Positions 1 to 64,000 of a stretch of 64,000 bases of DNA are shown here, piece by piece. This DNA is from Thermoclostridium caenicola. GTDB taxonomy: Bacteria; Bacillota; Clostridia; DSM-8532. The DNA lies in the NCBI RefSeq assembly GCF_900142095.1, contig NZ_FQZP01000001.1, positions 62,001 through 126,000 of the forward strand, written 5' to 3'. Positions within the stretch are counted from its first letter, which is position 1. Every line of letters starts with the position of its first letter. The notes below the pieces were generated by a model. That model saw only the letters and a program-made list of their open reading frames with translations, was not told the DNA's origin and did no database searches. The position numbers and the translations under genes were made by a program.

Positions 1-726
1 CGCGGGAAAAAAGGCATCCGGCTTTTCTTCCTGGGCTGCATCGCGCTTTGCATGGCCATCTGTGCCGATATCATACGCTACTACTTCAAGCCCCTTCCCT
101 GGGTTGTGAAACCGATCATCTACCAGTACGGGCTCTTCGTATTCATCATTACGGCTGTTGCAGCCCTGGCCCGGCACATCTTTGTGACCCGTGAGGAAAA
201 GATCAGCCATGACATCCTCATGTCCCTTGCCTTTACGGATACCCTGACGGGCTTAAAAAACCGCCGTTCCTTTGATGAACGGATGGAAGCCCTCAACAAG
301 GAACTGGATGATTATTCATCCATTCATCTGGTTATCCTGGATATCAATAATCTGAAGCAGGTCAACGACACCCTGGGCCACAGGGAAGGCGACCAGCTAA
401 TCATGGAAGGAGCCCGGCTGATCAGCGAAACCCTGGGAAATCTCGGGGAGATCTTCCGGATTGGCGGGGATGAATTTGTTGTGCTGATCACCAATATTGA
501 ACCCTACTTCATTCAGGTTGAACTGGATACCCTGAACAAGAAGATCGAAGCCTTCAACGAGAAGGACACGCCCTTCAAGCTCAGCATCGCCTACGGTCTT
601 GGCAGCTACAGCAAAGACCAGGACAAGGATCTGCATGATGTCTTCGTCCGGGCGGACAAATCCATGTATATCTGCAAGGAAAACCAGAAAGGTTTGCATC
701 ATGCGGGCAAGCAAATCAAATCATAA
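1..726 (+). CDS. Membrane-anchored GGDEF protein, probable diguanylate cyclase (5' truncated by window)
   Basis: The reading frame is open from base 1, so the true start lies upstream of the window. The visible part begins with two hydrophobic helices (roughly residues 8-24 and 38-58), followed by a linker and a GGDEF domain. The domain entry motif DTLTGLKNRRSF is present and the active-site loop reads RIGGDEF with a conserved tail, so the catalytic residues for making c-di-GMP from two GTP look intact. The membrane part resembles the end of a seven-helix sensor module, but too little is seen to name it. The next gene, 64 bases downstream, is in the same direction without an obvious terminator. 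Confidence 0.88.
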   Translation, partial: RGKKGIRLFFLGCIALCMAICADIIRYYFKPLPWVVKPIIYQYGLFVFIITAVAALARHIFVTREEKISHDILMSLAFTDTLTGLKNRRSFDERMEALNKELDDYSSIHLVILDINNLKQVNDTLGHREGDQLIMEGARLISETLGNLGEIFRIGGDEFVVLITNIEPYFIQVELDTLNKKIEAFNEKDTPFKLSIAYGLGSYSKDQDKDLHDVFVRADKSMYICKENQKGLHHAGKQIKS

Positions 727-789
727 TAGGGTGCAAGGGGTATATAAATAATAGTTTGCTCATAGTAACCCTGAAAGTGGTGATCAATC

Positions 790-2049
790 TTGGGTACCTT
801 CAGAGAATTGTACAACAGACTTGTGGATGCCGCTCTGCGGAAGGAACTCGATAAGGAAGTCAGAGAAATAATGGCGTCGGGGGAATACAAGCCGGAGGAA
901 GTGGACAGGCTGGTTAATCCCATGGCGCATCCCGTGGTAATGCGGGTGAGCGACTGCCAGTGCCCGTCGGGAGAAGACCGGGACAACTGTGCGGTAGCCT
1001 GCCTGTTTTCGGCCATTGAGCGGGATGAAAACGGCAACGTGGTCATTTCCACGGTGGACTGCACCGGATGCGGCGTATGCATGGAGAATTGCAAGCACGA
1101 TACGCTCATCGACCGGAAGGAAATCATCCCTGTCCTGGAATTGCTCAACGAGCGCAAACGGCCGGTCTATGCCATGATCGCCCCGGCCTTCAACGGCCAG
1201 TTCAGCCTGGATGTGACCGCCGGCAAGCTGCGCACCGCCTTTAAGCTGGCAGGCTTCTACGGCATGCTGGAAGTGGCCCTCTTTGCCGATATCCTGACCC
1301 TCAAGGAGGCCTTGGAATTCGACAGGACCATCCATACCGACCGGGATTTCATGCTGACCAGTTGCTGCTGCCCCATTTGGGTGAACATGATCAAAAAGAT
1401 TTACCATGATCTGATTCCCCACATGCCTCCAGCGGTTTCACCCATGGTGGCCTGCGGACGGGCCATCAAACGCATCCATCCCGATGCCGTCACGGTATTC
1501 ATCGGCCCCTGCGTCGCCAAAAAGGCCGAAGCACGGGAAGCCGACATCGCAGATGCTGTGGACTACGTGTTGACTTTCCAGGAGATATCCGATATCTTTC
1601 AGAAGTTGGGTATAGACCCTGCCGTTCTCCCAGAGGACATGCGGGACCATTCCTCCAGATGCGGCCGGATTTATGCCCGAACCGGCGGGGTCAGCGAAGC
1701 GGTCCAGAACACCCTCAATCGGCTGAAGCCAGACAGGAAGATCAAGCTCAGAGCCATACAGGCCGACGGGGCCATTGAATGCAAGCGGCTGCTGAAGGAG
1801 ATCATGGAGGGAAATATCAAGGCCAATTTTATCGAGGGCATGGGCTGCAGGGGCGGCTGCGTGGGTGGACCCAAAGCCATCATCAACAAGGAGGAAGGAA
1901 CCGTCCATGCCAATGAATACGGCAATAACGCCTCCTACCCGACCCCCATCGACAATCCCCATGTCGTCGATCTCCTGGAAAGGCTGGGATTCCACACGGT
2001 AGAAAGCCTCCTGGAATCCGACAACCTGTTTATCCGCAAGTTCGAATAA
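790..2049 (+). CDS. [FeFe]-hydrogenase-like iron-sulfur protein
   Basis: The 419-aa product has a short Fe-S region and an iron-only hydrogenase large domain. Around residues 91-101 a CxxCxxCxxxC motif marks a [4Fe-4S] site, and Cys55/57/67/71 with odd spacing may hold a second cluster. The three H-cluster signatures are recognisable: TSCCCPIW (from residue 190), GPCVAKK (from 239, where canonical enzymes have MPC) and EGMGCRGGCVGGP (from about 350). The protein is shorter than typical catalytic HydA and its altered L2 motif points to the less studied, possibly sensory, groups. The start is a TTG with a weak GGTG-type site; the next ATG (868) would cut conserved sequence little, so the start is uncertain. 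No maturases are nearby. Confidence 0.85.
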   Translation: MGTFRELYNRLVDAALRKELDKEVREIMASGEYKPEEVDRLVNPMAHPVVMRVSDCQCPSGEDRDNCAVACLFSAIERDENGNVVISTVDCTGCGVCMENCKHDTLIDRKEIIPVLELLNERKRPVYAMIAPAFNGQFSLDVTAGKLRTAFKLAGFYGMLEVALFADILTLKEALEFDRTIHTDRDFMLTSCCCPIWVNMIKKIYHDLIPHMPPAVSPMVACGRAIKRIHPDAVTVFIGPCVAKKAEAREADIADAVDYVLTFQEISDIFQKLGIDPAVLPEDMRDHSSRCGRIYARTGGVSEAVQNTLNRLKPDRKIKLRAIQADGAIECKRLLKEIMEGNIKANFIEGMGCRGGCVGGPKAIINKEEGTVHANEYGNNASYPTPIDNPHVVDLLERLGFHTVESLLESDNLFIRKFE

Positions 2050-2051
2050 TA

Positions 2052-2123
2052 GATTGCCGCGCTCGCTTTGCTCGCTCGCAATGACATGTTACGTTGGGCG
2101 GCCGAGCTTTACAGGCTCCCGGG
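2052..2123. repeat. Dispersed palindromic repeat, copy A
   Basis: A GC-rich imperfect palindrome (2052-2086, attgccgcgctcgc...gcgagcgagc type) is followed by a gctttacaggctccc motif at 2106-2120. Both parts recur at 9573-9698, and the second also near 22135. This resembles REP/RAYT-type small repeats; no transposase is in the window. Confidence 0.7.
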
Positions 2124-2185
2124 CATGCCAGATTGAAGAACCGCCTCACAAACAGCAGGCGGGGAAATGAAGAAGGTGAGGTTTC

Positions 2186-2584
2186 ATGGTTAAGACATTA
2201 TCCATCAGAACAAGCGGCAGAACACAGCTTCTGGACATAACGGCACAGGTTCAGCGGGCCGTTGATGAATCCGGCGTTAAAGACGGCCTTTGCGTGGTCT
2301 TCGTACCCCACACCACGGCCGGAATAACCATCAACGAGAACGCCGATCCCGATGTGGTCTCCGATATCCTGAAAGAGATCAACAAGGTCATACCCTTCAA
2401 TGACGGCTACGAACATATGGAAGGCAATTCGGCCGCCCATATCAAGGCCAGCCTGTTCGGCTTTTCAGAGCATATCATCATCGAATCAGGCCGTCTGCTC
2501 CTGGGCACATGGCAGGGCATTTATTTCTGCGAATTCGACGGACCCAGAAGCAGGCAGGTCAAGGTCAAGATCATTGAAGGCTGA
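2186..2584 (+). CDS. yjbQ: YjbQ / UPF0047 family protein
   Basis: The 132-aa protein matches the compact YjbQ (UPF0047, secondary thiamine-phosphate synthase-like) family over its full length. Conserved family stretches are visible: HTTAGITINENADPDV near residue 41, the GNSAAHIKAS segment with its metal-site type histidine around 84-91, and LLLGTWQGIYFCEFDGPR near the end. The family has weak thiamine phosphate synthase activity in E. coli, but its physiological role is unsettled. An aaggtgagg ribosome site sits just before the ATG. The last 14 bases overlap the end of the convergent aminotransferase gene. Confidence 0.92.
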   Translation: MVKTLSIRTSGRTQLLDITAQVQRAVDESGVKDGLCVVFVPHTTAGITINENADPDVVSDILKEINKVIPFNDGYEHMEGNSAAHIKASLFGFSEHIIIESGRLLLGTWQGIYFCEFDGPRSRQVKVKIIEG

Positions 2585-3758
2585 CGATAGCATCAGCAAG
2601 GCGCATAATCCCTTGCTCGATACGGTCTTCCGGCATATTGGAGAAATTGAGCCTCAAGGTGTTCTTTTTCGGGGTGCATGGGAAAAAGGACGCTCCGGGC
2701 ACAAACGCCACGTTCTTGCTGAGGGCTTCCTTAAGAAGCTCAGTGCCGTCCATCCCCTCCGGCAGCATCACCCATGTGAACAGGCCACCCTTGGGATGGT
2801 TGCAGCGCACACCTCCCGGGAAATACCTTTCCATGGCCCGGATGATGGCATCCCGCCTCAATCTGTACACTTGACACAGCTTCCGGATATGGGCGTCAAA
2901 GTCCTGCGTCTCGATATACCGGTTGATCAGCATCTGGCTGAAGGTGGAGGTGTGGAGATCGGCCCCCTGCTTGATCAGAACAAACTTCTCGAGCAGGGTA
3001 CGATGGGCTGCGATCCAACCGATGCGCATGCCCGGACAAAGGGTCTTTGAGAAAGACCCCAGATAAACAACCCATCCCTCGGTATCCAGGGATTTGACGG
3101 CGGGCAGGATCTCCCCTTCATACCGGAGTTCGCCATAAGGATTGTCTTCCACCACAAGTACGCCATACTTGCTTGCCAGCCCGATCAGGGCTTTCCTGCG
3201 CTCAAGAGACCAGGTGCGGCCTGTCGGGTTCTGGAAATCCGGAATGATATAGATGAACTTCGGATGCTTTGCCTGTTTCAGAGCCGCTTCCAGGGCTTCG
3301 GGGATCATGCCCTCATCATCGGTCTCCACCTCAACAAACTTCGGTTCATAGGCCCGGAAGGCATTTATGGCTCCCAGATAGGACGGGCTTTCCAAAAATA
3401 CTTCATCCTCCGGATTGATCAGCACTTTGCCGATAAAGTCCAGGGCTTGCTGGGAGCCGGAAGTGATGATGATCTCATCGGCAGCAACACGCGTTTTGAA
3501 AACCTTCTCCATACGCATGGCTATTTTTTCCCTCAGCGGCCGGTAACCTTCGGTGGTCGAATACTGAAGTGCCTTGTAACCTTCATCCAGGATCAGGCGG
3601 CTTGTCAAATCAGCCAGGGCCTGTATTGGAAAGAGTTCTGGCGCAGGCAGACCGCCTGCAAAGGATATGACCTCCGGTCTTTCGGTTATCTTCAGCAGTT
3701 CCCTTATCTTCGAAGCTTTTATATACGCCATTCTTTCTGCAAGCAATGCTGATATCAT
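2571..3758 (-). CDS. PLP-dependent class I/II aminotransferase (2-aminoadipate aminotransferase-like)
   Basis: The 395-aa protein is a fold-type I aminotransferase of full family length. It carries the N-terminal SFAGGLPAPELFP motif, the substrate/PLP region SGSQQALDFIGK, IPDFQNPTGRTWS, VVEDNPYGELRY and the PLP-lysine motif GSFSKTLCPGMRIGW. The pattern is that of LysN/ARO8-type enzymes that accept aromatic or long acidic amino acids; the exact substrate cannot be read. An aaggtgg site precedes the ATG. It lies 90 bases downstream of, and in the same direction as, the MocR-type regulator, which shares the same aminotransferase fold, so the two are probably co-transcribed. Confidence 0.9.
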   Translation of the reverse strand: MISALLAERMAYIKASKIRELLKITERPEVISFAGGLPAPELFPIQALADLTSRLILDEGYKALQYSTTEGYRPLREKIAMRMEKVFKTRVAADEIIITSGSQQALDFIGKVLINPEDEVFLESPSYLGAINAFRAYEPKFVEVETDDEGMIPEALEAALKQAKHPKFIYIIPDFQNPTGRTWSLERRKALIGLASKYGVLVVEDNPYGELRYEGEILPAVKSLDTEGWVVYLGSFSKTLCPGMRIGWIAAHRTLLEKFVLIKQGADLHTSTFSQMLINRYIETQDFDAHIRKLCQVYRLRRDAIIRAMERYFPGGVRCNHPKGGLFTWVMLPEGMDGTELLKEALSKNVAFVPGASFFPCTPKKNTLRLNFSNMPEDRIEQGIMRLADAIVSLQ

Positions 3759-3848
3759 GATATTCCACCTTTCATCGATTATTGGCCGGACCGGAAGGAG
3801 ATGACCCTGCCACGGGCCGACTGTTTGCCTGACGGCATGGACATTGCT

Positions 3849-5363
3849 TCATACAATGGGTTTTATGGACTTAATCTCCGAAATGGACTTTCCTGTGACC
3901 TTGTTCAGGGTTACCGCTATCGCTTCCTTCAACCCTTCAATACCTTTCGGGATATCCTCCCTGGAAGGGTAGGTAAAGTTCAGGCGCATATACTGTCCAC
4001 CCCTTCCGTTCAGGTAAAAAGCCGTTCCGGGCACAAAGCTGACTCCCCGTTCCGCTGCGTTCACAAGCAGGGACATATGGGGAATACCCTCCGGCAGCTT
4101 GCACCAAAGATAGTAGCCTCCCATGGGTTTGACCCATTCCAGTCCCGCTATGGGGCCGTCCATCAGGGCATCCAGCATGATATCCCGCTTGATCCGGTAT
4201 TCTTCGCAAATCCTTTTCACATGGGGTTCATAACTGCCACTCCGCAGGAATCTCTCCACGATCCACTGGGATATGCTGTTGGCATGGAGATCCTGAAGCT
4301 GCTTGATCATGGCGAACTGGTGAACGACAGGCCTGGCTGCCGCCATCCAGCCAATCCGGATCCCCGGAAAGAGTATCTTGGAAAAAGTGCTGAGATAGAT
4401 GACGTAACCGTACGGATCAAGCTCCTTCAGGGTTGGCCTCCTGGGTCCCTCGTACCGGATCTCGCTGTAGGGATCATCCTCGATGATGAGCACCTTCCGC
4501 CGATAAGCCAGTTCCAGAAGCCTTCTGCGCCGTTCCAGGCTCATGGAGATTCCCGACGGATTCTGATAGGTGGGCATGGTGTAGATCAACTTGGGCTTGT
4601 ACCGCTGCAGGAGGTGTTCCAGGACATCCACGCGCATGCCCTGATCATCCACGGGGACCCCGACTATTCTTGTACCGGCCGCATTGAAGATCTGCATGGC
4701 GCTGAAAAAGGACGGTTCCTCAATGATCACCACATCCCCCGGATCGAGGAAAACCCTCGCCGCTATATCAATTCCCTGCTGGGATCCGGACAGAACCAGG
4801 ATCTCATCGGGCGTACAGCTGACACCCCTTTTTTGCATCAGGTCCGAGATGGCTTCCCGCAAAGACCAAAAACCTTCGGTGGGGGTGTGCTTCAGCGCCT
4901 CATGGTACGGCTGCCGTACAATCTCTTCCTCAATTCCCCTGAAGGCTTCGACCGGATCGGTCTCCACGGCGGAAATACCTGCGGAGAAGGATATGACATC
5001 CTCACGATTAGCCATTACCAAAAGATCCCGCAGGAACGGATCATTGGCCCTTTCGGACATCCGGCTGAAAAACTGGGTATAGAGCGGCGCCTCAAACTCG
5101 CTGTGGGACTCGGTCACTTCCGACATCACAGACAGCACCATGGTGCCCCGTCCCACATGGGAATCCACCAATCCGTCCGCCTTCAGTTCCCGGTAGGCGG
5201 CAAGCACGGTGCTGCGGTTGATGCCCAGGCTCTCAGCCAGTTTCCTCTCGGGCGGCAGGACGCTGCCGGGCAATAGTCTTCCGTCGAAAATCATGGCACG
5301 GATCTGATTTCGAATCTGGAGATAGATCGGCGTCTGGCTCTGGCGATCGATGGTAATTTGCAT
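3849..5363 (-). CDS. MocR/PdxR-type GntR regulator with aminotransferase-like domain
   Basis: From the start used here (504 aa) the protein has an N-terminal GntR winged helix (residues about 1-75: PIYLQIRNQIRAMIFDGRLLP, ERKLAESLGINRSTV, DSHVGRGT) and a C-terminal aminotransferase-fold domain with SGSQQGIDIAAR, YTMPTYQNPSGISMS, IIEDDPYSEIRY and the PLP-lysine motif STFSKILFPGIRIGW. MocR proteins use bound PLP, or an amino-acid adduct of it, to control transcription. A longer frame to 5525 exists but its extra residues look non-coding; no clear Shine-Dalgarno precedes 5363. It likely controls the downstream aminotransferase gene. Confidence 0.88.
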   Translation of the reverse strand: MQITIDRQSQTPIYLQIRNQIRAMIFDGRLLPGSVLPPERKLAESLGINRSTVLAAYRELKADGLVDSHVGRGTMVLSVMSEVTESHSEFEAPLYTQFFSRMSERANDPFLRDLLVMANREDVISFSAGISAVETDPVEAFRGIEEEIVRQPYHEALKHTPTEGFWSLREAISDLMQKRGVSCTPDEILVLSGSQQGIDIAARVFLDPGDVVIIEEPSFFSAMQIFNAAGTRIVGVPVDDQGMRVDVLEHLLQRYKPKLIYTMPTYQNPSGISMSLERRRRLLELAYRRKVLIIEDDPYSEIRYEGPRRPTLKELDPYGYVIYLSTFSKILFPGIRIGWMAAARPVVHQFAMIKQLQDLHANSISQWIVERFLRSGSYEPHVKRICEEYRIKRDIMLDALMDGPIAGLEWVKPMGGYYLWCKLPEGIPHMSLLVNAAERGVSFVPGTAFYLNGRGGQYMRLNFTYPSREDIPKGIEGLKEAIAVTLNKVTGKSISEIKSIKPIV

Positions 5364-5543
5364 GGAACATTGGATTATTTTTAAACCAGCCAATTTTAGC
5401 GCCACCTCCCGATAACCGGTTGTTCTTCTCCCTCTGACCGGTTGCTTCACTGTGCTTCCCGGGCCGACGCGCCTTGCGGTATGGCCACAGGGCTCCATAT
5501 CCGGGAACCCTGGGTTCAAGGCCACCTGTGTTTTTTGCCCAAT

Positions 5544-5570
5544 AAAAAAAGCAAGGGGTTAAACCCTTGC
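5544..5570 (-). terminator. Rho-independent terminator after the PfkB kinase gene
   Basis: On the minus strand GCAAGGG and CCCTTGC arms (5551-5570) enclose a short loop and are followed by seven T residues. It lies 48 bases past the stop of the gene ending at 5618. Confidence 0.8.
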
Positions 5571-5617
5571 CTTATCGCCATCCTGTCATACTTGTTGCCG
5601 GCCTGACAAACCCCGGC

Positions 5618-6577
5618 CTATGCTTCCAGAAGCGCCATAACCTCTTCCAGGCGCGGCATGGCCGGAATGGCCCCTTTTCTTGTTGTGGCCAGGGATCCTA
5701 CCGCATTGGCGAAATTCACGGCATCCCGCAGCTCGTCAAAGGTCAGTTCCTGCAAACGACCGAAATACGGCCTGATCCTGAACAGGAATCCCCCGAGGAA
5801 GGCATCCCCGGCACCGGTGGTATCAATGGTCTTCACCTTGTCATAAGTCGGGAGCCTGTCATACTTCCCATCCATGCCAAAGAAGCATCCGTTCGGCCCC
5901 AGCGTGAGCAGGAGGATTCTGCCCCTGAACACCTCTGCCAGAAGCTCCGCACCTTTCTCCAAATCGGTCTGGCCTGTCAGGAAGATCAGCTCTTCTTCGG
6001 ATATCTTGAGAATATCGGCGTATTCCATACCCCTGATGATGACCTCCCGGGCTTCCTCCAGGCTGTTCCAGAGAGCAGGCCTCAAGTTGGGATCATAGGA
6101 TATGGTCTTGCCCAGTTCCCTTGCGAAGCGTGCCGCTCCCAGGGTCGCAGTCCTGGATGGCTCATGGGTCATGGATACCGAACCGAAGTGGAAGGCCTTT
6201 GCCTGCCTGATGACATCCTGGTCAACCTCTTCAAAGGTCAGCATCCTGTCCGCGCCGGGATCCCTGTAAAAACTGAAGCTTCTGTCACCGGTTCTGCTCA
6301 GATGCACAAAGGCCAGCGTGGTGTGGACCTTGGGATCAAACCTCAAACCCCTGTGGTCGATGCCATTCTGTTTCAGGATGTCATACAGAAAACTGCCGAA
6401 GGTATCCGAACCCACCTTGCCGATAAATGCCCCTGTTCCGCCAAGCCTGGTCATTGCGGCAAGCACATTGGCCGGAGCTCCGCCGGGATTGCACTCAAAA
6501 AGGGGATTGCCCTGCTCTGACACACCCGAAGGCGTAAAATCAATCAGCAATTCCCCTATTGCCGCTAAATCCAACAT
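5618..6577 (-). CDS. PfkB-family carbohydrate kinase, probable fructokinase
   Basis: The 319-aa protein shows the PfkB (ribokinase) fold: N-terminal AAIGELLIDF, the NPGGAPANVLAAMTRLGG glycine-rich signature, and the C-terminal TIDTTGAGDAFLGGFL motif holding the catalytic Asp and anion hole. Overall pattern and length are those of fructokinases that phosphorylate fructose with ATP, though the sugar is inferred. The ATG at 6577 was chosen because a GGTGAGG site lies seven bases upstream and family homology begins there; an upstream ATG at 6601 lacks a site. The gene appears monocistronic with its own terminator. Confidence 0.9.
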   Translation of the reverse strand: MLDLAAIGELLIDFTPSGVSEQGNPLFECNPGGAPANVLAAMTRLGGTGAFIGKVGSDTFGSFLYDILKQNGIDHRGLRFDPKVHTTLAFVHLSRTGDRSFSFYRDPGADRMLTFEEVDQDVIRQAKAFHFGSVSMTHEPSRTATLGAARFARELGKTISYDPNLRPALWNSLEEAREVIIRGMEYADILKISEEELIFLTGQTDLEKGAELLAEVFRGRILLLTLGPNGCFFGMDGKYDRLPTYDKVKTIDTTGAGDAFLGGFLFRIRPYFGRLQELTFDELRDAVNFANAVGSLATTRKGAIPAMPRLEEVMALLEA

Positions 6578-6675
6578 ATTCCTCACCATCCCCCAAAGCA
6601 ATCATGTTCCTTGATCGTATTGTCCCAGATAAGCAGACCTCCCGCAAGTGCCGAAATTTCTGTTTTTGTGCCCAT

Positions 6676-8187
6676 TCATCTGATCTGTGGATTAATTCGG
6701 TTCTTTTCCTGGTCATAGCGGTTCAGCGGCAGGGTCGCGGGCCCTTCCAGGACATTGCCCTTATAGTCGAACCTGGAGCCGTGGCAGGGGCAGTCCCATG
6801 AGGCTTCCAGCTCATTCCACTTCAGCTCGCATCCCATATGGGTACAGGTGATGTCCACGATGTACTCGTTCCCATCCTCATTCTTGTAATAGCCGCAGCG
6901 TTTGCCGCTGATATTGACAACCCGCCCCACCCCGGCCGAGGCGGGAATCTCCCTGTCTCCCGACTGAAGCTTTCCGCTGATCAGCTGGACGGCCACGTCG
7001 GCGTTTTCCGAAACGAAGGTCGAAGAAGCCACATCCTTCAGGGTGGTATGGGCATACAGCGCTTCATAGGGCGAATGCCCATCCAGGATCATCCTGATGA
7101 TGACCATGCCTGCCGCCGTACCGCCGGACAGACCCCATTTATTGAATCCTGTGGCTACATAGACGTTGGGCATATCCTTGTTCAGGTATCCCACATACGG
7201 AATGCTGTGGGGCGGTTCATAGTCCTGGGCTGACCACTGGTATTGGTAATCCTCAATCCCAAAAACCTCATTGCCGAATTTCTTCAGTTCCAGGTAGTGA
7301 TCCTTATCCTGATGGCCCACCTTGTGGCTTTCACCCACGATCAGCAGGGAGTTGGCTTCATGTACATACCGAATGGACCGTGTGGGCTCCTCTGCACTGA
7401 TGAAATGACATTTGGGGAAGCTCCTGTCGTATTCTGCCATGACCGCATAGGTCCGCATGGGCTTGAGTCTGGCAAAATAGAAGCCCATCCCGTCGTAGCA
7501 GGGAAAATGGGTTGCCACGATCACGCGGGCAGCATTGATGGTCACATTGTCCGCTGTCTTGAGGATGCAACGCTCCCCGGGCTCAAAGTCAACAATGCGG
7601 GTATCTTCGTAAATCCTTCCGCCCAGTTTGACGGCTTCTTCGGCCAGTGCATCCAGGTATTTTTTGGGGTTGAACTGGGCCTGATTGCTCAATACAAGCG
7701 CGTTTTTAATCCTGATCGGGATGGGGAGTTCCTTTTCCAGCCTGCAGTCCAGTCCCAGTTTCTGATAGGTTTCATATTCCTGATTGATTTTTTCCGCATA
7801 GCCTTCATCCTGGGTATAGACGCATGCCGAAACCCTTTGGAAATCACACGGGATGTCATACCTGGCGATCAGCGTCTCCACCAGTTCCAGGGCCTTGTCG
7901 TTAATCTCATAATAACGGCGGGCCCTGTCCAGGCCGAACTTGCTCTCAATTTCAGCATAAACCAGACCATGCTGGGCGGTGATCTTGCCGGTGTTGCGGC
8001 CGCTGCAGCCGTACCCGATCCTGTCCGCATCGACCAGCACCACTTCCCGCCCGGCCGATGCCAGGAGATAAAAGCACGTCATGCCTGCCATGCCGCCGCC
8101 TACCACCAGGCAGTCCACCTTCATATTCCGATCCAGTTTTTCATAACGCCTGCTTTCCGAACTCTCAATCCAATACGCCTCGTTCAT
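6676..8187 (-). CDS. FAD-dependent oxidoreductase with C-terminal Rieske [2Fe-2S] domain
   Basis: The 503-aa protein starts with a DAO-type FAD fold: VDCLVVGGGMAGMTCFYLLASAGREVVLVD (split here as VVGGGMAG and VVLVDADRIG) near residues 25-60, and a second FAD contact ATGFNKWGLSGGTAAG around 345. The last about 110 residues form a Rieske domain with CTHMGC and CPCHGS, which provide two Cys and two His ligands. This two-domain layout is that of B. subtilis YhfW-like proteins, whose substrate is unknown. A GGAG site precedes the ATG. It is preceded by a 351-base leader with a strong stem. Confidence 0.88.
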   Translation of the reverse strand: MNEAYWIESSESRRYEKLDRNMKVDCLVVGGGMAGMTCFYLLASAGREVVLVDADRIGYGCSGRNTGKITAQHGLVYAEIESKFGLDRARRYYEINDKALELVETLIARYDIPCDFQRVSACVYTQDEGYAEKINQEYETYQKLGLDCRLEKELPIPIRIKNALVLSNQAQFNPKKYLDALAEEAVKLGGRIYEDTRIVDFEPGERCILKTADNVTINAARVIVATHFPCYDGMGFYFARLKPMRTYAVMAEYDRSFPKCHFISAEEPTRSIRYVHEANSLLIVGESHKVGHQDKDHYLELKKFGNEVFGIEDYQYQWSAQDYEPPHSIPYVGYLNKDMPNVYVATGFNKWGLSGGTAAGMVIIRMILDGHSPYEALYAHTTLKDVASSTFVSENADVAVQLISGKLQSGDREIPASAGVGRVVNISGKRCGYYKNEDGNEYIVDITCTHMGCELKWNELEASWDCPCHGSRFDYKGNVLEGPATLPLNRYDQEKNRINPQIR

Positions 8188-8538
8188 GTCCTTTCTCCTT
8201 CGTTAACCGCCGAAAGCCTCACGGAACCGGAACTTCACCAGCACCGTAGGCTCCGGTTCGGTTCTCATCTTTCCATGAATAAGGAACGGGGACTGCCCGA
8301 CGGATAGATGCCCCGTCATGCCGCAAGGATGCCGAAGCACCCGGCCTGAGCAGTCCCGCATTGGCTCTTTCCAATCCCCTTCATTGCAACGGACCGCAAA
8401 ACCATGCGTTCCGCTGCAAAGCAAGCACAAACCTTTGATTCTGAAAGAAGCCATTCCTATTGTCTGCGATTCGGATGATTTTATGCACGAGGCATAAAGC
8501 CCGTGAAGGTCGTGTTTGCAAAACCTGTCCGGACGTGT
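8188..8538 (-). other. Long leader of the FAD/Rieske gene with a structured stem
   Basis: No coding gene is supported in these 351 bases. On the minus strand an 8-bp stem (GGGACTGC at 8357-8350 with GCAGTCCC at 8296-8289) closes a GC-rich about 50-base insert that can fold further. It may be a leader RNA or an attenuator; I do not recognise a known riboswitch class. Confidence 0.35.
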
Positions 8539-9429
8539 TCAGGAAGCGTTTGCTTTTTCTGAATCGGGATCCTGTGCGTTGGTGCGCCGGTCCATAATGG
8601 CTGGCAAACTGCACCAGGCGGTAATCACCACCAGGATCACGGCACCTCCGATAAAGGCCATGGTTCCGGGCACTTCACCGATAGTCAGGAAGACCAATAC
8701 CGGATTGAGCACCAGCTCAATGGTCGATATGAGGATGATCTCCAGGGCCTTCAGGTGTCTGACCGCCTTGGAATAAAGGATGTAAGGCAATCCCAGCTGA
8801 ACAGCCCCCAACAGGATCAGACCAAGCCAGCCTTTTGCATCCGGCATGGCACTTGTCAGAAAAGGAAGTCCGATCAGTGATGTGAGCACATTGCCCAGCA
8901 AGACCGATTCCAAAGGCGATTCATGCTTCTGCATCCGCATGAATACCGCAAAGGTGGCAAAACATACGCCGCTCAGTAAGGCGCATACATCACCCATGAA
9001 GTTGCTGGTATTGAGGCCGTCTATGAAGAACAGGACCATGCCGCCAAGGGTCAGCAGAATGGCCGCCCAGTCATAGGGCTTTACCTTTTCCTTCAGCAGC
9101 CAGGCGCCCAGTATGGCCACATAGATCGGCGCCGTGTATTGAAGGAGGATGGCGTTGGCGGCAGTGGTCAGTTTGTTGGCCGAAACGAAAAAGATGACCG
9201 TCCCGGTGTAGGCAAGGGCAGCCTCGATTTGTGCGGCCGACCAGGTGAATTTAGGCTTTTTGAGATATATCCAGATGATCAGGGAAGCAATGGCGCTCCG
9301 GGTTCCCGCTATGGCAAGCGCATTGGAGTTTACAAGCTTTATCAGGATGCCGCCAAGGCTCCACATGACAGCTGTCAAGACAAGATATAGGATGGCCTTG
9401 GGTCTGCTCCCCGCCAGTTTTTGGGGCAT
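8539..9429 (-). CDS. EamA/DMT-superfamily permease
   Basis: The 296-aa protein consists of about ten hydrophobic segments in two repeated five-helix halves, the typical EamA arrangement. The first half opens with ILYLVLTAVMWSLGGILIKLV, and helix ends such as AILLQYTAPIYVAILGAWLLKEK and the second-half equivalent IELVLNPVLVFLTIGE are the family's characteristic positions. Members export amino acids, metabolites or drugs; the substrate is not deducible. A GGAGG site precedes the start. It could be co-transcribed with the following FAD/Rieske gene, but a 351-base gap with a stem separates them. Confidence 0.9.
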   Translation of the reverse strand: MPQKLAGSRPKAILYLVLTAVMWSLGGILIKLVNSNALAIAGTRSAIASLIIWIYLKKPKFTWSAAQIEAALAYTGTVIFFVSANKLTTAANAILLQYTAPIYVAILGAWLLKEKVKPYDWAAILLTLGGMVLFFIDGLNTSNFMGDVCALLSGVCFATFAVFMRMQKHESPLESVLLGNVLTSLIGLPFLTSAMPDAKGWLGLILLGAVQLGLPYILYSKAVRHLKALEIILISTIELVLNPVLVFLTIGEVPGTMAFIGGAVILVVITAWCSLPAIMDRRTNAQDPDSEKANAS

Positions 9430-9464
9430 ATCTCATCAGTCCTCCAGGCAGATATTCATGCCCG

Positions 9465-9504
9465 GATGCCTCACCCCTGCCACTGATTTCAGGGCTGGAG
9501 CATC
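9465..9504 (-). promoter_or_regulatory. Two-tier hairpin in the leader of the DMT permease gene
   Basis: On the minus strand GATGC (9504-9500) pairs with GCATC (9469-9465), and inside it CCCTG pairs with CAGGG across symmetrical internal loops. It sits about 40 bases upstream of the ribosome site. Function unknown; it may be a small regulatory RNA fold. Confidence 0.35.
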
Positions 9505-9572
9505 TCGGCCCGATTGTTGTTTCTTTCCAATATAGATCATGTCAGCCGGATGATCAATGCTTTTTTCTGTTG

Positions 9573-9698
9573 AGCACAGCCGCCCTCATCCCATTCTCAC
9601 AGGATGTTTTCGCGCCTTTTACAATGCGACCTTAACTTTACGGGCTCCCTTCCCAGGTATCATTGCGAGCGCAGCATCAGCGGAGCGTGGCAATCTCC
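9573..9698. repeat. Dispersed repeat, copy B
   Basis: The reverse complement of 9573-9650 aligns closely, about four bases in five by eye, with 21984-22056 (shared core includes aaggtcgcattg and ggcggctg). The part 9660-9698 is a palindrome homologous to copy A at 2052-2086. The rest of the 9430-9917 gap is AT-rich upstream DNA of the chitinase gene. Confidence 0.75.
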
Positions 9699-9769
9699 GG
9701 AAACCCGCATAGTTCCACCGCTGTACAATGGGTATTCCTAGGGGGGTATGGCTTTGGCAATAATTAAGT

Positions 9770-9799
9770 TTGTCATGACTAACTTCAACATGCTACATT
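9770..9799 (+). promoter_or_regulatory. Possible sigma-A promoter of the chitinase gene
   Basis: TTGTCA and TACATT are separated by 18 bases inside an AT-rich patch about 120 bases upstream of the chitinase start. The match is imperfect. Confidence 0.35.
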
Positions 9800-9917
9800 A
9801 AAATCATTAAATTCAATATTAGAACTTTAGTGGATGATTCTGCTATTTTCGGACATGGCCGGCTCTCACGCCTGCCTGCCTATACACAACCCATTTTGCA
9901 ACTGAAGGGAGACACCT

Positions 9918-11489
9918 ATGGTAAAGAATTTGAGCAATATATGGAATTTCATAATCCTTGCTGTTCTGGCACTTGTCATGCTTGTCGGGATCAGCGCAGC
10001 GGCCGGAACAGGCAATCCGGCTTCCCAGGTCGGCAGCACGCTTCCTGGAACTTCAGAAAAAAACACCCGCGGGGACGGACTTCCGGAACCCGAACCGGAA
10101 ACAACCATCAAACCGTCAACTGCTCCGGCTGCAGAACCCGTCTTGGAGCATCCCGAGGCCGCAGCACCACCTGCTGTACCCATTTCGGGCGATGACATGA
10201 AACCGGTTCCGGGTACAACCATACCTGCTCCGGCACAGAACAACGTGACTTCACCATCCCTGTCATCGAACCCGGGGGCTTCGGCAACACAGGCTCCGGC
10301 AGCTTCAAACTCGCCTGTCCCGCCTTCGCCACCTGCACCAACCACAACTGCAACCCCAAAACCGTCACCTTCTCAGTCGCCTTCTCCGTCACCAACTCCG
10401 ACAACAACTCCGCCCACTTCACCGGTACCCGCTCCTTCCGGCAAGGTTATCCTGGGCTATTATGCAGGCTGGGCAGCTTACTCGGGCTACAAACCCAGCC
10501 AGATACCGGCAACCAGACTGACCCATATCAACTATGCCTTCGCAAAGATAGGCAGCGATTTGAAGATTGCCCTGGGCGACCCCGCCGTGGACCCCGGCAA
10601 CCTGTCGGCGCTGGTCAAGCTGAAAAACGTCAACCCCAACCTGAAAATCCTTATTTCCGTTGGGGGATGGAATGATTCAGGAAGGTTCTCGGATGCGGCC
10701 CTGACCGATGCCAGCCGCACCGCCTTTGCCGACAGCGTGGTGGCGTTCATCAAAAAATATGGCCTGGATGGCGTTGATATCGACTGGGAATACCCTGTAT
10801 CAGGCGGATTGGCCACCAACACCAGGCGGCCTGAAGACAAGCAGAACTACACCCTCCTGCTGGCCAAACTCCGCGAAAAGCTCACCCAGCAGGGAGCAAA
10901 GGACGGCAGGCATTACTGGCTCACCGCGGCCGGATCAGCGGGAAGCTCTTACGCAAAGAACGTTGAGCTTTCCAAGATCCATCAGTATCTGGATTATGCC
11001 CTGGTCATGACCTATGATATCAACGGTCCCTGGGATGCATTCACAGGCTTTAATGCGCCGCTGTATGCCTCCGATGGACCAACGGCATATTACCGCTGGA
11101 GCGTCGATTCCGCCATCAACATGTACCTCTCATCGGGTTTTCCGGCATCCAAGCTGGTAATGGGCATTCCCTTTTATGGCTACGTCTTCAGGGGGGTAGC
11201 TCCTGCCAATAACGGGCTCTACCAGGCTTTTGCATCCGGTGCTTCCGCATCCTATGACAGCATCCAGTCCCAGTATGCCGCCAACCCGGCCTTTGCGGCA
11301 TACAACTCCGATGCCGTGGCGCCATGGCTGTTCGGCGGGGATACCTTTATCAGTTATGACAACGCGGAGTCCATCACCCGGAAGGCCCAATACATTAAAA
11401 CCAGGAAGCTTGCCGGCGCCGGTATCTGGGAACTCTCCCAGAACAGGAACGGTACCCTGCTGGACATCATTCACCAGAACCTTCGCTGA
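9918..11489 (+). CDS. Secreted GH18 chitinase with Pro/Thr-rich linker
   Basis: The 523-aa protein has an N-terminal hydrophobic signal or anchor (residues about 9-28), about 145 residues of low-complexity Pro/Ser/Thr/Ala linker, and a C-terminal glycoside hydrolase family 18 barrel starting near residue 175 (VILGYYAGWAAY). The catalytic DxxDxDxE signature is present as DGVDIDWEYP around residues 284-293, along with the SxGG motif (LISVGGW) and the late LAGAGIWELSQN barrel strand. It should hydrolyse chitin or peptidoglycan-like beta-1,4-GlcNAc chains outside the cell. A GAAGGGAG site precedes the ATG. It converges on the subtilase gene. Confidence 0.93.
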   Translation: MVKNLSNIWNFIILAVLALVMLVGISAAAGTGNPASQVGSTLPGTSEKNTRGDGLPEPEPETTIKPSTAPAAEPVLEHPEAAAPPAVPISGDDMKPVPGTTIPAPAQNNVTSPSLSSNPGASATQAPAASNSPVPPSPPAPTTTATPKPSPSQSPSPSPTPTTTPPTSPVPAPSGKVILGYYAGWAAYSGYKPSQIPATRLTHINYAFAKIGSDLKIALGDPAVDPGNLSALVKLKNVNPNLKILISVGGWNDSGRFSDAALTDASRTAFADSVVAFIKKYGLDGVDIDWEYPVSGGLATNTRRPEDKQNYTLLLAKLREKLTQQGAKDGRHYWLTAAGSAGSSYAKNVELSKIHQYLDYALVMTYDINGPWDAFTGFNAPLYASDGPTAYYRWSVDSAINMYLSSGFPASKLVMGIPFYGYVFRGVAPANNGLYQAFASGASASYDSIQSQYAANPAFAAYNSDAVAPWLFGGDTFISYDNAESITRKAQYIKTRKLAGAGIWELSQNRNGTLLDIIHQNLR

Positions 11490-11505
11490 TCCGGAGGGCA
11501 AGCAT

Positions 11506-11531
11506 AAAGCGCAGCACCATGGCTGCGCTTT
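11506..11531. terminator. Bidirectional terminator between chitinase and subtilase genes
   Basis: AAAGCGCAGC (11506-11515) pairs with GCTGCGCTTT (11522-11531) across a six-base loop. A/T flanks allow termination on both strands between the two convergent genes. Confidence 0.75.
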
Positions 11532-11565
11532 TGATTTGCCTGAACGGTTTTCAGCTTCTGTTGCA

Positions 11566-14500
11566 TCAGTTGCCCGGACCCGGCCGGCTGCAAAGCTCAT
11601 AAGTCTTGTAGACCATAATGATGGCCTGTTCCCGGCTTAAGGTTCCTGTCGGGTTCATCATGCCCCCGCTTCCGACAATGATCTGGTTGGCACTGCAGAA
11701 GTTCACGGCTTCCAATGCCCACGGCGCAATCTTGTCCGCGTCCCTGAACCGGGGCACATCGGTTATGGGCTGGGCCAGATCGGGACGGATGGTCTTCACG
11801 GTCTGGTAGACGATGACGCAAAGCTGCTGGCGGCTTATGTACTCATTGGGACTGAAATAACCGTTGCTGCCTGACAGAAACTTCATGGAAGCGGCCTTCA
11901 GCACATCCGGATCGGTCGTATCCGCGAAGCTCACACCCGGGAATGGAATAATCTCCCCCAGGAAGGTCTCCGCCATTCTGACGATCAGGGAGCTGAATTC
12001 CCGCCGGGTTATGCCTGACTGATAATCCTCCAGAAGCGCAACAGGCACGATGTTGGCCGCTATGGCGGAACGGATATGGGGAACAGCCCAGTTGGAGGCC
12101 CCGATGCTGTCAATGTCCGGAATGGGAATATAATCGCTTTCAGCGGCGTTCCTGCCGGTCACCCTGATGGTATGCCTGAAGCTTGCAGTTCCGCCGGCAC
12201 CGTCATAGGCCGTGATAATGATCTCCGCATCCCGGCCAATCAAATCCCTGTAGAAGAACAGGCCGTCCACAATCCAGCCCGCTGTGGCCGAAAACCTGAG
12301 CTCATCCTGTTCCTTATCCGAAAACTCTTCCCGGAGGTCAAAAACGAACAGTTCTCCCGGCCTGATATCGGACGTGTAGTCCGAGCGGGCAACAGGCGGC
12401 GTATTACTGGGCACATAAACCGCACCACCAACGACAGTAATCATGGTGGTGGCCGGCTTTACGGAATGGGCCAGGATCCCGGTATCATGGATGAAGCTGA
12501 GGCGATAGACGCCGTCGGGAATCCCGGCCAGGGAGTAGGCGTGGATATAGTCGCCGGTATCATGGGATTCGGTTCCCGTCAGACTGTATGAACGTCCTCT
12601 CACATCCACAAGGAACAGGGACGGTATGTATGGATCCACCCTGCCGTTTCTGTTGACCGTCACCGAATAACCATTGCCATAGGCGTCGATCCATCGGTGC
12701 AATATCCGCTTGGATGCCGTATCGAAGATAAGATCATCCCTCAGGGTTTCCCCAAACCTGAAGCTTTTGGTCTTTCCGCTGAACTCGGTATGAAAGCTGT
12801 TGAAATAGGTATCCGAAGCCGTACTGCTATCCTTCAGGGTTCTTTGTGTGAGCAGAAAAATATCGTAGGAGCCCTTCATGACCTGGATGGATCCCGATGA
12901 TCGATCCAGGGTGTTTGCGATCACATTGCCCGTGGGAATGTTGCGCAGCATGTATTCGGCCTTATCCGCAGAAGCCAGGTCAGCCTCCACCGTAATGGTC
13001 TTCAGGCTCGCCGAATCCAGCGACCTGATACTGTCCAAATCGTCCATCCTGCCTGAATGGTACCATGCCTTCGTATTCCTGGCGGGATCAGTCCTTTCGC
13101 CCCCGGAATAGGAATAGATATCAATCCAGAGATCCGCCCGGTCATAATATAGCAGTCCGGCATAAAGAGGGCGCCCCTCATCGCCGGTGATTTCCGCAAA
13201 GGGAATATCCTTCGTGCTTATGACCGCCTCATAGGCTTTTCCGCCCCATTCCCGGACATCATTGAAACCGACGAGGGAACTTCCGAGAATCCGGGTGGTT
13301 ACAACGCAGCCCGGTATACTTTCCCGGGACGTCAGCCCCAGCACATTGCACTCCGAGGGTTCGAACACCTTTTCCCCACAGGTCCCCACAATCCGGAAAT
13401 AGAAAGGGATATCCTGCAGGCCATCGTTCAGTTGGGATGCAACGCTGCACCGAACTTTGTCATACCTGCGGGCAAGCATTTCAAAGTCAAGATTGACCAT
13501 CCAAACCCCGTTGGCCAGGACAGGGTTTACGTCCAGCTTGGTTATCCTTGTGTCCTTTTGGGAAAATCCGAAAACGTGGATCCTTGGAGCCCCGATCAGG
13601 CTGTCTTCCGTATCATACACCCGGATTCTCACATTGTAGGCCGGCACATCAAAGGCACGCTGATAGACCTCGCCCTCGGAGCCGTCGAAGAATACGGGCA
13701 TGGCTTCCAGCATGTGCGGTCCTGCCGCGAGGCTTCTGATATCCAGGCTTGTCCGGATCACACCGGGCGATGTGACGTTTATCTCCCTGAAAGTCACATC
13801 GTCGATGCTGATCGCCACGCTTTTCACGGAAGGTCCCGCAAAGAAACTGAAGTTCAGGTGGTATTTTTCTTCATGGGTCCCGTCGGAGTATGGTTCGATC
13901 ACGTAAAATTCCGGATCCGACCGGTAATTCCTAAAGGTCATCCCGCCATGTCCGAACAGCTTGTCCTTTCCGGGAATGCCCAGGTCATAGGTATGGCTGA
14001 AAAGAATATTTTCAATATCGGTTAGGCTTCGTGCGGGATCCTCCAGCATCAGCATGGCCGCTGCCGACGAAACCAGGGGTGCAGCCATGGAAGTACCGGA
14101 TTTGACTCCCGTGGAGTTGCCGGGCATCGCACTGACGACCTTTTCTCCCGGTGCACAGATATCGATAAACTCTCCGGTATTGGAAAAGTAAAGCAGGTCG
14201 CCGTTGCTGCCGGTAGCGCCCACCGCGATCACCTCGGGAAAAGCGGCCGGGTAATAGTGGGAGATATCCCTGGCATCATTCCCGGCGGAGGCAACAATCA
14301 TCACTCCCCGGGAAACGGCATAGTCTACGGCTTTGTCCAGATAAGCGGTGGTGCCATAGCCTCCCAGGGACATATTGATGATGTTGGCGCCGTTTTTCAC
14401 CGCATAGTCTATACCCTTAACAATGATGGAATCCGGCGCGTCCCCTTTTTCATCAAACACCCTGATGGGCATGATTCTGACATTGCCGGGCGTGTTTTGG

Positions 14501-15069
14501 GCAATGATGCCGGCAATATGCGTTCCATGACCAAACAGATCCTGGGGGTTATGATCGTCCTCCACTGCGTCATAGGGTGAAACAATCCTGTCCCTGAGCC
14601 AGGGATGGGAAAGATCGGTTCCGGTATCCATCAATGCGATGATGACGGTTCCATCCCTGTCCTGCACCATCTCCGCCAGACGATCCAGGCCTATGGCATC
14701 CCCTGCTTCGGAAGCGTAGATTGCATCAGGGGAAAGATTGCCGCCCCCGGCATCGAAATGCCGGATTCGATCCGGTTCCATGTAACGCCCCGTCAGCCAT
14801 GCGCCGTCTTTGCAAAAAGACAGCCATACCTGCCCGTTTCTCAGCCAGGCGCCGGTTATATCCGCCCTGTCTGCGGCCACGACCTCGCCTGACGGCATTT
14901 CCACAAGCGCACGGGTGGTGCGGGCGTCTTCAAGCTCCATCACGATGCTCTGCAACAAGGGGCCGTCCGCTCCGCGGCCTTGAGTTCCGGCCAGTTCCTG
15001 AGCCGCAGCAGGCAGCCCGGCCGTCTGAATGACCAATGCAATAAGGATGGCTGCAAGTTTCTTCCACAT
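11566..15069 (-). CDS. SLH-anchored S8 subtilisin-like protease
   Basis: The 1167-aa protein begins with a signal peptide (about residues 1-22). The subtilase domain carries the full catalytic triad: Asp148 in LMDTGTD, His181 in FGHGTHIAG and Ser327 in SGTSMAAP, with the oxyanion Asn264 in SAGN. Several beta-rich regions follow, including a cadherin-like stretch beginning NTPPVARSDY near residue 905. The last about 180 residues hold three SLH repeats (FADTTD..., FRDADKIAPWALEAVNF...), which attach the protein to the cell wall polymer. It is probably a cell-surface protease for nutrient peptides or surface processing. A GGAGG site precedes the ATG; the gene is divergent from the GGDEF gene. 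Confidence 0.93.
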   Translation of the reverse strand: MWKKLAAILIALVIQTAGLPAAAQELAGTQGRGADGPLLQSIVMELEDARTTRALVEMPSGEVVAADRADITGAWLRNGQVWLSFCKDGAWLTGRYMEPDRIRHFDAGGGNLSPDAIYASEAGDAIGLDRLAEMVQDRDGTVIIALMDTGTDLSHPWLRDRIVSPYDAVEDDHNPQDLFGHGTHIAGIIAQNTPGNVRIMPIRVFDEKGDAPDSIIVKGIDYAVKNGANIINMSLGGYGTTAYLDKAVDYAVSRGVMIVASAGNDARDISHYYPAAFPEVIAVGATGSNGDLLYFSNTGEFIDICAPGEKVVSAMPGNSTGVKSGTSMAAPLVSSAAAMLMLEDPARSLTDIENILFSHTYDLGIPGKDKLFGHGGMTFRNYRSDPEFYVIEPYSDGTHEEKYHLNFSFFAGPSVKSVAISIDDVTFREINVTSPGVIRTSLDIRSLAAGPHMLEAMPVFFDGSEGEVYQRAFDVPAYNVRIRVYDTEDSLIGAPRIHVFGFSQKDTRITKLDVNPVLANGVWMVNLDFEMLARRYDKVRCSVASQLNDGLQDIPFYFRIVGTCGEKVFEPSECNVLGLTSRESIPGCVVTTRILGSSLVGFNDVREWGGKAYEAVISTKDIPFAEITGDEGRPLYAGLLYYDRADLWIDIYSYSGGERTDPARNTKAWYHSGRMDDLDSIRSLDSASLKTITVEADLASADKAEYMLRNIPTGNVIANTLDRSSGSIQVMKGSYDIFLLTQRTLKDSSTASDTYFNSFHTEFSGKTKSFRFGETLRDDLIFDTASKRILHRWIDAYGNGYSVTVNRNGRVDPYIPSLFLVDVRGRSYSLTGTESHDTGDYIHAYSLAGIPDGVYRLSFIHDTGILAHSVKPATTMITVVGGAVYVPSNTPPVARSDYTSDIRPGELFVFDLREEFSDKEQDELRFSATAGWIVDGLFFYRDLIGRDAEIIITAYDGAGGTASFRHTIRVTGRNAAESDYIPIPDIDSIGASNWAVPHIRSAIAANIVPVALLEDYQSGITRREFSSLIVRMAETFLGEIIPFPGVSFADTTDPDVLKAASMKFLSGSNGYFSPNEYISRQQLCVIVYQTVKTIRPDLAQPITDVPRFRDADKIAPWALEAVNFCSANQIIVGSGGMMNPTGTLSREQAIIMVYKTYELCSRPGPGN

Positions 15070-15113
15070 TTCTTTTTCCTCCGGGGCCCGGCCTTTTCCA
15101 GCCTGCCCATTTC

Positions 15114-15142
15114 ATTATAGCTTTTTCGCTCAGTTCAGGAAA
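15114..15142 (-). promoter_or_regulatory. Possible promoter of the SLH subtilase gene
   Basis: On the minus strand a perfect TATAAT (15119-15114) lies 17 bases after TTTCCT, 45 bases upstream of the start codon. The -35 is weak. Confidence 0.45.
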
Positions 15143-15246
15143 GCTCAACCATCCCGACAAATGCCGCCAAAACCTGCGATCCGCAAAACGGCGTATGCTG
15201 TGCGGCGAACATGCGCGGAAAACCATTGCCCGAAAAAAAATGGAGT

Positions 15247-15275
15247 TTCCCAAATTCTGCATTATGGCTTATAAT
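15247..15275 (+). promoter_or_regulatory. Possible promoter of the LacI-sensor GGDEF gene
   Basis: A TATAAT at 15270-15275 sits about 90 bases before the start codon, with only a poor -35 (TTCCCA) 17 bases upstream. Confidence 0.4.
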
Positions 15276-15365
15276 AACTGTATAGCATCATTCTGATATC
15301 CTGTTGTGCCGGTAACGAGCCGGTAAAAAATCCGGTCATTCCATATCTGTCCGGGGGATGGTATC

Positions 15366-17765
15366 ATGCCTGAAAAGAAAAAAAGGTATACGTTCGGAAT
15401 CCTTATCGACTGGATAACCAGTTGGAGTGATAGCCATTACTACCAGTCCCTGCTCCTTTCGGGGCTGTCTGATTTCGCAAAGGCAAACGACATCAATGTG
15501 ATCTGCTTTGTCACAGGAAGGGTGGATTCCCCCTATGAATGGGACAGATGCCGGAATATCCTGCTGAAATTCATCGATAAGAACAAGGTTGACGGCCTGA
15601 TTGTACCCACCACCGCCATCGGTGTGTACAGCAGCGCCCGTTCCATCGTGAAGCTTCTTGAAGGCTACGGCGACCTGCCCATCGTTACGGTGGGCGAGCG
15701 GTTTGAAAATTACCCGTCGGTCACCATCGATAATTATTCAGGTATGCGCCAGGTGGTGGATCACCTCATCGAATCGCACGGTTACAGGCGGATAGCGTTC
15801 ATTAAAGGGCCGCCGTGCAAGGAAGCCTATATCCGTTTCCAGGCTTATCTGGATTCCCTGGCGGCCCATCAGATCGAATATGATCCCACCCTCGTCTATA
15901 ACGGGGATTTCCGCTTTGAGTCCGGTTCCGAAGCGGTTAGGACATTTTTGCGCGAAAACATCCGGTTTGACGCCCTTGTCAGCTCCAACGACAACATGGC
16001 GATGGGCGCCCTCATCGAGTTCAACAAAAGCAACAAGAACCTCATATTCACACTGCCCATAGCCGGTTTTGACGACTCTGAAAACGGGCGGATCTATGGT
16101 CTGACAACCGTGCGCCAGAATTTTCATGAGCAGACTTACCGGGCTGCGGAAATTCTCCTGAACATCATTAAAGGGCGTGATACGCCGTACCACGTGGAAA
16201 TACCGTCCAGGATGATCCTCCGATCCTCCTGCGGCTGCGTTCCTACGGTGGTCAAAAAAGCCTATATCAATCCTGAGACCATAGAGAACAGAGGCGAAGA
16301 TGAAGTTTCCATAGAACAGATCATGGCCGAACTGGAAGAGCTGAACCACACCCTGGATATCAGCGACAGTTCATTGCTTCTGAAGGGTCTGTTGAGCCAG
16401 GAACGGCAGGTGGTGGACGCCTTCTTCGACGAATTCCGCAATGGCACCAGGGACAGGTTTGTCATGGCCATCAACAGTCTCATCCTGTGGTGTTCCGACA
16501 ACAAGATCGATTGGCTGTTCATACAGGATATCCTGCCCGCCATCCGCAAAAGCGTGATGAACTGGCTGACCACCAGGGAAGAAGTGATACGGGCCGAAAA
16601 CCTGCTGCATGCCGCCATGATCTTCCTCTTTGATACCCTCCAGATGGCGGAGGCCAACCGCTCCGTAACCAACCCGCTCCTGGGCGAAAACACAGAACGA
16701 CTAGGAGAAGCCCTCATGGCCAGCCTCGATTACGAGAGCCAGCTTAAAACGGTCTGTCAGTTGTTGCCGCAGCTTGACATACACACCTGTTATATCGCCC
16801 TGTTTGAGGATGAGGCGAATCCGCTGGACAAGTCGCGCCTGATCCTGGCCATGACAAAAAAAGGCGTTTTCAAGCAAGGAGGACAGGGTATCGTGTTCAA
16901 CACCCTGGATCTTCTCCCCGAAGCTTTTATGGAAGATCTGCATAAGGACAGGTTCAGCCTCGTGGTACAGGTTCTCCACCAGGGAGACAACAAGATGGGT
17001 TACGTCATACTGGACTTTGACTCCACCATCAACAAAAACTATGAGATCGTCCGCTACAGGCTTAGCGTTTCCTTAAAGGGCACCATGCTCATAGAAAGGA
17101 TTTCCAGGCAGGCAGCGGATCTGGAAATCCAGGTGAAGGAAAGAACCAAGGAGCTTTCTGAAAGCAACAAGCATCTCAAGGAAGAGATCGCCAAGCGAAA
17201 AGATGTGGAAAAACAGCTGAAACAAGCCCTGAGGGATCTGCGTTATTACAACGAGCAGCTTCACCGCCAGTCCATCCGCGACGAACTGACCCAGTTGTAC
17301 AACCGGCGCGGCTTTATGCAGCTTGGCAATGAATTTTATGAAAACGCGAAGAAAAACAATATGAGCTTCCTCCTGCTCTATGCCGATCTGGACTGCCTCA
17401 AGCGGATCAACGACAAGTTCGGACACGACGAAGGGGATTATGCCATCGTCAGCACCGCCCAGATTCTCAATAGAACCTTCCGCAATACGGATATCATCAG
17501 CCGCCTGGGCGGGGACGAATTTACAGTGATCATTTCAGGCGCTTCCGAGAAGGACGAGGCGGATATCAGGAACCGGATCCAGCGCTACTGCGATCTCCAT
17601 AACGAACTGTCAAAAAAGCCTTACAAACTGTCCATCAGCCTCGGATTCGCCCATTATGCGCCCGGCAGTTCCGCCGCTTTCGAGGACCTGATGAAGGCTG
17701 CCGACAAGGCCCTGTACGCCGACAAGCAGAGAAAATCCGCCGGGTGCCACAAGCAACAGGGATAA
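15366..17765 (+). CDS. Periplasmic-binding-fold sensor fused to GGDEF domain
   Basis: The 799-aa protein opens with a LacI-type sugar-binding fold (residues about 8-300: FGILIDWITSW, VDGLIVPTTAIG, SSNDNMAMGALIEF, SCGCVPTVV) but lacks the usual DNA-binding helix-turn-helix and any signal peptide, so the sensor seems cytoplasmic. A middle region of about 270 residues resembles a GAF-like spacer, followed by a coiled coil (about 585-640) and a C-terminal GGDEF domain with RDELTQLYNRRGF and RLGGDEFTVII near residue 711. Active-site residues look intact, so it probably makes c-di-GMP in response to a small ligand. A GGGGGAT site precedes the ATG. Confidence 0.88.
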   Translation: MPEKKKRYTFGILIDWITSWSDSHYYQSLLLSGLSDFAKANDINVICFVTGRVDSPYEWDRCRNILLKFIDKNKVDGLIVPTTAIGVYSSARSIVKLLEGYGDLPIVTVGERFENYPSVTIDNYSGMRQVVDHLIESHGYRRIAFIKGPPCKEAYIRFQAYLDSLAAHQIEYDPTLVYNGDFRFESGSEAVRTFLRENIRFDALVSSNDNMAMGALIEFNKSNKNLIFTLPIAGFDDSENGRIYGLTTVRQNFHEQTYRAAEILLNIIKGRDTPYHVEIPSRMILRSSCGCVPTVVKKAYINPETIENRGEDEVSIEQIMAELEELNHTLDISDSSLLLKGLLSQERQVVDAFFDEFRNGTRDRFVMAINSLILWCSDNKIDWLFIQDILPAIRKSVMNWLTTREEVIRAENLLHAAMIFLFDTLQMAEANRSVTNPLLGENTERLGEALMASLDYESQLKTVCQLLPQLDIHTCYIALFEDEANPLDKSRLILAMTKKGVFKQGGQGIVFNTLDLLPEAFMEDLHKDRFSLVVQVLHQGDNKMGYVILDFDSTINKNYEIVRYRLSVSLKGTMLIERISRQAADLEIQVKERTKELSESNKHLKEEIAKRKDVEKQLKQALRDLRYYNEQLHRQSIRDELTQLYNRRGFMQLGNEFYENAKKNNMSFLLLYADLDCLKRINDKFGHDEGDYAIVSTAQILNRTFRNTDIISRLGGDEFTVIISGASEKDEADIRNRIQRYCDLHNELSKKPYKLSISLGFAHYAPGSSAAFEDLMKAADKALYADKQRKSAGCHKQQG

Positions 17766-17789
17766 CCTTTCGGCAAGCCTCCCGGCTGG

Positions 17790-18773
17790 TCACTCGCAGG
17801 GGTATTGAAGCCCCCATTGCGAACGGATGGCATCCATGGTGCGCATGATTGCCAGGGTTTCATCCAGGGGCATGATACTGCTTTCCAGCCTGCCATCCCT
17901 CAGGCAGCGCATAGCCTCCGCCGCTTCATAATGATAGCCGTTCCCTTCAAACTCAGGCCCGAACACTTCTTCGGCTCCGGAGGATGTATGGAGTGTTGCC
18001 TTCTTTGCATAGAAGAAGTCGGGAACATGGATCCGGCCATGGGTGCCCAGGATCATCGCATCGTTGACGAAATCGGTCCGTAAGGCGCCCGCCAGGGAAG
18101 CAATTTTTCCGTCCTCGTAGCCGAAGATCACCGAGAACTGTTCATCCACACGGGTCTCTCCGATATGGGCCAGGCTTTTGATGGTCCGGGGTTGCGTTCC
18201 AAAGATCATGGATGCAAAGGATACCGGATAAATCCCCACATCCAGCAGGGCTCCTCCGCCCAAATCGGGATTCAGAAGTCTTCCCTTTGGATCCCAGGCA
18301 CAGCGGTAGCCGAAATCGGCTTTCAGGAAGCGAACCTCGCCGATGAGGCCCTTGCTCAGCCACTCCCGGACCTTGACGATGGCCGGGAGATACCGGGTCC
18401 ACATGGCCTCCATCAGGAACAGGCCTTTTCCCCGGGCATAAGCGATCATCTCCTCCGCCTGCCGGGCATTCATCGCAAAAGGCTTTTCGCACAGCACCGC
18501 TTTCCCGGCTTTCAGGCAGAGCATGACGTTTTCATAATGCACGGGATGCGGGGTGGCAATATAGACGATATCCACCTCCGGATCCTGCACAAGCGCTTCA
18601 TAACTCCCATATGCCCGCTTTACTCCGTATTCTGCGCTGAAGGCCCGGGCTTTTTCCAGGGATCTGGAAGCAACCGCAACGGGCTCGGCATCCTCCAGCA
18701 GCTTCAGGCCTTCGCAAAACTTCCGGGCAATGGTACCTGTGGCCATAATGCCCCAGCCTATTTTTTTCTTCAT
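17790..18773 (-). CDS. Gfo/Idh/MocA-family oxidoreductase
   Basis: The 327-aa protein has an N-terminal Rossmann fold (IGWGIMATGTIARKF) and the family EKP motif (VLCEKPFAMNARQAEEMI) whose Lys takes part in catalysis. The C-terminal half forms the substrate-binding sheet. Members oxidise or reduce sugars and related polyols with NAD(P); the D-xylose/trans-dihydrodiol dehydrogenase subgroup is closest by eye. The start at 18773 was chosen because AAGGAGG lies upstream and homology begins there; the open frame continues upstream to 19010 without similarity. It is convergent with the GGDEF gene, 24 bases away. Confidence 0.9.
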   Translation of the reverse strand: MKKKIGWGIMATGTIARKFCEGLKLLEDAEPVAVASRSLEKARAFSAEYGVKRAYGSYEALVQDPEVDIVYIATPHPVHYENVMLCLKAGKAVLCEKPFAMNARQAEEMIAYARGKGLFLMEAMWTRYLPAIVKVREWLSKGLIGEVRFLKADFGYRCAWDPKGRLLNPDLGGGALLDVGIYPVSFASMIFGTQPRTIKSLAHIGETRVDEQFSVIFGYEDGKIASLAGALRTDFVNDAMILGTHGRIHVPDFFYAKKATLHTSSGAEEVFGPEFEGNGYHYEAAEAMRCLRDGRLESSIMPLDETLAIMRTMDAIRSQWGLQYPCE

Positions 18774-19059
18774 TGAGAACCCCCTCCTTAAAACGGAAAG
18801 CTCTTTTCCGGGATCATGATCATGGCTCGCTTTTTTCCATGATCCCAGTCTATCATAACCCGGTTGCTTTCTTCCATGCGTTTTTACGCTTTCACGGTTC
18901 AGCGGAGCAATCCAGGCCGGAAGGTCGGATCGCTTTCTCAAAAAGGACTGTTTTTTCGGATTTGCGCCATAATTTGCGGAGCGTTTTCCCCAAACAAGAA
19001 ACCATATCATTTCATGTGTTTTTGTGTTAAGATATGGCTATAGGAGGGCTTTGAGCAGT

Positions 19060-19893
19060 ATGAAGCAAAACAGGCTTGTTGCTCCCGTTCTGAAATGGGT
19101 TGGCGGCAAAAGACAGTTGTTGCCTGAAATCGTCAAACGCATACCGGATTTTTCAACCTATTATGAGCCTTTCGTCGGCGGCGGAGCCGTCCTCTTTTCC
19201 CTGCAGCCCCAAAAAGCGGTTATCAATGACATCAGCCGGGAGCTCATGAATGTTTACCAGGTCATTAAGGACCATGTGGACGAGCTGATTGAGGATCTGA
19301 AAAAGCATAAAAACGAAAAGGAGTATTTCTATCGCATCAGGGAACTTGACAGGGACAAAAAGCATTATGAATCCCTGTCGAAGGTTGAAAGAGCCTCAAG
19401 GATACTCTATCTGAACAAGACATGTTACAACGGCCTTTTCAGGGTGAACAAGGCCGGCGAGTTCAACACACCGTTTGGCAACTACAGGAATCCCAGTATT
19501 GTCAACGAGCCAACCCTGAGAGCTGTGAGCAGCTATTTCAACCAGGCGGATATCACCTTCCTGTGCTGCGACTATGAACAGGCCCTGAAAACCATCCGCA
19601 AGGGAGATTTTGTGTATTTTGATCCCCCCTATGACCCTGTTTCGGACTCGGCCAACTTCACCGGGTACGATAAGGGAGGTTTTGACCGCAAGGAGCAGAT
19701 CAGGCTCAAATCCGTCTGTGATAAGCTGAACGCAAGGGGAATCAAGTTTCTGCTTTCCAATTCCGCAACCGAATTTATTCTCGATCTTTACAAAGACTAC
19801 AAGATAGAAATCATCCAGGCCAAACGCGCCATTAACTGCAATCCGAGCAAAAGAGGCGAGGTTGATGAAGTTCTCGTGAGGAATTATGAGTAG
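19060..19893 (+). CDS. Dam-type (D12 class) DNA adenine-N6 methyltransferase
   Basis: The 277-aa enzyme carries the AdoMet motif FVGGGAVLF, an N-terminal LKWVGGKRQLLPEI segment and the catalytic DPPY (YFDPPYDP near residue 187), in the order of alpha-class (Dam/DpnM-like) methyltransferases. FNTPFGNY and NSATEFI are further family positions. These enzymes usually methylate adenine in GATC-like sites, but the specificity is not proven here. The ATG at 19060 is preceded by AGGAGG at 12 bases; an in-frame TTG at 19051 sits closer. The stop overlaps the restriction gene by eight bases, indicating translational coupling. Confidence 0.92.
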   Translation: MKQNRLVAPVLKWVGGKRQLLPEIVKRIPDFSTYYEPFVGGGAVLFSLQPQKAVINDISRELMNVYQVIKDHVDELIEDLKKHKNEKEYFYRIRELDRDKKHYESLSKVERASRILYLNKTCYNGLFRVNKAGEFNTPFGNYRNPSIVNEPTLRAVSSYFNQADITFLCCDYEQALKTIRKGDFVYFDPPYDPVSDSANFTGYDKGGFDRKEQIRLKSVCDKLNARGIKFLLSNSATEFILDLYKDYKIEIIQAKRAINCNPSKRGEVDEVLVRNYE

Positions 19894-21172
19894 CCTGACC
19901 ACGAAAAATGATGCCGCCTGGGAGCAACTGTTTGACAAATATGATATCCTGTCCCGCGTCGAACGGGAGATCGCCGTGGAGATCACCGCCGCCCAAATCA
20001 ATGAGTTCCGGGAAGCAAGGCTCATGACGAAATTCGATCACAGTAGGAATCTTCCGGAGCTTTTTCACAAAAACAACCTGTCCATCCTTCCCATATCCCG
20101 GGGCAGTTATCTGATTTCCCATTTCGAGGCCTACCAGGACATCGGGGAAACCGATAGCCGCGTCCACAGGGTTTCGTTTCCGGCTGATATCGAAAGCATT
20201 GATTATGAAAATATAACCAGCGAGGCTATGGCCATCAGCTGTGCCTATGTATCAGGCATCCTGGCAGATTTCGTCGAGGATGAAAAACTGCTGCCCACGG
20301 TTAGCGGCAGGATGAGTTCCGACGTCTTTGCCTTTGCTATCAACAACTCGAAACTGAACCGGCCTTTCCGCGTAACGGTTTCCAACGCCCAGGTCGAGAT
20401 TGACGGGGGGTTTGAAGGCGCCTGCACCCTGTCCGTCATAGAAGCCAAGAACGCCATCTCGGATGATTTTCTGATAAGGCAGCTGTATTACCCCTACCGT
20501 CTCTGGAAAAACAGTATCCGAAAAATCGTGAAGCCCGTTTTCATGATCTATTCAAACGGCATTTTCAGCCTTTACGAGTACGTTTTCGAAGACCCCGGCA
20601 ATTACAATTCGATTGTGCTGGTCAAGCAGAAAAACTACACCGTGGAGGATATGGACATCACCCTTGACGATATTCTGGGTATCCTGCACCAGGTCAAACC
20701 CGTCAATGAACCCGAGATTCCCTTTCCCCAGGCCAACAGCTTCAAACGCGTTATCAATATTTGTGAGCTGCTGGCCGAAGGCGGAAGGACCCGGGACGAG
20801 ATCACGCTGAATTATGATTTCGATCCCCGTCAAACCAATTATTACACCGATGCCGCAAGATATCTGGGCTTGGTGGACAAGAAACGCGAAAACGGAGAGG
20901 TTGTCTATTTTCTGACCCCGGAGGGCAAAAAGCTGTCCCGCCTGAAATACAAGGCCAGACAGCTGAAGTTTGCCGAACTGATCCTGCAGCATCACGTTTT
21001 CAGAGAGACGCTGAAAAAGGCCCTGGCATACGGACACATGCCCCATAAAAATGAAATCGTCCGCATCATGAAAGCGTCCAATCTCTTTCGTATAGGCTCC
21101 GATGAAACCTTCGAAAGAAGGGCATCCACCATATCGGGCTGGATAAACTGGATCCTGGGTCTTTTGCGGTAA
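19886..21172 (+). CDS. Type II restriction endonuclease, partner of the Dam-type methylase
   Basis: The 428-aa protein starts inside the end of the methylase gene (ATGAGTAG overlap). A PD-(D/E)xK-type nuclease core is suggested by VEIDGGFEG followed by LSVIEAKN near residues 171-193, matching the metal-binding and Lys pattern. Before it, REARLMTKFDHSRNLPELF and ILPISRGSYLISHFEAY are stretches seen in endonucleases paired with Dam-like methylases. The C-terminal third (about 290-355) looks like a winged helix that may read DNA. It is unlike the smaller DpnII/MboI enzymes. It presumably cuts the sequence protected by the neighbouring methylase. Confidence 0.75.
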   Translation: MSSLTTKNDAAWEQLFDKYDILSRVEREIAVEITAAQINEFREARLMTKFDHSRNLPELFHKNNLSILPISRGSYLISHFEAYQDIGETDSRVHRVSFPADIESIDYENITSEAMAISCAYVSGILADFVEDEKLLPTVSGRMSSDVFAFAINNSKLNRPFRVTVSNAQVEIDGGFEGACTLSVIEAKNAISDDFLIRQLYYPYRLWKNSIRKIVKPVFMIYSNGIFSLYEYVFEDPGNYNSIVLVKQKNYTVEDMDITLDDILGILHQVKPVNEPEIPFPQANSFKRVINICELLAEGGRTRDEITLNYDFDPRQTNYYTDAARYLGLVDKKRENGEVVYFLTPEGKKLSRLKYKARQLKFAELILQHHVFRETLKKALAYGHMPHKNEIVRIMKASNLFRIGSDETFERRASTISGWINWILGLLR

Positions 21173-21283
21173 CATCCCCAAAACGGTGTTTTTCACCGAC
21201 CGGCATCCACCGCTTCTCACCCTTGTCCGGGCAGGAGAATAGATTATTAATGTGTACAACCCTGCTATGGGAGGAAGCCACGG

Positions 21284-21928
21284 ATGACCGAAACAGTAAT
21301 CATGCCGGGACAGCACACGCTGCCGCCCCTGCCGTATCCCTATGACGCGCTGGAGCCCGTCATCAGCGAAGAGGCCCTTCGAATCCACCATGACAGGCAC
21401 CACAAGGCCTACGTGGACGGTCTGAACCGGGCAGAACTTGCCCTGGTGGAAGCGCGCGGATCCAACGACTACGCGTATGTGAAATACTGGGAAAACCAGC
21501 TGGCCTTCAACGGCTCCGGGCACATCCTGCACAGCATCTTCTGGACCAACATGGCTCCGTTGGGAGCCAGGGGACAGCCCGGTATTGCCACCGCCACGCA
21601 GATCAAGCTCTATTTTGGCGACTTTAGCAATTTCAAGGCCCAGTTCATTGAAGCCGCAGAAAAGGTGGAGGCCTCCGGATGGGCAATATTGGTCTGGCAT
21701 CCCGCATGGCGCAGGCTGGAACTCTTGCAGTGCGAAAAGCACCAGAACCTGACCCAGTGGAGCGGCATCCCCATCCTGGTTTGCGATGTTTGGGAACATG
21801 CGTATTACCTGGACTACCAGAACAGGCGAAGGGAGTACCTTGAAAAATGGTGGAGCCTGATCAACTGGGATGACGTGGAAAGGCGGCTTCTATTGGCCTT
21901 CAGGGGTATGGTTCTGCTCCAGGAGTGA
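21284..21928 (+). CDS. Fe/Mn-type superoxide dismutase
   Basis: The 214-aa protein is a full-length iron/manganese SOD that disproportionates superoxide. The four metal ligands can be placed: His35 in IHHDRHH, His83 in HILHSIFW, Asp168 and His172 in CDVWEHAYYLDYQNRR. The N-terminal LPPLPYPYDALEP signature is also conserved, and Gly/Gln markers do not decide between Fe and Mn by eye. No signal peptide is present, so it acts in the cytoplasm. TGGGAGGAAG precedes the ATG. It is a single gene, followed by a repeat element; oxygen defence fits an anaerobe exposed to air. Confidence 0.95.
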   Translation: MTETVIMPGQHTLPPLPYPYDALEPVISEEALRIHHDRHHKAYVDGLNRAELALVEARGSNDYAYVKYWENQLAFNGSGHILHSIFWTNMAPLGARGQPGIATATQIKLYFGDFSNFKAQFIEAAEKVEASGWAILVWHPAWRRLELLQCEKHQNLTQWSGIPILVCDVWEHAYYLDYQNRRREYLEKWWSLINWDDVERRLLLAFRGMVLLQE

Positions 21929-21929
21929 T

Positions 21930-22233
21930 CCAGGGGGACGGTTCTTCCGGTTACTTACGTCAACATAACCATAACTGTTCGCAGGGAGTCCGTAAAGGTC
22001 AAGGTCGCATTGCGATAAGGCGCCAAAACAGCCTGTGAAAATGGGACAAGGGCGGCTGCTGTTTGAGCGTAGCGAGTTCAACCGCCCCCCGTTCGAACAG
22101 CTGCTGTTTTGCAGCCGTGCAGCACAGCGACCGGCCTTTACGGGCTCCCGGACATGTGAGGTGCAAGCACCTCCCCTCAAAACCAGAAGAACCGTCCCTC
22201 TGGTATTTCTTGGCCGGAAGAACCGTCACCCAG
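21930..22233. repeat. Dispersed repeat, copy C, with 23-bp terminal inverted repeats
   Basis: The ends 21930-21952 and 22181-22203 are inverted repeats (21 of 23 positions match; core GGGACGGTTCTTC). A further partial copy of the end lies at 22214-22233. Inside, gggagtccgtaaagg (from 21984) faces cctttacgggctccc (22138-22152), and a gagcgtagcgagtt palindrome lies near 22067. It encodes nothing. Such elements resemble the non-coding repeats mobilised by REP-associated transposases. Confidence 0.75.
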
Positions 22234-22237
22234 GTAT

Positions 22238-25200
22238 TCATGCTTTTTCTATCCGGACACGGGTGCCTTCGCCGTCGGGCGTGGGCGGCTCCACGATCAG
22301 GCGCCTGCCGATGCGGCTGCGAAGTTCCGGCACGTGACTGATAAGGCCTATCACCCGCTCCTTTTTGCTGATGCGCTCGAGGGAATCGATCACGTTATCC
22401 AGAAGGTTCCGGTCAAGGGTCCCGAAGCCCTCATCCAGGAAGAAAAATTCCAGCGGGCTCTGGCCTTTAAGCTGAATCTGCTCGGACAGGGCCAGGGCCA
22501 GCGACAGGGATGTAAGGAATGTCTCGCCGCCGGAGAGGGTATTCACCATGCGGTAAATCCCTCCATTGGCATTATCGCGGATGACAAAGCCGTTGTCGGC
22601 ATCCAGTTCCAGGGCGTACTTGTACCGTGTCATGGCTCCCAGGGTTTCCGATGCCTTGGCGGCCACATAACGGAGCCTTTCCTCCGCGATGTAATCGATA
22701 AAGCTGTTGTCCTTGCCCTTATCGCCGATCAGCAGCTTTCGGATCTGCTCCAGGAGGGACATTTTTTTGCCGGCTTCATCCAGCTTCGCATTCAGTTCAA
22801 GCCATTTTTCATGCTTGGCCTTGATGTCCTGGTAACGGTGAACGGCTATATCATACTCGGAGATTCGGGTTTCCCTGGCAGCCACCGCTTCCTGCCAGGC
22901 CTGGCTGATCTTCTGCCATCCTTCTTCGGTGATGGTCCTGGAATTAAGCTTTTGGGCGATGCGTTCCCTATCGGCCAGTATCTTGATTCCTGTCCGCTCG
23001 TATTCGTCGATTCTCGCTTTCCACGCGTTTATCTCCGCTTCGGGCAGCAGGGATTTCTCCACCTCCTCCGATCCGTTGAAGCCCATATCCGTGAGGGCTT
23101 TTTTCAGGTGGCTTTCGTCCTCCTGCAAATCCCTTGTCAGCGCTTCCTTCTGGCTGAGCAGCACGGCTTGCTCGTTCTGGAGGTTCTGATAATCCGTTTC
23201 AAGCGTTTTGAGCTTGTCCGCCAGTTCCTTTTCCTCTGTTTCATAGGCTTCAAGTCTATCCCTGATACGCCTGATCTCGTCCTCGATATCGGCCTCACCG
23301 ACAAGCTGATGAATGCGAATCTCCCTGTTTTTTCGCTCCTTCTCCAAATGCTCCGCCTCAGCCTTGCATTTTATAACCTCGGCCCGGATGGCTTGCAGTT
23401 TCTCTTTCAGCCGACCAATCGCAGACTCCTTCTCGGCCAACTGGTGATTGATAGCCTCCAATTCCCTGCGAAGGGCATCCGCCCGCTGATCGCTTTGGGC
23501 AAGCCGTTCCAGTTCGCCGCGGATGCTTGGGATGGACCAATCGGCAAGGAAACGGGAAATCTTTTCACAGTTTGCCTCCCACAGCTTTTTTGCTTCCTCA
23601 AGGGATGACTCGACTTCCGCAAGCCTTTCCCTGTTCAGTTTAAGCTCCGACAGGATGCCGCCCTCCCCGGCTTTCTGCTCCGACAAAACCTCTTTTTGGC
23701 TCTGGAGGCGCCGTATAAGAGCTTCCTGGCTTCTTTCCCCATCCGCCAGCTCCTTCCTTCTACCGTCAAGGACCTTCTCCATCTTTTCCAGTTCAGCCTC
23801 CAGTGTGTTCGGTTCCAGGTTTCGCAAGCTCTCGGGCAGCTTTCGTCTTTCAGCTTCCAGTTCTCGGGTTTGGGCATCCAGTTCATCTTTCGCCTGTTCA
23901 AACTGCGACCTCGCAGTTGCCAGCTGCTCGCCGTTGACCATCAGTTCCGCCTCGGCTTCCCGCAGGGCCTTCTCGGCAGATTGCAGTCCGGTGCGAAGTT
24001 CCCCCACCCGGGTTTCAAGAACGGACATTTCTTCCAGATCAGCCGAGCCGGCAGGGTTTGGATGATGCACGGAACCGCAGACCGGGCAGGGATCGCCTTC
24101 CTTGAGCTGCCTGGCCAGTCTAAAGGCTGCTCCCTTATCCAGCATGCGTTCCGTTTCTTCCAACTGACGCCTGTACCGGTCACAGGAGGCCTCTGCTTCA
24201 TCCCTGGCGCTCTGAAGCACTCGCCTTTTTTCTTCACTTTCTTCTATCAGTCGGCTGATTTGCTCCATCCGGGATTCCAGTTCCGCCATCCGTTCCCGGC
24301 GAAGCCTGATGATCCTGCAGATCCCCCTGATATCCTGAAGTTCCTGGGCCTCCTTCTCGATCGCCTGTCTCTCCTCTTTGAGCAGGCTGTCGGATTGGGC
24401 GGCTTCCCGCGCAAGCGCTTCCGCCTCCTCCTGGCCGTCGGCAATGGCTTTTCTGGCCTGTTCAAGCCTGTCCTCCGCATCCTTGAGGCGTTTTTTCAGG
24501 ATTTCAGCTTCCTCCATGCGTTCGGTCATGGATTTTTTCAGCCGATCCCCTTCCTCCTCAAGCCGTGAGCCTTCCTGGATACGCTTCCTGTATGCGGGGT
24601 CAACGATATGGGCTTCCCATTCTTTTTTGAGCCGTTCAGCTTCCCCCACGAGCCTTCCATATGCCTCGGTTTCCCGGTTTATCTCAAGGCTTTGCTGCGC
24701 CAGGGTATTTTCCAGTTGTGCCGACAGATCTGTCAGCGACTTGAGCTTCTCGGCGGCAGAAGCAATCTCATCTTTCAGGACAAGAGCGTCTTCCAGCCTG
24801 GCCCTTCTGGCCACCAGCCGGGGTTCTTCAACCGCCCGTTCATTTTTCAGGGTATCATAATGCTTCCGGTACTTCATCAATTCAGCCCGGACGATTGGGA
24901 GTCTGTTTTCAACCGCCGTCAGCAGTTCGGTTGTTTTCTTTAGTCGCCCGGCCAGTTCCCTGTTCTTTCGGATGGGCTCCACCAGAAGCACAGCCATTTC
25001 CGCCCTGGCCAGCCTGGTCTTGCCGTCTGCGATTTCCTGCGCCATGCCGGCATGTTTTTTTTCCCGCTCTTCAACCTCCGCCAGTTCCTGTACCAGCTGC
25101 CATACCTCTTTGGCCTGATTGTATTGCTGTTCCAGCTCTTTGAATATTTTCAGCGCCTTCTCCTTTTCAGCGGCCGCGTTTTCCATAGCCTCCCGGGCTT

Positions 25201-25867
25201 CCTTTAGAGCTTCGTCCGAAGCATCATTGTAGCCCCGCAGTTCGCCCGTCAGCGTATCGATGCAGCTTTTCACCTTGTCAATCTTCCGGTTCAGCTTGTC
25301 CGTCAGTTGTTTTCCGTATTCTTCAAGATAAAAGATCCGCTCCAGCATCCGCCGCCGTTCCGAATGGTTCATGAGCAGGAATTCCTGGAAGCTGTTCTGG
25401 GGAAGCACCACGGCCCGGGTAAAATCCTGTTTGTTGAGCCCTATCAGCTCCGTAACCTTGTTGGTGACGTCGGTGGCCTTGTCGCAGAGAGGAATCTCCC
25501 CCGCACCTGTCAGTTCCATGAGCCGGGCAAGCTTTACGGCGGTTACGTTTTCCGAGTCCTTCTTTTTCTGGGATATCCTTTCCACCCTGTATCTTTTGCG
25601 GATACCGTCCCTGACGAGTTCGAAGGTAAAGGATACCCGCATGGTCCTGCAATGGGTGTTGATGATGCCCTGGGTGCCGTTTTTTGCCCTGCGCACATCA
25701 CCAAAAAGGGCAAAGGTAATGGCGTCCAGGATGGTGGACTTGCCGCTTCCGGTGGGTCCGAATATGCCGAAAAGCCCGGTCTCGCCCAGGGTTTCAAAAT
25801 CGATCCTTCTTTTCTCCCTGAAGCTCTGCAATCCTTCAATCTCAAGGGATATCGGCCTCACCGGCAT
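22238..25867 (-). CDS. sbcC: SbcC exonuclease subunit (SMC-like ATPase)
   Basis: The 1209-aa protein has the Rad50/SbcC layout: N-terminal ATPase half with Walker A (IFGPTGSGKST), two long coiled coils, a central zinc hook CPVC (in DPCPVCGSVHHP near residue 590), and the C-terminal half with signature LSGGETFLTSLSLALAL and Walker B FFFLDEGFGTLD. With SbcD it forms the nuclease that opens hairpins and processes DNA ends. The start at 25867 follows a GAGGAGGTGG site and overlaps the end of sbcD by 26 bases; the upstream frame to 25888 is inside sbcD. Confidence 0.96.
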   Translation of the reverse strand: MPVRPISLEIEGLQSFREKRRIDFETLGETGLFGIFGPTGSGKSTILDAITFALFGDVRRAKNGTQGIINTHCRTMRVSFTFELVRDGIRKRYRVERISQKKKDSENVTAVKLARLMELTGAGEIPLCDKATDVTNKVTELIGLNKQDFTRAVVLPQNSFQEFLLMNHSERRRMLERIFYLEEYGKQLTDKLNRKIDKVKSCIDTLTGELRGYNDASDEALKEAREAMENAAAEKEKALKIFKELEQQYNQAKEVWQLVQELAEVEEREKKHAGMAQEIADGKTRLARAEMAVLLVEPIRKNRELAGRLKKTTELLTAVENRLPIVRAELMKYRKHYDTLKNERAVEEPRLVARRARLEDALVLKDEIASAAEKLKSLTDLSAQLENTLAQQSLEINRETEAYGRLVGEAERLKKEWEAHIVDPAYRKRIQEGSRLEEEGDRLKKSMTERMEEAEILKKRLKDAEDRLEQARKAIADGQEEAEALAREAAQSDSLLKEERQAIEKEAQELQDIRGICRIIRLRRERMAELESRMEQISRLIEESEEKRRVLQSARDEAEASCDRYRRQLEETERMLDKGAAFRLARQLKEGDPCPVCGSVHHPNPAGSADLEEMSVLETRVGELRTGLQSAEKALREAEAELMVNGEQLATARSQFEQAKDELDAQTRELEAERRKLPESLRNLEPNTLEAELEKMEKVLDGRRKELADGERSQEALIRRLQSQKEVLSEQKAGEGGILSELKLNRERLAEVESSLEEAKKLWEANCEKISRFLADWSIPSIRGELERLAQSDQRADALRRELEAINHQLAEKESAIGRLKEKLQAIRAEVIKCKAEAEHLEKERKNREIRIHQLVGEADIEDEIRRIRDRLEAYETEEKELADKLKTLETDYQNLQNEQAVLLSQKEALTRDLQEDESHLKKALTDMGFNGSEEVEKSLLPEAEINAWKARIDEYERTGIKILADRERIAQKLNSRTITEEGWQKISQAWQEAVAARETRISEYDIAVHRYQDIKAKHEKWLELNAKLDEAGKKMSLLEQIRKLLIGDKGKDNSFIDYIAEERLRYVAAKASETLGAMTRYKYALELDADNGFVIRDNANGGIYRMVNTLSGGETFLTSLSLALALSEQIQLKGQSPLEFFFLDEGFGTLDRNLLDNVIDSLERISKKERVIGLISHVPELRSRIGRRLIVEPPTPDGEGTRVRIEKA

Positions 25868-27089
25868 CCACCTCCTCATCCTGCTCATTCACGATCTCAA
25901 GGAAAGCTGCCATGACCTCATCGGGGATGTCCGCCCCCATCCTGATCCTGTAGTATTCGCTGAACAACTCGTCAATCTTTTTACCCTCACGGCTTGCGCT
26001 GTACTCAACCATGCCGGGCTCGCCCTTCAGCCGGGGATAGATGTTGACGATGCCGGGATGCAGGTTTCTGAGCTTTTTTTGCTCCTCCATGGTGAGGATC
26101 CTGTCGGTCACGATGGTCAATTCCACCCAGGCATTCCGGTCCCGCCCCTCCTCGCACCAAGCCAGGGCCTGCCCGTAGCCTTCCTCGGCAACCCATCGCC
26201 TCAGGGGCTTCCCGCAATTCAGGTAGATGGGACTGACCCGGGCTTTTTGTCCGGGCTGGGCATCCACCAGGTAAACGGCCTTGCTGTGTTCGGCCTCCGA
26301 AAAGCTGTATGCCAGAGGAGATCCGGAGTAGAAAGCAGGGCATGGCGCATGGCGCACCTCCTGCGGCCTGTGCAGGTGCCCCAGGGCAGCATAATGGGCA
26401 CCGGCAGGCAGGGCTTCCGGATACACCGTCCATGCGCCTCCCACCTGGAGGGTTCTTTCGGATTCGGACTCCCGGCCACCTTTCATGAAGAGATGGGCCA
26501 CCACCAGGTTGACGGTATCCTCCCTGAAATTCCGGCTGCCCGAATCCAGAATCTCACCGACTTTATCGGAATAGGCTTTCTGAAGGATGCCTTCATCGGC
26601 TTCCCGGGACAAGACTTCTTCCAGACGTGATTCGGACGGATAGGGAAGCGACAGGATAACGGCATGATGTTCGCAGTGCGGCAGGGCCAGTTCAAACCAT
26701 CCAGTTCCCGATGCGGCTACGCGGATCTCCCCGCCCGTTTTGTATGCTCCGGCATCGCTGCCCGGATAACCCAGCAGGATGATGCCGTTTTTGTATGCCA
26801 GCGGGCTTGCGGCGCATAGCCGTTCCGGGTTGTCGTGGTTTCCAGCAATAACGACAACCCCCCGTGTCCCCCTGCCGCTGAGCCTTTCCAGCGCTTCATA
26901 AAACAGCTCCTCGGCCGAAGCCGGAGGATTGTATGTATCGTAAATATCGCCGGCCACAAGGACGAGATCGATCCGCTCCTCCTCGCAGATGGCAACAAGC
27001 AAGTCGATGAATGCTTTCTGTTCCTCTATCCGGCTGATCTGCTCCAGGCTCCTGCCCAGATGCCAGTCGGAGGTATGAAGGATCCTCAT
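25842..27089 (-). CDS. sbcD: SbcD nuclease subunit
   Basis: The 415-aa protein is a Mre11-like metallophosphoesterase. Motifs for the two-metal site appear in order: DWHLG (start RILHTSDWHLGRSL), GDIYDTYNP, GNHDN, LVVAHLF and ALGHLHRPQ. It supplies the Mn-dependent nuclease activity of the SbcCD complex. The ATG at 27089 is chosen because homology begins exactly there and a GGGTGG site lies upstream; the frame extends 96 bases further without similarity. It is the first gene of the sbcDC operon, with a promoter candidate at 27159-27187. Confidence 0.96.
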   Translation of the reverse strand: MRILHTSDWHLGRSLEQISRIEEQKAFIDLLVAICEEERIDLVLVAGDIYDTYNPPASAEELFYEALERLSGRGTRGVVVIAGNHDNPERLCAASPLAYKNGIILLGYPGSDAGAYKTGGEIRVAASGTGWFELALPHCEHHAVILSLPYPSESRLEEVLSREADEGILQKAYSDKVGEILDSGSRNFREDTVNLVVAHLFMKGGRESESERTLQVGGAWTVYPEALPAGAHYAALGHLHRPQEVRHAPCPAFYSGSPLAYSFSEAEHSKAVYLVDAQPGQKARVSPIYLNCGKPLRRWVAEEGYGQALAWCEEGRDRNAWVELTIVTDRILTMEEQKKLRNLHPGIVNIYPRLKGEPGMVEYSASREGKKIDELFSEYYRIRMGADIPDEVMAAFLEIVNEQDEEVDAGEADIP

Positions 27090-27158
27090 AAAAGTCCACC
27101 CTTTGATTATTCCCCGTAATCGGCACAAGGCCTGTTTTGGCCTTAACACCTCATTGAT

Positions 27159-27187
27159 ATTATACCGCTGCGGATCGCAGGACACAA
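27159..27187 (-). promoter_or_regulatory. Sigma-A type promoter of sbcDC
   Basis: On the minus strand TTGTGT and a perfect TATAAT are separated by 17 bases, about 70 bases upstream of the sbcD start. Confidence 0.6.
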
Positions 27188-27281
27188 AGGGAAATATTCT
27201 GAATTTTCCATCGCGGTAAATTTTTATAACGCGTTAATCCTGCGGCCATTCCCTTCGGCATGGTCCGGACAACGCACATAA

Positions 27282-27312
27282 GAGGACCAGGCAGCAAACT
27301 CCCCTGGTCCTC
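27282..27312 (-). terminator. Hairpin after the FGGY kinase gene, likely terminator
   Basis: GAGGACCAGG (27282-27291) and CCTGGTCCTC (27303-27312) form a perfect 10-bp stem with an 11-base loop, 40 bases past the FGGY stop. The T tract is poor on both strands, so it may act weakly. Confidence 0.5.
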
Positions 27313-27351
27313 CTTCGTTTCGGTAAATCGCCATATTATCAAAAAAGGAGA

Positions 27352-28713
27352 CTAAACATACCTTATGAGCCTGCCGGCCTCATCCGGATCGGCAAACACA
27401 CCGGCATTGACCATGGCAAACAAGGCAGCTCCGAACGCCGCCTCTTCGCGATGCAGCGGTACCTTGACCGGTAAACCGAACCTTTCCGACAGGATGGAAC
27501 GCATGGCAGGGTTTTTCCTCACGCCGTTTCCCGCGGCAACCAGGTGCCTGGTGGAAAAACCGGCGCCGGTAAGGATGGGCATGGCCAGATCATAAAGCTC
27601 CTGCGCTATGCCGTTCAAAAAACCTATCATCATGGATAAGGGTGTAAAATTGTCCAGTCCGATATTTTCGATCCTGCCGCGTTCATGGGGATTATGCCGC
27701 GTGCCCGAAAAGCGGGTGGACACAAGGAGGGGATCAGTTACCTGCTCTTTCCTGGCGAGCAGGGCATTCATATAGGGATAGGCCGATTCCGCTTCGATTC
27801 CGGCCATCCGTATGACCTCCCGGAAGAACCTCTCCAGGAGGGCATAAGCGCTTCCTCCGCACAAAGGCGAGCCAACGAGCATGTTCATACCTTCCAGGTA
27901 GGGCCGCACTTCCAACTGGCTGTTCTCAGGAGCTTGGGTTCCATCATACAGGACAGATACCTGGCTGCCCGTGCCGATATTGATCAGGATGGTTCCCCTG
28001 TCCACACCTGCCGAACCCAGAAAACTGGCCTGGTTATCGCCGATGGCAACACAAACGGGTATGCCCTCCCGGGTTTCCCCGATAATCCTGTGGTCGGGCA
28101 CAACAGCTGGCAGCAAATCGGCGTTCATGCCAAAGCGGTTTATGGTTTTCCTGTCAAAATCCCTCCCGGGCAGATCAAACAAACCAAGGCTTGCCGCGTT
28201 TGAAGGGTGCATGATGGGTTCGGCTTTTCCGACAAGGCGCATGGCCACATAATCCTGAATGGTGCATAGCTTATAGGCCTCGGGTGGAAGTTGCCCGGTT
28301 TGGGTGTGATAAAAACAGGTGGTCAGTCCAAACCCGGTGGCCATCCTGTACGCGCTGTTTTCGGTCAGGTATTCCGCGTAGGACAAATGACCCATATAGG
28401 GCTGGTTGCCGCATTGATCCTGCCAGGTGTATAATGGGCTGATGGCCTCGCCGGAACGGTTGAGATAGAGAATGCCATGCATCTGACCGGTTAATCCGAT
28501 ACAGGCTATGGGAGCGTATTTTCGAATGAGCGTACCGCAAAGCATTTCGGAAATTTCCATGATCCTGCCGGGATCCTGTATTTTTTCCCAGGCCCTCCCG
28601 GCCGGTATAAAAGCATTGGCCTCCGAAAGCACCTCAAGCACATCGCCCGTATCGCAGTCTACCGCGATGGCACATATTTTTGTCGTCCCAATATCCAAAG
28701 AAATCGCTACCAT
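27352..28713 (-). CDS. FGGY-family carbohydrate kinase
   Basis: The 453-aa protein has both actin-like domains of FGGY sugar kinases: the N-terminal phosphate-1 loop SLDIGTTKICAIAVD, the substrate region IACIGLTGQMHGILYL, and C-terminal IGTGSQVSVLYD and VAAGNGVRKNPAM motifs. The pattern lies between xylulokinase and sedoheptulokinase; GQMHG with TWQDQC favours the latter group but I cannot fix the sugar. The start at 28713 has GGGGGG upstream and directly precedes the phosphate loop; a longer start at 28737 is possible. It stands alone. Confidence 0.88.
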   Translation of the reverse strand: MVAISLDIGTTKICAIAVDCDTGDVLEVLSEANAFIPAGRAWEKIQDPGRIMEISEMLCGTLIRKYAPIACIGLTGQMHGILYLNRSGEAISPLYTWQDQCGNQPYMGHLSYAEYLTENSAYRMATGFGLTTCFYHTQTGQLPPEAYKLCTIQDYVAMRLVGKAEPIMHPSNAASLGLFDLPGRDFDRKTINRFGMNADLLPAVVPDHRIIGETREGIPVCVAIGDNQASFLGSAGVDRGTILINIGTGSQVSVLYDGTQAPENSQLEVRPYLEGMNMLVGSPLCGGSAYALLERFFREVIRMAGIEAESAYPYMNALLARKEQVTDPLLVSTRFSGTRHNPHERGRIENIGLDNFTPLSMMIGFLNGIAQELYDLAMPILTGAGFSTRHLVAAGNGVRKNPAMRSILSERFGLPVKVPLHREEAAFGAALFAMVNAGVFADPDEAGRLIRYV

Positions 28714-28755
28714 TGCTTGCCCCCCAATAATTGTCAAATCCTCGCAGTTTCAGTT

Positions 28756-29205
28756 TCAGTCATCCAGGTTTACATCGTTCTCTGTGCAAACCTCAATTTG
28801 GTTCTCCATCAGAAGCTTTGCGGTGATGCCGTAGCCTTTGGTCAATTTTCCTGAGAAGGTGCCGTCATATACCTGTCCGCAGCCGCAGGACGGGCTTTTG
28901 GATTTGAGGATGGCTTTTCTGACACCATGGGCTTTTGCAAGTTCCAGCGTCTTCTGCGCCCCCGCAAGAAACTCCCGGGTGCAGTCCCTTCCTTCCCGAT
29001 TGATAACCCTGACTGTTCCATCCTTTGTCCGCACGATCTCGCTCGGACACCTGGGGGTGGGAAGGCCACCCAATTGCTCAGGGCACACCGGAATGGCCTT
29101 GCCCTGCCGTACCAGTTCAACGATGGCTTCATACCTGCAGTCCTTCCCGTCATACCGGCAATTCTCGCCGGCCAGGCACGCGCTTACCAGGTATTTTTCG
29201 CACAT
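28756..29205 (-). CDS. DUF523 family protein
   Basis: The 149-aa protein spans a full DUF523 domain. Family hallmarks are the N-terminal VSACLAGENCRYDG, PVCPEQLGGLPTPR, and the C-terminal SKSPSCGCGQVYDGTFSGKL. The regularly placed cysteines (residues 10, 16, 24, 41, 53 and the CxC pair) suggest a metal or Fe-S site, but the function of the family is unknown. The start follows a close GAGG. It lies 42 bases downstream of nothing in its direction except the intergenic region holding the tRNA, and precedes the FGGY gene by 42 bases, so the two may be co-transcribed. Confidence 0.9.
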   Translation of the reverse strand: MCEKYLVSACLAGENCRYDGKDCRYEAIVELVRQGKAIPVCPEQLGGLPTPRCPSEIVRTKDGTVRVINREGRDCTREFLAGAQKTLELAKAHGVRKAILKSKSPSCGCGQVYDGTFSGKLTKGYGITAKLLMENQIEVCTENDVNLDD

Positions 29206-29360
29206 TTCCTCATCAGCCCGTCCTCATTCACATCTTTTTTTATTGACCGCTACCGTTACAACCGCTGCAAGATACCCGTGATTTCCCAAGGGTAACGCCC
29301 ATGTCCACGGGAAAATCGCGGCTGCCTCATGGCACGGATACTAAATCATATATTACCCTG

Positions 29361-29389
29361 TTCAAATCTCAATGAATCAGTGCTATAAT
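29361..29389 (+). promoter_or_regulatory. Promoter of the tRNA-Ala gene
   Basis: TTCAAA and a perfect TATAAT with 17-base spacing lie 11 bases before the tRNA 5' end. Confidence 0.7.
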
Positions 29390-29399
29390 ATGTTCGCAC

Positions 29400-29475
29400 G
29401 GGGCATTAGCTCAGCTGGGAGAGCGTCGCGTTCGCAACGCGAAGGTCGGGGGTTCGAACCCCCTATGCTCCACCA
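29400..29475 (+). tRNA. tRNA-Ala, anticodon CGC
   Basis: The 76-base gene folds into a perfect cloverleaf. The acceptor stem pairs GGGGCAT with ATGCTCC and keeps the G3-U70 wobble that is the alanine identity element. The anticodon stem TCGCG/CGCGA encloses loop TTCGCAA with anticodon CGC at 29433-29435, reading GCG codons. The CCA end is encoded. D-loop and T-loop (TTCGAAC) consensus bases are present. Confidence 0.97.
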
Positions 29476-29493
29476 TCCAACAGCAACCGTCCG

Positions 29494-29530
29494 GGAGCCA
29501 TGCGGAAAAACTGCATGGCTCCTTTGTTTT
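29494..29530 (+). terminator. Terminator after tRNA-Ala
   Basis: GGAGCCATGC (29494-29503) pairs with GCATGGCTCC (29513-29522) and is followed by TTTGTTTT. Confidence 0.85.
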
Positions 29531-29675
29531 ACGGACAAATGCACAGGTTCTCAATAAGTCAGCTGTCTGAAGAATTAAGCAATACAGTCGTGTCGTGAAA
29601 AATTTGTCAGTTGAATTATCCAAAGTGTGGTAATTAAATAATCAAGCATTCCTGACAAGAACTGGGGGAATATAC

Positions 29676-30258
29676 ATGAAAATCAAACACAGAATTACGT
29701 TGATTTCTGTCGTTCTGTGCATGGTGTGCGTGCTGGCCATGTGGTCGGCAAACAGATTCATATCGGGGATATACCTGGAGACTACCCTTCAGGATAAGTT
29801 ATCGGCCGAAGCGAAACTGAAAGCACATGAAATTAACGCATGGATAGGCAGGGAAAAACAGAACCTGGAGATTATCGCGGAACGGGTTATTTGGGCCGAA
29901 AACCATGAATTCAATACCTTATACAAAGTGCTTGAAAAATCAGCTGCGATGAACTATGGAAATCTCAATTACCTGGCCCTGGAAGACGGAACATTTGTGG
30001 ACGTGTCGGGCTGGGTGCCGGATGAAGGCTACAACCCCCTGACCAGGGAATGGTACGTCAAGGCTGCCGAGAATGCCGGGAAAATCTATGTATGCGACCC
30101 CTATGGCAACCATACAACAGGCCACAGCGGCCGCGGCGAATATCGCCGAGCAGAATAATGAGATGGTCAGCGCTGTCCAGGAGATCAACCAGGCCATGCA
30201 GATGAACAAGGAGTCCTCGGACAGACTGGCAGACATGATAGCGCAGGTTAAACTGTAA
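29676..30258 (+). pseudogene. Methyl-accepting chemotaxis protein with internal deletion
   Basis: The first frame (from ATG 29676) gives a membrane helix and the start of a dCache sensor ending near YVCDPYGNHTTG. Immediately after, a different frame (about 30107-30258) reads IQQATAAAANIAEQNNEMVSAVQEINQ-type sequence, the very C-terminus of a chemoreceptor signalling domain. The rest of dCache, the second membrane helix, HAMP and the signalling hairpin tip are missing, roughly 1.2-1.5 kb compared with a normal receptor. The junction lies near 30105-30115 and is out of frame. A terminator follows directly, so the locus keeps its original 3' end. It cannot make a working receptor. Confidence 0.85.
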
Positions 30259-30276
30259 GGGCAACGCCGGCAGTCA

Positions 30277-30311
30277 GGGTTCCCTTGTCCCATGGGCAGG
30301 GGAACCTTTTT
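30277..30311 (+). terminator. Terminator after the chemoreceptor remnant
   Basis: GGTTCCC (30278-30284) pairs with GGGAACC (30300-30306), followed by five T residues. Confidence 0.8.
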
Positions 30312-30517
30312 GTCTGCGTTTTTTCTCTTCACTTCCTTCATCATCATGCAGAAATTCTCGGTCCGTTATTGTGATTACCACCCGGAAACCAGCGCATAAT
30401 ATGTTAACAGTGGATGATATTGAGATAACCGGTGCATGATACAGGCAGACGGATGATGCTGCCGTCCCCGTCCTCCAGGGGGGCGCATCAGCATGAATCC
30501 ATAAGGTGGTGACAGGC

Positions 30518-31897
30518 ATGAAGGAAAACGGGAAGACTAAGTCAGCACGCGACACCTTTACGGGAAGCTTTGGATATGTTATGGCCACAGCCGCTTCCGC
30601 CGTCGGTTTGGGAAACATCTGGCGGTTTCCTTACCTGGCGGCCAAATACGGCGGGGGCATTTTCCTGATTATTTACCTGGTATTGGTCGTAACCTTCGGT
30701 CATGCCATGCTCATGTCGGAAACAGCGCTGGGGCGCATGACAAGAAAAAGTGCGGTAGGCGCCTTCCAGAGCTTTGGAAGCAACCTCCCGCTGCGATTCG
30801 GAGGCTGGATCAACGCCATTGTTCCCATGCTCATCGCGCCTTACTACTGTTTTATCGGAGGATGGATCGTCAAATACTTGTATGAGTATTTGGCGGGGAA
30901 CACTGCCAGCCTTGCGGAAAACAACTACTTCACCAGTTTCATAACGACATTCTCCAGCACGGAAATATGCTTCATCGTGTTTACCGCTCTGACCTTCCTC
31001 ATCGTGCTGATGGGGGTTGGTAACGGTGTGGAAAAGGCCTCAAAAATCTTGATGCCGCTCCTGGTCCTGTTAGCCATTGTCATAGCGGTTTATTCCATGA
31101 CCCGGCCGGGCGCCATGGAGGGAGTACGCTATTTCTTCATCCCCAATTTCAGAAAGCTGTCTTTGATGACGCTTGTGGCAGCCATGGGACAGATGTTCTT
31201 CTCCCTGTCCATTGCCATGGGTATTTTGTACACATACGGTTCCTATCTGAAAAAGGACGGGGACATCGTAAAAACCAGCAGGTTGGTGGAGACATTTGAC
31301 TCAGGCGTTTCCATCCTGGCCGGACTGATGATCATTCCCGCCATATTCGCTTTTCTGGGTGGCAGCGAGGAAAATATCCGGTCCGGTCCCTCCCTGATGT
31401 TCATCACGATTCCCAAGATCCTTGAAAGCATGGGGCTTGGTCAAATTCCGGGCATCATATTCTTTTTCATGGTACTGTTTGCCGCCCTTACCAGTTCCAT
31501 TTCGCTGATGGAAAGCGGCGTGTCCACTTTCATGGATCAGGCAGGATGGTCAAGGAGCAGAAGCTGTGTTGTGATGGGCATTATCATGCTTCTTTTGGGA
31601 ACCGCATGCGCCCTGGGATATGACGCCTGGAGCTCGGTACAGCCGTTGGGCATGTCCATTCTGGATTTCTTCGATTTTCTGACAAACTCCATCATGATGC
31701 CTCTTGCTGCATTATTCACCTGTGTTTTGATCATCAAATATGCGGGCATCAGGTCTGTCGTGGAGGAAATCCGTATATCTTCCCCGTTTAAAGGTGAAAA
31801 GACCTATATTGTCACCATAAAGTATCTGGCGCCCATCATCCTGATCATCATATTAATCAGCTCGGTCGCCGCTACGTTCGGCTGGCTCAAGATATAA
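30518..31897 (+). CDS. Neurotransmitter:sodium symporter (SNF/NSS family), copy 1
   Basis: The 459-aa protein has 11-12 hydrophobic helices and the NSS hallmark in helix 1, AVGLGNIWRFPYLAAKYGGG, where the unwound segment binds Na+ and substrate. The second conserved region is the YTYGSYLKKDG turn. Bacterial members such as LeuT-type MhsT and TnaT import amino acids with sodium. The ATG at 30518 follows AAGGTGGTG; an in-frame GTG at 30506 is less likely. A paralogue of equal length lies 600 bases downstream in the same direction. Confidence 0.95.
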   Translation: MKENGKTKSARDTFTGSFGYVMATAASAVGLGNIWRFPYLAAKYGGGIFLIIYLVLVVTFGHAMLMSETALGRMTRKSAVGAFQSFGSNLPLRFGGWINAIVPMLIAPYYCFIGGWIVKYLYEYLAGNTASLAENNYFTSFITTFSSTEICFIVFTALTFLIVLMGVGNGVEKASKILMPLLVLLAIVIAVYSMTRPGAMEGVRYFFIPNFRKLSLMTLVAAMGQMFFSLSIAMGILYTYGSYLKKDGDIVKTSRLVETFDSGVSILAGLMIIPAIFAFLGGSEENIRSGPSLMFITIPKILESMGLGQIPGIIFFFMVLFAALTSSISLMESGVSTFMDQAGWSRSRSCVVMGIIMLLLGTACALGYDAWSSVQPLGMSILDFFDFLTNSIMMPLAALFTCVLIIKYAGIRSVVEEIRISSPFKGEKTYIVTIKYLAPIILIIILISSVAATFGWLKI

Positions 31898-32021
31898 TGG
31901 CGACAGCGCATCCTTGCGCTGCGTCATCAAACCCGGCCGTTGCAAAGCAAGGTCAACCGCTACCAGATCAACCCCCGGAGAGTTGGATCAGGGCGACCAA
32001 GGCATACGGCTTTCCCCCGGC

Positions 32022-32396
32022 CTAGCTCCCTAGCGGAAGCATGATCTTCAGGGCAAACACCCCCTGGCTGGCGCTGAAGACTGCCTGTCCGCCGTGGGCA
32101 TCGGCAATTGCCGCGATACTGCGTGTTCCGTACCCATGCCCCTCATGGGAGGCTTGGGGAAGGCCGTTTGTTATGACAACTTCACCTTCGTATGCGTTTT
32201 CCATCAAAATCAACAGGTTGTTCTTATGTATCATGGCCTTGACAGATACCGTCCTGCGCTCCGCCCCGGAGCAGGCGGAAGCGGCGGAAACAGCGTTTTC
32301 AAGCAGGCAAATTGATGCAGGCAGTTTGTTTTCCCACATTTTTCCGATGCGCCAAAACAGCCCGGAATATGTAATGGAAGCTTCATGTGCAAACGC
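32022..32396 (-). pseudogene. GHKL histidine kinase C-terminal remnant
   Basis: The frame on the minus strand starts after a stop near 32397 and resembles only the ATP-binding end of AgrC/CitA-type GHKL kinases: ICLLENAVSAASAC (N box), LILMENAYEGEV, then GHGYGTRSIAAIADAHGGQAVF (G box). It is comparable with the C-terminus of the kinase at 51444-53380. The membrane and dimerisation parts are absent. An ATG at 32339 would permit a 105-aa product, but there is no reason to think it is functional. It lies, reversed, between two symporter paralogues. Confidence 0.75.
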
Positions 32397-32497
32397 GAGT
32401 TATGATACAATGGTATATCGTCATTGACCGTATAAGCCGTTTTATCCGGTCATTCAGCCCGGGTTCAAGCAAAAGCCTTTTGAAGGATGTGGTAACA

Positions 32498-33876
32498 TTG
32501 ACGGAAAAAACAGGGACAAAAGATTCACGCAGCAGCTTTACAGGAAGTTTTGGCTATGTGATGGCCACAGCCGCTTCTGCCGTCGGTCTGGGAAACATCT
32601 GGCGATTTCCCTATCTGGCCGCCAGGTATGGCGGGGGCATTTTTCTGATTGTTTACCTTGTTCTGGTTGTAACCTTCGGTCATGCCATGCTCATGTCTGA
32701 AACAGCACTGGGAAGAATGACAAGGAAAAGCCCTGTAGGAGCGTTCCAGAGCTTCGGAAACAGTCTTCCGCTGCGATTTGGAGGATGGATCAACGCCATT
32801 ATTCCCATGCTCATCGTACCCTATTACGCCTTTATCGGAGGATGGATCATCAAATACCTTTATGAATACTTTGCCGGCAATACAGTCGCTCTTGCAGGGG
32901 ACAATTACTTTACTGATTTTATTACTTCCTTTTCCAGTGCAGAAATATGCTTTATCATATTTACGGTTTTGACCTTCCTCGTCGTATTGTTGGGGGTCGG
33001 AAATGGTGTTGAAAAGGCCTCCAAGGTTTTGATGCCCATCCTGATCCTGCTGGCGATTGTGATAGTGGTTTACACCATTGCCCAGCCCGGCGCTCTGGAA
33101 GGGGTACGCTATTTTCTCATCCCCAATTTCAGGAAGTTCTCATGGATGACCCTGGTGGCCGCCATGGGACAAATGTTCTATTCCCTGTCCATCGCTATGG
33201 GTGTTCTATATACATACGGCTCCTATCTCAAAAAAGACGGGGATATCGAGAAAACCAGCAGGCTGGTGGAAGGATTTGATACAGGTGTTTCCATGCTGGC
33301 CGGGCTTATGATCATTCCGGCCGTCTTCGCTTTTTCCGGCGGCAGTGAAGACAGCATCCAATCCGGTCCGTTCCTCATGTTTGTCACGATCCCAAAGGTG
33401 TTTGAGAACATGGGGCTTGTGGATATTCCGGGCATCGTGTTCTTCCTGATGGTGCTGTTTGCGGCGCTCACCAGTTCCATCTCCATGATGGAAAGCGGTG
33501 TTTCAACCTTTATGGACCAGACAGGATGGTCAAGAGGCAAATGCAGTGTGCTGATGGGCATGATTATGCTCTTGCTTGGCACTGCCTGCGCACTGGGATA
33601 TAGCGTCTGGAGTTCCGTCCAGCCATTGGGTATGTCCATCCTGGATCTCTTCGATTTTCTCACCAACTCCATCCTAATGCCCATTGCTGCCCTGAGTACC
33701 TGTTTATTGATCATAAAAAAGGCGGGCATCAGGACCGTTGTGGAGGAAATACGTTCATCATCCCGATTCAGGAGCCAAAGGACATATACCTTTTTATACG
33801 GTACCTATCCCCCATCATACTGCTTGTGATCCTGCTTAGCTCTATCGCCGCAGCCATGGGGCTCCTGCGGATATAA
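32498..33876 (+). pseudogene. NSS-family symporter, copy 2, broken by one missing base near its 3' end
   Basis: The protein is closely similar to the symporter ending at 31897 throughout, including AVGLGNIWRFPYLAARYGGG. The start is taken as TTG at 32498 because it aligns with the ATG of copy 1 and GAAGGATG lies upstream. At the T-run 33791-33795 the frame slips; reading continues to a stop at 33829 with 17 unrelated residues, while the next frame gives IRYLSPIILLVILLSSIAAAMG, aligned to the last helix of copy 1. With one base added the gene is 1380 bases, exactly the length of copy 1. The last helix is lost unless this is a sequencing error or a slippage site. Confidence 0.85.
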
Positions 33877-33918
33877 TTGCGATACCCTCTTCCCTTTTTT
33901 CACGGGTGTGACACATGA

Positions 33919-33955
33919 TGGGTCGGAGTGGGGTTTGTGCCCTCCTGCCGACCCA
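33919..33955. terminator. Hairpin after symporter copy 2
   Basis: TGGGTCGG (33919-33926) and CCGACCCA (33948-33955) form a stem with an inner GGGG/CCCT pairing. There is no clean T-run, so termination is uncertain. The remainder of 33877-34145 holds a TTGACA at 33968 without a convincing -10, and a second inverted repeat ACCTGTCAG/CTGACAGGT at 34044-34052 and 34092-34100. Confidence 0.45.
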
Positions 33956-34145
33956 ATATGCATTATTTTGACAAAAATCATGCCACATGGATGACTTATC
34001 CCCATACCGGATGTTACAATATGGTTGAGGATAAACGCAAAAAACCTGTCAGACCGAATGACCCAATGAGCCGGCCCACAATACAGGGATGCTGACAGGT
34101 GACCGTGTGATCTACCACAATATGCGTGAAGGGGATGTTGCCGCT

Positions 34146-34556
34146 ATGTTATGGAAAGACCAGTATGAACTTGGCGTCCCTCAGATCGATGCGCAGCATA
34201 AGGAACTGTTCAGGCGCGTTGAATCTTTTCTGCAGGTCTTGCGATCGGGGGGCAACTGGGAAGAAAAAGTGCCGAAACTTAACGAAACACTGGAATTCAT
34301 GAAGCGATACGTTGTGGAGCATTTCCACGATGAAGAGGAATACCAGAGAAGCATCAATTATCCCGGATATGAAGCTCATAAACAGATACATAACGGTATG
34401 GTGATCTATGTGCAGGAGGTTACCAAGCAATATGAAGCGTCCGGCAACAAGGAGGACCTGATGCAGCAGTTTGGCGGAAGACTCCTGGCATGGCTGATCA
34501 ACCATGTGGCCGCAGAGGATCAGCGCATTGCGGATTATGCAAAAGGGAGAGGGTGA
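34146..34556 (+). CDS. Bacteriohemerythrin
   Basis: The 136-aa protein is a single hemerythrin domain that binds O2 at a di-iron site. Ligand motifs are in place: an early His in the DAQHKELFRRV segment (HxxxE type), HFHDEEEYQ, HKQIHNG and the C-terminal WLINHVAAEDQRI (HxxxxD). The start at 34146 (MLWKDQYELGV) matches the family N-terminus and has GAAGGGGATG upstream; the longer frame to 34089 adds unrelated residues. In anaerobes such proteins serve oxygen sensing or delivery. The chemotaxis-type gene follows seven bases later, suggesting a shared signalling role. Confidence 0.93.
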   Translation: MLWKDQYELGVPQIDAQHKELFRRVESFLQVLRSGGNWEEKVPKLNETLEFMKRYVVEHFHDEEEYQRSINYPGYEAHKQIHNGMVIYVQEVTKQYEASGNKEDLMQQFGGRLLAWLINHVAAEDQRIADYAKGRG

Positions 34557-34562
34557 GCGGAT

Positions 34563-35024
34563 ATGATGGATAAGCTTTACAAAGCCTTTGTCGACGCGAC
34601 AAGCCATGTCTTTCAACTGATGCTCAACATACCGGAGATTTCCGCCCATCCGGAAAAAACATTAAAATGTGACGAGGCAGTTGATATCGCCATCGGTATT
34701 GTGGGTGACCTCCAGGGCGAAGTGGTTTACCGCTTCCCTGTCGCCACATCTCTGAATATGGTTAAAATCATGAGCGGCATGGAGTTTGATGCGGTAGATG
34801 TTTTCGTGACTTCTGCCATATCGGAGGTAGCGAATATCATCAGCGGCAATGTGCTTACCGCCCTTTCGGGTGGGGATTTGCGGTGCGATATCTTGCCTCC
34901 GGTACAGCAAAAGCCCGATGAGGGCAAAGCTTATGAGATAGAATCAAGCTGCTGCATCTGTACGGCAATCGGCGAGATATGCCTGGAAATCCGGCTGAAT
35001 CGGGCTTCTCACATGCTTCACTGA
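34563..35024 (+). CDS. CheX-like chemotaxis phosphatase
   Basis: The 153-aa protein matches the CheC/CheX/FliY phosphatase fold. The single active-site motif ExxN is visible in SAISEVANIISGN near residue 84. The first half carries the CheX-type IVGDLQGEVVYRFP and NMVKIMSGMEF strands. Such proteins dephosphorylate CheY-P and related receivers. It lies six bases after the hemerythrin gene with a GTGAG site and is presumably co-transcribed. No other chemotaxis genes are nearby except the deleted receptor at 29676. Confidence 0.85.
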   Translation: MMDKLYKAFVDATSHVFQLMLNIPEISAHPEKTLKCDEAVDIAIGIVGDLQGEVVYRFPVATSLNMVKIMSGMEFDAVDVFVTSAISEVANIISGNVLTALSGGDLRCDILPPVQQKPDEGKAYEIESSCCICTAIGEICLEIRLNRASHMLH

Positions 35025-35065
35025 CGATTGACAAGAAGTCCGGTTATTGATAAGATAGCATTGAT

Positions 35066-35163
35066 TCTAAAAGGGAGTAGCTGTTAACGATAAGATCAAC
35101 ACGCTGGAGAAATCCTGGTCTTATCTGCTTTAACCTCTTGTTAAAGTAAGCGAGACTTTTAGA
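35066..35163 (+). promoter_or_regulatory. yybP-ykoY (Mn2+) riboswitch aptamer
   Basis: The two conserved ends of the yybP-ykoY class are visible: GGGAGTAGC at 35073-35081 and GCGAGAC at 35150-35156, closed by a P1 stem TCTAAAAG (35066-35073) with CTTTTAGA (35156-35163). The P1 3' strand is also the 5' strand of the following terminator, so metal binding should prevent termination. The class binds Mn2+ and commonly precedes UPF0016/Gdt1 exporters, exactly the gene found downstream. Confidence 0.88.
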
Positions 35164-35200
35164 TTATCAGAGTATGCCTGATAATCTAAAAGTCTTTTTT
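35154..35200 (+). terminator. Expression-platform terminator of the Mn2+ riboswitch
   Basis: A perfect 17-bp stem (35154-35170 with 35178-35194), a 7-base loop and six T residues. Its 5' arm overlaps the riboswitch P1 strand, giving two mutually exclusive folds. It lies 80 bases before the exporter gene. Confidence 0.92.
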
Positions 35201-35276
35201 ATTGCATAACGCAAAGCGCATCCTGATCGGGTGGAAGAAGAGCAGTTCTTATGGTATGGGGTGAAAAGAGAGAATT

Positions 35277-37127
35277 ATGATTCAGGAAATGATCAGGGCA
35301 TTTTTACTGATTTTTGTCGCGGAGATGGGAGACAAGACCCAAATTTTGGCCATGGCCTTTGCCACGCGTTTCCCAGTGGGAAAAGTCCTGTTGGGAATAG
35401 GCCTGGGAGCATTCCTGAACCATGGCCTGGCAGTCCTTCTGGGCAGTTACCTGTCCCAGCTGGTTCCCATTAACACCATCCAGATGATTGCTGGAGCCGC
35501 GTTTGTTGGGTTTGCCCTTTGGACACTGAAGCCTGAGCCGGAGGAAGACGAAGAAAAGGAAACACGTTTCCAGTTCGGGCCGACAGCCACAGTAGCCCTG
35601 GCTTTCTTCATTGGAGAGCTCGGCGATAAGACCCAGTTGACGGCCATCACCCTGGCCGCCGATGCCGGATATCCCCTGATGATCCTCGCAGGAACCGTTT
35701 CAGGCATGATAGCCACAGGGGCTTTGGGCATCATCATCGGCAAAAAGCTTGGGGACAAGATTCCGGAACTGGGCATCAAATTCCTGGCTGCCTCCATCTT
35801 TATGTTCTTCGGTCTGCAGAAGCTGTATCAGACAGTTCCCGCCCAATACTTAAGCCCTGCCTACGCGGCTCCCTTCCTCTGCATACTGGCCGCCATAGTC
35901 GCCTGGATGGTCTTCCTGCTCGTCCGCAGAAGGCGTGATGGCCTCCGGTCCGATTTTGCAGCCAAAGCAAAAATGCTGCATGACTATTACCTGCACCTGA
36001 AAGACGACCTGGATCAGATTTGCCTGGGTTCGGAGTACTGCTGCTCGTGCGAGGGAGACCAATGTGCTGTCGGCATGTCAAAAGCAATACTCCAGGCCGC
36101 ACTGGCTGAGCAGGACAGCCGGGAAGAGTCCCGGAACGACGGGCCAACCCATTGGGACAAGCCTTTCACGAAAGAGGCGGTATTGGATTCCCTGGTAGAT
36201 ACCTTATGGCTTATCAGCACCATCCGGGATGAAGACCGCCTGACCTCCGCCCACCGCATCCGCAATCAACTGGAAACCATCCTCCTGGGCCGGGCAATTG
36301 AGGAATTCGGAGACCTGGCTTCGTACATCGAATCGGTAAAGGAACGCGACGCCGGGCTGGCCAGGAAGATCGGCGGCATGCTCCGCATGAGAAAACCTTT
36401 TGAAGAACGGTTGCTGAATGTGGGCAACCGGATCAGCAACATCTACCTGGTTGAACTGCAGGAAGGCTATCTGCTGATCGATACCGGTTACCCGGAGCAA
36501 TTTGAGCGGTTTGAAAAAGCGCTGAGAAAGAAAAACATTGCGCTGGATGACATCAAGTACATTTTCATAACCCATGCCCATGACGACCATGTCGGTTTCC
36601 TGAACCGGCTGCTGGAAAGAACCCATGCGAAGGTCATCCTCCATCCCGAAACCATCGGGCGGATGGAGGCAGGACAAAACGCCTTCAGGGGCGGTTGCAG
36701 CAGCAGGCTGGCATGGTTCTTCTGCCAGCTGATGAAGCTCTTTGGCAAGGGAGATCACCGCTTCGAGCCGGTGGAGGCCTCTGACCGCTACATTCCGGTA
36801 ACGGGGAACACGCAGCAGGAAATAGAAAAAATGCTTTCGGCAAGGATTGTTTTCCTCCCGGGCCATACGGCCGATTCCATTGGCCTTCTGTTCGACAGCA
36901 AAGCGCTGTTCTGCGGCGATGCGGCCATGAACGGCTTCCCAAGCCGAAACCATGTAATCATCTGGATAGAGGATTTGGATGCCTACAAGGCCTCATGGGA
37001 AAAGATGACGGAAATGAATTTTCAGAAGGTATACCCCTCCCATGGAAAGCCTTTTGCGAAAGAGGAACTAGTCAGGCATACCGAAAGGCTTGAGAAAATC
37101 CGCCTCTACCCCTTAAGACATGCATAA
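35277..37127 (+). CDS. Gdt1/UPF0016 cation exporter fused to Cys-rich middle region and metallo-beta-lactamase-fold domain
   Basis: Residues 1-215 of the 616-aa protein are a complete UPF0016 (TMEM165/Gdt1, MneA-type Mn2+/Ca2+ exporter) with both ExGDK(T) motifs (VAEMGDKTQ near 14, IGELGDKTQ near 112) and six to seven helices. Residues about 225-375 are a soluble, helical region with a cysteine cluster (Cys255, 256, 258, 263). Residues 382-616 form a metallo-beta-lactamase fold with HAHDDH (433-438), GHTADS, GDAA and a late SHGKP, so both metal sites look complete. Usual family members are about 200 aa. The upstream Mn2+ riboswitch supports Mn2+ export; the hydrolase's role is unknown. Confidence 0.88.
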   Translation: MIQEMIRAFLLIFVAEMGDKTQILAMAFATRFPVGKVLLGIGLGAFLNHGLAVLLGSYLSQLVPINTIQMIAGAAFVGFALWTLKPEPEEDEEKETRFQFGPTATVALAFFIGELGDKTQLTAITLAADAGYPLMILAGTVSGMIATGALGIIIGKKLGDKIPELGIKFLAASIFMFFGLQKLYQTVPAQYLSPAYAAPFLCILAAIVAWMVFLLVRRRRDGLRSDFAAKAKMLHDYYLHLKDDLDQICLGSEYCCSCEGDQCAVGMSKAILQAALAEQDSREESRNDGPTHWDKPFTKEAVLDSLVDTLWLISTIRDEDRLTSAHRIRNQLETILLGRAIEEFGDLASYIESVKERDAGLARKIGGMLRMRKPFEERLLNVGNRISNIYLVELQEGYLLIDTGYPEQFERFEKALRKKNIALDDIKYIFITHAHDDHVGFLNRLLERTHAKVILHPETIGRMEAGQNAFRGGCSSRLAWFFCQLMKLFGKGDHRFEPVEASDRYIPVTGNTQQEIEKMLSARIVFLPGHTADSIGLLFDSKALFCGDAAMNGFPSRNHVIIWIEDLDAYKASWEKMTEMNFQKVYPSHGKPFAKEELVRHTERLEKIRLYPLRHA

Positions 37128-37301
37128 AAACGCTTTATCTGGGGCTCCACTGACCGGATACATCCGCGATGGATGATGGATCGGATGAAAGAACGGATTC
37201 AGGATGCTGAGCTGATTGTATTGGAGAATATCGGCCATCTGCCACACGAGGAAGCGTGCGAGCCATTCAACCGGTATGCCCTGGATTTTCTGACCAGATA
37301 G
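37128..37301 (+). pseudogene. Alpha/beta-hydrolase C-terminal remnant
   Basis: Directly after the exporter stop, in the same frame, the DNA reads FIWGSTDRIHPRWM, then ELIVLENIGHLPHEE and a stop at 37299. These are the acidic (GSTDR) and catalytic-His (ENIGH) ends of an alpha/beta hydrolase. The nucleophile half is missing and there is no start signal, so this is a leftover of a deletion. Confidence 0.75.
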
Positions 37302-37352
37302 GCAACGTTTCCCTGTTGCACACTGAAAAACCGCTCTTTTCCCTTTGTTTTA

Positions 37353-37381
37353 TTGACTTAATTCCATATCGTGTCTATAAT
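37353..37381 (+). promoter_or_regulatory. Sigma-A promoter of the NERD gene, with inverted repeat
   Basis: TTGACT, 17-base spacer and perfect TATAAT. The spacer holds CCATATCGT (37363-37371), whose inverted copy ACGATATGG lies at 37411-37419, so a regulator or RNA hairpin may act here. The leader to the start codon is about 155 bases and otherwise holds nothing I recognise. Confidence 0.75.
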
Positions 37382-37542
37382 TCTGACTGTACCACTGTTT
37401 TCAGCAAAAAACGATATGGCTTGTATGCGAGCAAAGTCTTCCTGGCAGGATCTGTCCGAAACGCTTACAGGGTACAGCATACTGAAAGGGAGCAGGTTTT
37501 ACCGGAGGACTTTTTTACTTCAGGTAAGGGTGGGACAGCAGG

Positions 37543-38427
37543 ATGATACTGAACAAGATCCGGATATTTTTTAGTCGCATCATTGATTTCTTCTTGGAGT
37601 ATCCCCTCGTTCTTTTCTTCATCATTATGATCATCGGCCTATACTATTTTGTATCTCAAATCCAACTGGCCATACGGCAACGGGCCGTCATGCGCAAACC
37701 CAGCAATGAAACCGTCCAGGCCTTTATAGCCCAGGTTAAAAGAACCATCATCAATAACCATCCAAGATCCTGGAATTCCCTCAGGCAAGCCTATTATGCC
37801 GTAAAAGACGCAGAGAATGTCGATTTTGAGCTCAGGCTCAAACTCTGTGAGGTTCTTCAGAAGAAGGGGGTTAACGGGGTTCATCCTCCCAGGCAGCCAC
37901 ATTACCTTCAGAATGAGGAAAAAATAAAGCAGGCAGGACAGGAAGGCGAAAAGAAGGTTGCCTACGCATTAAAGTGGCTCGACCGGAACAGGTTTAAGGT
38001 ATTTGCCAATATCAGGCTGTCCGATGGCGGAGAAGCCCAGGAATTTGACAGCATTGTCATCGGAGATAAGGCAGTCTTCAATATAGAAATAAAGAACTAC
38101 ACAGGAAACCTGACAATCGACCAGGAAGGCAACTGGTACCGGGTTGTAAACGGACACAAAACCGGCATGGAAAACCCCGTCTTCCAGGTTAAGCGGCATC
38201 ACAAAGTCCTGAATAATATACTGGAAGGCAAAATCCCCATTGTGGATCTGATAGTCTGGGCAAACATAGAAAGTGTGATAGAAGGTGCCCAATACTCCCT
38301 TGTTAAGGTCATCAAGGTCGATCAGCTGACCCACTTTATAGAAAACTATGATGAGGGCCGGAGTCTTTCAAAGGAAGAAACAGCGTTTGCGATAAGCAGG
38401 ATACAGAGCAGCATGCAAAAATCATGA
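37543..38427 (+). CDS. Membrane-anchored NERD-domain protein
   Basis: The 294-aa protein has one or two N-terminal membrane helices (residues about 8-40), a helical spacer, and a NERD (nuclease-related) domain from about residue 130. The domain shows GQEGEKKVAYAL, FDSIVIGDKAVFNIEIKNY with the D...ExK-type catalytic pattern, and NPVFQVKRHHKVL. NERD is distantly related to restriction-type nucleases; its cellular role is not established. A GGTGGGA site precedes the ATG. Own promoter upstream and own terminator downstream show it is a single-gene unit. Confidence 0.9.
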   Translation: MILNKIRIFFSRIIDFFLEYPLVLFFIIMIIGLYYFVSQIQLAIRQRAVMRKPSNETVQAFIAQVKRTIINNHPRSWNSLRQAYYAVKDAENVDFELRLKLCEVLQKKGVNGVHPPRQPHYLQNEEKIKQAGQEGEKKVAYALKWLDRNRFKVFANIRLSDGGEAQEFDSIVIGDKAVFNIEIKNYTGNLTIDQEGNWYRVVNGHKTGMENPVFQVKRHHKVLNNILEGKIPIVDLIVWANIESVIEGAQYSLVKVIKVDQLTHFIENYDEGRSLSKEETAFAISRIQSSMQKS

Positions 38428-38466
38428 GCCGGTGAAATCCGGTCTGCGCATCTGCCACGATAATAT

Positions 38467-38502
38467 AAATCTCAAGGACTACTTATGCCTTGAGATTTTT
38501 TT
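38467..38502 (+). terminator. Terminator after the NERD gene
   Basis: AAATCTCAAGG (38467-38477) pairs with CCTTGAGATTT (38488-38498) with a run of T residues following. Confidence 0.9.
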
Positions 38503-38556
38503 ATAATCTCCTGTAAGGTTTTTTCTTCTGCATGTCTTAATATGGGCGGTGATAAA

Positions 38557-38622
38557 GTGGCAGAAATCGAGGATATTTGCCACCACTACTTTAAGGACGT
38601 TTACTTGTTCCTGTTCTGCCGG
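38557..38622 (+). pseudogene. Possible sigma-factor N-terminal remnant
   Basis: A GTG start with GGCGGTG upstream reads VAEIEDICHHYFKDVYLFLF, resembling the beginning of region 2 of an ECF sigma factor, then loses similarity. Only about 22 residues are involved, so the call is tentative. The rest of 38503-38790 shows no gene. Confidence 0.3.
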
Positions 38623-38790
38623 ACATGTTCTCAGAAGCAATGGCATTTATGTCGGAGGGCTTGCGGTATCCTGCCGTTAAAAAACCGGGTTAACCGCCCG
38701 GAATAGCGGGTATTATCAATAGAAGGGTGTCATAGATTATGTTCAGACGACCAGCCCTGGAATCCATCAAGCGAAGGAGGATATGATGAC

Positions 38791-39536
38791 GTGCTGAACG
38801 AAACAATAAAAAACCAACTTGCCCATCGTACCATTCGGGAGTTCAAGGCCCAAAAAATACCCGAAGAGGTTTTTGCGCAATTGATGGAAGTGGCAAGGCG
38901 CACCGCCACATCGGTGGGCATGCAGGCCTGCTCCATCATCCGTGTCGTGGATCAGGAACTTAAAAACCAGATTGCCGGGATCTGCACCCAGGAATATGTG
39001 GCACGGGCTCCGGAGCTTCTCATATTCATCGTGGACCAGTACAGGAACAGCCAAATCGCAAAGGAAAAGGGTTACCAGGCGGAAACCGCAAAAGACATGG
39101 ATCGGTTCTTCCAATCCTTCACCGATGCGTGCCTGATGGCCCAGAATGTGGTAAACGCCGCAGAATCCCTGGGTTTAGGAACCGTCTACCTGGGAAGCAT
39201 CCTCAACGATTCTGAGAAAATCTCAAATTGCCCCAGTTAACCTTCCCGGTTCTGGGTCTGGGCATAGGCTATCCCAACCAGAATCCGCAGCTCAAGCCCA
39301 GGATGGAGATGAGGCTGAGAGTGTTTGAAAATGCCTATGCCACATTTGAAAACTATCTTGATGAGATCAAGACCTACGATGAGGAAATGCGTACTTACTA
39401 TGATTTACGAGATCCCGGAAGGCCCATGGACAGTTTCAGCAACCAGGTGGTGGCAAGGTTCAGCCAGGCCAATCCCAGGCGCCAGGAAATACTGAATATT
39501 ATCCGCAAACAGGGCTTTAATCTTAACATAAAATAG
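38791..39536 (+). pseudogene. NfsA-type nitroreductase split by a one-base frameshift
   Basis: The first frame (GTG 38791, AAGGAGG ten bases upstream) encodes the N-terminal 149 residues of an FMN nitroreductase (LAHRTIREFKAQKIPEEV, ESLGLGTVYLGSI). It stops at 39240. The next frame, overlapping from 39228, gives KLPQLTFPVLGLGIGYPNQ and the rest of the same enzyme to 39536, with the family's RPMDSFSNQVVARF near the end. Together they make a normal-length protein of about 248 aa. The slip lies near 39215-39228 and corresponds to one missing base, perhaps in the AAA run. An intact enzyme would reduce nitro or quinone compounds with NAD(P)H. Confidence 0.85.
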
Positions 39537-39714
39537 AAAGAACTCCAGGTTATTTTGGGCAAAGTCCCGGACAGCATTGGGCTTTGTTATGCAATATCCC
39601 GTCCCATGCTTCCGGGTCTTTGCTTTTTGAGAAAATGTTAAGGCGGGACGCAGGATCCCGGGATTCGTGGGCAAAGCTTTATGTAAGCAAACCTAATGAG
39701 AAAAGAGGGAATGC

Positions 39715-40566
39715 ATGATAACTTTTAAAAGATGTACGGAAGCAAATGAAGATGCCATATACCAGGCCTTTCGGACCGGCTTTTCCGACTATATTCTGAA
39801 GATCGATATGCCGATGGATTTATTCCTGAAACATTTTTTGGGTCCGGAAGGAAATAGCCTTGAGTATTCAGTTATTGCCTTTGATGGAGAAAAGCCCATT
39901 GGACTTAATTTAGGCGGGATCAGGGAGTTTGACGGTCTGATAACCCTTCGCTGCGGCGCACTCTGCGTTCATCCGGACTACAGGGGAACCGGAGTCAGCA
40001 CCCGGTTATTTGAGCTTCACAGGGAAATCGCTTTGGAGAACCATTGCCGACAGATGTACCTGGAAGTCATCGCTGGCAACGACAGGGCCATAAGGTTCTA
40101 TGAGAAAATGGGCTATGAAAAGGTATACGATTTGGTATACTACTCCCACGACAATCCCGCGGAAATCCATGGCACCCTGCCATCCGATCTGAAGGTCAGG
40201 CGAATAGGCCATGAGGATTTGATCAGCTTGAGCGAGAAAATCCCGGACATCCATATCAACTGGCAGAACAGCTTCGATTATATTCGACACATTGACGGCC
40301 AGATCCATTATGGCGTATTCCGCGATGCAAGGCTGGTAGGAGCACTCAGCATGCATCCTTCCGGGAGAATCAATTTTCTCTGGGTGGAATCCGGATTCCG
40401 AAACAGGGGTATAGCCAAAGGGCTCATCAATCATGCGGCCGGGGAGCTTCATCCTAAGAAGCTGGCCATCAGTTTTTCCGGCAATGCAAAGCTGATGGGG
40501 TTTGTCAAGCGCTTAAACTTCAAAAAAGACGCCCTCTCTCAACATGAGATGTATATGTTCCTGTGA
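39715..40566 (+). CDS. Tandem GNAT-family acetyltransferase
   Basis: The 283-aa protein holds two GNAT folds. The first (residues 1-150) has the acetyl-CoA loop VHPDYRGTGVSTRLF and the late EVIAGNDRAIRFYEKMGYEKVY pattern. The second (about 155-283) is more divergent, with WVESGFRNRGIAKGLINHA as its CoA loop. Such double-GNAT proteins transfer acyl groups to unknown small molecules or proteins. The start ATG follows a weak GAGAAAAGAGGG site. The gene converges on the alpha/beta hydrolase gene, with 29 bases between the stops. Confidence 0.88.
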   Translation: MITFKRCTEANEDAIYQAFRTGFSDYILKIDMPMDLFLKHFLGPEGNSLEYSVIAFDGEKPIGLNLGGIREFDGLITLRCGALCVHPDYRGTGVSTRLFELHREIALENHCRQMYLEVIAGNDRAIRFYEKMGYEKVYDLVYYSHDNPAEIHGTLPSDLKVRRIGHEDLISLSEKIPDIHINWQNSFDYIRHIDGQIHYGVFRDARLVGALSMHPSGRINFLWVESGFRNRGIAKGLINHAAGELHPKKLAISFSGNAKLMGFVKRLNFKKDALSQHEMYMFL

Positions 40567-40595
40567 GAGCAGATGCCGGCAGGTTAGGCAAAGGG

Positions 40596-41441
40596 TCATC
40601 CGCCGGCACATGGGTTCATCTCATATTCGCTTACCCTGTCAAGCCACTCGATGACCAGTGCATGCATCAGTTCAGGCTGTTCGATCTGCAGATTATGCCC
40701 CGCTCTGTCCAGGACGGCAAAGGTCGCCCTCGGGTAATTGTCAAGGATATTCCAGGCATCCTTGTATCCCACGAAGGAATCCTGACGTCCCATAAGGAAA
40801 AGCGTGGGCTTGCAGAATTTTTCGGGCAGCCTGTCGCAATCAAAGGAAAAGACACATTCACTGTTCAGGATGCTGCCGAGGAAAACCCTGTCCCCCAGGG
40901 CAAGACCGGGCAGGATATCATCCCTGTATCTTTTCCATACCTTTCTTGACAGCACCACATTCACGGAAGCAAACGCATGTGCCTCATCGTGCCCAAGCTC
41001 CCGCATCAATGCTTCATCCCTGCTCAACACGACATGTTCGGATACCTGGTGCTCATGATGATTGGTCAGAATTGCCGGGCACAGCAGAAACAGCCCGTCA
41101 ATCCGTTCGGGCATTCTGTACACCAGTCCTCTGGCCAGTAATCCCCCATAGGATTCACCCGCAAGGAGGAAGTTCTCGTTTGGAATGATGGTGTCCATGA
41201 ACGCGGTGATGATATCCAGCATGATGTCTGAATTTCTGATCCAGGCCGCACTTTCGGATCGGCCCATGCCGGGCAAGTCCAGGTAGATTCTTTTGTAACC
41301 TTCCCTTTTCTGAAATATCGGCTCCATGCAGCCAGACATCAGCCTGTGGTCGACACCATATCCGTGCAAAAGCAAGATTGGCTTTCCGTCCCCCCTAACC
41401 TCATAATGAATTGACAATCCCTTAATCGTGCATTGCATCAT
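40596..41441 (-). CDS. Alpha/beta-fold hydrolase
   Basis: The 281-aa protein is a full alpha/beta hydrolase. The oxyanion motif LLLHGYGVDHR, the nucleophile elbow AGESYGGLLA (GxSxG), an acidic residue in MGRQDSFVGY and the catalytic His in DRAGHNLQIEQ are present. It is a soluble esterase, lactonase or C-C hydrolase of unknown substrate. The start at 41441 has GAGGAGG six bases upstream; a longer frame to 41516 runs into the promoter. Expression seems controlled by a palindromic operator in its promoter (41525-41553). Confidence 0.92.
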   Translation of the reverse strand: MMQCTIKGLSIHYEVRGDGKPILLLHGYGVDHRLMSGCMEPIFQKREGYKRIYLDLPGMGRSESAAWIRNSDIMLDIITAFMDTIIPNENFLLAGESYGGLLARGLVYRMPERIDGLFLLCPAILTNHHEHQVSEHVVLSRDEALMRELGHDEAHAFASVNVVLSRKVWKRYRDDILPGLALGDRVFLGSILNSECVFSFDCDRLPEKFCKPTLFLMGRQDSFVGYKDAWNILDNYPRATFAVLDRAGHNLQIEQPELMHALVIEWLDRVSEYEMNPCAGG

Positions 41442-41524
41442 GGGTTCCTCCTCATATACCGCCCGTCTGATTTCATGCGGCAGGCCTGTTCTTATATATT
41501 TAGAAAAAAATCCCATCCTGTTTC

Positions 41525-41553
41525 ATTATAGTTTGATATCAAACTATTGTCAA
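41525..41553 (-). promoter_or_regulatory. Sigma-A promoter with a 20-bp perfect palindromic operator
   Basis: On the minus strand TTGACA and TATAAT have 17-base spacing. The spacer and part of the -10 form a perfect palindrome at 41528-41547 centred on TTTGATATCAAA. The position would block RNA polymerase, and the TTGATATCAA core resembles MarR-family operators. The promoter faces the alpha/beta hydrolase gene 84 bases away. Confidence 0.85.
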
Positions 41554-41570
41554 GTCCTTGATTCATCAGG

Positions 41571-42881
41571 TCATTCTGCCACCTTCCTGATCTTTTCTTC
41601 ATTCCTGACGATGAACTGCAGCATCCGGCGATTTGTTTCTGCAAGTTCCCTGTACATGTCATGGCTGGCAAAGAAAGCTGTGCAAATCATCTGGATAGCG
41701 CAAATAACATAGTACACGGCCTGTTTTTCCTCCGCAGTCAACCTTTCCTCCAGGTCATAGCCCCTGAGAATACCGCCGAGAATCTCCAGCCAGCACGCAT
41801 AGGCTTCATCACCGCCTTCCGATAATATCCCAGTGGCGCAGTAACAGACATCCCACAAACGGATATTGACTTCGCTCAGGTCAAAATCGATAAATCCGCT
41901 CACCCGGTCACCGTCAAAGAGGATATTGCTGGGATTGGGGTCCCTGTGGATGAGCTGCCTGGGCAGCTTGTCATACAGAGCACCGAAACTATCAAGAAAG
42001 TCGTCAAAGAAGCTTTCCTTAAGATCCATGCTCCACTGCATGTTTTGTCGTCTGACATTCGGCAAGGCCCATTCTGCCACGTTCCTGTAAAGGTTTACTT
42101 CATCGGGCACGACCTCTTTCTCAATAGCCTTGAGCGCCTTGTGCAACCTGGCGATGCCTCTTCCATACTCTTCTGCATACTGAGTCCTGTGGCATCCGAA
42201 AACGGCGGATTTTGAGAGCGGCCTGCCCTTCAATCCCTGCGTGAGGATAAAGATCTCATCACCATCCGGGTACTCCAGGTACTCATCCCCTGTTTTCGCG
42301 GGAACCGGCAGCGATGCTGCAAAGCCTTGTTCATGCAGGACCTTGGCTATTTTCAGGTTTTTAATCAGTTTTTCACGACTGCCTGCTTTCAGGACATAGT
42401 TGTCCCCTACGGTCCAAACCTTTCCGGACACGCTGGAACCGTTTGAGAGATAGATATCATGGAGAGGAAGCTTCTTCTCTATGTCCCAGTTTTCCAGGAT
42501 TTTGCGCAGTTCATTTACGGTATACAGATTAACCACCTCCGGTTTTCTGGGTTTGTGCTCCCGGTAGATACCGAGATACTTCTTGGGGGAACAGCCATAC
42601 ATCTTCACAAAAGCCTTATAAAACCCGGCATAGGTATCAAAGCCGTACTCCAGCACCACATCTATGGCTTTCCGACCGACGGCGATTTCGGCAAGCGCAT
42701 GATCAAGGCGCCGTTTCAGAATATAACCGGCAACCGAAGATCCCATGACCGATGAAAACAAGCGGCAATAATGCCAGGTGGAGTAGTTGGCCATTCGTGC
42801 CAGTTCTTCAGCCGTAATATCGGTCTTCAGGTTATGCTCGATATATTCCAGCGCGGCTTTGATGATTTCTGGACATTGCAT
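41571..42881 (-). CDS. AraC-type DNA-binding domain fused to APH-type phosphotransferase
   Basis: The 436-aa protein begins with two helix-turn-helix units of the AraC family (residues about 5-105: ITAEELARMANYSTWHYCRLFSSVMGSSVAGYI, split as two motifs, then FDTYAGFYKAFVKMYGCSPKKYL). From about residue 125 it continues as an aminoglycoside/choline-kinase-like domain with the catalytic HRDPNPSNILF and the metal-binding IDFDLSE. Both domains look complete. The substrate is unknown; it could be a regulator sensing or modifying a small molecule. Start chosen at 42881 for the GGGAGGGAG site and the point where AraC homology begins. Confidence 0.87.
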   Translation of the reverse strand: MQCPEIIKAALEYIEHNLKTDITAEELARMANYSTWHYCRLFSSVMGSSVAGYILKRRLDHALAEIAVGRKAIDVVLEYGFDTYAGFYKAFVKMYGCSPKKYLGIYREHKPRKPEVVNLYTVNELRKILENWDIEKKLPLHDIYLSNGSSVSGKVWTVGDNYVLKAGSREKLIKNLKIAKVLHEQGFAASLPVPAKTGDEYLEYPDGDEIFILTQGLKGRPLSKSAVFGCHRTQYAEEYGRGIARLHKALKAIEKEVVPDEVNLYRNVAEWALPNVRRQNMQWSMDLKESFFDDFLDSFGALYDKLPRQLIHRDPNPSNILFDGDRVSGFIDFDLSEVNIRLWDVCYCATGILSEGGDEAYACWLEILGGILRGYDLEERLTAEEKQAVYYVICAIQMICTAFFASHDMYRELAETNRRMLQFIVRNEEKIRKVAE

Positions 42882-43267
42882 GGCGTTCTCCCTCCCGTTC
42901 GGTAGTTTCAGTATACACGGCAAACCAGATGAAAGCATTTCCTGGTTTGCTGTCATGCTGCTATAACTTCCATCGGCTCTGTGAGTAAAAAATCCCACAG
43001 TAAACCTTTTCATCTCCAGGCACGCATCGGATGCCTGCCTGATTCTGATAAACGGATTTTGTGAGTTGATTATCATACATCCTGCAAACGGGGCTCCTTA
43101 ACGATGACTTGCTCTCTTTGGGAACAGGCTCTGAAAAATTCCGGGATTCCGGTTGATCCGATCAGGATTTACGGTTATCCTTTAATTAATTAACTTCTTA
43201 CAGCAATGCCAAATTAATGGCACTGCCGGATAAAGATTGGCTGGATAAGAGGGTGTAGAAGGAACCG
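42882..43267. other. Divergent intergenic region between AraC-APH and C39-like protease genes
   Basis: No gene is supported in these 386 bases. An AT-rich stretch near 43180-43200 is followed by a near-palindrome TGCCAAATTAATGGCA at 43207-43222, which could be an operator for the protease gene. No clear -35/-10 pair was found. Confidence 0.35.
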
Positions 43268-43948
43268 ATGAAAACATGGAAAAAGCTTGTACTTGCAGTA
43301 TGCGGATTTATTTTTGCTGTTGCGGCAGTTGCCATTGGGGCATTAATCCTGGACAGCATAAAAGGCGGGCGTATTTTTAACGACTTTTCCACCATATATG
43401 CTGCGGAAAAATACAAAGAGCCCGTTCGCATTGAAGGCGTCCATTTGATCAAACAGGAGGTTTCCTGCGGGTATGCTATCATCGAGATGCTGGCCGGTTG
43501 GATGGGAGAATCGGTTACCGAGGAAAGTCTCCTCAACGAATACGGCAAAGTTGTAACCGCCACCGGGAAACAGTTTGAAGCAGAAATGAACAAACGCTTT
43601 CCGGCATATAAAACCACCATGTACCCTTATTTATCCAATACGGAAATGATTGAAAAGATATACGGTTCCCTGAAAAAAGGCATACCTGTGCCTTTCCAGT
43701 GGGCAGCCAAATTCGGTGACGAGTGGACATTGCATTATTCGCTCATAACCGGTCTGGACATCGGCAACGATAGCATCACCGTGCTCAACCCCTATGGTTA
43801 TGAGGAGCATCTGGACCTGGCATCTTTCTTTGAAAGAACAAGTTTCCGGGCCTATAGCAACATGCCCCTGTTTTTAAGGCTGGCCTTCGCTTTCGGCCTG
43901 TTTGAGAGGAATACCATCTTTATGATGGAAAGAATTCCGGCGTTCTGA
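43268..43948 (+). CDS. C39-like (papain-fold) membrane-anchored peptidase
   Basis: The 226-aa protein has one N-terminal membrane helix (residues 7-28) and an extracellular domain of the peptidase C39_2 type. Candidate catalytic residues are Cys in KQEVSCGYAIIEMLAG, His in WTLHYSLITGLD and the following Asn/Asp in TVLNPYG. It differs from bacteriocin exporters, which carry C39 fused to ABC transporters. Possible roles are processing of a peptide or surface protein. GTAGAAGGA precedes the ATG. It converges on the amt gene across a shared hairpin. Confidence 0.8.
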   Translation: MKTWKKLVLAVCGFIFAVAAVAIGALILDSIKGGRIFNDFSTIYAAEKYKEPVRIEGVHLIKQEVSCGYAIIEMLAGWMGESVTEESLLNEYGKVVTATGKQFEAEMNKRFPAYKTTMYPYLSNTEMIEKIYGSLKKGIPVPFQWAAKFGDEWTLHYSLITGLDIGNDSITVLNPYGYEEHLDLASFFERTSFRAYSNMPLFLRLAFAFGLFERNTIFMMERIPAF

Positions 43949-43969
43949 AGCATAAAAAAAAGACCGGCG

Positions 43970-44019
43970 GACCACCGGAAAAGCATTTTTTATTGCATAT
44001 CGCAGCTTTTCCAGTGGTC
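43970..44019 (-). terminator. Long hairpin between convergent genes, likely terminator of amt
   Basis: GACCACCGGAAAAGC (43970-43984) pairs with GCTTTTCCAGTGGTC (44005-44019) with one wobble. On the minus strand it is followed within eight bases by a T8 run (43953-43961). Confidence 0.6.
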
Positions 44020-44031
44020 TCCGGGGTCGCC

Positions 44032-45783
44032 TTATTCTTCATCCTGCAAGGCGTCGTATCCTTCTTCTCCAGTCCTGATCTTGATGACATTTTCCACATC
44101 GTAGATAAAGATCTTGCCGTCGCCCATCGATCCTGTGTACAATGCCTTCTTGACCGTTTCCACAACCGTCTCGACTGGGATCTTGCACACGACGATATCC
44201 ACCTGGACCTTGGGCAGGAGCCTTGTCTTCACAGGCAAACCGCGGAAGTACTCGGTATGACCTTTCTGCATACCGTAACCAAGCACGTTTGTGGCCGTAA
44301 GTCCGGTAATGCCGATCTTGTCAAGAGCCGTCTGAAGCGCTGTAAATTTCTCCTGGTTCGTAATGACGGTAACCTTGGTCATCTTCACGCCGGGACGTGC
44401 CTTATTGACCACCGGGACTGCCTCGTCAGGCGATACCGTACCAGTAACAGGCTTCTGTATTGCGACCGGGGCAGCAGCAGTGGTAATCTCCCCGCCACCA
44501 TTGGCTGTTGCCATAATAGGTGCCACAATGGCGAAATCGGGATAAGCATGGTTGCCGTGCTCACCGATGTCAAGACCTTCGATCTCCTCTTCAAGGCTGA
44601 CACGGATGCCAACGGTTACCTTGAGCAAATACCATACCAGATAGGACGCGGCAAATGTAAATGCGCCGACAGCAACAACACCGATGATTTCAGTTACGAG
44701 CAGCGAAGCCCCGCCGCCGAAGAATAAGCCGTTGACCGTGGACAGGCTGGTGACACCTTCCTGGGCAAATAGCCCGACACAAAGCGTTCCAAAAACACCA
44801 CAAACCAGATGGACAGAGGTGGCACCCACCGGATCGTCGATCTTTACCTTGTCAAAGATGAGTACGGAGAATACCACGAGTACGCCGGCTATCGCACCGA
44901 TAAGCAGGGAACTGCCCACGCTGACATAGGCACAGCCTCCGGTAATAGCCACAAGACCTGCCAGACAGCCGTTGATGGTCATGCCGAGATCAGGCTTTCC
45001 GATGAAGATCCAGGACGTAGCGGTAGCGGTAAGGATAGCCGCAATGGTGGCGGTGTTGGTAGTAAGCACAATATGTACCACGTCGGCGGGATTCTGGAAG
45101 CTCATGGTAGATCCGGGGTTAAAGCCGAACCATCCAAGCCACAGGATGAACGCACCGATAACTGCCAATGAGAGGTTATGGCCCGGAATCGCCTTGGGCT
45201 TGCCGTCCTTGTCATACTTGCCGTAACGGGGGCCGAGGATCATCGCACCGGCGAGAGCGCCCCAACCGCCTACCGAGTGAACGACGGTATCACCCGCAAA
45301 ATCCATGAAGCCGAGCTGACCCAGCCAGCCGCCTCCCCATATCCAGTGGCCGACAATGGGATAAATCACGAGGGTCAGCACGAAGGAGAACAGGATGAAG
45401 GCGATATATTTGACGCGCTCTGCCACCGCTCCGGATACAATGGTCGCCGCGGTACCGCAGAAGACCAACTGGAAGAAGAACTTGCCCCAGAACGGCACAT
45501 TCGATGTCAGCGTGTCCTTATAAAAATCCACGTTGCCACCCAGGATAAACAAATTCTGGGTTCCAACAAACGGGTTGTCTCCACCGAACATCAGACCCCA
45601 TCCAAGCAGCATGAAGCCCAGCGAGGAGACCGCGAATACGATGAAGTTCTTCGACAGGATGTTAACAGCGTTTTTCGAGCGGTTAAAACCCGTTTCAACC
45701 GCCGCGAAACCGAGGTTCATGAAGAAGACCAATAGTCCTGCCAATACAACCCATAGGGTATCGACTATCATTTCGGTGCTCAT
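44032..45783 (-). CDS. amt: Ammonium transporter Amt fused to a PII signalling domain
   Basis: Residues 1-about 410 of the 583-aa protein form an 11-helix Amt channel (MNLGFAAVETGF, DFAGDTVVHSVGGWGAL, GWFGFNPGS, with the paired pore histidines in late helices). A Pro/Ala-rich linker leads to a complete PII (GlnB/GlnK) domain at 468-583. Its T-loop reads GYGMQKGHTEYFRGLPV, and the uridylylation Tyr51 of GlnK is replaced by Val. The C-terminal KIRTGE ATP-site motif is kept. PII normally binds and blocks Amt trimers reversibly; here the regulator is tethered. AAGGAGG precedes the ATG. Long leader upstream. Confidence 0.95.
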   Translation of the reverse strand: MSTEMIVDTLWVVLAGLLVFFMNLGFAAVETGFNRSKNAVNILSKNFIVFAVSSLGFMLLGWGLMFGGDNPFVGTQNLFILGGNVDFYKDTLTSNVPFWGKFFFQLVFCGTAATIVSGAVAERVKYIAFILFSFVLTLVIYPIVGHWIWGGGWLGQLGFMDFAGDTVVHSVGGWGALAGAMILGPRYGKYDKDGKPKAIPGHNLSLAVIGAFILWLGWFGFNPGSTMSFQNPADVVHIVLTTNTATIAAILTATATSWIFIGKPDLGMTINGCLAGLVAITGGCAYVSVGSSLLIGAIAGVLVVFSVLIFDKVKIDDPVGATSVHLVCGVFGTLCVGLFAQEGVTSLSTVNGLFFGGGASLLVTEIIGVVAVGAFTFAASYLVWYLLKVTVGIRVSLEEEIEGLDIGEHGNHAYPDFAIVAPIMATANGGGEITTAAAPVAIQKPVTGTVSPDEAVPVVNKARPGVKMTKVTVITNQEKFTALQTALDKIGITGLTATNVLGYGMQKGHTEYFRGLPVKTRLLPKVQVDIVVCKIPVETVVETVKKALYTGSMGDGKIFIYDVENVIKIRTGEEGYDALQDEE

Positions 45784-46085
45784 AGATCAAACCTCCTTAA
45801 AATAATTAAGGCGTGTATTTTTAGCGGCATCCTGGGATGCCCACCAAAAATACACGCCTTTGTGCGCTCATATAAACTTTTATAACCGTTCCCATTTTGA
45901 ACGAAGGCAGGAATTCCGTTTGCCCATCCTTCAAATTCCCGGTTCCCCGTCGGGAACCCATGCGAAGCTTCGCATTCATCAACAGGCTTATCTAAAGATA
46001 CGGCCTATCTTTCGGAACGCTCCTCACCCTTTCACAATGAAAATTAAGGCGCTGCGGGTGATCACCCACAGCGCCTTTGCTGCTG
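45784..46085 (-). promoter_or_regulatory. Structured amt leader with two terminator-like hairpins
   Basis: Between the promoter and the start lies an about 300-base leader without a gene. It opens with a near-perfect palindrome at 46077-46046 ending CGCCTTAATTTT and closes with a 15-bp stem at 45860-45808 ending CGCCTTAATTATTTT just before the ribosome site. Between them are smaller stems, including GGTTCCC/GGGAACC and GCGAAGCTTCGC. The arrangement suggests antitermination in response to nitrogen, but no known RNA class was recognised. Confidence 0.7.
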
Positions 46086-46090
46086 TTCAT

Positions 46091-46119
46091 ATTATAAACG
46101 AAGCGGAATCATTTGTCAA
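46091..46119 (-). promoter_or_regulatory. Strong sigma-A promoter of amt
   Basis: On the minus strand perfect TTGACA and TATAAT hexamers are separated by 17 bases, just past the end of the SLH gene. Confidence 0.85.
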
Positions 46120-46179
46120 CCAAAATTTGCAAGTTTTTCGAATCAATCCTGCAATTTCTTGGGCAGGCAGGCAGAAAGC

Positions 46180-49100
46180 TTACTTCACCGAGCTCGCCTG
46201 TTCCACAAAGCGTTCAAGAATCCTGGCGGTCTCCGCCCTGGTGGACGTGCCCCTGGGATCCAGAATTCCGTTGCCTTTTCCGGTTATAATACCCGATTCA
46301 TACGCCCAGGCCAGGGCGTTCACAGCATAGGCGGATATTTCCCCGGCATCCTTGAAGACAGCAAGGGCTGTGATGTCCGCCTCAGGCAAACCTGCATATT
46401 TCCACAATATGGTTGCCAGTTGTTCGCGTGTGATGCTGTCCTCAGGACCGAACATACCGTTGCCATACCCTGCGACAAGGCCGTTCCTTTGGGCCCAGGC
46501 CACCGCTTTCGCATAGTAGGCGCCGGGAGCCACGTCCATGAAGGTGCTATTTGTGTTTTCTTCCGAGCCGCTCAGCTTATACAGGATCGTGACGAGCATA
46601 CCCCGGTTGGTTGCCATATGGGGTGAGAAGGTATTTTTACCGGTGCCCACCATGAGGCTGTTCTGCGCCGTAAACCGGACGGCAGAATAAAACCAGTCGT
46701 CCTCCCTGACATCCATGAACGGATTCGTCCAGACTTTTTCAGGCGCCGGGCTGACCACCAGGGCATAGGGGCTGAAGTGGACAGCCTCAAAGGTGATATA
46801 CCATTTGCCATTTTTCTCAATGAGTTGTGACATCAGGGTTTCCAGTCTGCCATCCTTTTTGTAAACCACTCTGATCCTTTCCCTGACATCCAGCAGCCTT
46901 TCAGGGACAGGCAGGGTAATTTTTACGCTGTAGCCAGCCCGGGAATGCACGCTGATATCAAAGGGATATACCTCCTCCCCTGCTCCTGCCAGGGGGAGTA
47001 TTTCTTTCTGTGCATCTTCGCTGTCGGTTATTTTCACTTCCACAGACTGGCCGAAGGCGCCGGCTGCATCCGCTTCCACACGGATATCGTCCGGCCGGTT
47101 GCCGAAAAGCTCACTGTTTACTTCGGATAACGTGATGGTCGGTGACGGGGTTGCCGGACTGCCGCCGTTGCCTGAACCTCCGCTGCCGGGAGTGCCGGGC
47201 TGTGTACCGGGTTGCCCGATGACTACTGCCTGACTGTCCGGGCTTGCCTCATACAGATCGGTTTCGGGAAGCCGGACCACGTATGAGCCTGCCGAAAGCC
47301 CCGTAATCTCGCCGGAGGCATTGGATGACACCACGGTGTAGGATCCGCCATCTTTCCTGTATTCGTAATCCGTGTTTGCGGCCAAACCTGTGATTTTTCC
47401 GTTGCTGCCGCCGTTGGTGCTCGCGTCGGACTTGCCAAGCCCGATCGGTGCCGGCTGCATGCCTTTATTCACCGTCAGCGTGGCTGTAACCTTTGGGCCT
47501 GCCTCGCAGTTTTCGGTCCCCGCCGTTACAAGGCCGATGATAAAGGTTCCCGCCTTTGTGATGTTCAGGGTGCCGCCATTGATTGTTCCCTCGCCCGATC
47601 CACCGACCTCCAGGCCGTATGTCGCTTCCCCGGCATGGGGATCCAACGTAAACAAGCCGCCGATAGCGGTAAGGTTAAATCCTTCGCCTGCGAAGGTGAC
47701 TGTGGCCGAACCGCCGCTGTTATTGGCATCCGCCTTTTGGACGGTAATACTTAGCGTGGTTTTGATGTCATCATTGCCAATCGCGGCAAGGGTGACGGTG
47801 GTATCGCTCAAAGTAAGGGAACCTGTTTTATCCACCGTATAGGCGGTAAAATCCGGATCCTTGCTGCCATCATCATAAATGGCCTTTACCACCATGCCCT
47901 CCCTGCTGAAGGTTTCACCATATTTGTAGGTGTTCCTGGGAGGTGTGGTAATGACGATCTCAAGCAGCACCCGATCCGATGTTGCCGGGAACACGGCTGT
48001 GATCACGCCGGAGTTGGCAGCATTTGATACCGTTGTCGCACCGTCAACATAGAAGAAATCTTCAGGCACCCCTTCCAGGGTATAGCCATTCTCAGGCGTC
48101 AGGGTGATGGTTGCCGTATAGACCTGACCGGCCTGGAAGGGACTGTGGTTCGGAGACCACGATACGGTGCCCGTGTACTCTTCAGTCCAGGTGATGGCAT
48201 TGACCGGCGTTGCTCCGCGCACGGGCGGCGCAACACCCTGGATGGCCGGCAGACTTATGGTTACGGGGTCCGGTTTCTCAAAGAATTGTGCATTACCCCA
48301 GGGATCAATATATGCTGTGTAGGCCTTGCCGGAGTATTCTATTTCGGAATTACCTGAGGGCAGGTATATGAAAAGCTTTCCTTCACCATCGACCAGGATG
48401 CTTTTTGTGTCGTTCGTACTATAGCCGTAAGGCGTGCCGTTCGTTTTGACGCTTATGGCATCAAGGGTTGTTGAGCCCGTTGTATCGCCGGGTATGGTGA
48501 AGGTTGCCTTATAAACCGATGCGCCGCTGCCATTTACAGGCGTTGTGCCCATGCGGGAAGCGTAGATATTTCCGCCTGTGATCACAAGGTTGCTGGAGGC
48601 ACCTGTGCGGCCGCTGAGGCCACCGCTGCCAATATCGCTGCCGAGATGGTCGCCGGTTGACTGGGCCTGGGCAATAACCGTTCCGCCGCTGATGGTGATA
48701 TTTTTCGCATCGCCGCCATAATTCGTTGTTGTACCGGTGTATCCCTGGCCGCCGCCGATGCCGGCGCCACCAAATTTGCCACCGTTAGCGATGATATGGC
48801 CACCGTATATTTCTATATCGTATCCACCGAAATTTTGACCTCCGCCTATACCGGCACTGAAAAAGCCTAAGCATTCGGCAATAAGTTCTCCGCAGTTCTC
48901 ATCGCACTCGTGGGTTAATGATGCGCTCTCGCAGGAAATGGTGAGCAGACCGTCTTCTTCCTTGCCTGTATTCATTTTTTGCAAACCGGCATAGTTGTTA
49001 GAGGTGCTTATTAGCTTGTTTGAACTGCCGTCAGCCAGAATCAGGTTGACCCGACCTGCATCCGCGGTAATTTCAAATGGCGCATTACCCACCTGGATGT

Positions 49101-49392
49101 TGACACCGTCGAGCCTGATGTTCACACCGTCAGGCACGTGCGCTTTTACGATAATTCGATTGGCTGTAGTTCCTGCTCCGGTCTGTGTCAGGTTAATGAC
49201 GGTGGATGCGGAGATATTGTCCATCTCCTCTCCGCCATCCTGGGTTATTCTCAGGCCACTTTCAGTACCATTCTCAATCGTGATGGTGCCTGTTTTTAAA
49301 TCAAACATCAGCTCATCCGCCGCAGAAGCTATCGGTGGCATCATCGTAAAGATCATGCCTAACACAATGACCAAACTTATGACTTTTTTCAT
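46180..49392 (-). CDS. Large SLH-domain surface protein
   Basis: The 1070-aa protein has a signal peptide (MKKVISLVIVLGMIFTMMPPIASAA), a beta-helix-like N-terminal region rich in GGG and asparagine turns (GIGGGQNFGGYDIEIYGG), several Ig/Big-type beta modules (PRNTYKYGETFSREGMVVKAIYDDGS near residue 500), a Gly/Pro/Thr linker around 740, and three C-terminal SLH repeats (FMDVREDDWFYSAVRF, FMDVAPGAYYAKAVAWA, FKDAGEISAYAVNALAWAYE) that bind the cell wall. It is an adhesin or structural surface protein of unknown ligand. The start at 49392 has GGGGGGAA upstream. Confidence 0.92.
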   Translation of the reverse strand: MKKVISLVIVLGMIFTMMPPIASAADELMFDLKTGTITIENGTESGLRITQDGGEEMDNISASTVINLTQTGAGTTANRIIVKAHVPDGVNIRLDGVNIQVGNAPFEITADAGRVNLILADGSSNKLISTSNNYAGLQKMNTGKEEDGLLTISCESASLTHECDENCGELIAECLGFFSAGIGGGQNFGGYDIEIYGGHIIANGGKFGGAGIGGGQGYTGTTTNYGGDAKNITISGGTVIAQAQSTGDHLGSDIGSGGLSGRTGASSNLVITGGNIYASRMGTTPVNGSGASVYKATFTIPGDTTGSTTLDAISVKTNGTPYGYSTNDTKSILVDGEGKLFIYLPSGNSEIEYSGKAYTAYIDPWGNAQFFEKPDPVTISLPAIQGVAPPVRGATPVNAITWTEEYTGTVSWSPNHSPFQAGQVYTATITLTPENGYTLEGVPEDFFYVDGATTVSNAANSGVITAVFPATSDRVLLEIVITTPPRNTYKYGETFSREGMVVKAIYDDGSKDPDFTAYTVDKTGSLTLSDTTVTLAAIGNDDIKTTLSITVQKADANNSGGSATVTFAGEGFNLTAIGGLFTLDPHAGEATYGLEVGGSGEGTINGGTLNITKAGTFIIGLVTAGTENCEAGPKVTATLTVNKGMQPAPIGLGKSDASTNGGSNGKITGLAANTDYEYRKDGGSYTVVSSNASGEITGLSAGSYVVRLPETDLYEASPDSQAVVIGQPGTQPGTPGSGGSGNGGSPATPSPTITLSEVNSELFGNRPDDIRVEADAAGAFGQSVEVKITDSEDAQKEILPLAGAGEEVYPFDISVHSRAGYSVKITLPVPERLLDVRERIRVVYKKDGRLETLMSQLIEKNGKWYITFEAVHFSPYALVVSPAPEKVWTNPFMDVREDDWFYSAVRFTAQNSLMVGTGKNTFSPHMATNRGMLVTILYKLSGSEENTNSTFMDVAPGAYYAKAVAWAQRNGLVAGYGNGMFGPEDSITREQLATILWKYAGLPEADITALAVFKDAGEISAYAVNALAWAYESGIITGKGNGILDPRGTSTRAETARILERFVEQASSVK

Positions 49393-49746
49393 GATAAGGT
49401 TCCCCCCAAAACGAAAGTGCATATGCCCATTTGGCATTCTCCCAACAGGGTATCCGCCACCAACCTGCCGACAAATGCAGAAGCCCTATTGCGCTTTTCT
49501 CTCCATGGCTTACCGGCACCCCGGTTTTCAAGACAGAAAAAACACGGTGCAAATATAATGCGGCACCGATGCCTGCAAGGCAGGGAAAACAATGCATCCG
49601 AACTTCTCCCAATGGTTTATGGGAAAGATTTGCTGACAAGCTTTTAAAGCATGCTCCTATCATACGAAAAAAAACAGTTGAATGGGAGGATTCTGCCCGA
49701 AAGGTATTGATTTGACCTGAAATGCAAAAATCATCTTCATGTCTCA

Positions 49747-49780
49747 CCCAATTTCGCCAAAAAAACGCCCAATTTCGCCA
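49747..49780. promoter_or_regulatory. Tandem 13-bp direct repeat with 21-bp period
   Basis: CCCAATTTCGCCA occurs at 49747-49759 and exactly again at 49768-49780. Two helical turns apart on one DNA face, this suits a dimeric regulator such as a LytTR protein. It lies about 65 bases before the surface-protein start in the divergent 49393-49844 region. That region also has a CGGTGC/GCACCG hairpin near 49550-49575 and no gene. Confidence 0.5.
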
Positions 49781-49844
49781 TTGCCGATCTTCTTCCAATT
49801 TTCAATGCAATGAACGTATTAATCGTTATTAAGGAGTGAGGCAG

Positions 49845-51448
49845 TTGGAAACCAAGAGAACATCATTGTGGTATCAGGGAAAACATGCATTAAGCCTGTT
49901 GCTTGTTTTGATCATGATTCTGACTATGCTGCCTGCTATTCCGGCAGTCGCAGACGATACGCCGGATGATGTGTACAGCGGAGAATTTATGGCCGAAAGC
50001 CAACAGGCAGATGGAGAATCACAGGATGATCCGGATGAAAGGAAGGCTTCTGACAATCCGGTGCTCACCACAAGCGCCGGAGAGACAGGAAAGGATACGC
50101 AGGAAGAGTATGATGAGGAAGTAACCACCTGTGATGCAATCGAGGTGAAAATAGAAAACCATGCAGCCGGCAACCTTGCCACGGAGATAGAAGCCTACCT
50201 TGACGCCATGGGCTGCCCTGATGCCTACGGTTGCATTTTCAGCCTCAAGGTTTCCGGCGGCGAACTCAGCAAAGCTGATCAGGATTACTTGCGCCAGACA
50301 TTCTGGTACAAATGCGATTACCTGGAGGATGTCGATTTTTCAGATACCAGCCTGGCCTATGATGAGGGCATTGAAATGCGGCCGGGCCTTTTTGAAAGCA
50401 CCTCCATCATAAAGATAAAGCTGCCCGATAACCTCACGGCAATCAGCGACGCCGCATTTTCCGGCTCCATTTTCCTGGCAATCGTTGAAATACCCGAAAG
50501 CGTCACGTCCATCGGCGCCGGCGCCTTTTTGGGGTGTGAATGTCTACTCGCCATTGATCTGCCGGAGATGCCATACCTTTTACGGTCCGGGGCAATCAGC
50601 TGATCATCGGCAAGGAGGATATCCTTTCCCTGTATCCGGGGCAATCCCAGTTATATTTTATCATTGACTTTGACTCGGGATATATCCAGACATACGATTA
50701 CATAAGGGTTGATATTACCGGGGATGACTACGTACCCGGCAGCGACGCTTCCCTGGCAAGGCTTTTCTTTGGCTATGAAGCGGTAGATGGATTCAGTCCT
50801 GATCAATACCTTTATGATATCATCGTACCCAGCGGTATGAAATTTGAGCATATCCCCATGTCCATCGGGCCCATTGCAAACGACGATAAAGCCCGCATCA
50901 CCCTTTCTCCCCTGACAGAACTGCCGGGCAGCGTCGTCATTGAGGTTACAGCGGAAGACGGCATGACCAAAAGGGCCTATACCCTTTACTTTGCCCGTAC
51001 CACCTATACGGTCACATTCAACAGCAACAGCGGGAATGCCGGAACCAGTCCCATCAGCATCACCGTACCCGAAGGCAGGAGCATTGGTCACCTTCCGCAA
51101 CCGCCCGAACGCCCGGGTTATACCTTTATGGGCTGGAACACACAGGCCAACGGACGCGGTACGCCCTTTACCGAAAGCACGCCGGTGACTTCCGACATCA
51201 CCGTCTATGCCCAATGGAAGGCAAATGCCTCCGGCGGCTCATCAGGAGGCGGTTCTTCCGGTAGTTCATCCTCCGGCGGCAGCGCTTCCGGCGGTAGTGG
51301 CATCCAAACGACTGTTTCCGGCGATGCGGCATCAGTGACATTCATGGTTCCCAAAGCGGCATTTGAAAAATCCGAAAATGGCAGCATCGGGCCCCTTACC
51401 CTCTCCTCGCCTGTGGCATCCATCACATTTGACGGCCAGCAATGTTAA
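49845..51448 (+). pseudogene. Secreted surface protein broken by a frameshift and missing its C-terminus
   Basis: A signal peptide (ALSLLLVLIMILTMLPAIPAVA), an acidic region and leucine-rich BspA-like repeats (IKIKLPDNLTAISDAAF, IVEIPESVTSIGAGAF) read in one frame to a stop at 50603. The next frame continues without a gap (AIPFTVRGNQLIIGKEDIL) through a cadherin-like and a Listeria-Bacteroides repeat (TYTVTFNSNSGNAG...YAQWKA) and a Gly/Ser linker. One base appears missing near 50570-50580. The frame then ends at 51448 in mid-domain (ASITFDGQ), with no SLH repeats. TTG 49845 was chosen because AAGGAG lies eight bases before it. Confidence 0.82.
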
Positions 51449-53380
51449 GCATGCAAGAGTATACCTGATCCTGGGACTGATATTTGTCATCGTGTTTACC
51501 CATCTGCCCGTTGTCAATACCTTGAGCTACCATAGCCTTACCGGCGCTCCGGAAGCAACGGACGGGAAAATGGACTTGCAGATGGCTTCCCCTGCCCGGA
51601 CAGTTGTGCTTGACGGCAAATGGGATTTTACTGGAAACATCTGATAATCACGGAAGGACAGGGAACACAACAGCCCGATTTCTTCATCGATGTCCCCGGT
51701 TACTGGTCCAGGCATAAAATAGACGGGATGTGGCTTCCGGCAAACGGTTATGCCAGCTATCGGCTTATCCTGCACGGGCTGAGCCATCCCTATCCCGTTA
51801 CGGTTTTTATCCCGGACTTCGGCAGTGCCTATCGCGTTTTCATAGACGGCATGCTTGCCGCAGAGAGCGGCCGTGTTTCGAATGATATTTCGGGCATTCA
51901 TACCGTGCCTAAGGCAAAGCTCTATCCTGTGACACTGTCCGATTCGGAGGTCCACGAGGTTGTCATCGAGGTGGCGACCACACGTTTCTCCGGGCTGTAC
52001 AAGGCTCCTGTGCTGAAGGATTACAACCAGGCCATTCAGTCAGACGCCACCCGAAACGGCATACGGTTTATCCTTTTTGGGACGGTCTTGTCCTCCTTCT
52101 TCATCCTGGTTGTCATCTATATGCTGTCTTTCCGGAATAACAGGCGTGCCGTGTGGCCTCCGGCCATGAGCTTTTTAATCATGCTGCGCATCATGCTGAC
52201 CACCGAGTTCTACAGCTTCTGGCAGGATACCGTATTCTTCAGCCTTTCTTACGAATCAACCAATGCACTGATGTTTCTGGTCACCTTCGCACTTAACTTT
52301 CTGCTGATCTTCCTTGCCCAGGAGCAGTTCAGGGTATTCTTCTCCCGGAAGGAGAAGTGGAGCTTTTTCATTTACTATACGGTCATATACCTTGTTTATC
52401 TTCTTGTGCCCCGGGATGTCTACAACCGCTATCTGACGGTTCTGCTCCCTGTCGCTGTTTTTGCCCTGGAGACCCATTCTTTCTTTAAAGTGTATCTAAA
52501 CTGTCATTATTTGGAAAAACATGGTCTCATCGCTTACTGGGGCATCATTCTTGGTATTTCCGGCCTGTTTATCGATTGCTATTATATCAACGGGAACATC
52601 TATCCCAATATGTCCCTGGCCATGCTGATCCTGCTCTCGGTGTGCCTGATGATCCAAAGCCTCGTATCCGCCCTGCGCATTGCCGGTGTATATCGGGATC
52701 TGGCTGTATCATCCTACCAGTTGGAGATGGCAAAGAACCAGATCGCCATGCAGAAGGAGTATTATGATGCCATAAGTTTGCAAATAAACGAAATCCGCGG
52801 GATAAAACACGATATGCGCCATTTTGTCGGGGCCATCAGAAGGCTATGCGACGAGGGAAGCTATCGGGAGTTGAATGCGTTCCTGGCCGAATACTCCGAA
52901 AAGACAGATACCGAACCGCTCCCCCATTATTGTGAAAATGTCGTCGCAAATTCCATCCTGGGCTATTACGCCCTGAAAGCCAGGGAAGCCGGCATTCCTT
53001 TCCGCTGTGCCTGCAGCATCCCAAAACATCTTTCCATGAGCGATATCGATCTCTGCATTGTATTGGGCAACGCCCTGGAAAACGCCATGGAAGCCTGTAC
53101 CGCCCTGGACAAACCCCATGCGCGGTTCATATCCTCGGAAGCCAGATCGATGGACAACCAGCTGCTGATCAGGATCGAGAACGCATACAACGGTACCCTC
53201 AACATTCAGAACGGGCATTACCATTCAACCAAGGATGCCAAAACAAGAGGGATGGGCATGCAGAACATCAGAAAGGTTGTTGAGGCTTACGGAGGCTATG
53301 TCAAGGCAGAGCACGACGGCAAGGTTTTTACGCTCATGGCTGCATTCCCCTGCTCCGTGAAGAAAACATCAGACATCTGA
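51444..53380 (+). pseudogene. 7TMR-DISM GHKL sensor kinase lacking a start codon and carrying a frameshift
   Basis: Sequence typical of a kinase N-terminus (KHARVYLILGLIFVIVF, then VVLDGKWDF) starts right where the surface protein breaks off, without an ATG/GTG/TTG in frame. Within TGGGATTTTACTGG (51619-51632) one T seems missing: the frame shifts and the sensor continues as FYWKHLIITEG. The second frame encodes an extracellular DISM sensor, seven membrane helices (about 52060-52690) and a GHKL kinase with the His in IKHDMRHFVG, N box LGNALENAMEAC and G box RGMGMQNIRKV. No LytTR partner is adjacent. Confidence 0.8.
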
Positions 53381-53442
53381 AAGGGAAATGTTGTATTTAA
53401 TATTAAAATTCGGGCCAGAATGGTCGTCAGGAGGCTTACAGC

Positions 53443-53931
53443 ATGATCATTGCATATGAGTCAAAAACGGGTTTTACCAAGAAATATGCCGATATGCTTT
53501 CGGAAAAGACCGGGTTTAAGGCTTACCGGGCAAAGGATCTTCCGCCGGCCATGAAGGATGAGCCCATCCTTTTCCTGGGCTGGATGAAGGCCGGCACCAT
53601 ACAGGGACTGAAAAGGGTCAGGAAGCATAACCTGAAAGCGGTTTGCGCCGTGGGCACTGCGCGTAGCGCCGAACCCAGTGAAGAAGCCGTCATTGAGCGA
53701 AACGGCATAGAAGGCTTGCCCTTCTTCTATCTGCGCGGCGGATGCCTGCCTTTGAGGGAGCTTAAAGGCATGGACAAAATCATGCTCACTCTCTTTCTGA
53801 AAATGCTCAAAAACCGTAAAGAGAAGGATGAGGAGCTGGCAGAATACATTGACATCATCGAAAACGGCTTTGACGGCGTGCGGGAGGAAAACCTGGAACC
53901 CGTGCTCCAATGGCTGCGCACAAGGGAGTAA
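53443..53931 (+). CDS. Flavodoxin-domain protein
   Basis: The 162-aa protein resembles the flavodoxin_5/HemG-like group: MIIAYESKTGFTKKYADML matches the phosphate-binding first loop (SKTGFTKKYA) and ILFLGWMKAGTIQGL is the second strand and loop that follow. The C-terminal part (LRELKGMDKIMLTLFLKML) is the typical helical tail. It probably binds FMN for a low-potential redox step; its partner is unknown. GGAGG precedes the ATG. The next gene starts eight bases after its stop, so they form an operon. Confidence 0.85.
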   Translation: MIIAYESKTGFTKKYADMLSEKTGFKAYRAKDLPPAMKDEPILFLGWMKAGTIQGLKRVRKHNLKAVCAVGTARSAEPSEEAVIERNGIEGLPFFYLRGGCLPLRELKGMDKIMLTLFLKMLKNRKEKDEELAEYIDIIENGFDGVREENLEPVLQWLRTRE

Positions 53932-53938
53932 AGCAGGC

Positions 53939-54403
53939 ATGATTCATACGAAGCGGCTTATCATTTACCCATTATCGGATGAAGAGATGCGGGAAGTGAT
54001 CGGCAGGGAAACGAACGAAGTGCTGAAAGCCGCCTATTCGGAAATGCTTGCCGGTTGTCTGAGAAATCCTAAGCAGCGCATCTGGTATGCGCTGTGGGTG
54101 CTCCAGCTCAATGACGGCAGCAAAAAGACAGTCGGCAGTTTGTCTTTCAAGGGGCTTGATGAAAAAGGGATGGTCGAGATCGGTTACGGGATGGATCCCG
54201 CGTACGAAGGAAAAGGCCTGATGACCGAGGCGGTATCCGCCGTCGTACGCTGGGCGTCGGAACAGCCGGGCGTATCATCCATAGAAGCGGAAACAGAGCC
54301 GGACAACATCGCTTCCCAAAGGGTCCTTGAGAAGGCAGGTTTTGTTCCCAAGGGGGTTTTGGGTGCTGAGGGACCCAGATATGTCTGGAGAAAACCGGCA
54401 TAA
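53939..54403 (+). CDS. GNAT-family acetyltransferase (RimJ/RimL type)
   Basis: The 154-aa protein has a single GNAT fold with a RimL-like start (MIHTKRLIIYPLSDEEM), the central strand MVEIGYGMDPAYEGKGLMTEA containing the acetyl-CoA loop, and the ending EPDNIASQRVLEKAGF. These are typical of N-acetyltransferases acting on amino groups of proteins or small molecules. The ATG at 53939 was chosen because AAGGGAG lies before it and homology starts there. It is co-transcribed with the flavodoxin gene. Confidence 0.9.
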   Translation: MIHTKRLIIYPLSDEEMREVIGRETNEVLKAAYSEMLAGCLRNPKQRIWYALWVLQLNDGSKKTVGSLSFKGLDEKGMVEIGYGMDPAYEGKGLMTEAVSAVVRWASEQPGVSSIEAETEPDNIASQRVLEKAGFVPKGVLGAEGPRYVWRKPA

Positions 54404-54443
54404 AATCCGATACATGTCACAAAGGCATATGGAGGTGGCCTGA

Positions 54444-54797
54444 ATGAATGAAGTCGATAAGTACATCGCAGGTTTCCCCGGGGACATTCAGGAAAGGTTG
54501 TGCGCCATAAGAAAGATTATCCTTGAACTGGCACCACAGGCTACCGAAAGAATCTGCATGAGGATGCCCACATATGATCTCCATGGCAAATGGCTGGTTC
54601 ATTTTGCCGCGTTCAAGAATCACATCGGGTTCTATCCGCAGCCGGAAGGCATAACCGCCTTTAAGGAAAAGCTGTCCGGCTATAAAACTTCGAAAGGTGC
54701 CGTGCAATTTCCGCACAATAAACCGCTTCCAACAGATCTAATCCGTGAAATCGTCAAGTTCAGGGTAGAGACTCAACCCAGACCGGCTACCCGTTAG
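54444..54797 (+). CDS. DUF1801 (YdhG/Fra-like) protein
   Basis: The 117-aa protein matches the DUF1801 domain: NEVDKYIAGFPGDIQERLCAIRKII, then RICMRMPTYDLHGKWLVHFAAFKNHIGFYPQPEGI and SKGAVQFPHNKPLP. Related B. subtilis YdhG (Fra) has been linked to iron handling, but the family role is not settled. TGGAGGTGG precedes the ATG. It closes the small operon that starts at 53443 and is followed by a strong terminator. Confidence 0.88.
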   Translation: MNEVDKYIAGFPGDIQERLCAIRKIILELAPQATERICMRMPTYDLHGKWLVHFAAFKNHIGFYPQPEGITAFKEKLSGYKTSKGAVQFPHNKPLPTDLIREIVKFRVETQPRPATR

Positions 54798-54811
54798 CCT
54801 CCGGTAAAGCG

Positions 54812-54855
54812 GCAAGGCACCCTGCATTTACTTATGCAGGGTGCCTTGCTTTATT
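54812..54855. terminator. Strong bidirectional terminator
   Basis: A perfect 16-bp stem (54812-54827 with 54834-54849), loop TTACTT and TTTATT tail end the plus-strand operon. It also lies just past the stop of the minus-strand gene at 54862. Confidence 0.9.
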
Positions 54856-54861
54856 GCGGAA

Positions 54862-55325
54862 TCATGGCAATACCGTTTCATCCTGCTGCGGCATGGATAC
54901 ATATCGGGCTCCTTTGTCCGCAAACAGCGGGACGGTAGAGGATTTAAACACCAGGGTATTGTCGTCGACAACCTCAAAACGGGCGATGACCTCCCCGTTC
55001 CTGACGCCGAAGGCAGCTTCTCCATGTTCGCTGTCTATTTTGGCGCAGATCAGCAGTTCCCCGTTTTAAAGGCATAGGTGCAAGGCGGCGGCATATAGCT
55101 GCTTATCAGCGCTGTGCCGAGTTCTGCGGAGCCATTCTTATACAGCGTCACCGACATCATGCGCGCCAGTTTATCCCGCTCGGTGGCATTTTCAAGCACA
55201 TACTGTTTGGATACAGCGGGTGTTCTGCCTGTTACCAGGTAAAATGCCAGTCCTATGCCCAGCACAGCTGTCAAAGCGATTGCCGCAATGATAATGGTTC
55301 TGGTCTGCTTGCTCAGTTTCTGCAT
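54862..55325 (-). pseudogene. Small membrane-anchored protein with one-base frameshift
   Basis: From ATG 55325 the frame encodes a membrane helix (TIIIAAIALTAVLGIGLAFYL) and a small outer domain (ATERDKLARMMSVTLYKNGSAELG) ending at 55050. With one G added to the run at 55059-55062 the frame continues as GELLICAKIDSEHGEAAFGVRNG and runs to a stop at 54862, 154 aa in total and right before a terminator. I do not recognise the family. The continuation has coding character, so the short reading is probably not the native end. It lies downstream of phoR in the same direction, 92 bases away. Confidence 0.7.
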
Positions 55326-55417
55326 GAGTTAACCTCCCCTTTCGTTCTGCCGAAAACGTCAAGCTCTCCTCTGGAATACGTACCAGGTTCCTTACGTGAG
55401 CAGCCCGGCATATGGCC

Positions 55418-57091
55418 TTACAGCTGATGGAGACGTTTGAACAGTATATGGACGCAGGTGCCCTTCCCCACTTCGCTCTCAAGCCTGATGTCCGCATCGT
55501 GGACCGCGGCAATATGCTTGACGATGGAAAGCCCCAGGCCTGTACCGCCGGTGGCTTTGGAATGGCTCTTGTCCACCCGGTAGAAGCGTTCAAAAACATG
55601 AGGCTGATGCTCTTCCGGGATGCCTATGCCGGTATCGCACACCGACAGGACAATGCTGTTATCTCTTTGAGCTACGCTAATCCTGACGGCTCCTCCTCTG
55701 TCGGTGTATTTCACGGCGTTGTCCACCAGGTTGGCGATCATCTCATTGAGCAGTGCCGGATAACCGTAAACCGACAGGTCCATCCCATCCACCGAAAGAA
55801 TGATGCCTTTCTCTTCGGCACGGGGCATAAAATGCCTTGCCACGCTTTGCGCCATCTGAAGAAGATCCACCTCGGTCTTTTCGCCCAAACCTTTATGTTC
55901 ATCCAGGCGCGACAGTTCCAGGATATCGTTCACCAGGGCAATCAGGCGGTTTGCCTCGTCGCAGATACGCGCGGCGAAGGCCTTCATATCCTCAGGTCTG
56001 GCCAGGCCGTCCCGCATGATTTCCGCATACCCTGAAATGGAGGTGAGCGGGGTTTTCAGTTCATGGGAAACATTGGCGGTGAACTCTCTGCGGCTCATTT
56101 CTGCGGTATACCTGTCGGTAATATCCAGCATGAGCAGCACAACATCGGTGGCCGAACCGTTTTGTGCAACCGGGCTTGCCAGCACCTGGTAATGCCGCCC
56201 GTTCCTTTCGAACACGGCGTCGGCGCTTGATCCCCGGTGGGCGCTTTCAATGGCCTCTTTTACCAAAGCGTCGCGAACAAGGGCCAGGATGCTGCTGCCT
56301 GCCATCCTGCCGGCTTCCACGCCGAAAATCCTGCCTGCGCTTGCGTTCATGGATATCACATGGCTGTTCGCATCCAATAGGATCAGGCCCTCCCGCATGT
56401 TTTCGGTGACAGCGGAAAGCTCATGCTGCTTTTCCGCAAGGGCTTTCATCTGCATGGCAATCTGTTTTTTCTGGCGATCCAGGCGCAATAGCAGCGGGGA
56501 CAATTCATCATAGACATCGTTCTCCAAGGGGGCATCCAGATTGAGCGTATTGATGGGGGTCACGATACGCCAGGAAACCAGGCGCGCAATCACCAGCGAA
56601 ACAACAGCAACGCCGGACATGATAAGGAGCAGCAGGGGTGCAATCCGCAGGAAAATGCCCAAAACGGAGCTTCGCGTATTGGACAGTCTCAGCACATTCC
56701 CGTCGGGAGTCATTACCGCATAGTAAAAGGTCGTTTCGGCAAGGGTGCTGGAATACCTCCGGCTTTCGCCGCTTCCGGTTTTAAGGGCTTCGTTCACTTC
56801 CGGTCGGTGGTAATGATTATCCAGTCCGGAGGCTTTTTTGGAGCTGTCGTAGAGCACGGTGCCATCGGCGGCCACCAGCGTTACCCGGTTTGGGGAGGCG
56901 AACCCTTCAAAATAGGCAAGTTCAGATTCCGCACGGGAAAGGCCGTGGAGGATGTATGCTGCTTCTGAACGCAGTTCTTCTGTCATACGCATTTCATAAA
57001 CATAATACACGGACAGGGTGATTAACAGGGCAGCCAGGATCATCGCCGAAAGCGCTGTCAGAAAAATCCCCCGAAAAATACGCTTAGTCAT
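55418..57091 (-). CDS. phoR: PhoR-type sensor histidine kinase
   Basis: The 557-aa protein has two membrane helices (about residues 6-30 and 150-175) around an extracellular sensor, a HAMP-like turn, a PAS domain (about 230-335, LILLDANSHVISMNASAGRIFGVE split in the middle), the phospho-acceptor His in FTANVSHELKTPL, and the ATPase core with N box MIANLVDNAVKY, DTGIGIP and GGTGLGLSIVKH. Such kinases sense Pst-linked phosphate status and phosphorylate PhoB/PhoP. The ATG at 57091 follows GGAGGC and overlaps the response-regulator stop by eight bases. It is the last gene of the pst operon. Confidence 0.95.
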   Translation of the reverse strand: MTKRIFRGIFLTALSAMILAALLITLSVYYVYEMRMTEELRSEAAYILHGLSRAESELAYFEGFASPNRVTLVAADGTVLYDSSKKASGLDNHYHRPEVNEALKTGSGESRRYSSTLAETTFYYAVMTPDGNVLRLSNTRSSVLGIFLRIAPLLLLIMSGVAVVSLVIARLVSWRIVTPINTLNLDAPLENDVYDELSPLLLRLDRQKKQIAMQMKALAEKQHELSAVTENMREGLILLDANSHVISMNASAGRIFGVEAGRMAGSSILALVRDALVKEAIESAHRGSSADAVFERNGRHYQVLASPVAQNGSATDVVLLMLDITDRYTAEMSRREFTANVSHELKTPLTSISGYAEIMRDGLARPEDMKAFAARICDEANRLIALVNDILELSRLDEHKGLGEKTEVDLLQMAQSVARHFMPRAEEKGIILSVDGMDLSVYGYPALLNEMIANLVDNAVKYTDRGGAVRISVAQRDNSIVLSVCDTGIGIPEEHQPHVFERFYRVDKSHSKATGGTGLGLSIVKHIAAVHDADIRLESEVGKGTCVHILFKRLHQL

Positions 57092-57764
57092 GGCTTCTGC
57101 CTCCAAACCTGTAGCCGACGCCGCGCACGGTTTCGATCAGCTCCCCGCAGCATCCAAGTTTTGTGCGCAGTGTCTGTATATGGACATCCACCGTACGGGA
57201 GCTGCCGTCATAACTGTAATCCCATACCCTCTCCAGGAGCTGATCACGGGTCAGAACCATTCCCCTGTTTTCCATGAGTATCCGAAGCAGTTCGTATTCC
57301 TTGAGGGTCAGGGAAACCTCAGCTCCTTCCACCGTAACCCTGTGCGCCTTTTTATCCAGCACCAGGGTGCCGACCGAAAGCTTTTCTTCGTCTGGTTTTC
57401 CCGGTTTTCTCCTGAGCCTTGCCTTGATGCGCGCCACCAGTTCAGCCATGCCGAAGGGCTTTGCAATATAGTCATCCGCACCGAGATCCAGCCCAAGCAC
57501 CTTGTCGAATTCGCTACCCCTGGCCGTGATCATGATGACCGGGATCTCTGAAGACCTTTCATCGGAACGCAGGCGCTTCAGGATGGCCAGTCCGTCCTCC
57601 CGGGGCAGCATGATATCCAGCAGGATGAGTTCCGGAAGCTGCTCCTCCATGGCGGACCAGAATGCGGTTGCGTCCGGAAATCCCACGGCCGGAAGCCCTA
57701 CCTGTGACAGGGTATACACCACAAGTTCCCGTATGTTTTCATCATCCTCCACATAATAGATCAT
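57084..57764 (-). CDS. phoB: PhoB/PhoP-type response regulator
   Basis: The 226-aa protein pairs an N-terminal receiver (acidic pocket EDDEN, phospho-acceptor Asp50 in LILLDIMLP, Thr in MITARG, Lys in IAKPFG) with an OmpR-type winged helix (LTLKEYELLRILMENRG, RTVDVHIQTLRTKLG, VRGVGYRF). It should activate phosphate-starvation genes, including its own operon. It overlaps phoU by four bases (ATGA) upstream and phoR by eight downstream. In Firmicutes the gene is often called phoP. Confidence 0.95.
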   Translation of the reverse strand: MIYYVEDDENIRELVVYTLSQVGLPAVGFPDATAFWSAMEEQLPELILLDIMLPREDGLAILKRLRSDERSSEIPVIMITARGSEFDKVLGLDLGADDYIAKPFGMAELVARIKARLRRKPGKPDEEKLSVGTLVLDKKAHRVTVEGAEVSLTLKEYELLRILMENRGMVLTRDQLLERVWDYSYDGSSRTVDVHIQTLRTKLGCCGELIETVRGVGYRFGGRSHD

Positions 57765-58420
57765 GAGAGATACTCCCCTTTATGCCGACCTGTAATGGAA
57801 TATTCCACCCATTCGGCGATGTTCTGGGCATGGTCGCCAATACGTTCAAAGTACTTGGCAATCATCAGAAGGTCCATGGCCTGCGTACCGCAGGCCGCGT
57901 CTCTTCGTATGAGTTCTATGAGTTCATTTTTGATGATGTCGAACAGGTCATCAATGATGTCGTCCATGGCGATAATCTTGCAGACAAGCTCCAAATCCTT
58001 GGCTACAAAGGCGTCAAGGCTTCCGGTGACCATATTGGCGGCGGTATCGGCCATCAGCGGAAGATGCTCCAGTTTTTTGATATAGGGCGCGCCGGAAAGA
58101 TGAACCACGATTTCGGAAATATCGGCCGCCTGATCGCCAATGCGCTCCATATCTGTGATCATCTTCATGGCTGCCGAAATGAGCCTTAAGTCCCCGGCAA
58201 CCGGTTGCTGCTGAAGCAACAGCTTCAGGCACAGCGCCTCGATATCGCGTTCCATCTGATCTATCTCGTTATCAAACCTGATGGCAGCCCTGGCTGCATC
58301 CACATCCTGCTTCAACAGCGCCTGTGTTGCGTTCTTAATGGACAGCTCAATGAGGGCTCCCATTTTCAAAAGTTCCCTGTTCAGCAGGCCCAGTTGCTCT
58401 TCAAACCGGTTTCTCATCAT
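57761..58420 (-). CDS. phoU: PhoU phosphate regulatory protein
   Basis: The 219-aa all-helical protein has the two PhoU repeats, with the metal-binding ExxxD pattern in [17 protein letters not shown]-type and [19 protein letters not shown] segments. PhoU links the Pst transporter to the PhoR kinase and prevents signalling when phosphate is plentiful. It overlaps pstB and phoB by four bases each, so the whole set is translationally coupled. Confidence 0.95.
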
Positions 58421-59166
58421 CCGAACCTCCCTGTGATATAGTTCTCGGTGCGTTTATCCCGGGGCAGAGAGAACAACTTTTCGGTATCGCCGTATTCCAC
58501 GAGCTCGCCAAGGAGAAAAAACGCTGTCCTGTCGGAGATTCTCGCGGCCTGCTGCATGTTATGGGTCACTATGATGATAGTATAATTCTGTTTGAGCGAC
58601 ACAACAAGGTCCTCTATCCTGGATGTGGAGATGGGGTCGAGAGCGCTGGTAGGCTCATCCATGAGCAGCACCTCCGGCTCCACAGCCAGGGCCCTGGCGA
58701 TGCACAGCCGCTGCTGCTGCCCGCCGGAAAGCCTCAGAGCATCCTTTTTCAGGCAGTCTTTCAGTTCATCCCAGATGGCGGCAGCCCTCAGCGATCGTTC
58801 CACGATATCATCCAGCCGGGCCTTTCCGCGGATACCATGAGTGCGCGGGCCGAATGCAACATTGTCATAAACGCTCATGGGAAACGGATTGGGTTTTTGG
58901 AATACCATTCCCACCCGCCTGCGCAGAAGTGAAGTGTCCATGCCGCCATACACGTCCTGGCCGTCCAACAGCACCCGTCCTGTTATCCTGCAGCCTTCCA
59001 CCAGGTCGTTCATCCGATTCAGCGTTTTGAGCAATGTGCTCTTGCCACAGCCGGACGGCCCGATCAAAGCCGTGATTTTAAGCGCTTCTATGGACAGGCT
59101 CACATGCTTCAATGCATGATGTGATCCGTACCATAGGTTGAGATTCTCAATTTCAAATTTGGCCAT
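58417..59166 (-). CDS. pstB: Phosphate ABC transporter ATPase PstB
   Basis: The 249-aa ATPase carries Walker [14 protein letters not shown], the Q-loop [11 protein letters not shown], signature [15 protein letters not shown], Walker [13 protein letters not shown] and the switch His in IVTHNM. It energises phosphate import by PstSCA. The start at 59166 ([10 protein letters not shown]) has AAGGAGGAG upstream; it overlaps pstA by 14 bases. Confidence 0.97.
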
Positions 59167-59989
59167 TGCTCCTCCTTCCAAGCCTTCCTGCTGTCCAGGC
59201 CGACAATGCGTTTATCCCTGCAACCGTCGCCAACAGGACGACCGCTGTGGCATAAGCCTCTTCGATGTGCAAGCCTTCACTGGCAAGCGAGTACATGTGT
59301 ACTGAAAGGGTCCGTGCGGAATCCAACAGGTTCTCGGCAGCCTCCGGCACAGTACCTGCCGTGTAGATGAGGGCAGCTGTTTCTCCCACGATGCGTCCGA
59401 TCCCCAGTATGACACCGGCAAGAATGCCCGGAGCAGCTGAAGGAAGCACGATCTTTAACGTGGTCCGGAGCCTGCCCGCTCCCAATCCAAAGCTCCCTTC
59501 CCGGTAGGCATCAGGGACCGCCAGGAGTGCTTCCTCGGTGGTACGCATGATGAGCGGCAGTATCATGATGGACAGGGTCAGTGCCCCAGCCATCAGGGAC
59601 AGATTCATCCTGAGCGTTACCACGAAGAACAGCGCACCGAACAACCCATATATGATGGAGGGAATGCCTGAAAGGGTTTCCGCCGTGAGGCGCACCACCT
59701 TGACCAGCCTGCTGCTGCGCTTTGCGTATTCCGAAAGGTAAATGGCGGCTCCAACCCCCAGGGGGACTGCGAAGGCAAGGGACAAAACGGTCATGTACAG
59801 GGTATTGATCAGCGCAGGTGTCAACGATACATTCTCCGAATTATATTCCCAGGCAAAGAGCGCGGGAGACAGATGGGGTATCCCCCTGACGAGAATGTAC
59901 CCCATGATGAAGAGCAACACCGTCATGGAAAAAGATGCTCCTGCATAAACCAACAGGCGGGCCGCAAAGGATTTTGCTCTGGCACTCAT
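59153..59989 (-). CDS. pstA: Phosphate ABC transporter permease PstA
   Basis: The 278-aa permease has six hydrophobic helices and the binding-protein-dependent transport motif in [28 protein letters not shown] (EAA loop, first and last parts), with [17 protein letters not shown] typical of PstA. It forms the phosphate channel with PstC. The start overlaps the pstC stop by four bases (ATGA). Confidence 0.96.
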
Positions 59990-60903
59990 AGTCCGGCCCT
60001 CCTTTTCAGGATTGAAAACAGCAGGTTGATGCTGAGAATAAACACAAACAGCACGACAGCGGTGGCAATCAGTGCTTCCCGGTGCAGGTCGGCCGCATAT
60101 CCCATTTCCATCACAATATTGCTGGTCAGCGTACGAACGCCCTTTAACAGGCTGTCGGGGATCACCGGCCAGTTGCCGGCTACCATCATGACCGCCATGG
60201 CCTCACCAATGGCCCGCCCTATTCCCAGGATGACCGAGGCGGCCACCCCTGATTTGGCCGCCGGTAGTACCACCCTGAAAACAGCCCGCTCATGGGTCGC
60301 TCCCAGGGCCAGGGCACCCTCGTAATAGCTCTGCGGCACTGCGTTCAGCGCCGATTCCGACACCGTGATGATGGTGGGCAGGATCATCATTCCCAGCAGT
60401 ACACAGGCGGCCAGCAGGCTGGAACCGTTTCCGCCGAAAAGCTCACGGATGAGAGGCACGATGACCACCAGGCCAAAAAAGCCGAAAACCACGGAAGGGA
60501 TGCCTGCAAGCAGCGATACGGCAGGCTTCATAAACTTCAGCATTCGCCTGGACGCAAACCGTGACATGAACAATGCCGTCAGTATGCCGGCCGGCACGCC
60601 CACAAGGAGTGCCCCGGCTGTCACATAGAGGCTTCCGAGGATCATGGGCATGATGCCATAGAGGTTATTGCTCGGTTTCCACCTGGTACCCGTTAAAAAG
60701 TCGAACACACCAATCCGCACCATGCCCGGAATACCATTGGCCAGCAGAAATGCGCAGATAAGCACCACCGCAAGAACACAAATGCAGGCCGCAGCGGCAA
60801 AGAGGCCGGCGGCCAGCGACTCCCGGAAACATTTCAATGAAACGTTTTTTCCCTCGGCCGGGCCGAAAGCAATACCGCCCCGGTCGCTTCTTCTTTCAGC
60901 CAT
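59986..60903 (-). CDS. pstC: Phosphate ABC transporter permease PstC
   Basis: The 305-aa permease has six helices, LLAGIPSVVFGFFGLVVIVPL as in PstC, and the EAA loop YYEGALALGATHERAVFRVVLP (two adjacent segments). It pairs with PstA. ATG 60903 overlaps the pstS stop by eight bases, supporting coupled translation; a longer start at 60912 is possible. Confidence 0.96.
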   Translation of the reverse strand: MAERRSDRGGIAFGPAEGKNVSLKCFRESLAAGLFAAAACICVLAVVLICAFLLANGIPGMVRIGVFDFLTGTRWKPSNNLYGIMPMILGSLYVTAGALLVGVPAGILTALFMSRFASRRMLKFMKPAVSLLAGIPSVVFGFFGLVVIVPLIRELFGGNGSSLLAACVLLGMMILPTIITVSESALNAVPQSYYEGALALGATHERAVFRVVLPAAKSGVAASVILGIGRAIGEAMAVMMVAGNWPVIPDSLLKGVRTLTSNIVMEMGYAADLHREALIATAVVLFVFILSINLLFSILKRRAGL

Positions 60904-61756
60904 CCAGTTCACCCCAGCGGGTTATCTCCCCCATGAAAATGGCCCGCACCTGCTGGCTGGTAAGGCCGGTCACAGGGTTTTGGTTGTTTACAATGACCGC
61001 GATGCCATCCATGGCGATAACCGTGGGGGTGAGCCCTGCGGCCAGCTCGCTGTCCTTAAGCTCCCTGGAAGCCATGCCGATATCGCACACACCGTCAATG
61101 ACAGACTTGATCCCGGTGGAGGAATCGCTTTGCTGTATCTCGATTTCGACGTTGGGATTGACCGCCAGATAGGCTTCCTTCAGCTTTTCCATCACAGGTG
61201 TCACGGAGGAGGATCCTGCCACCACCACTTTCCCCGGTATGGCACTTCCGGCATAGGCCGGTGCGTCGTCCACCGCTGCGATGTAGCCGTTTTCCTCGAT
61301 GACCTTTTGTCCTTCCGAGCTCATGATGAAGTCGATAAAGGCCCGGGCAGGTTCCGAAACATCCGCTCCTGTGGCGATATTGAAAGGCCGTGCGATCCTG
61401 TACTTTCCCGACTTGATGTTTTCAACGGTCGGGGCCGCGCCGTCTATTTCAAGGGCTTTTACGGTATCGTTGAGAGAACCCAGCGATATGTACCCGATGG
61501 CATTGGGGTTGCCCGCCACACTGGTCATCATGACCGACGTACTGTTGGTAATATCCGCCTGTTCCGTGGTGTGATCGATTTTATTGCCGTTTGCATCCTT
61601 TTCCTCAATTCCGAAAAGTTCAATGAAAGCGCTGCGTGTCCCGCTGCCTTCCTCGCGGGCGATCACGGCAATGGCATCATCCTTTTGGGCGCTGCATCCT
61701 GCCAGCAGGACCAGGGCTGTGGCCGCCGCAGAGAGCCTTACCAAAGCTTTTTTCAT
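60896..61756 (-). CDS. pstS: Phosphate-binding lipoprotein PstS
   Basis: The 286-aa protein begins with a lipoprotein signal (KKALVRLSAAATALVLLAGC, lipobox LLAGC). The mature part shows phosphate-site segments of PstS: REEGSGTRSAFIELFG and VVAGSSSVTPVMEKL, QQSDSSTGIKSVIDG and IGMASRELKDSE. The two lobes appear in swapped order compared with E. coli PstS, a form seen in Firmicutes. It delivers phosphate to PstCA. The start at 61756 follows AGGGATGG. First gene of the operon. Confidence 0.94.
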   Translation of the reverse strand: MKKALVRLSAAATALVLLAGCSAQKDDAIAVIAREEGSGTRSAFIELFGIEEKDANGNKIDHTTEQADITNSTSVMMTSVAGNPNAIGYISLGSLNDTVKALEIDGAAPTVENIKSGKYRIARPFNIATGADVSEPARAFIDFIMSSEGQKVIEENGYIAAVDDAPAYAGSAIPGKVVVAGSSSVTPVMEKLKEAYLAVNPNVEIEIQQSDSSTGIKSVIDGVCDIGMASRELKDSELAAGLTPTVIAMDGIAVIVNNQNPVTGLTSQQVRAIFMGEITRWGELDG

Positions 61757-61819
61757 TTTCCATCCCTCTCTTTCGTTTTGTACATCTGGATAATAACGCA
61801 GCCGTGTTTTGGACAAATA

Positions 61820-61843
61820 AGGTATATGTTAAATCTTTGTAAA
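61820..61843 (-). promoter_or_regulatory. Possible PhoP/Pho box repeats upstream of pstS
   Basis: On the minus strand TTTACA (61843-61838) and TTAACA (61832-61827) are spaced 11 bases apart, followed by TTATTT-like sequence. This matches the TT(A/T)ACA direct repeats of Gram-positive PhoP boxes and lies about 70 bases before pstS. Confidence 0.5.
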
Positions 61844-62080
61844 GTGCTGCACGGGGCAACGCTGGTCTTTATGCATCATCCGGAACAGGTGACTTGCATA
61901 CTCCAGGCCGCCTTTTGGACCTTCGCGGCCTATTCCTTCCTTGCCGCGTTTCTGAACGACATCGAAGGCATACAATGGGCCGATATGACTACCGGAACAT
62001 TCATTGGCTTTATCCTGGCATTGACTGTCTTTGCCATCCGGTGCATCATCACTGACAGAAAGCAAACCAAAACGGAGTAG
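61826..62080 (+). CDS. Small two-helix membrane protein
   Basis: The 84-aa product (or 69 aa from ATG 61871) has two hydrophobic helices (QAAFWTFAAYSFLAAFL and TGTFIGFILALTVFAIRCII). Neither start has a good ribosome site, and the longer one overlaps the candidate Pho box of the divergent pstS gene. The stop is three bases before the XRE regulator start. Small membrane proteins paired with a helix-turn-helix gene in this way are frequent in Firmicutes, often as uncharacterised self-regulating units. Function unknown. Confidence 0.6.
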   Translation: MLNLCKVLHGATLVFMHHPEQVTCILQAAFWTFAAYSFLAAFLNDIEGIQWADMTTGTFIGFILALTVFAIRCIITDRKQTKTE

Positions 62081-62083
62081 ATT

Positions 62084-62284
62084 ATGGAGAACTTAAGGCT
62101 GAAAGCTGCCCGTGTCGCGAAGGATATGTCCCAGCAGGATCTGGCCGATGCGGTGGGCGTTTCGCACCAAACCATCAACGCCATTGAAAATGGCGACTAC
62201 AACCCCACTATCAGGCTGTGCATCGCCATATGCCGCACACTGGGTAAAACCTTGGATGAGCTGTTCTGGGAGGAGAACGGATAA
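62084..62284 (+). CDS. Small XRE-family transcriptional regulator
   Basis: The 66-aa protein is a single Cro/C1-type helix-turn-helix: LKAARVAKDMSQQDLADAVGV, then SHQTINAIENGDYNPTIRLC, ending with GKTLDELFW. It resembles the YozG/YgzD-like short regulators that often sit beside a membrane protein gene, as here. CGGAG precedes the ATG three bases after the previous stop, so the two are co-transcribed. A terminator hairpin begins at its stop codon. Confidence 0.92.
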   Translation: MENLRLKAARVAKDMSQQDLADAVGVSHQTINAIENGDYNPTIRLCIAICRTLGKTLDELFWEENG

Positions 62285-62325
62285 AACCCGGAGGGCGGCG
62301 CATTTTCTGCGCCGCCCTCCGGGTT
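62285..62325 (-). terminator. Terminator of the 2-hydroxyacid dehydrogenase gene
   Basis: A perfect 18-bp GC-rich stem (62285-62302 with 62308-62325) has a TTTTAT tail on the minus strand, 19 bases past the dehydrogenase stop. It may also stop plus-strand transcripts of the XRE gene. Confidence 0.85.
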
Positions 62326-62343
62326 AAGCCTGGATCAAATCTG

Positions 62344-63381
62344 TCAGAAGCACCTTCCCTTGCCCTGCTTCTCGCAGCTACCGTACTTGGCGCACTGATA
62401 ACAGATCTCGTTGGTGAGATCCTCACCGTCAAAGAACTGGCGCAGGTTCTCCAGAGTCGTCTCAGCGATATTCTTCAATGCCTCATCGGTCAAAAAGGCC
62501 TGGTGGGACGTCACGACCACATTGGGCATGGAAATCAGCCTGGCCAGCACATCGTCCTGGATGATGGCATTGGAGTAGTCCTCAAAAAAGATGTCGGATT
62601 CCTCCTCATAGACATCCAGACCGGCACCGCCGATCTTGCCGTTCTTGATGGCCTCCAGCAGAGCTTCGCTGTCGATGAGAGCCCCCCTGGAGGTGTTGAT
62701 GATGATGACACCGTCCTTCATCAGCGCGATGCTGTCCTGGTTGATGATATGGTAGGTCTCTTTCGTTAAGGGTGCGTGGAGGGAGATGATGTCGGATCGC
62801 CTGAAAAGCTCCTCCAGTTCCACATATTCAATGCCGCTGTCTTTGGCCGGGAACGGATCATAGGCGATGACCTTCATGCCGAATCCCTTGCAGATGTCTA
62901 CAAACACCCGTCCGATTTTACCGGTACCCACCACACCCATGGTCTTTCCGAACAGGTCAAAGCCCGTCAGCCCGTTGATGCTGAAGTTGAAGTCACGGGT
63001 CCGGATATAGGCCCGGTGGATCTTGCGGTTCAGGGTCAGGAGCAGGGCCATGGCGTGCTCGGCCACCGCATGGGGCGAATAGGCGGGAACCCGCACCACA
63101 TGGATCTTGCCATAAGCCGCCTTGAAATCCACGTTGTTGTACCCGGCGCAGCGCAGGGCAAGGATCCGGATATCCTGGTCGCTCAGGATGCTTATGGTTT
63201 TCTCATCGATGACGTCGTTGACAAAGGCCACCACGCCGTCCAGTCCGGCACACATGACAGCGGTGTCGCTGTTCAGCTTGCTTTCGAAATATTTGAACTC
63301 AAATCCGTATTTATCCTTGAGCCTGTCGAACCAAATCCGGTCATAGGGCTTTGTATCAAAAAACGCTATATTTTTCATCAT
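62344..63381 (-). CDS. D-isomer-specific 2-hydroxyacid dehydrogenase (D-lactate dehydrogenase-like)
   Basis: The 345-aa enzyme has the NAD fold GVVGTGKIGRVF, the catalytic Arg in INTSRGALID, Glu in the DVYEEE region and the catalytic His in SHQAFLTDEAL. KTMGVVGTG and HAVAEHAMALLL agree with fermentative D-lactate dehydrogenases that turn pyruvate into D-lactate with NADH. Unusually, the last 20 residues (ICYQCAKYGSC...RCF) hold four cysteines beyond the usual end of the family. AAGGAGTG precedes the ATG. Confidence 0.92.
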   Translation of the reverse strand: MMKNIAFFDTKPYDRIWFDRLKDKYGFEFKYFESKLNSDTAVMCAGLDGVVAFVNDVIDEKTISILSDQDIRILALRCAGYNNVDFKAAYGKIHVVRVPAYSPHAVAEHAMALLLTLNRKIHRAYIRTRDFNFSINGLTGFDLFGKTMGVVGTGKIGRVFVDICKGFGMKVIAYDPFPAKDSGIEYVELEELFRRSDIISLHAPLTKETYHIINQDSIALMKDGVIIINTSRGALIDSEALLEAIKNGKIGGAGLDVYEEESDIFFEDYSNAIIQDDVLARLISMPNVVVTSHQAFLTDEALKNIAETTLENLRQFFDGEDLTNEICYQCAKYGSCEKQGKGRCF

Positions 63382-63606
63382 GAATCACTCCTTTCTGTAT
63401 CTCATCCCGAAATTTGAGGGAAATATCCATAGTTATTTGTATTATTTATATTTACCACCAATTATGCCCCGTCCATCGCTCCCGTCATTCATTCTGTCCA
63501 TTCAAACAGGCAAATTCCTACTCGGGCCTTCGCAAAATCCGCCCGGCACCATGCAACACGGGGAATACAACATCCGGGTCATTGATGTACCAACATTGAA
63601 ATACTG

Positions 63607-63634
63607 TTACACCTGCTTCAATTTATGGTATACT
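63607..63634 (+). promoter_or_regulatory. Possible promoter of the GH10-like lipoprotein gene
   Basis: TATACT (63629-63634) with a weak TTACAC 16 bases upstream, about 95 bases before the start. The rest of the divergent region 63382-63606 is AT-rich near 63420-63460 and holds no gene I can support. Confidence 0.4.
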
Positions 63635-63730
63635 CAAGAAAGGAACCGGCAATATCAACTGGTTCTGTTGATTGTTAGCAATTCGGACTTATATCCGTCC
63701 AAAAGCAAAAATCATGTTTGAGGTGATTGC

Positions 63731-64000
63731 ATGCTAAGGGGTTCAATCGTGAAAAGCAGGTCTTTCCTTTTGCTTCTGATCATCAGTCTTTTTGTGTTCA
63801 TGCTTTCCGGCTGCGGCGCGGATAATCAAACCTCCGTGACCCCGACCCCGGAGCCATCCACTCCCCCCACTCCGACACCAACTCCCGAGCCGTCTCCGGA
63901 AACCAGCGATTCAGGGAGCAACAAGCCGAAAGGCCCGGTTTACGAGCCCATCGGTTCTTCATTGGCCGAAGCTTACGCTGATTATTTTCTGATAGGCACA
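63731..64000 (+). CDS. Lipoprotein, probable GH10 endo-1,4-beta-xylanase (3' truncated by window)
   Basis: The 90 visible residues give a lipoprotein signal (SFLLLLIISLFVFMLSGC, lipobox LSGC), a Pro/Thr-rich linker (TPTPEPSTPPTPTPTPEPSP) and then SLAEAYADYFLIGT. The last segment matches the start of glycoside hydrolase family 10 domains, which typically open with SLKEAYKDYFKIG. The enzyme would be tethered outside the cell for xylan breakdown. GAGGTGATT precedes the ATG. The catalytic residues lie beyond the window, so the family call rests on this short match. Confidence 0.72.
   Translation, partial: MLRGSIVKSRSFLLLLIISLFVFMLSGCGADNQTSVTPTPEPSTPPTPTPTPEPSPETSDSGSNKPKGPVYEPIGSSLAEAYADYFLIGT

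Follow-up and report, generated by a model that had tools for sequence, protein, structure and literature searches.

A predicted Mn2+-responsive ON switch of the yybP-ykoY class, missed at the Rfam cut-off, precedes a GDT1-family fusion gene

Riboswitch control is the rule for bacterial UPF0016 genes, 328 of 333 of which were found under a yybP-ykoY riboswitch in a previous screen (PMC7380456). In this RNA class, the N7 of an adenosine contacts Mn2+ (A48 in Xanthomonas oryzae, A41 in Lactococcus lactis; PMC6754395), and U49 of the X. oryzae L3 sequence, ACAUACU, makes a U-turn (PMC6754395). In both species, Mn2+ stabilises P1.1, blocks invasion by the terminator and favours read-through (PMC6754395, PMC11087558), and this P1.1/terminator mechanism is itself already established.

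Here, we analysed a leader at positions 35063–35200 of a 64-kb stretch of DNA (the window), which we consider, with high confidence, a transcriptional Mn2+ riboswitch of the yybP-ykoY class acting as a genetic ON switch. Class membership, structure, a strand shared between aptamer and terminator, a conserved promoter and the family of the downstream gene were established in the present analysis. Both the riboswitch class and the antitermination mechanism are known, and what is new is one more member. Its significance is modest and lies in confirming a regulatory RNA that would escape Rfam annotation, and in linking Mn2+ control to a predicted exporter in an unusual fusion with two extra domains.

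Orthologs of the downstream gene were gathered, and they share this leader. The segment 35066–35163 is a Mn2+ (yybP-ykoY, RF00080) aptamer with P1, L1, P3/L3 and P4, and without P2; all features described in the following lie on the forward strand. The 8-bp P1 (P1.1) joins a 5′ strand at 35066–35073 (TCTAAAAG/UCUAAAAG) to a 3′ strand at 35156–35163 (CTTTTAGA/CUUUUAGA), the latter representing the switching sequence. L1 (GGGAGUAG/GAGA) is composed of GGAGUA (35074–35079), invariant in 43 of 43 aligned members, and GAGA (35152–35155), whose AGA is likewise invariant (43/43). Next to it, the P1.2 strands GCU (35080–35082) and AGC (35149–35151) are paired in 100% of alignment cells. A 6-nt linker, GUUAAC (35083–35088), replaces the P2 hairpin. 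Alignment and covariation define P3 (35089–35125; GAUAAGA at 35089–35095 with UCUUAUC at 35119–35125), which encloses the 5′ side of L3 (UCAACACGCU, 35096–35105) and its 3′ side (UGG, 35116–35118), both placed by alignment, as well as P3.1 (GGA-GAAA-UCC, 35106–35115), a hairpin within the P3 element. P4 (CUUUAAC-CUCUU-GUUAAAG, 35128–35146) is supported by pairing and covariation.

The conserved ends of the class that an earlier note on this DNA had pointed out are indeed there, i.e. GGGAGTAGC from 35073, GGGAGUAGC inside P1 and GCGAGAC at 35150–35156. With respect to the four-way junction P1-P2-P3-P4, P1, P3 and P4 are present and covary, while P2 is reduced to the linker, as in many other members; it is also absent from L038–L040, and most other close orthologs carry a GNRA-capped P2. 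Among the 12 close leaders, pairing reached 97.8% of cells and both-side changes occurred in seven pairs, vs. 1.3 in shuffles. Across the 43 members, 96.9% of cells were paired and 29 of 31 pairs showed both-side changes (244 such cells vs. 61 in shuffles); as the 43-sequence alignment was fitted to the model, these covariation counts lean towards it, and sliding the partner by one column cuts pairing to about half. For P1, seven of the eight pairs have both-side changes among the 43 sequences, including a compensatory A-U to U-A exchange in L036.

A covariance model built from the 12 leaders, window included (R1), recovered the E. coli mntP riboswitch (44.5 bits, E = 3.6e-11), did not detect E. 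coli alx in L058, and found further members whose 3′ genes encode GDT1, MntP, P-type ATPases and other transporter-like proteins. To avoid circularity, neither the window nor its close orthologs entered a second model (R2), for which R1 had supplied 23 distant Mn aptamers, E. coli mntP among them. R2 matched 35066–35164 with 79.8 bits (E = 1.3e-20), with the second-best match in the window scoring 10.8 bits; as its alignment was fitted to the R1 structure, the model retains some dependence on the window, although its letters do not. These reciprocal matches, the covariation and an invariant metal-site adenosine (see below) bear out the class call of the earlier note. With R2, a second Mn2+ riboswitch was seen in the window's own genome (L001/L089, G000:C37:2867–2985, minus strand; E = 3.0e-10), where it precedes a gene for a cation P-type ATPase.

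The high-scoring Rfam match that the earlier note had named as supporting evidence was absent, which at face value is the refutation that the note had set. Searching the 64-kb window with RF00080 (Rfam 15, gathering cut-off) returned no Mn2+ riboswitch, nor did RF00080 match a 401-base segment spanning the site when E was allowed to reach 10; the only Rfam matches, at gathering or at E up to 10, were chance microRNA-like hits to the long hairpin. We attribute this to the sensitivity of the model. The best RF00080 score among 61 related genomes, 33.5 bits (E = 1.7e-7), belonged to the leader of an orthologous gene (L048, same site as L037), and the E. coli mntP riboswitch itself reaches only 41.6 bits, below the 45-bit gathering cut-off, so the Rfam miss is a sensitivity gap and not a refutation of class membership. 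The window copy's score is lowered further by the absence of P2 and two changes in L3. Given that E. coli mntP falls short and that none of the 61 related genomes passes, the gathering cut-off is an unsound test here: applied at that threshold, the Rfam Mn2+ model misses an entire group of members in clostridia, whereas 69 of the 391 genomes of the taxonomic class searched with R1 contained members.

At the metal site, A35101 aligns with the Mn2+-contacting A48 of X. oryzae and A41 of L. lactis, and is kept in 43/43 sequences; all invariant positions of the L1/L3 core in this alignment are intact in the window copy. Its L3, ACACGCU, carries a C at position 49, the sole C among the 43 sequences. 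This uniqueness, together with the lacking Rfam match, might suggest a drifted copy, in which C49 and the missing P2 make Mn2+ binding weaker or alter metal preference, leaving a mostly constitutive terminator or a response to another metal. We deem such drift very improbable, as the Mn2+-contacting adenosine and the invariant L1/L3 positions are preserved, position 49 varies elsewhere too (G in three sequences, A in one), the L. lactis loop is itself unlike that of X. oryzae, members without P2 are common, and all helices, promoter and terminator are maintained in front of an intact gene.

The leader ends in an intrinsic terminator (35152–35200), consisting of a 5′ arm (35152–35170), a loop (35171–35177), a 3′ arm (35178–35196) and a U-tract (35195–35200). 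Of the 19 bp in its stem, 18 are Watson-Crick and the closing one is G-U; a 7-nt loop caps the stem, and TTTTTT follows it. The terminator 5′ arm contains the entire P1 3′ strand (8/8 nt), and this overlap is conserved in orthologs. The strand sharing claimed by the earlier note therefore stands, whereas its stem length of 17 bp needs correction. Only one other hairpin with 18 perfect pairs exists in the window (62285–62325). This long intergenic hairpin and another at 54812–54849 (16 perfect pairs, then TTTATT) are probably ordinary terminators.

A promoter, TTGACA (35028–35033) and TAAGAT (35051–35056) separated by a 17-nt spacer, ends 9 nt before P1 (35028–35056 in total). The pattern TTGACA-17-TAxxxT recurs in 11 of 12 ortholog leaders, located 9–10 nt ahead of P1 in ten of those. 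This conserved element separates the hairpin from the upstream CheX-like gene (34563–35024), whose stop codon precedes the terminator by 128 nt, a spacing at which the hairpin might be nothing but that gene's terminator, its riboswitch likeness being incidental. Given the intervening promoter, the retention of the entire leader ahead of the downstream gene's orthologs and the match of the independent covariance model (E = 1.3e-20), we assign this explanation a negligible probability and regard it as refuted by the conserved aptamer.

The leader folds far more stably than shuffled sequences (–48.3 vs. –26.5 ± 3.3 kcal/mol; z = –6.6). Plain energy folding always yielded the terminator state, and the aptamer P1 did not appear; for a full-length RNA free of ligand, this is the expected outcome. 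For growing transcripts, a simple energy model gave P1 a probability of >0.95 up to a transcript end of ~35184, 0.13 at 35188 and none by 35192, P1 dominating the ensemble until transcript end 35186. Without ligand, the terminator state (–37.6 kcal/mol) is more stable than the read-through state (–25.7 kcal/mol) by ~12 kcal/mol, so the default would be OFF and read-through would have to be kinetic and ligand-assisted.

From the position of the promoter, transcription would start just 5′ of P1. When Mn2+ is scarce, the growing terminator hairpin would capture the P1 3′ strand: the upper seven terminator pairs could form while P1 is still intact and go on to invade it; displacement of P1 would lead to termination at the U-tract. 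At high Mn2+, L1 and L3 would dock around the metal and stabilise P1, such that the lower terminator pairs are prevented from forming and transcription continues into the gene for the GDT1-family exporter, whose expression would lower cytosolic Mn2+. For this to happen, Mn2+ would have to hold P1 until polymerase has passed. By analogy with the characterised relatives, Mn2+ very likely switches the downstream fusion gene on by blocking termination, as the earlier note had proposed; ligand, switch direction and export function are all transferred to this leader from published members and may be read accordingly as predictions. We found no support for a Mn2+ aptamer of opposite sign (an OFF switch) or for chiefly translational control, although some class members, e.g. 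E. coli mntP, do act on translation (PMC11647493). P1 and the terminator are in direct competition, so that any ligand stabilising P1 must prevent termination, and the switch does not include the start codon, which is 77 nt past the U-tract; both points render this third alternative highly improbable and favour the transcriptional ON switch.

The regulated gene (35277–37127, forward strand) encodes a 616-aa protein with two GDT1/UPF0016 repeats, a Cys4 domain and a metallo-beta-lactamase (MBL) fold. The two repeats at the protein start (Pfam GDT1, E = 1e-38) agree with the UPF0016 exporter family anticipated by the earlier note, and the E-x-G-D-K-T motif occurs twice (EMGDKT and ELGDKT), invariant in 17 orthologs. 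The protein is thus a member of the GDT1/UPF0016 family, a Mn2+ exporter family, and by comparison with its relatives would export Mn2+. The cytosolic Cys4 domain (about aa 220–375, about 150 aa) contains the invariant cysteines C249, C255, C258 and C263, and the C-terminal MBL fold spans about aa 383–589. Among the 17 orthologs compared, the Cys4 domain was present in all and the MBL domain in five; in one ortholog (L035:1–1839), HVHEGH replaces HxHxDH as the MBL metal motif, and the hydrolase domain there may be inactive. A literature search for GDT1 fused to a metallo-beta-lactamase returned nothing relevant, and a plasmid search with the GDT1 part retrieved distant homologs only. It is conceivable, if rather unlikely, that the C49-bearing aptamer without P2 is a variant of shifted metal affinity and that the fusion couples export with hydrolase induction; if true, Mn2+ would induce the exporter and a metal-dependent MBL-fold hydrolase together, in one polypeptide with the Cys4 domain.

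Many genomes of the phylum also encode the Cys4 domain (window 35934–36401) as a standalone protein of ~150 aa, and some versions have a second cysteine cluster. Neither in the fusion nor standalone did it match Pfam or NCBIfam, and a PDB search with its AlphaFold model (pLDDT 75.6) gave nothing significant (best E = 1.0). One standalone copy (L105) adjoins a gene that is rubrerythrin-like by sequence.

Related loci showed further arrangements. In L075 (G138:C199, minus strand), two near-identical Mn2+ aptamers (16058–16169 and 16468–16579) are separated by ~300 nt, each accompanied by a diverged hairpin of its own that resembles a terminator, and both are upstream of a single GDT1+Cys4 gene (G138:C199:14747–15862). 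Tandem Mn2+ riboswitches were described as surprisingly lacking in a 2022 review (PMC9481103); as copy 2 has its own TATAAT-like element, the two copies may not act in one transcript. At L064 (G355:C21:4930–5265), what directly follows the aptamer is the end of the Cys4 domain (query aa 297–375), with the terminator and the membrane part missing and no intact copy found in the same genome, suggestive of a deletion or an assembly fault. Within the window itself, two closely similar, nearly adjacent membrane-transporter reading frames (30506–31897 and 32387–33829) look like a recent duplication.

Compared with described systems, the window element shares the L1 and L3 core with E. coli mntP, which R1 recovered at E = 3.6e-11, but E. 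coli mntP acts mainly on translation, with Rho (PMC11647493), and no intrinsic terminator sharing P1 was found for it. The L. lactis yybP-ykoY riboswitch (yoaB) is transcriptional like the window element, the 3′ segment of its P1.1 being common to the terminator and Mn2+ leading to read-through (PMC11087558); the two differ in L3 (UCA41AUUC vs. ACACGCU), in the absence of P2 from the window copy and in their downstream genes. The X. oryzae riboswitch controls an MntP-type exporter gene (yebN), and again P2 is what the window copy lacks. Its L3, ACAUACU (PMC6754395), is identical in many orthologs of the window element and differs from the window L3 at two positions (C49 and G50), with A48 kept, and strand invasion of P1.1 is the same in X. 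oryzae and in the mechanism proposed for the window.

Follow-up and report, generated by a model that had tools for sequence, protein, structure and literature searches.

A single intact open reading frame on the forward strand of Thermoclostridium caenicola (positions 35277 to 37127 of the window, the 64,000-nucleotide stretch of DNA analysed here; ATG start, 616 aa) encodes a GDT1/UPF0016 transporter followed by a Cys-cluster domain and a metallo-beta-lactamase-fold (MBL) domain. This chain is a real protein architecture and a variant of the GDT1 exporters. No description of such a fusion was found in the literature or in family libraries. The explanation we prefer, and hold to be fairly probable, is that of a Mn2+-induced exporter, a GDT1-family Mn2+ (possibly also Ca2+)/H+ antiporter, whose chain also bears a cytosolic module for metal binding and a tethered hydrolase.

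The transporter part (35277 to 35942, aa 1-222, forward strand) is the complete exporter that the sequence-only reading had taken it for. It includes two GDT1 repeats (PF01169; E 1e-38, 132 bits against a Pfam cut-off of 27) with the signature motifs EMGDKT (16-21) and ELGDKT (114-119), whose E, G, D, K and T are invariant in an alignment of 16 homologues, and an acidic loop at about residues 83-104. Like TMEM165, Gdt1p, MneA and Mnx, it combines two three-helix repeats, an acidic central loop and both E-x-G-D-(K/R)-(S/T) motifs with an Mn2+ riboswitch. It differs from these proteins by an extra transmembrane segment, TM7 (about 194-216), and by the Cys-cluster and MBL domains, both predicted to be cytosolic. 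From the first loop to the segment following TM7, the K+R counts are 2, 0, 3, 0, 4, 0 and 8, which fits an N-out, C-in topology, and the acidic central loop of UPF0016 proteins is cytosolic (PMC7380456). Together, these place the N-terminus outside and, by inference, both additional domains in the cytosol. The genome carries a second GDT1 gene, a plain one of 262 codons (L056 5988-6776, on contig C43 of G000).

A scan of GTDB genome contigs recovered the same three-domain frame in four further MAGs, L035 (74% identity), L036 (71%), L037 (68%) and L038 (60%), the first being a contig of a genome of the same genus (G004). All five proteins share the junction (M)RKP-x-E-x-R in the alignment. The relatives being MAGs, and the genome of the window being split over 125 contigs, one might suspect assembly or binning of having created the 616-aa frame, a possible flaw that the sequence-only reading had itself pointed out. 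However, since four independent assemblies carry the identical junction at 60-74% identity, an assembly artefact is excluded and this explanation retains virtually no probability; the chain is a genuine one. The tree neither demonstrates nor rejects a single clade of three-domain proteins (AU test, p 0.148).

The same scan identified 11 loci, among them one from the isolate Acidaminobacter hydrogenoformans DSM 2784 (L049), in which the protein stops near residue 374, without an MBL domain. In a search with the family profile, this GDT1-Cys form, with open frames of about 366-420 codons, was found in about 20 of 391 genomes of the class and about 12 of 398 of the phylum, counts which are taken from match ranges and include split or partial matches. 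A 620-codon frame was observed only in the genome of the window within the same 391 and 398 genomes. The two-domain proteins, from Clostridia and their kin (L039-L049, L087-L094, L110-L114), share with the window protein the exporter and the Cys domain and, in most cases, the leader type of the gene; the MBL domain is confined to the window's form. Hence, the length of about 200 aa assumed at first for usual exporters does not apply in this lineage, where the exporter normally measures about 366-420 aa and GDT1 plus Cys domain is its ordinary form. As this pair is the common unit, the MBL domain alone is the unusual part.

The Cys-cluster domain (35943 to 36404, aa 223-376, forward strand) carries the motif C249-x5-C255-x2-C258-x4-C263. 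Cysteines had been noted at 255, 256, 258 and 263, and these residues are where they were said to be. The conserved set is a different one: C249, C255, C258 and C263 are invariant over the 16 aligned homologues while C256 varies. The helical nature attributed to this region is reproduced in an AlphaFold2 model of modest quality (pLDDT 76). Residues 225-375 have no Pfam match, the domain gives nothing above threshold against Pfam, NCBIfam and PHROGs, and comparison with the PDB by profile and by fold gave no significant match. That no solved structure resembles the domain and that the model is modest both count against our preferred explanation.

The region nevertheless constitutes a protein family, one without a Pfam or NCBIfam model, whose members also occur alone. 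The standalone form (L050, L051, L057-L086) is a soluble protein of about 147 aa, homologous to aa 238-376 of the window protein (standalone versus fused domain: hhalign probability 98.9%, E 1.5e-17). With a standalone homologue as query, matches were obtained in 49 of 299 genomes of the phylum sample (45 of the 267 good ones). About 40 of these are separate proteins of about 147 aa and the remainder are frames of 370-390 aa, corresponding to GDT1-Cys proteins, or the window's own. The Cys4 cluster, C-x2-6-C-x2-C-x4-C, is present in 25/26 standalone sequences, the exception being a shortened frame, and in 28/30 fused sequences, window included. A second cluster, C-x2-C-x2-4-H-x3-C, is found in 26/26 standalone sequences (all 26 read C-x2-C-x3-H-x3-C) but in 6/30 fused ones, and is absent from the window protein. 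The latter belongs to a one-cluster branch of the family, a membership which, the second cluster being absent, is based on the profile match.

Of 30 loci with a free member, about 11 have a gene for a rubrerythrin-like ferritin as its neighbour and about 11 a gene for a 236-242 aa protein of the NIR_SIR siroheme/4Fe-4S type, the neighbour identities being those assigned by Pfam to one example of each. In L050 (4883-5766), L051 (3971-4860) and L117 (2387-3276), the gene carrying the Cys4 and Cys2-His-Cys clusters lies directly upstream of the rubrerythrin-like ferritin gene; other genomes have it beside the small NIR_SIR gene, and the pair is conserved and without annotation. Such a neighbourhood, the presence of a two-domain gene (L087) near rubrerythrin- and rubredoxin-like genes and the pairing of a Cys4 with a Cys2-His-Cys cluster in anaerobe genomes are what one would expect if the domain bound an Fe-S cluster and acted as a redox or iron sensor gating Mn2+ export, so that oxidative stress would lead the cell to retain or release Mn2+. 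We regard this as a tentative possibility, since the Cys spacing suits structural zinc too, the second cluster has been lost in the window's branch and no fold match was found for the domain.

The C-terminal part (36405 to 37124, aa 377-616, forward strand) had been described as an apparently complete metal hydrolase, and its sequence agrees. Lactamase_B (PF00753) matches aa 383-589 over its full length (profile positions 2-196 of 196, E 3e-24, 89.5 bits against 22.7 for the domain alone), and the usual dinuclear ligand set is complete: H433, H435, D437 and H438 (H-x-H-x-D-H), H530, D548 and H589. All of these except H435 and D437 are invariant in an eight-row alignment. In one of the five three-domain proteins, L037 (1102-1839), HVHEGH replaces HxHxDH and the Asp is lost, so that this active site may be decaying or its activity may have been lost or changed; this too is counted against the preferred explanation. 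Known Lactamase_B hydrolases such as ST1585 (3adr), TTHA1623 (2zwr), the B3 beta-lactamase L1 and PqsE have the same fold and HxHxDH/H/D/H ligands, but are only about 16-22% identical to the window's domain. The latter falls far under every NCBIfam subfamily cut-off, with a best score of 56.1 bits against 240 among the equivalogs for beta-lactamase, RNase Z and glyoxalase II.

The MBL domain was added in frame to the C-terminal end, at about residue 375. Close standalone relatives, 44-50% identical, are present in about ten other genomes of the class and start within a few residues of the junction of the three-domain proteins. Their neighbours include nothing metal-related and no shared partner, which again weighs against the preferred explanation; the exception is a gene in two related genomes that, from its sequence, we take to be ADP-ribosylglycohydrolase-like. 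Downstream of the two-domain genes no MBL remnant was found. Genes for ODP-family (FprA-like) MBL proteins do occur near two-domain exporter genes of three genomes (L045 291-1511, L040 1370-2593 and L043 5951-6510), at a distance of 77 bases upstream in L045. The sequence-only reading saw in the hydrolase a possible metal-dependent effector or metal sensor coupled to export, a conjecture that the data neither bear out nor contradict. The MBL domain is missing from most of the near orthologues controlled by this riboswitch, which suggests that Mn2+ export can do without it. The domain might even be a passenger, acquired when a hydrolase gene, either adjacent or transposed, happened to fuse in frame, and working as it does when alone, with only induction and membrane site in common with Mn2+ export. 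The two-domain orthologues under the same riboswitch with no remnant downstream, the standalone relatives with no shared context and the rarity of the fusion, unique to the window's genome among the 391 class genomes sampled, are all compatible with this. We consider it unlikely, though by no means negligible: among the three-domain proteins pairwise dN in the domain ranges from 0.14 to 0.36 and dS exceeds 1 or is saturated, indicating purifying selection, and five lineages, whose proteins are as little as 60% identical, have retained the domain in frame under this selection.

The preferred explanation further includes induction by Mn2+, which depends on the leader. A sigma-70-like promoter (35028 to 35056, forward strand; TTGACA-17-TAAGAT with TG ahead of the -10) precedes a predicted yybP-ykoY-type Mn2+ riboswitch aptamer (35066 to 35163, forward strand) with P1, GGGAGUAGC in L1, UCAACA in L3, GCGAGAC and a multi-helix junction (fold z -2.7), and an intrinsic terminator of 19 pairs (35152 to 35203, forward strand; fold z -9.3). 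Most relatives have a comparable TTGACA...TAAAAT/TAGAAT ahead of the aptamer. The 3′ strand of P1 is also the 5′ arm of the terminator (35152-35163), which implies an ON switch. Matches to Rfam miRNA families at 35145-35203 were rejected, as they reflect only the terminator hairpin. According to a review, the yybP-ykoY element controls the UPF0016 gene in 328 of the 333 screened strains having a UPF0016 member (PMC7380456).

The window leader shares the L1, L3 and P1 core and the ON-type terminator logic with the yybP-ykoY family (RF00080) but has short helices, and its score is below the Rfam threshold: 18.6 bits at 35073-35148 (E 0.0008 searching 101 bases) against a gathering cut-off of 45. 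RF00080 gave no call at gathering score in the window or in any locus searched, a further point against the preferred explanation. The core elements (GGGAGUAGC, the UCAACA L3 and the P1 junction) nevertheless stand upstream of a cation transporter gene and, with the fold and the terminator, are kept in 11 homologous leaders, the window's and 10 orthologous ones. In these, seven pairs are changed on both sides in some row, although covariation support is modest because most pairs do not vary. The Mn2+ riboswitch of the sequence-only reading is thus recovered by core and fold in spite of its low score, and the leader is apparently of the yybP-ykoY type and a predicted ON switch. R1, a model built from the 11 leaders, scores 96.7 bits (E 2.6e-23) on the window leader, itself one of its training rows, and also matches upstream of distant two-domain genes, of a plain GDT1 gene (L124, from G007), of an Na/Ca exchanger gene (L122) and of P-type ATPase genes (L035 5902-6018 and L128).

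The three-domain gene of G004 (L035 292-6018) is part of a small Mn/Fe homeostasis cluster. Its neighbours there are an erythrin-VIT1 gene and a gene for a P-type cation ATPase, the latter preceded by a separate leader resembling the Mn riboswitch (5902-6018, minus strand). In the window, hemerythrin-like and CheX-like genes (34089-35024) precede the riboswitch, an arrangement not seen beside any orthologue inspected. In four genomes of the same family (L125 1501-1606, L126 1501-1607, L127 1501-1637 and L123 1501-1640), genes of the Na+-transporting oxaloacetate decarboxylase beta type are preceded by R1-type leaders whose L3 deviates, reading, for instance, UCGUCA instead of UCAACA. These leaders receive no Rfam call and could represent a yybP-ykoY-like aptamer with another ligand.

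In the scheme that we favour, high cytosolic Mn2+ would stabilise P1 of the leader and thereby remove the 5′ arm of the terminator, judging from sequence and fold, so that the gene is turned on. The seven-TM transporter would, as its family suggests, expel Mn2+, while TM7 would bring the C-terminus into the cytosol, where the Cys4 domain probably holds a metal or cluster and has a tuning or sensing role. In a few lineages the GDT1-Cys unit has been extended at its end by in-frame fusion with the gene of a soluble MBL-fold hydrolase, and the MBL domain, with its complete metal site, would most likely be an active hydrolase tethered at the export site. More speculatively, and with a low probability in our estimate, the Cys-cluster family could be a hitherto unrecognised module with which anaerobes sense metals or redox state. 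It would work by itself in the neighbourhood of rubrerythrin-like and siroheme proteins and would have been built into Mn2+ exporters as a gate; the exporter of the window's lineage would then be a transporter-enzyme whose hydrolase controls, or is controlled by, Mn2+ efflux.

The analysis exposes a branch of Mn2+-riboswitch-like leaders missed by Rfam. It also reveals that the GDT1 exporters of many anaerobic Firmicutes include a conserved, probably cytosolic Cys domain for which Pfam and NCBIfam have no model and which about one-seventh of the sampled phylum genomes encode as a protein of its own. Through this domain, a connection of Mn2+ export with anaerobic iron/peroxide chemistry becomes testable, and the rare fusion of transporter and hydrolase offers a handle on the role of the hydrolase.
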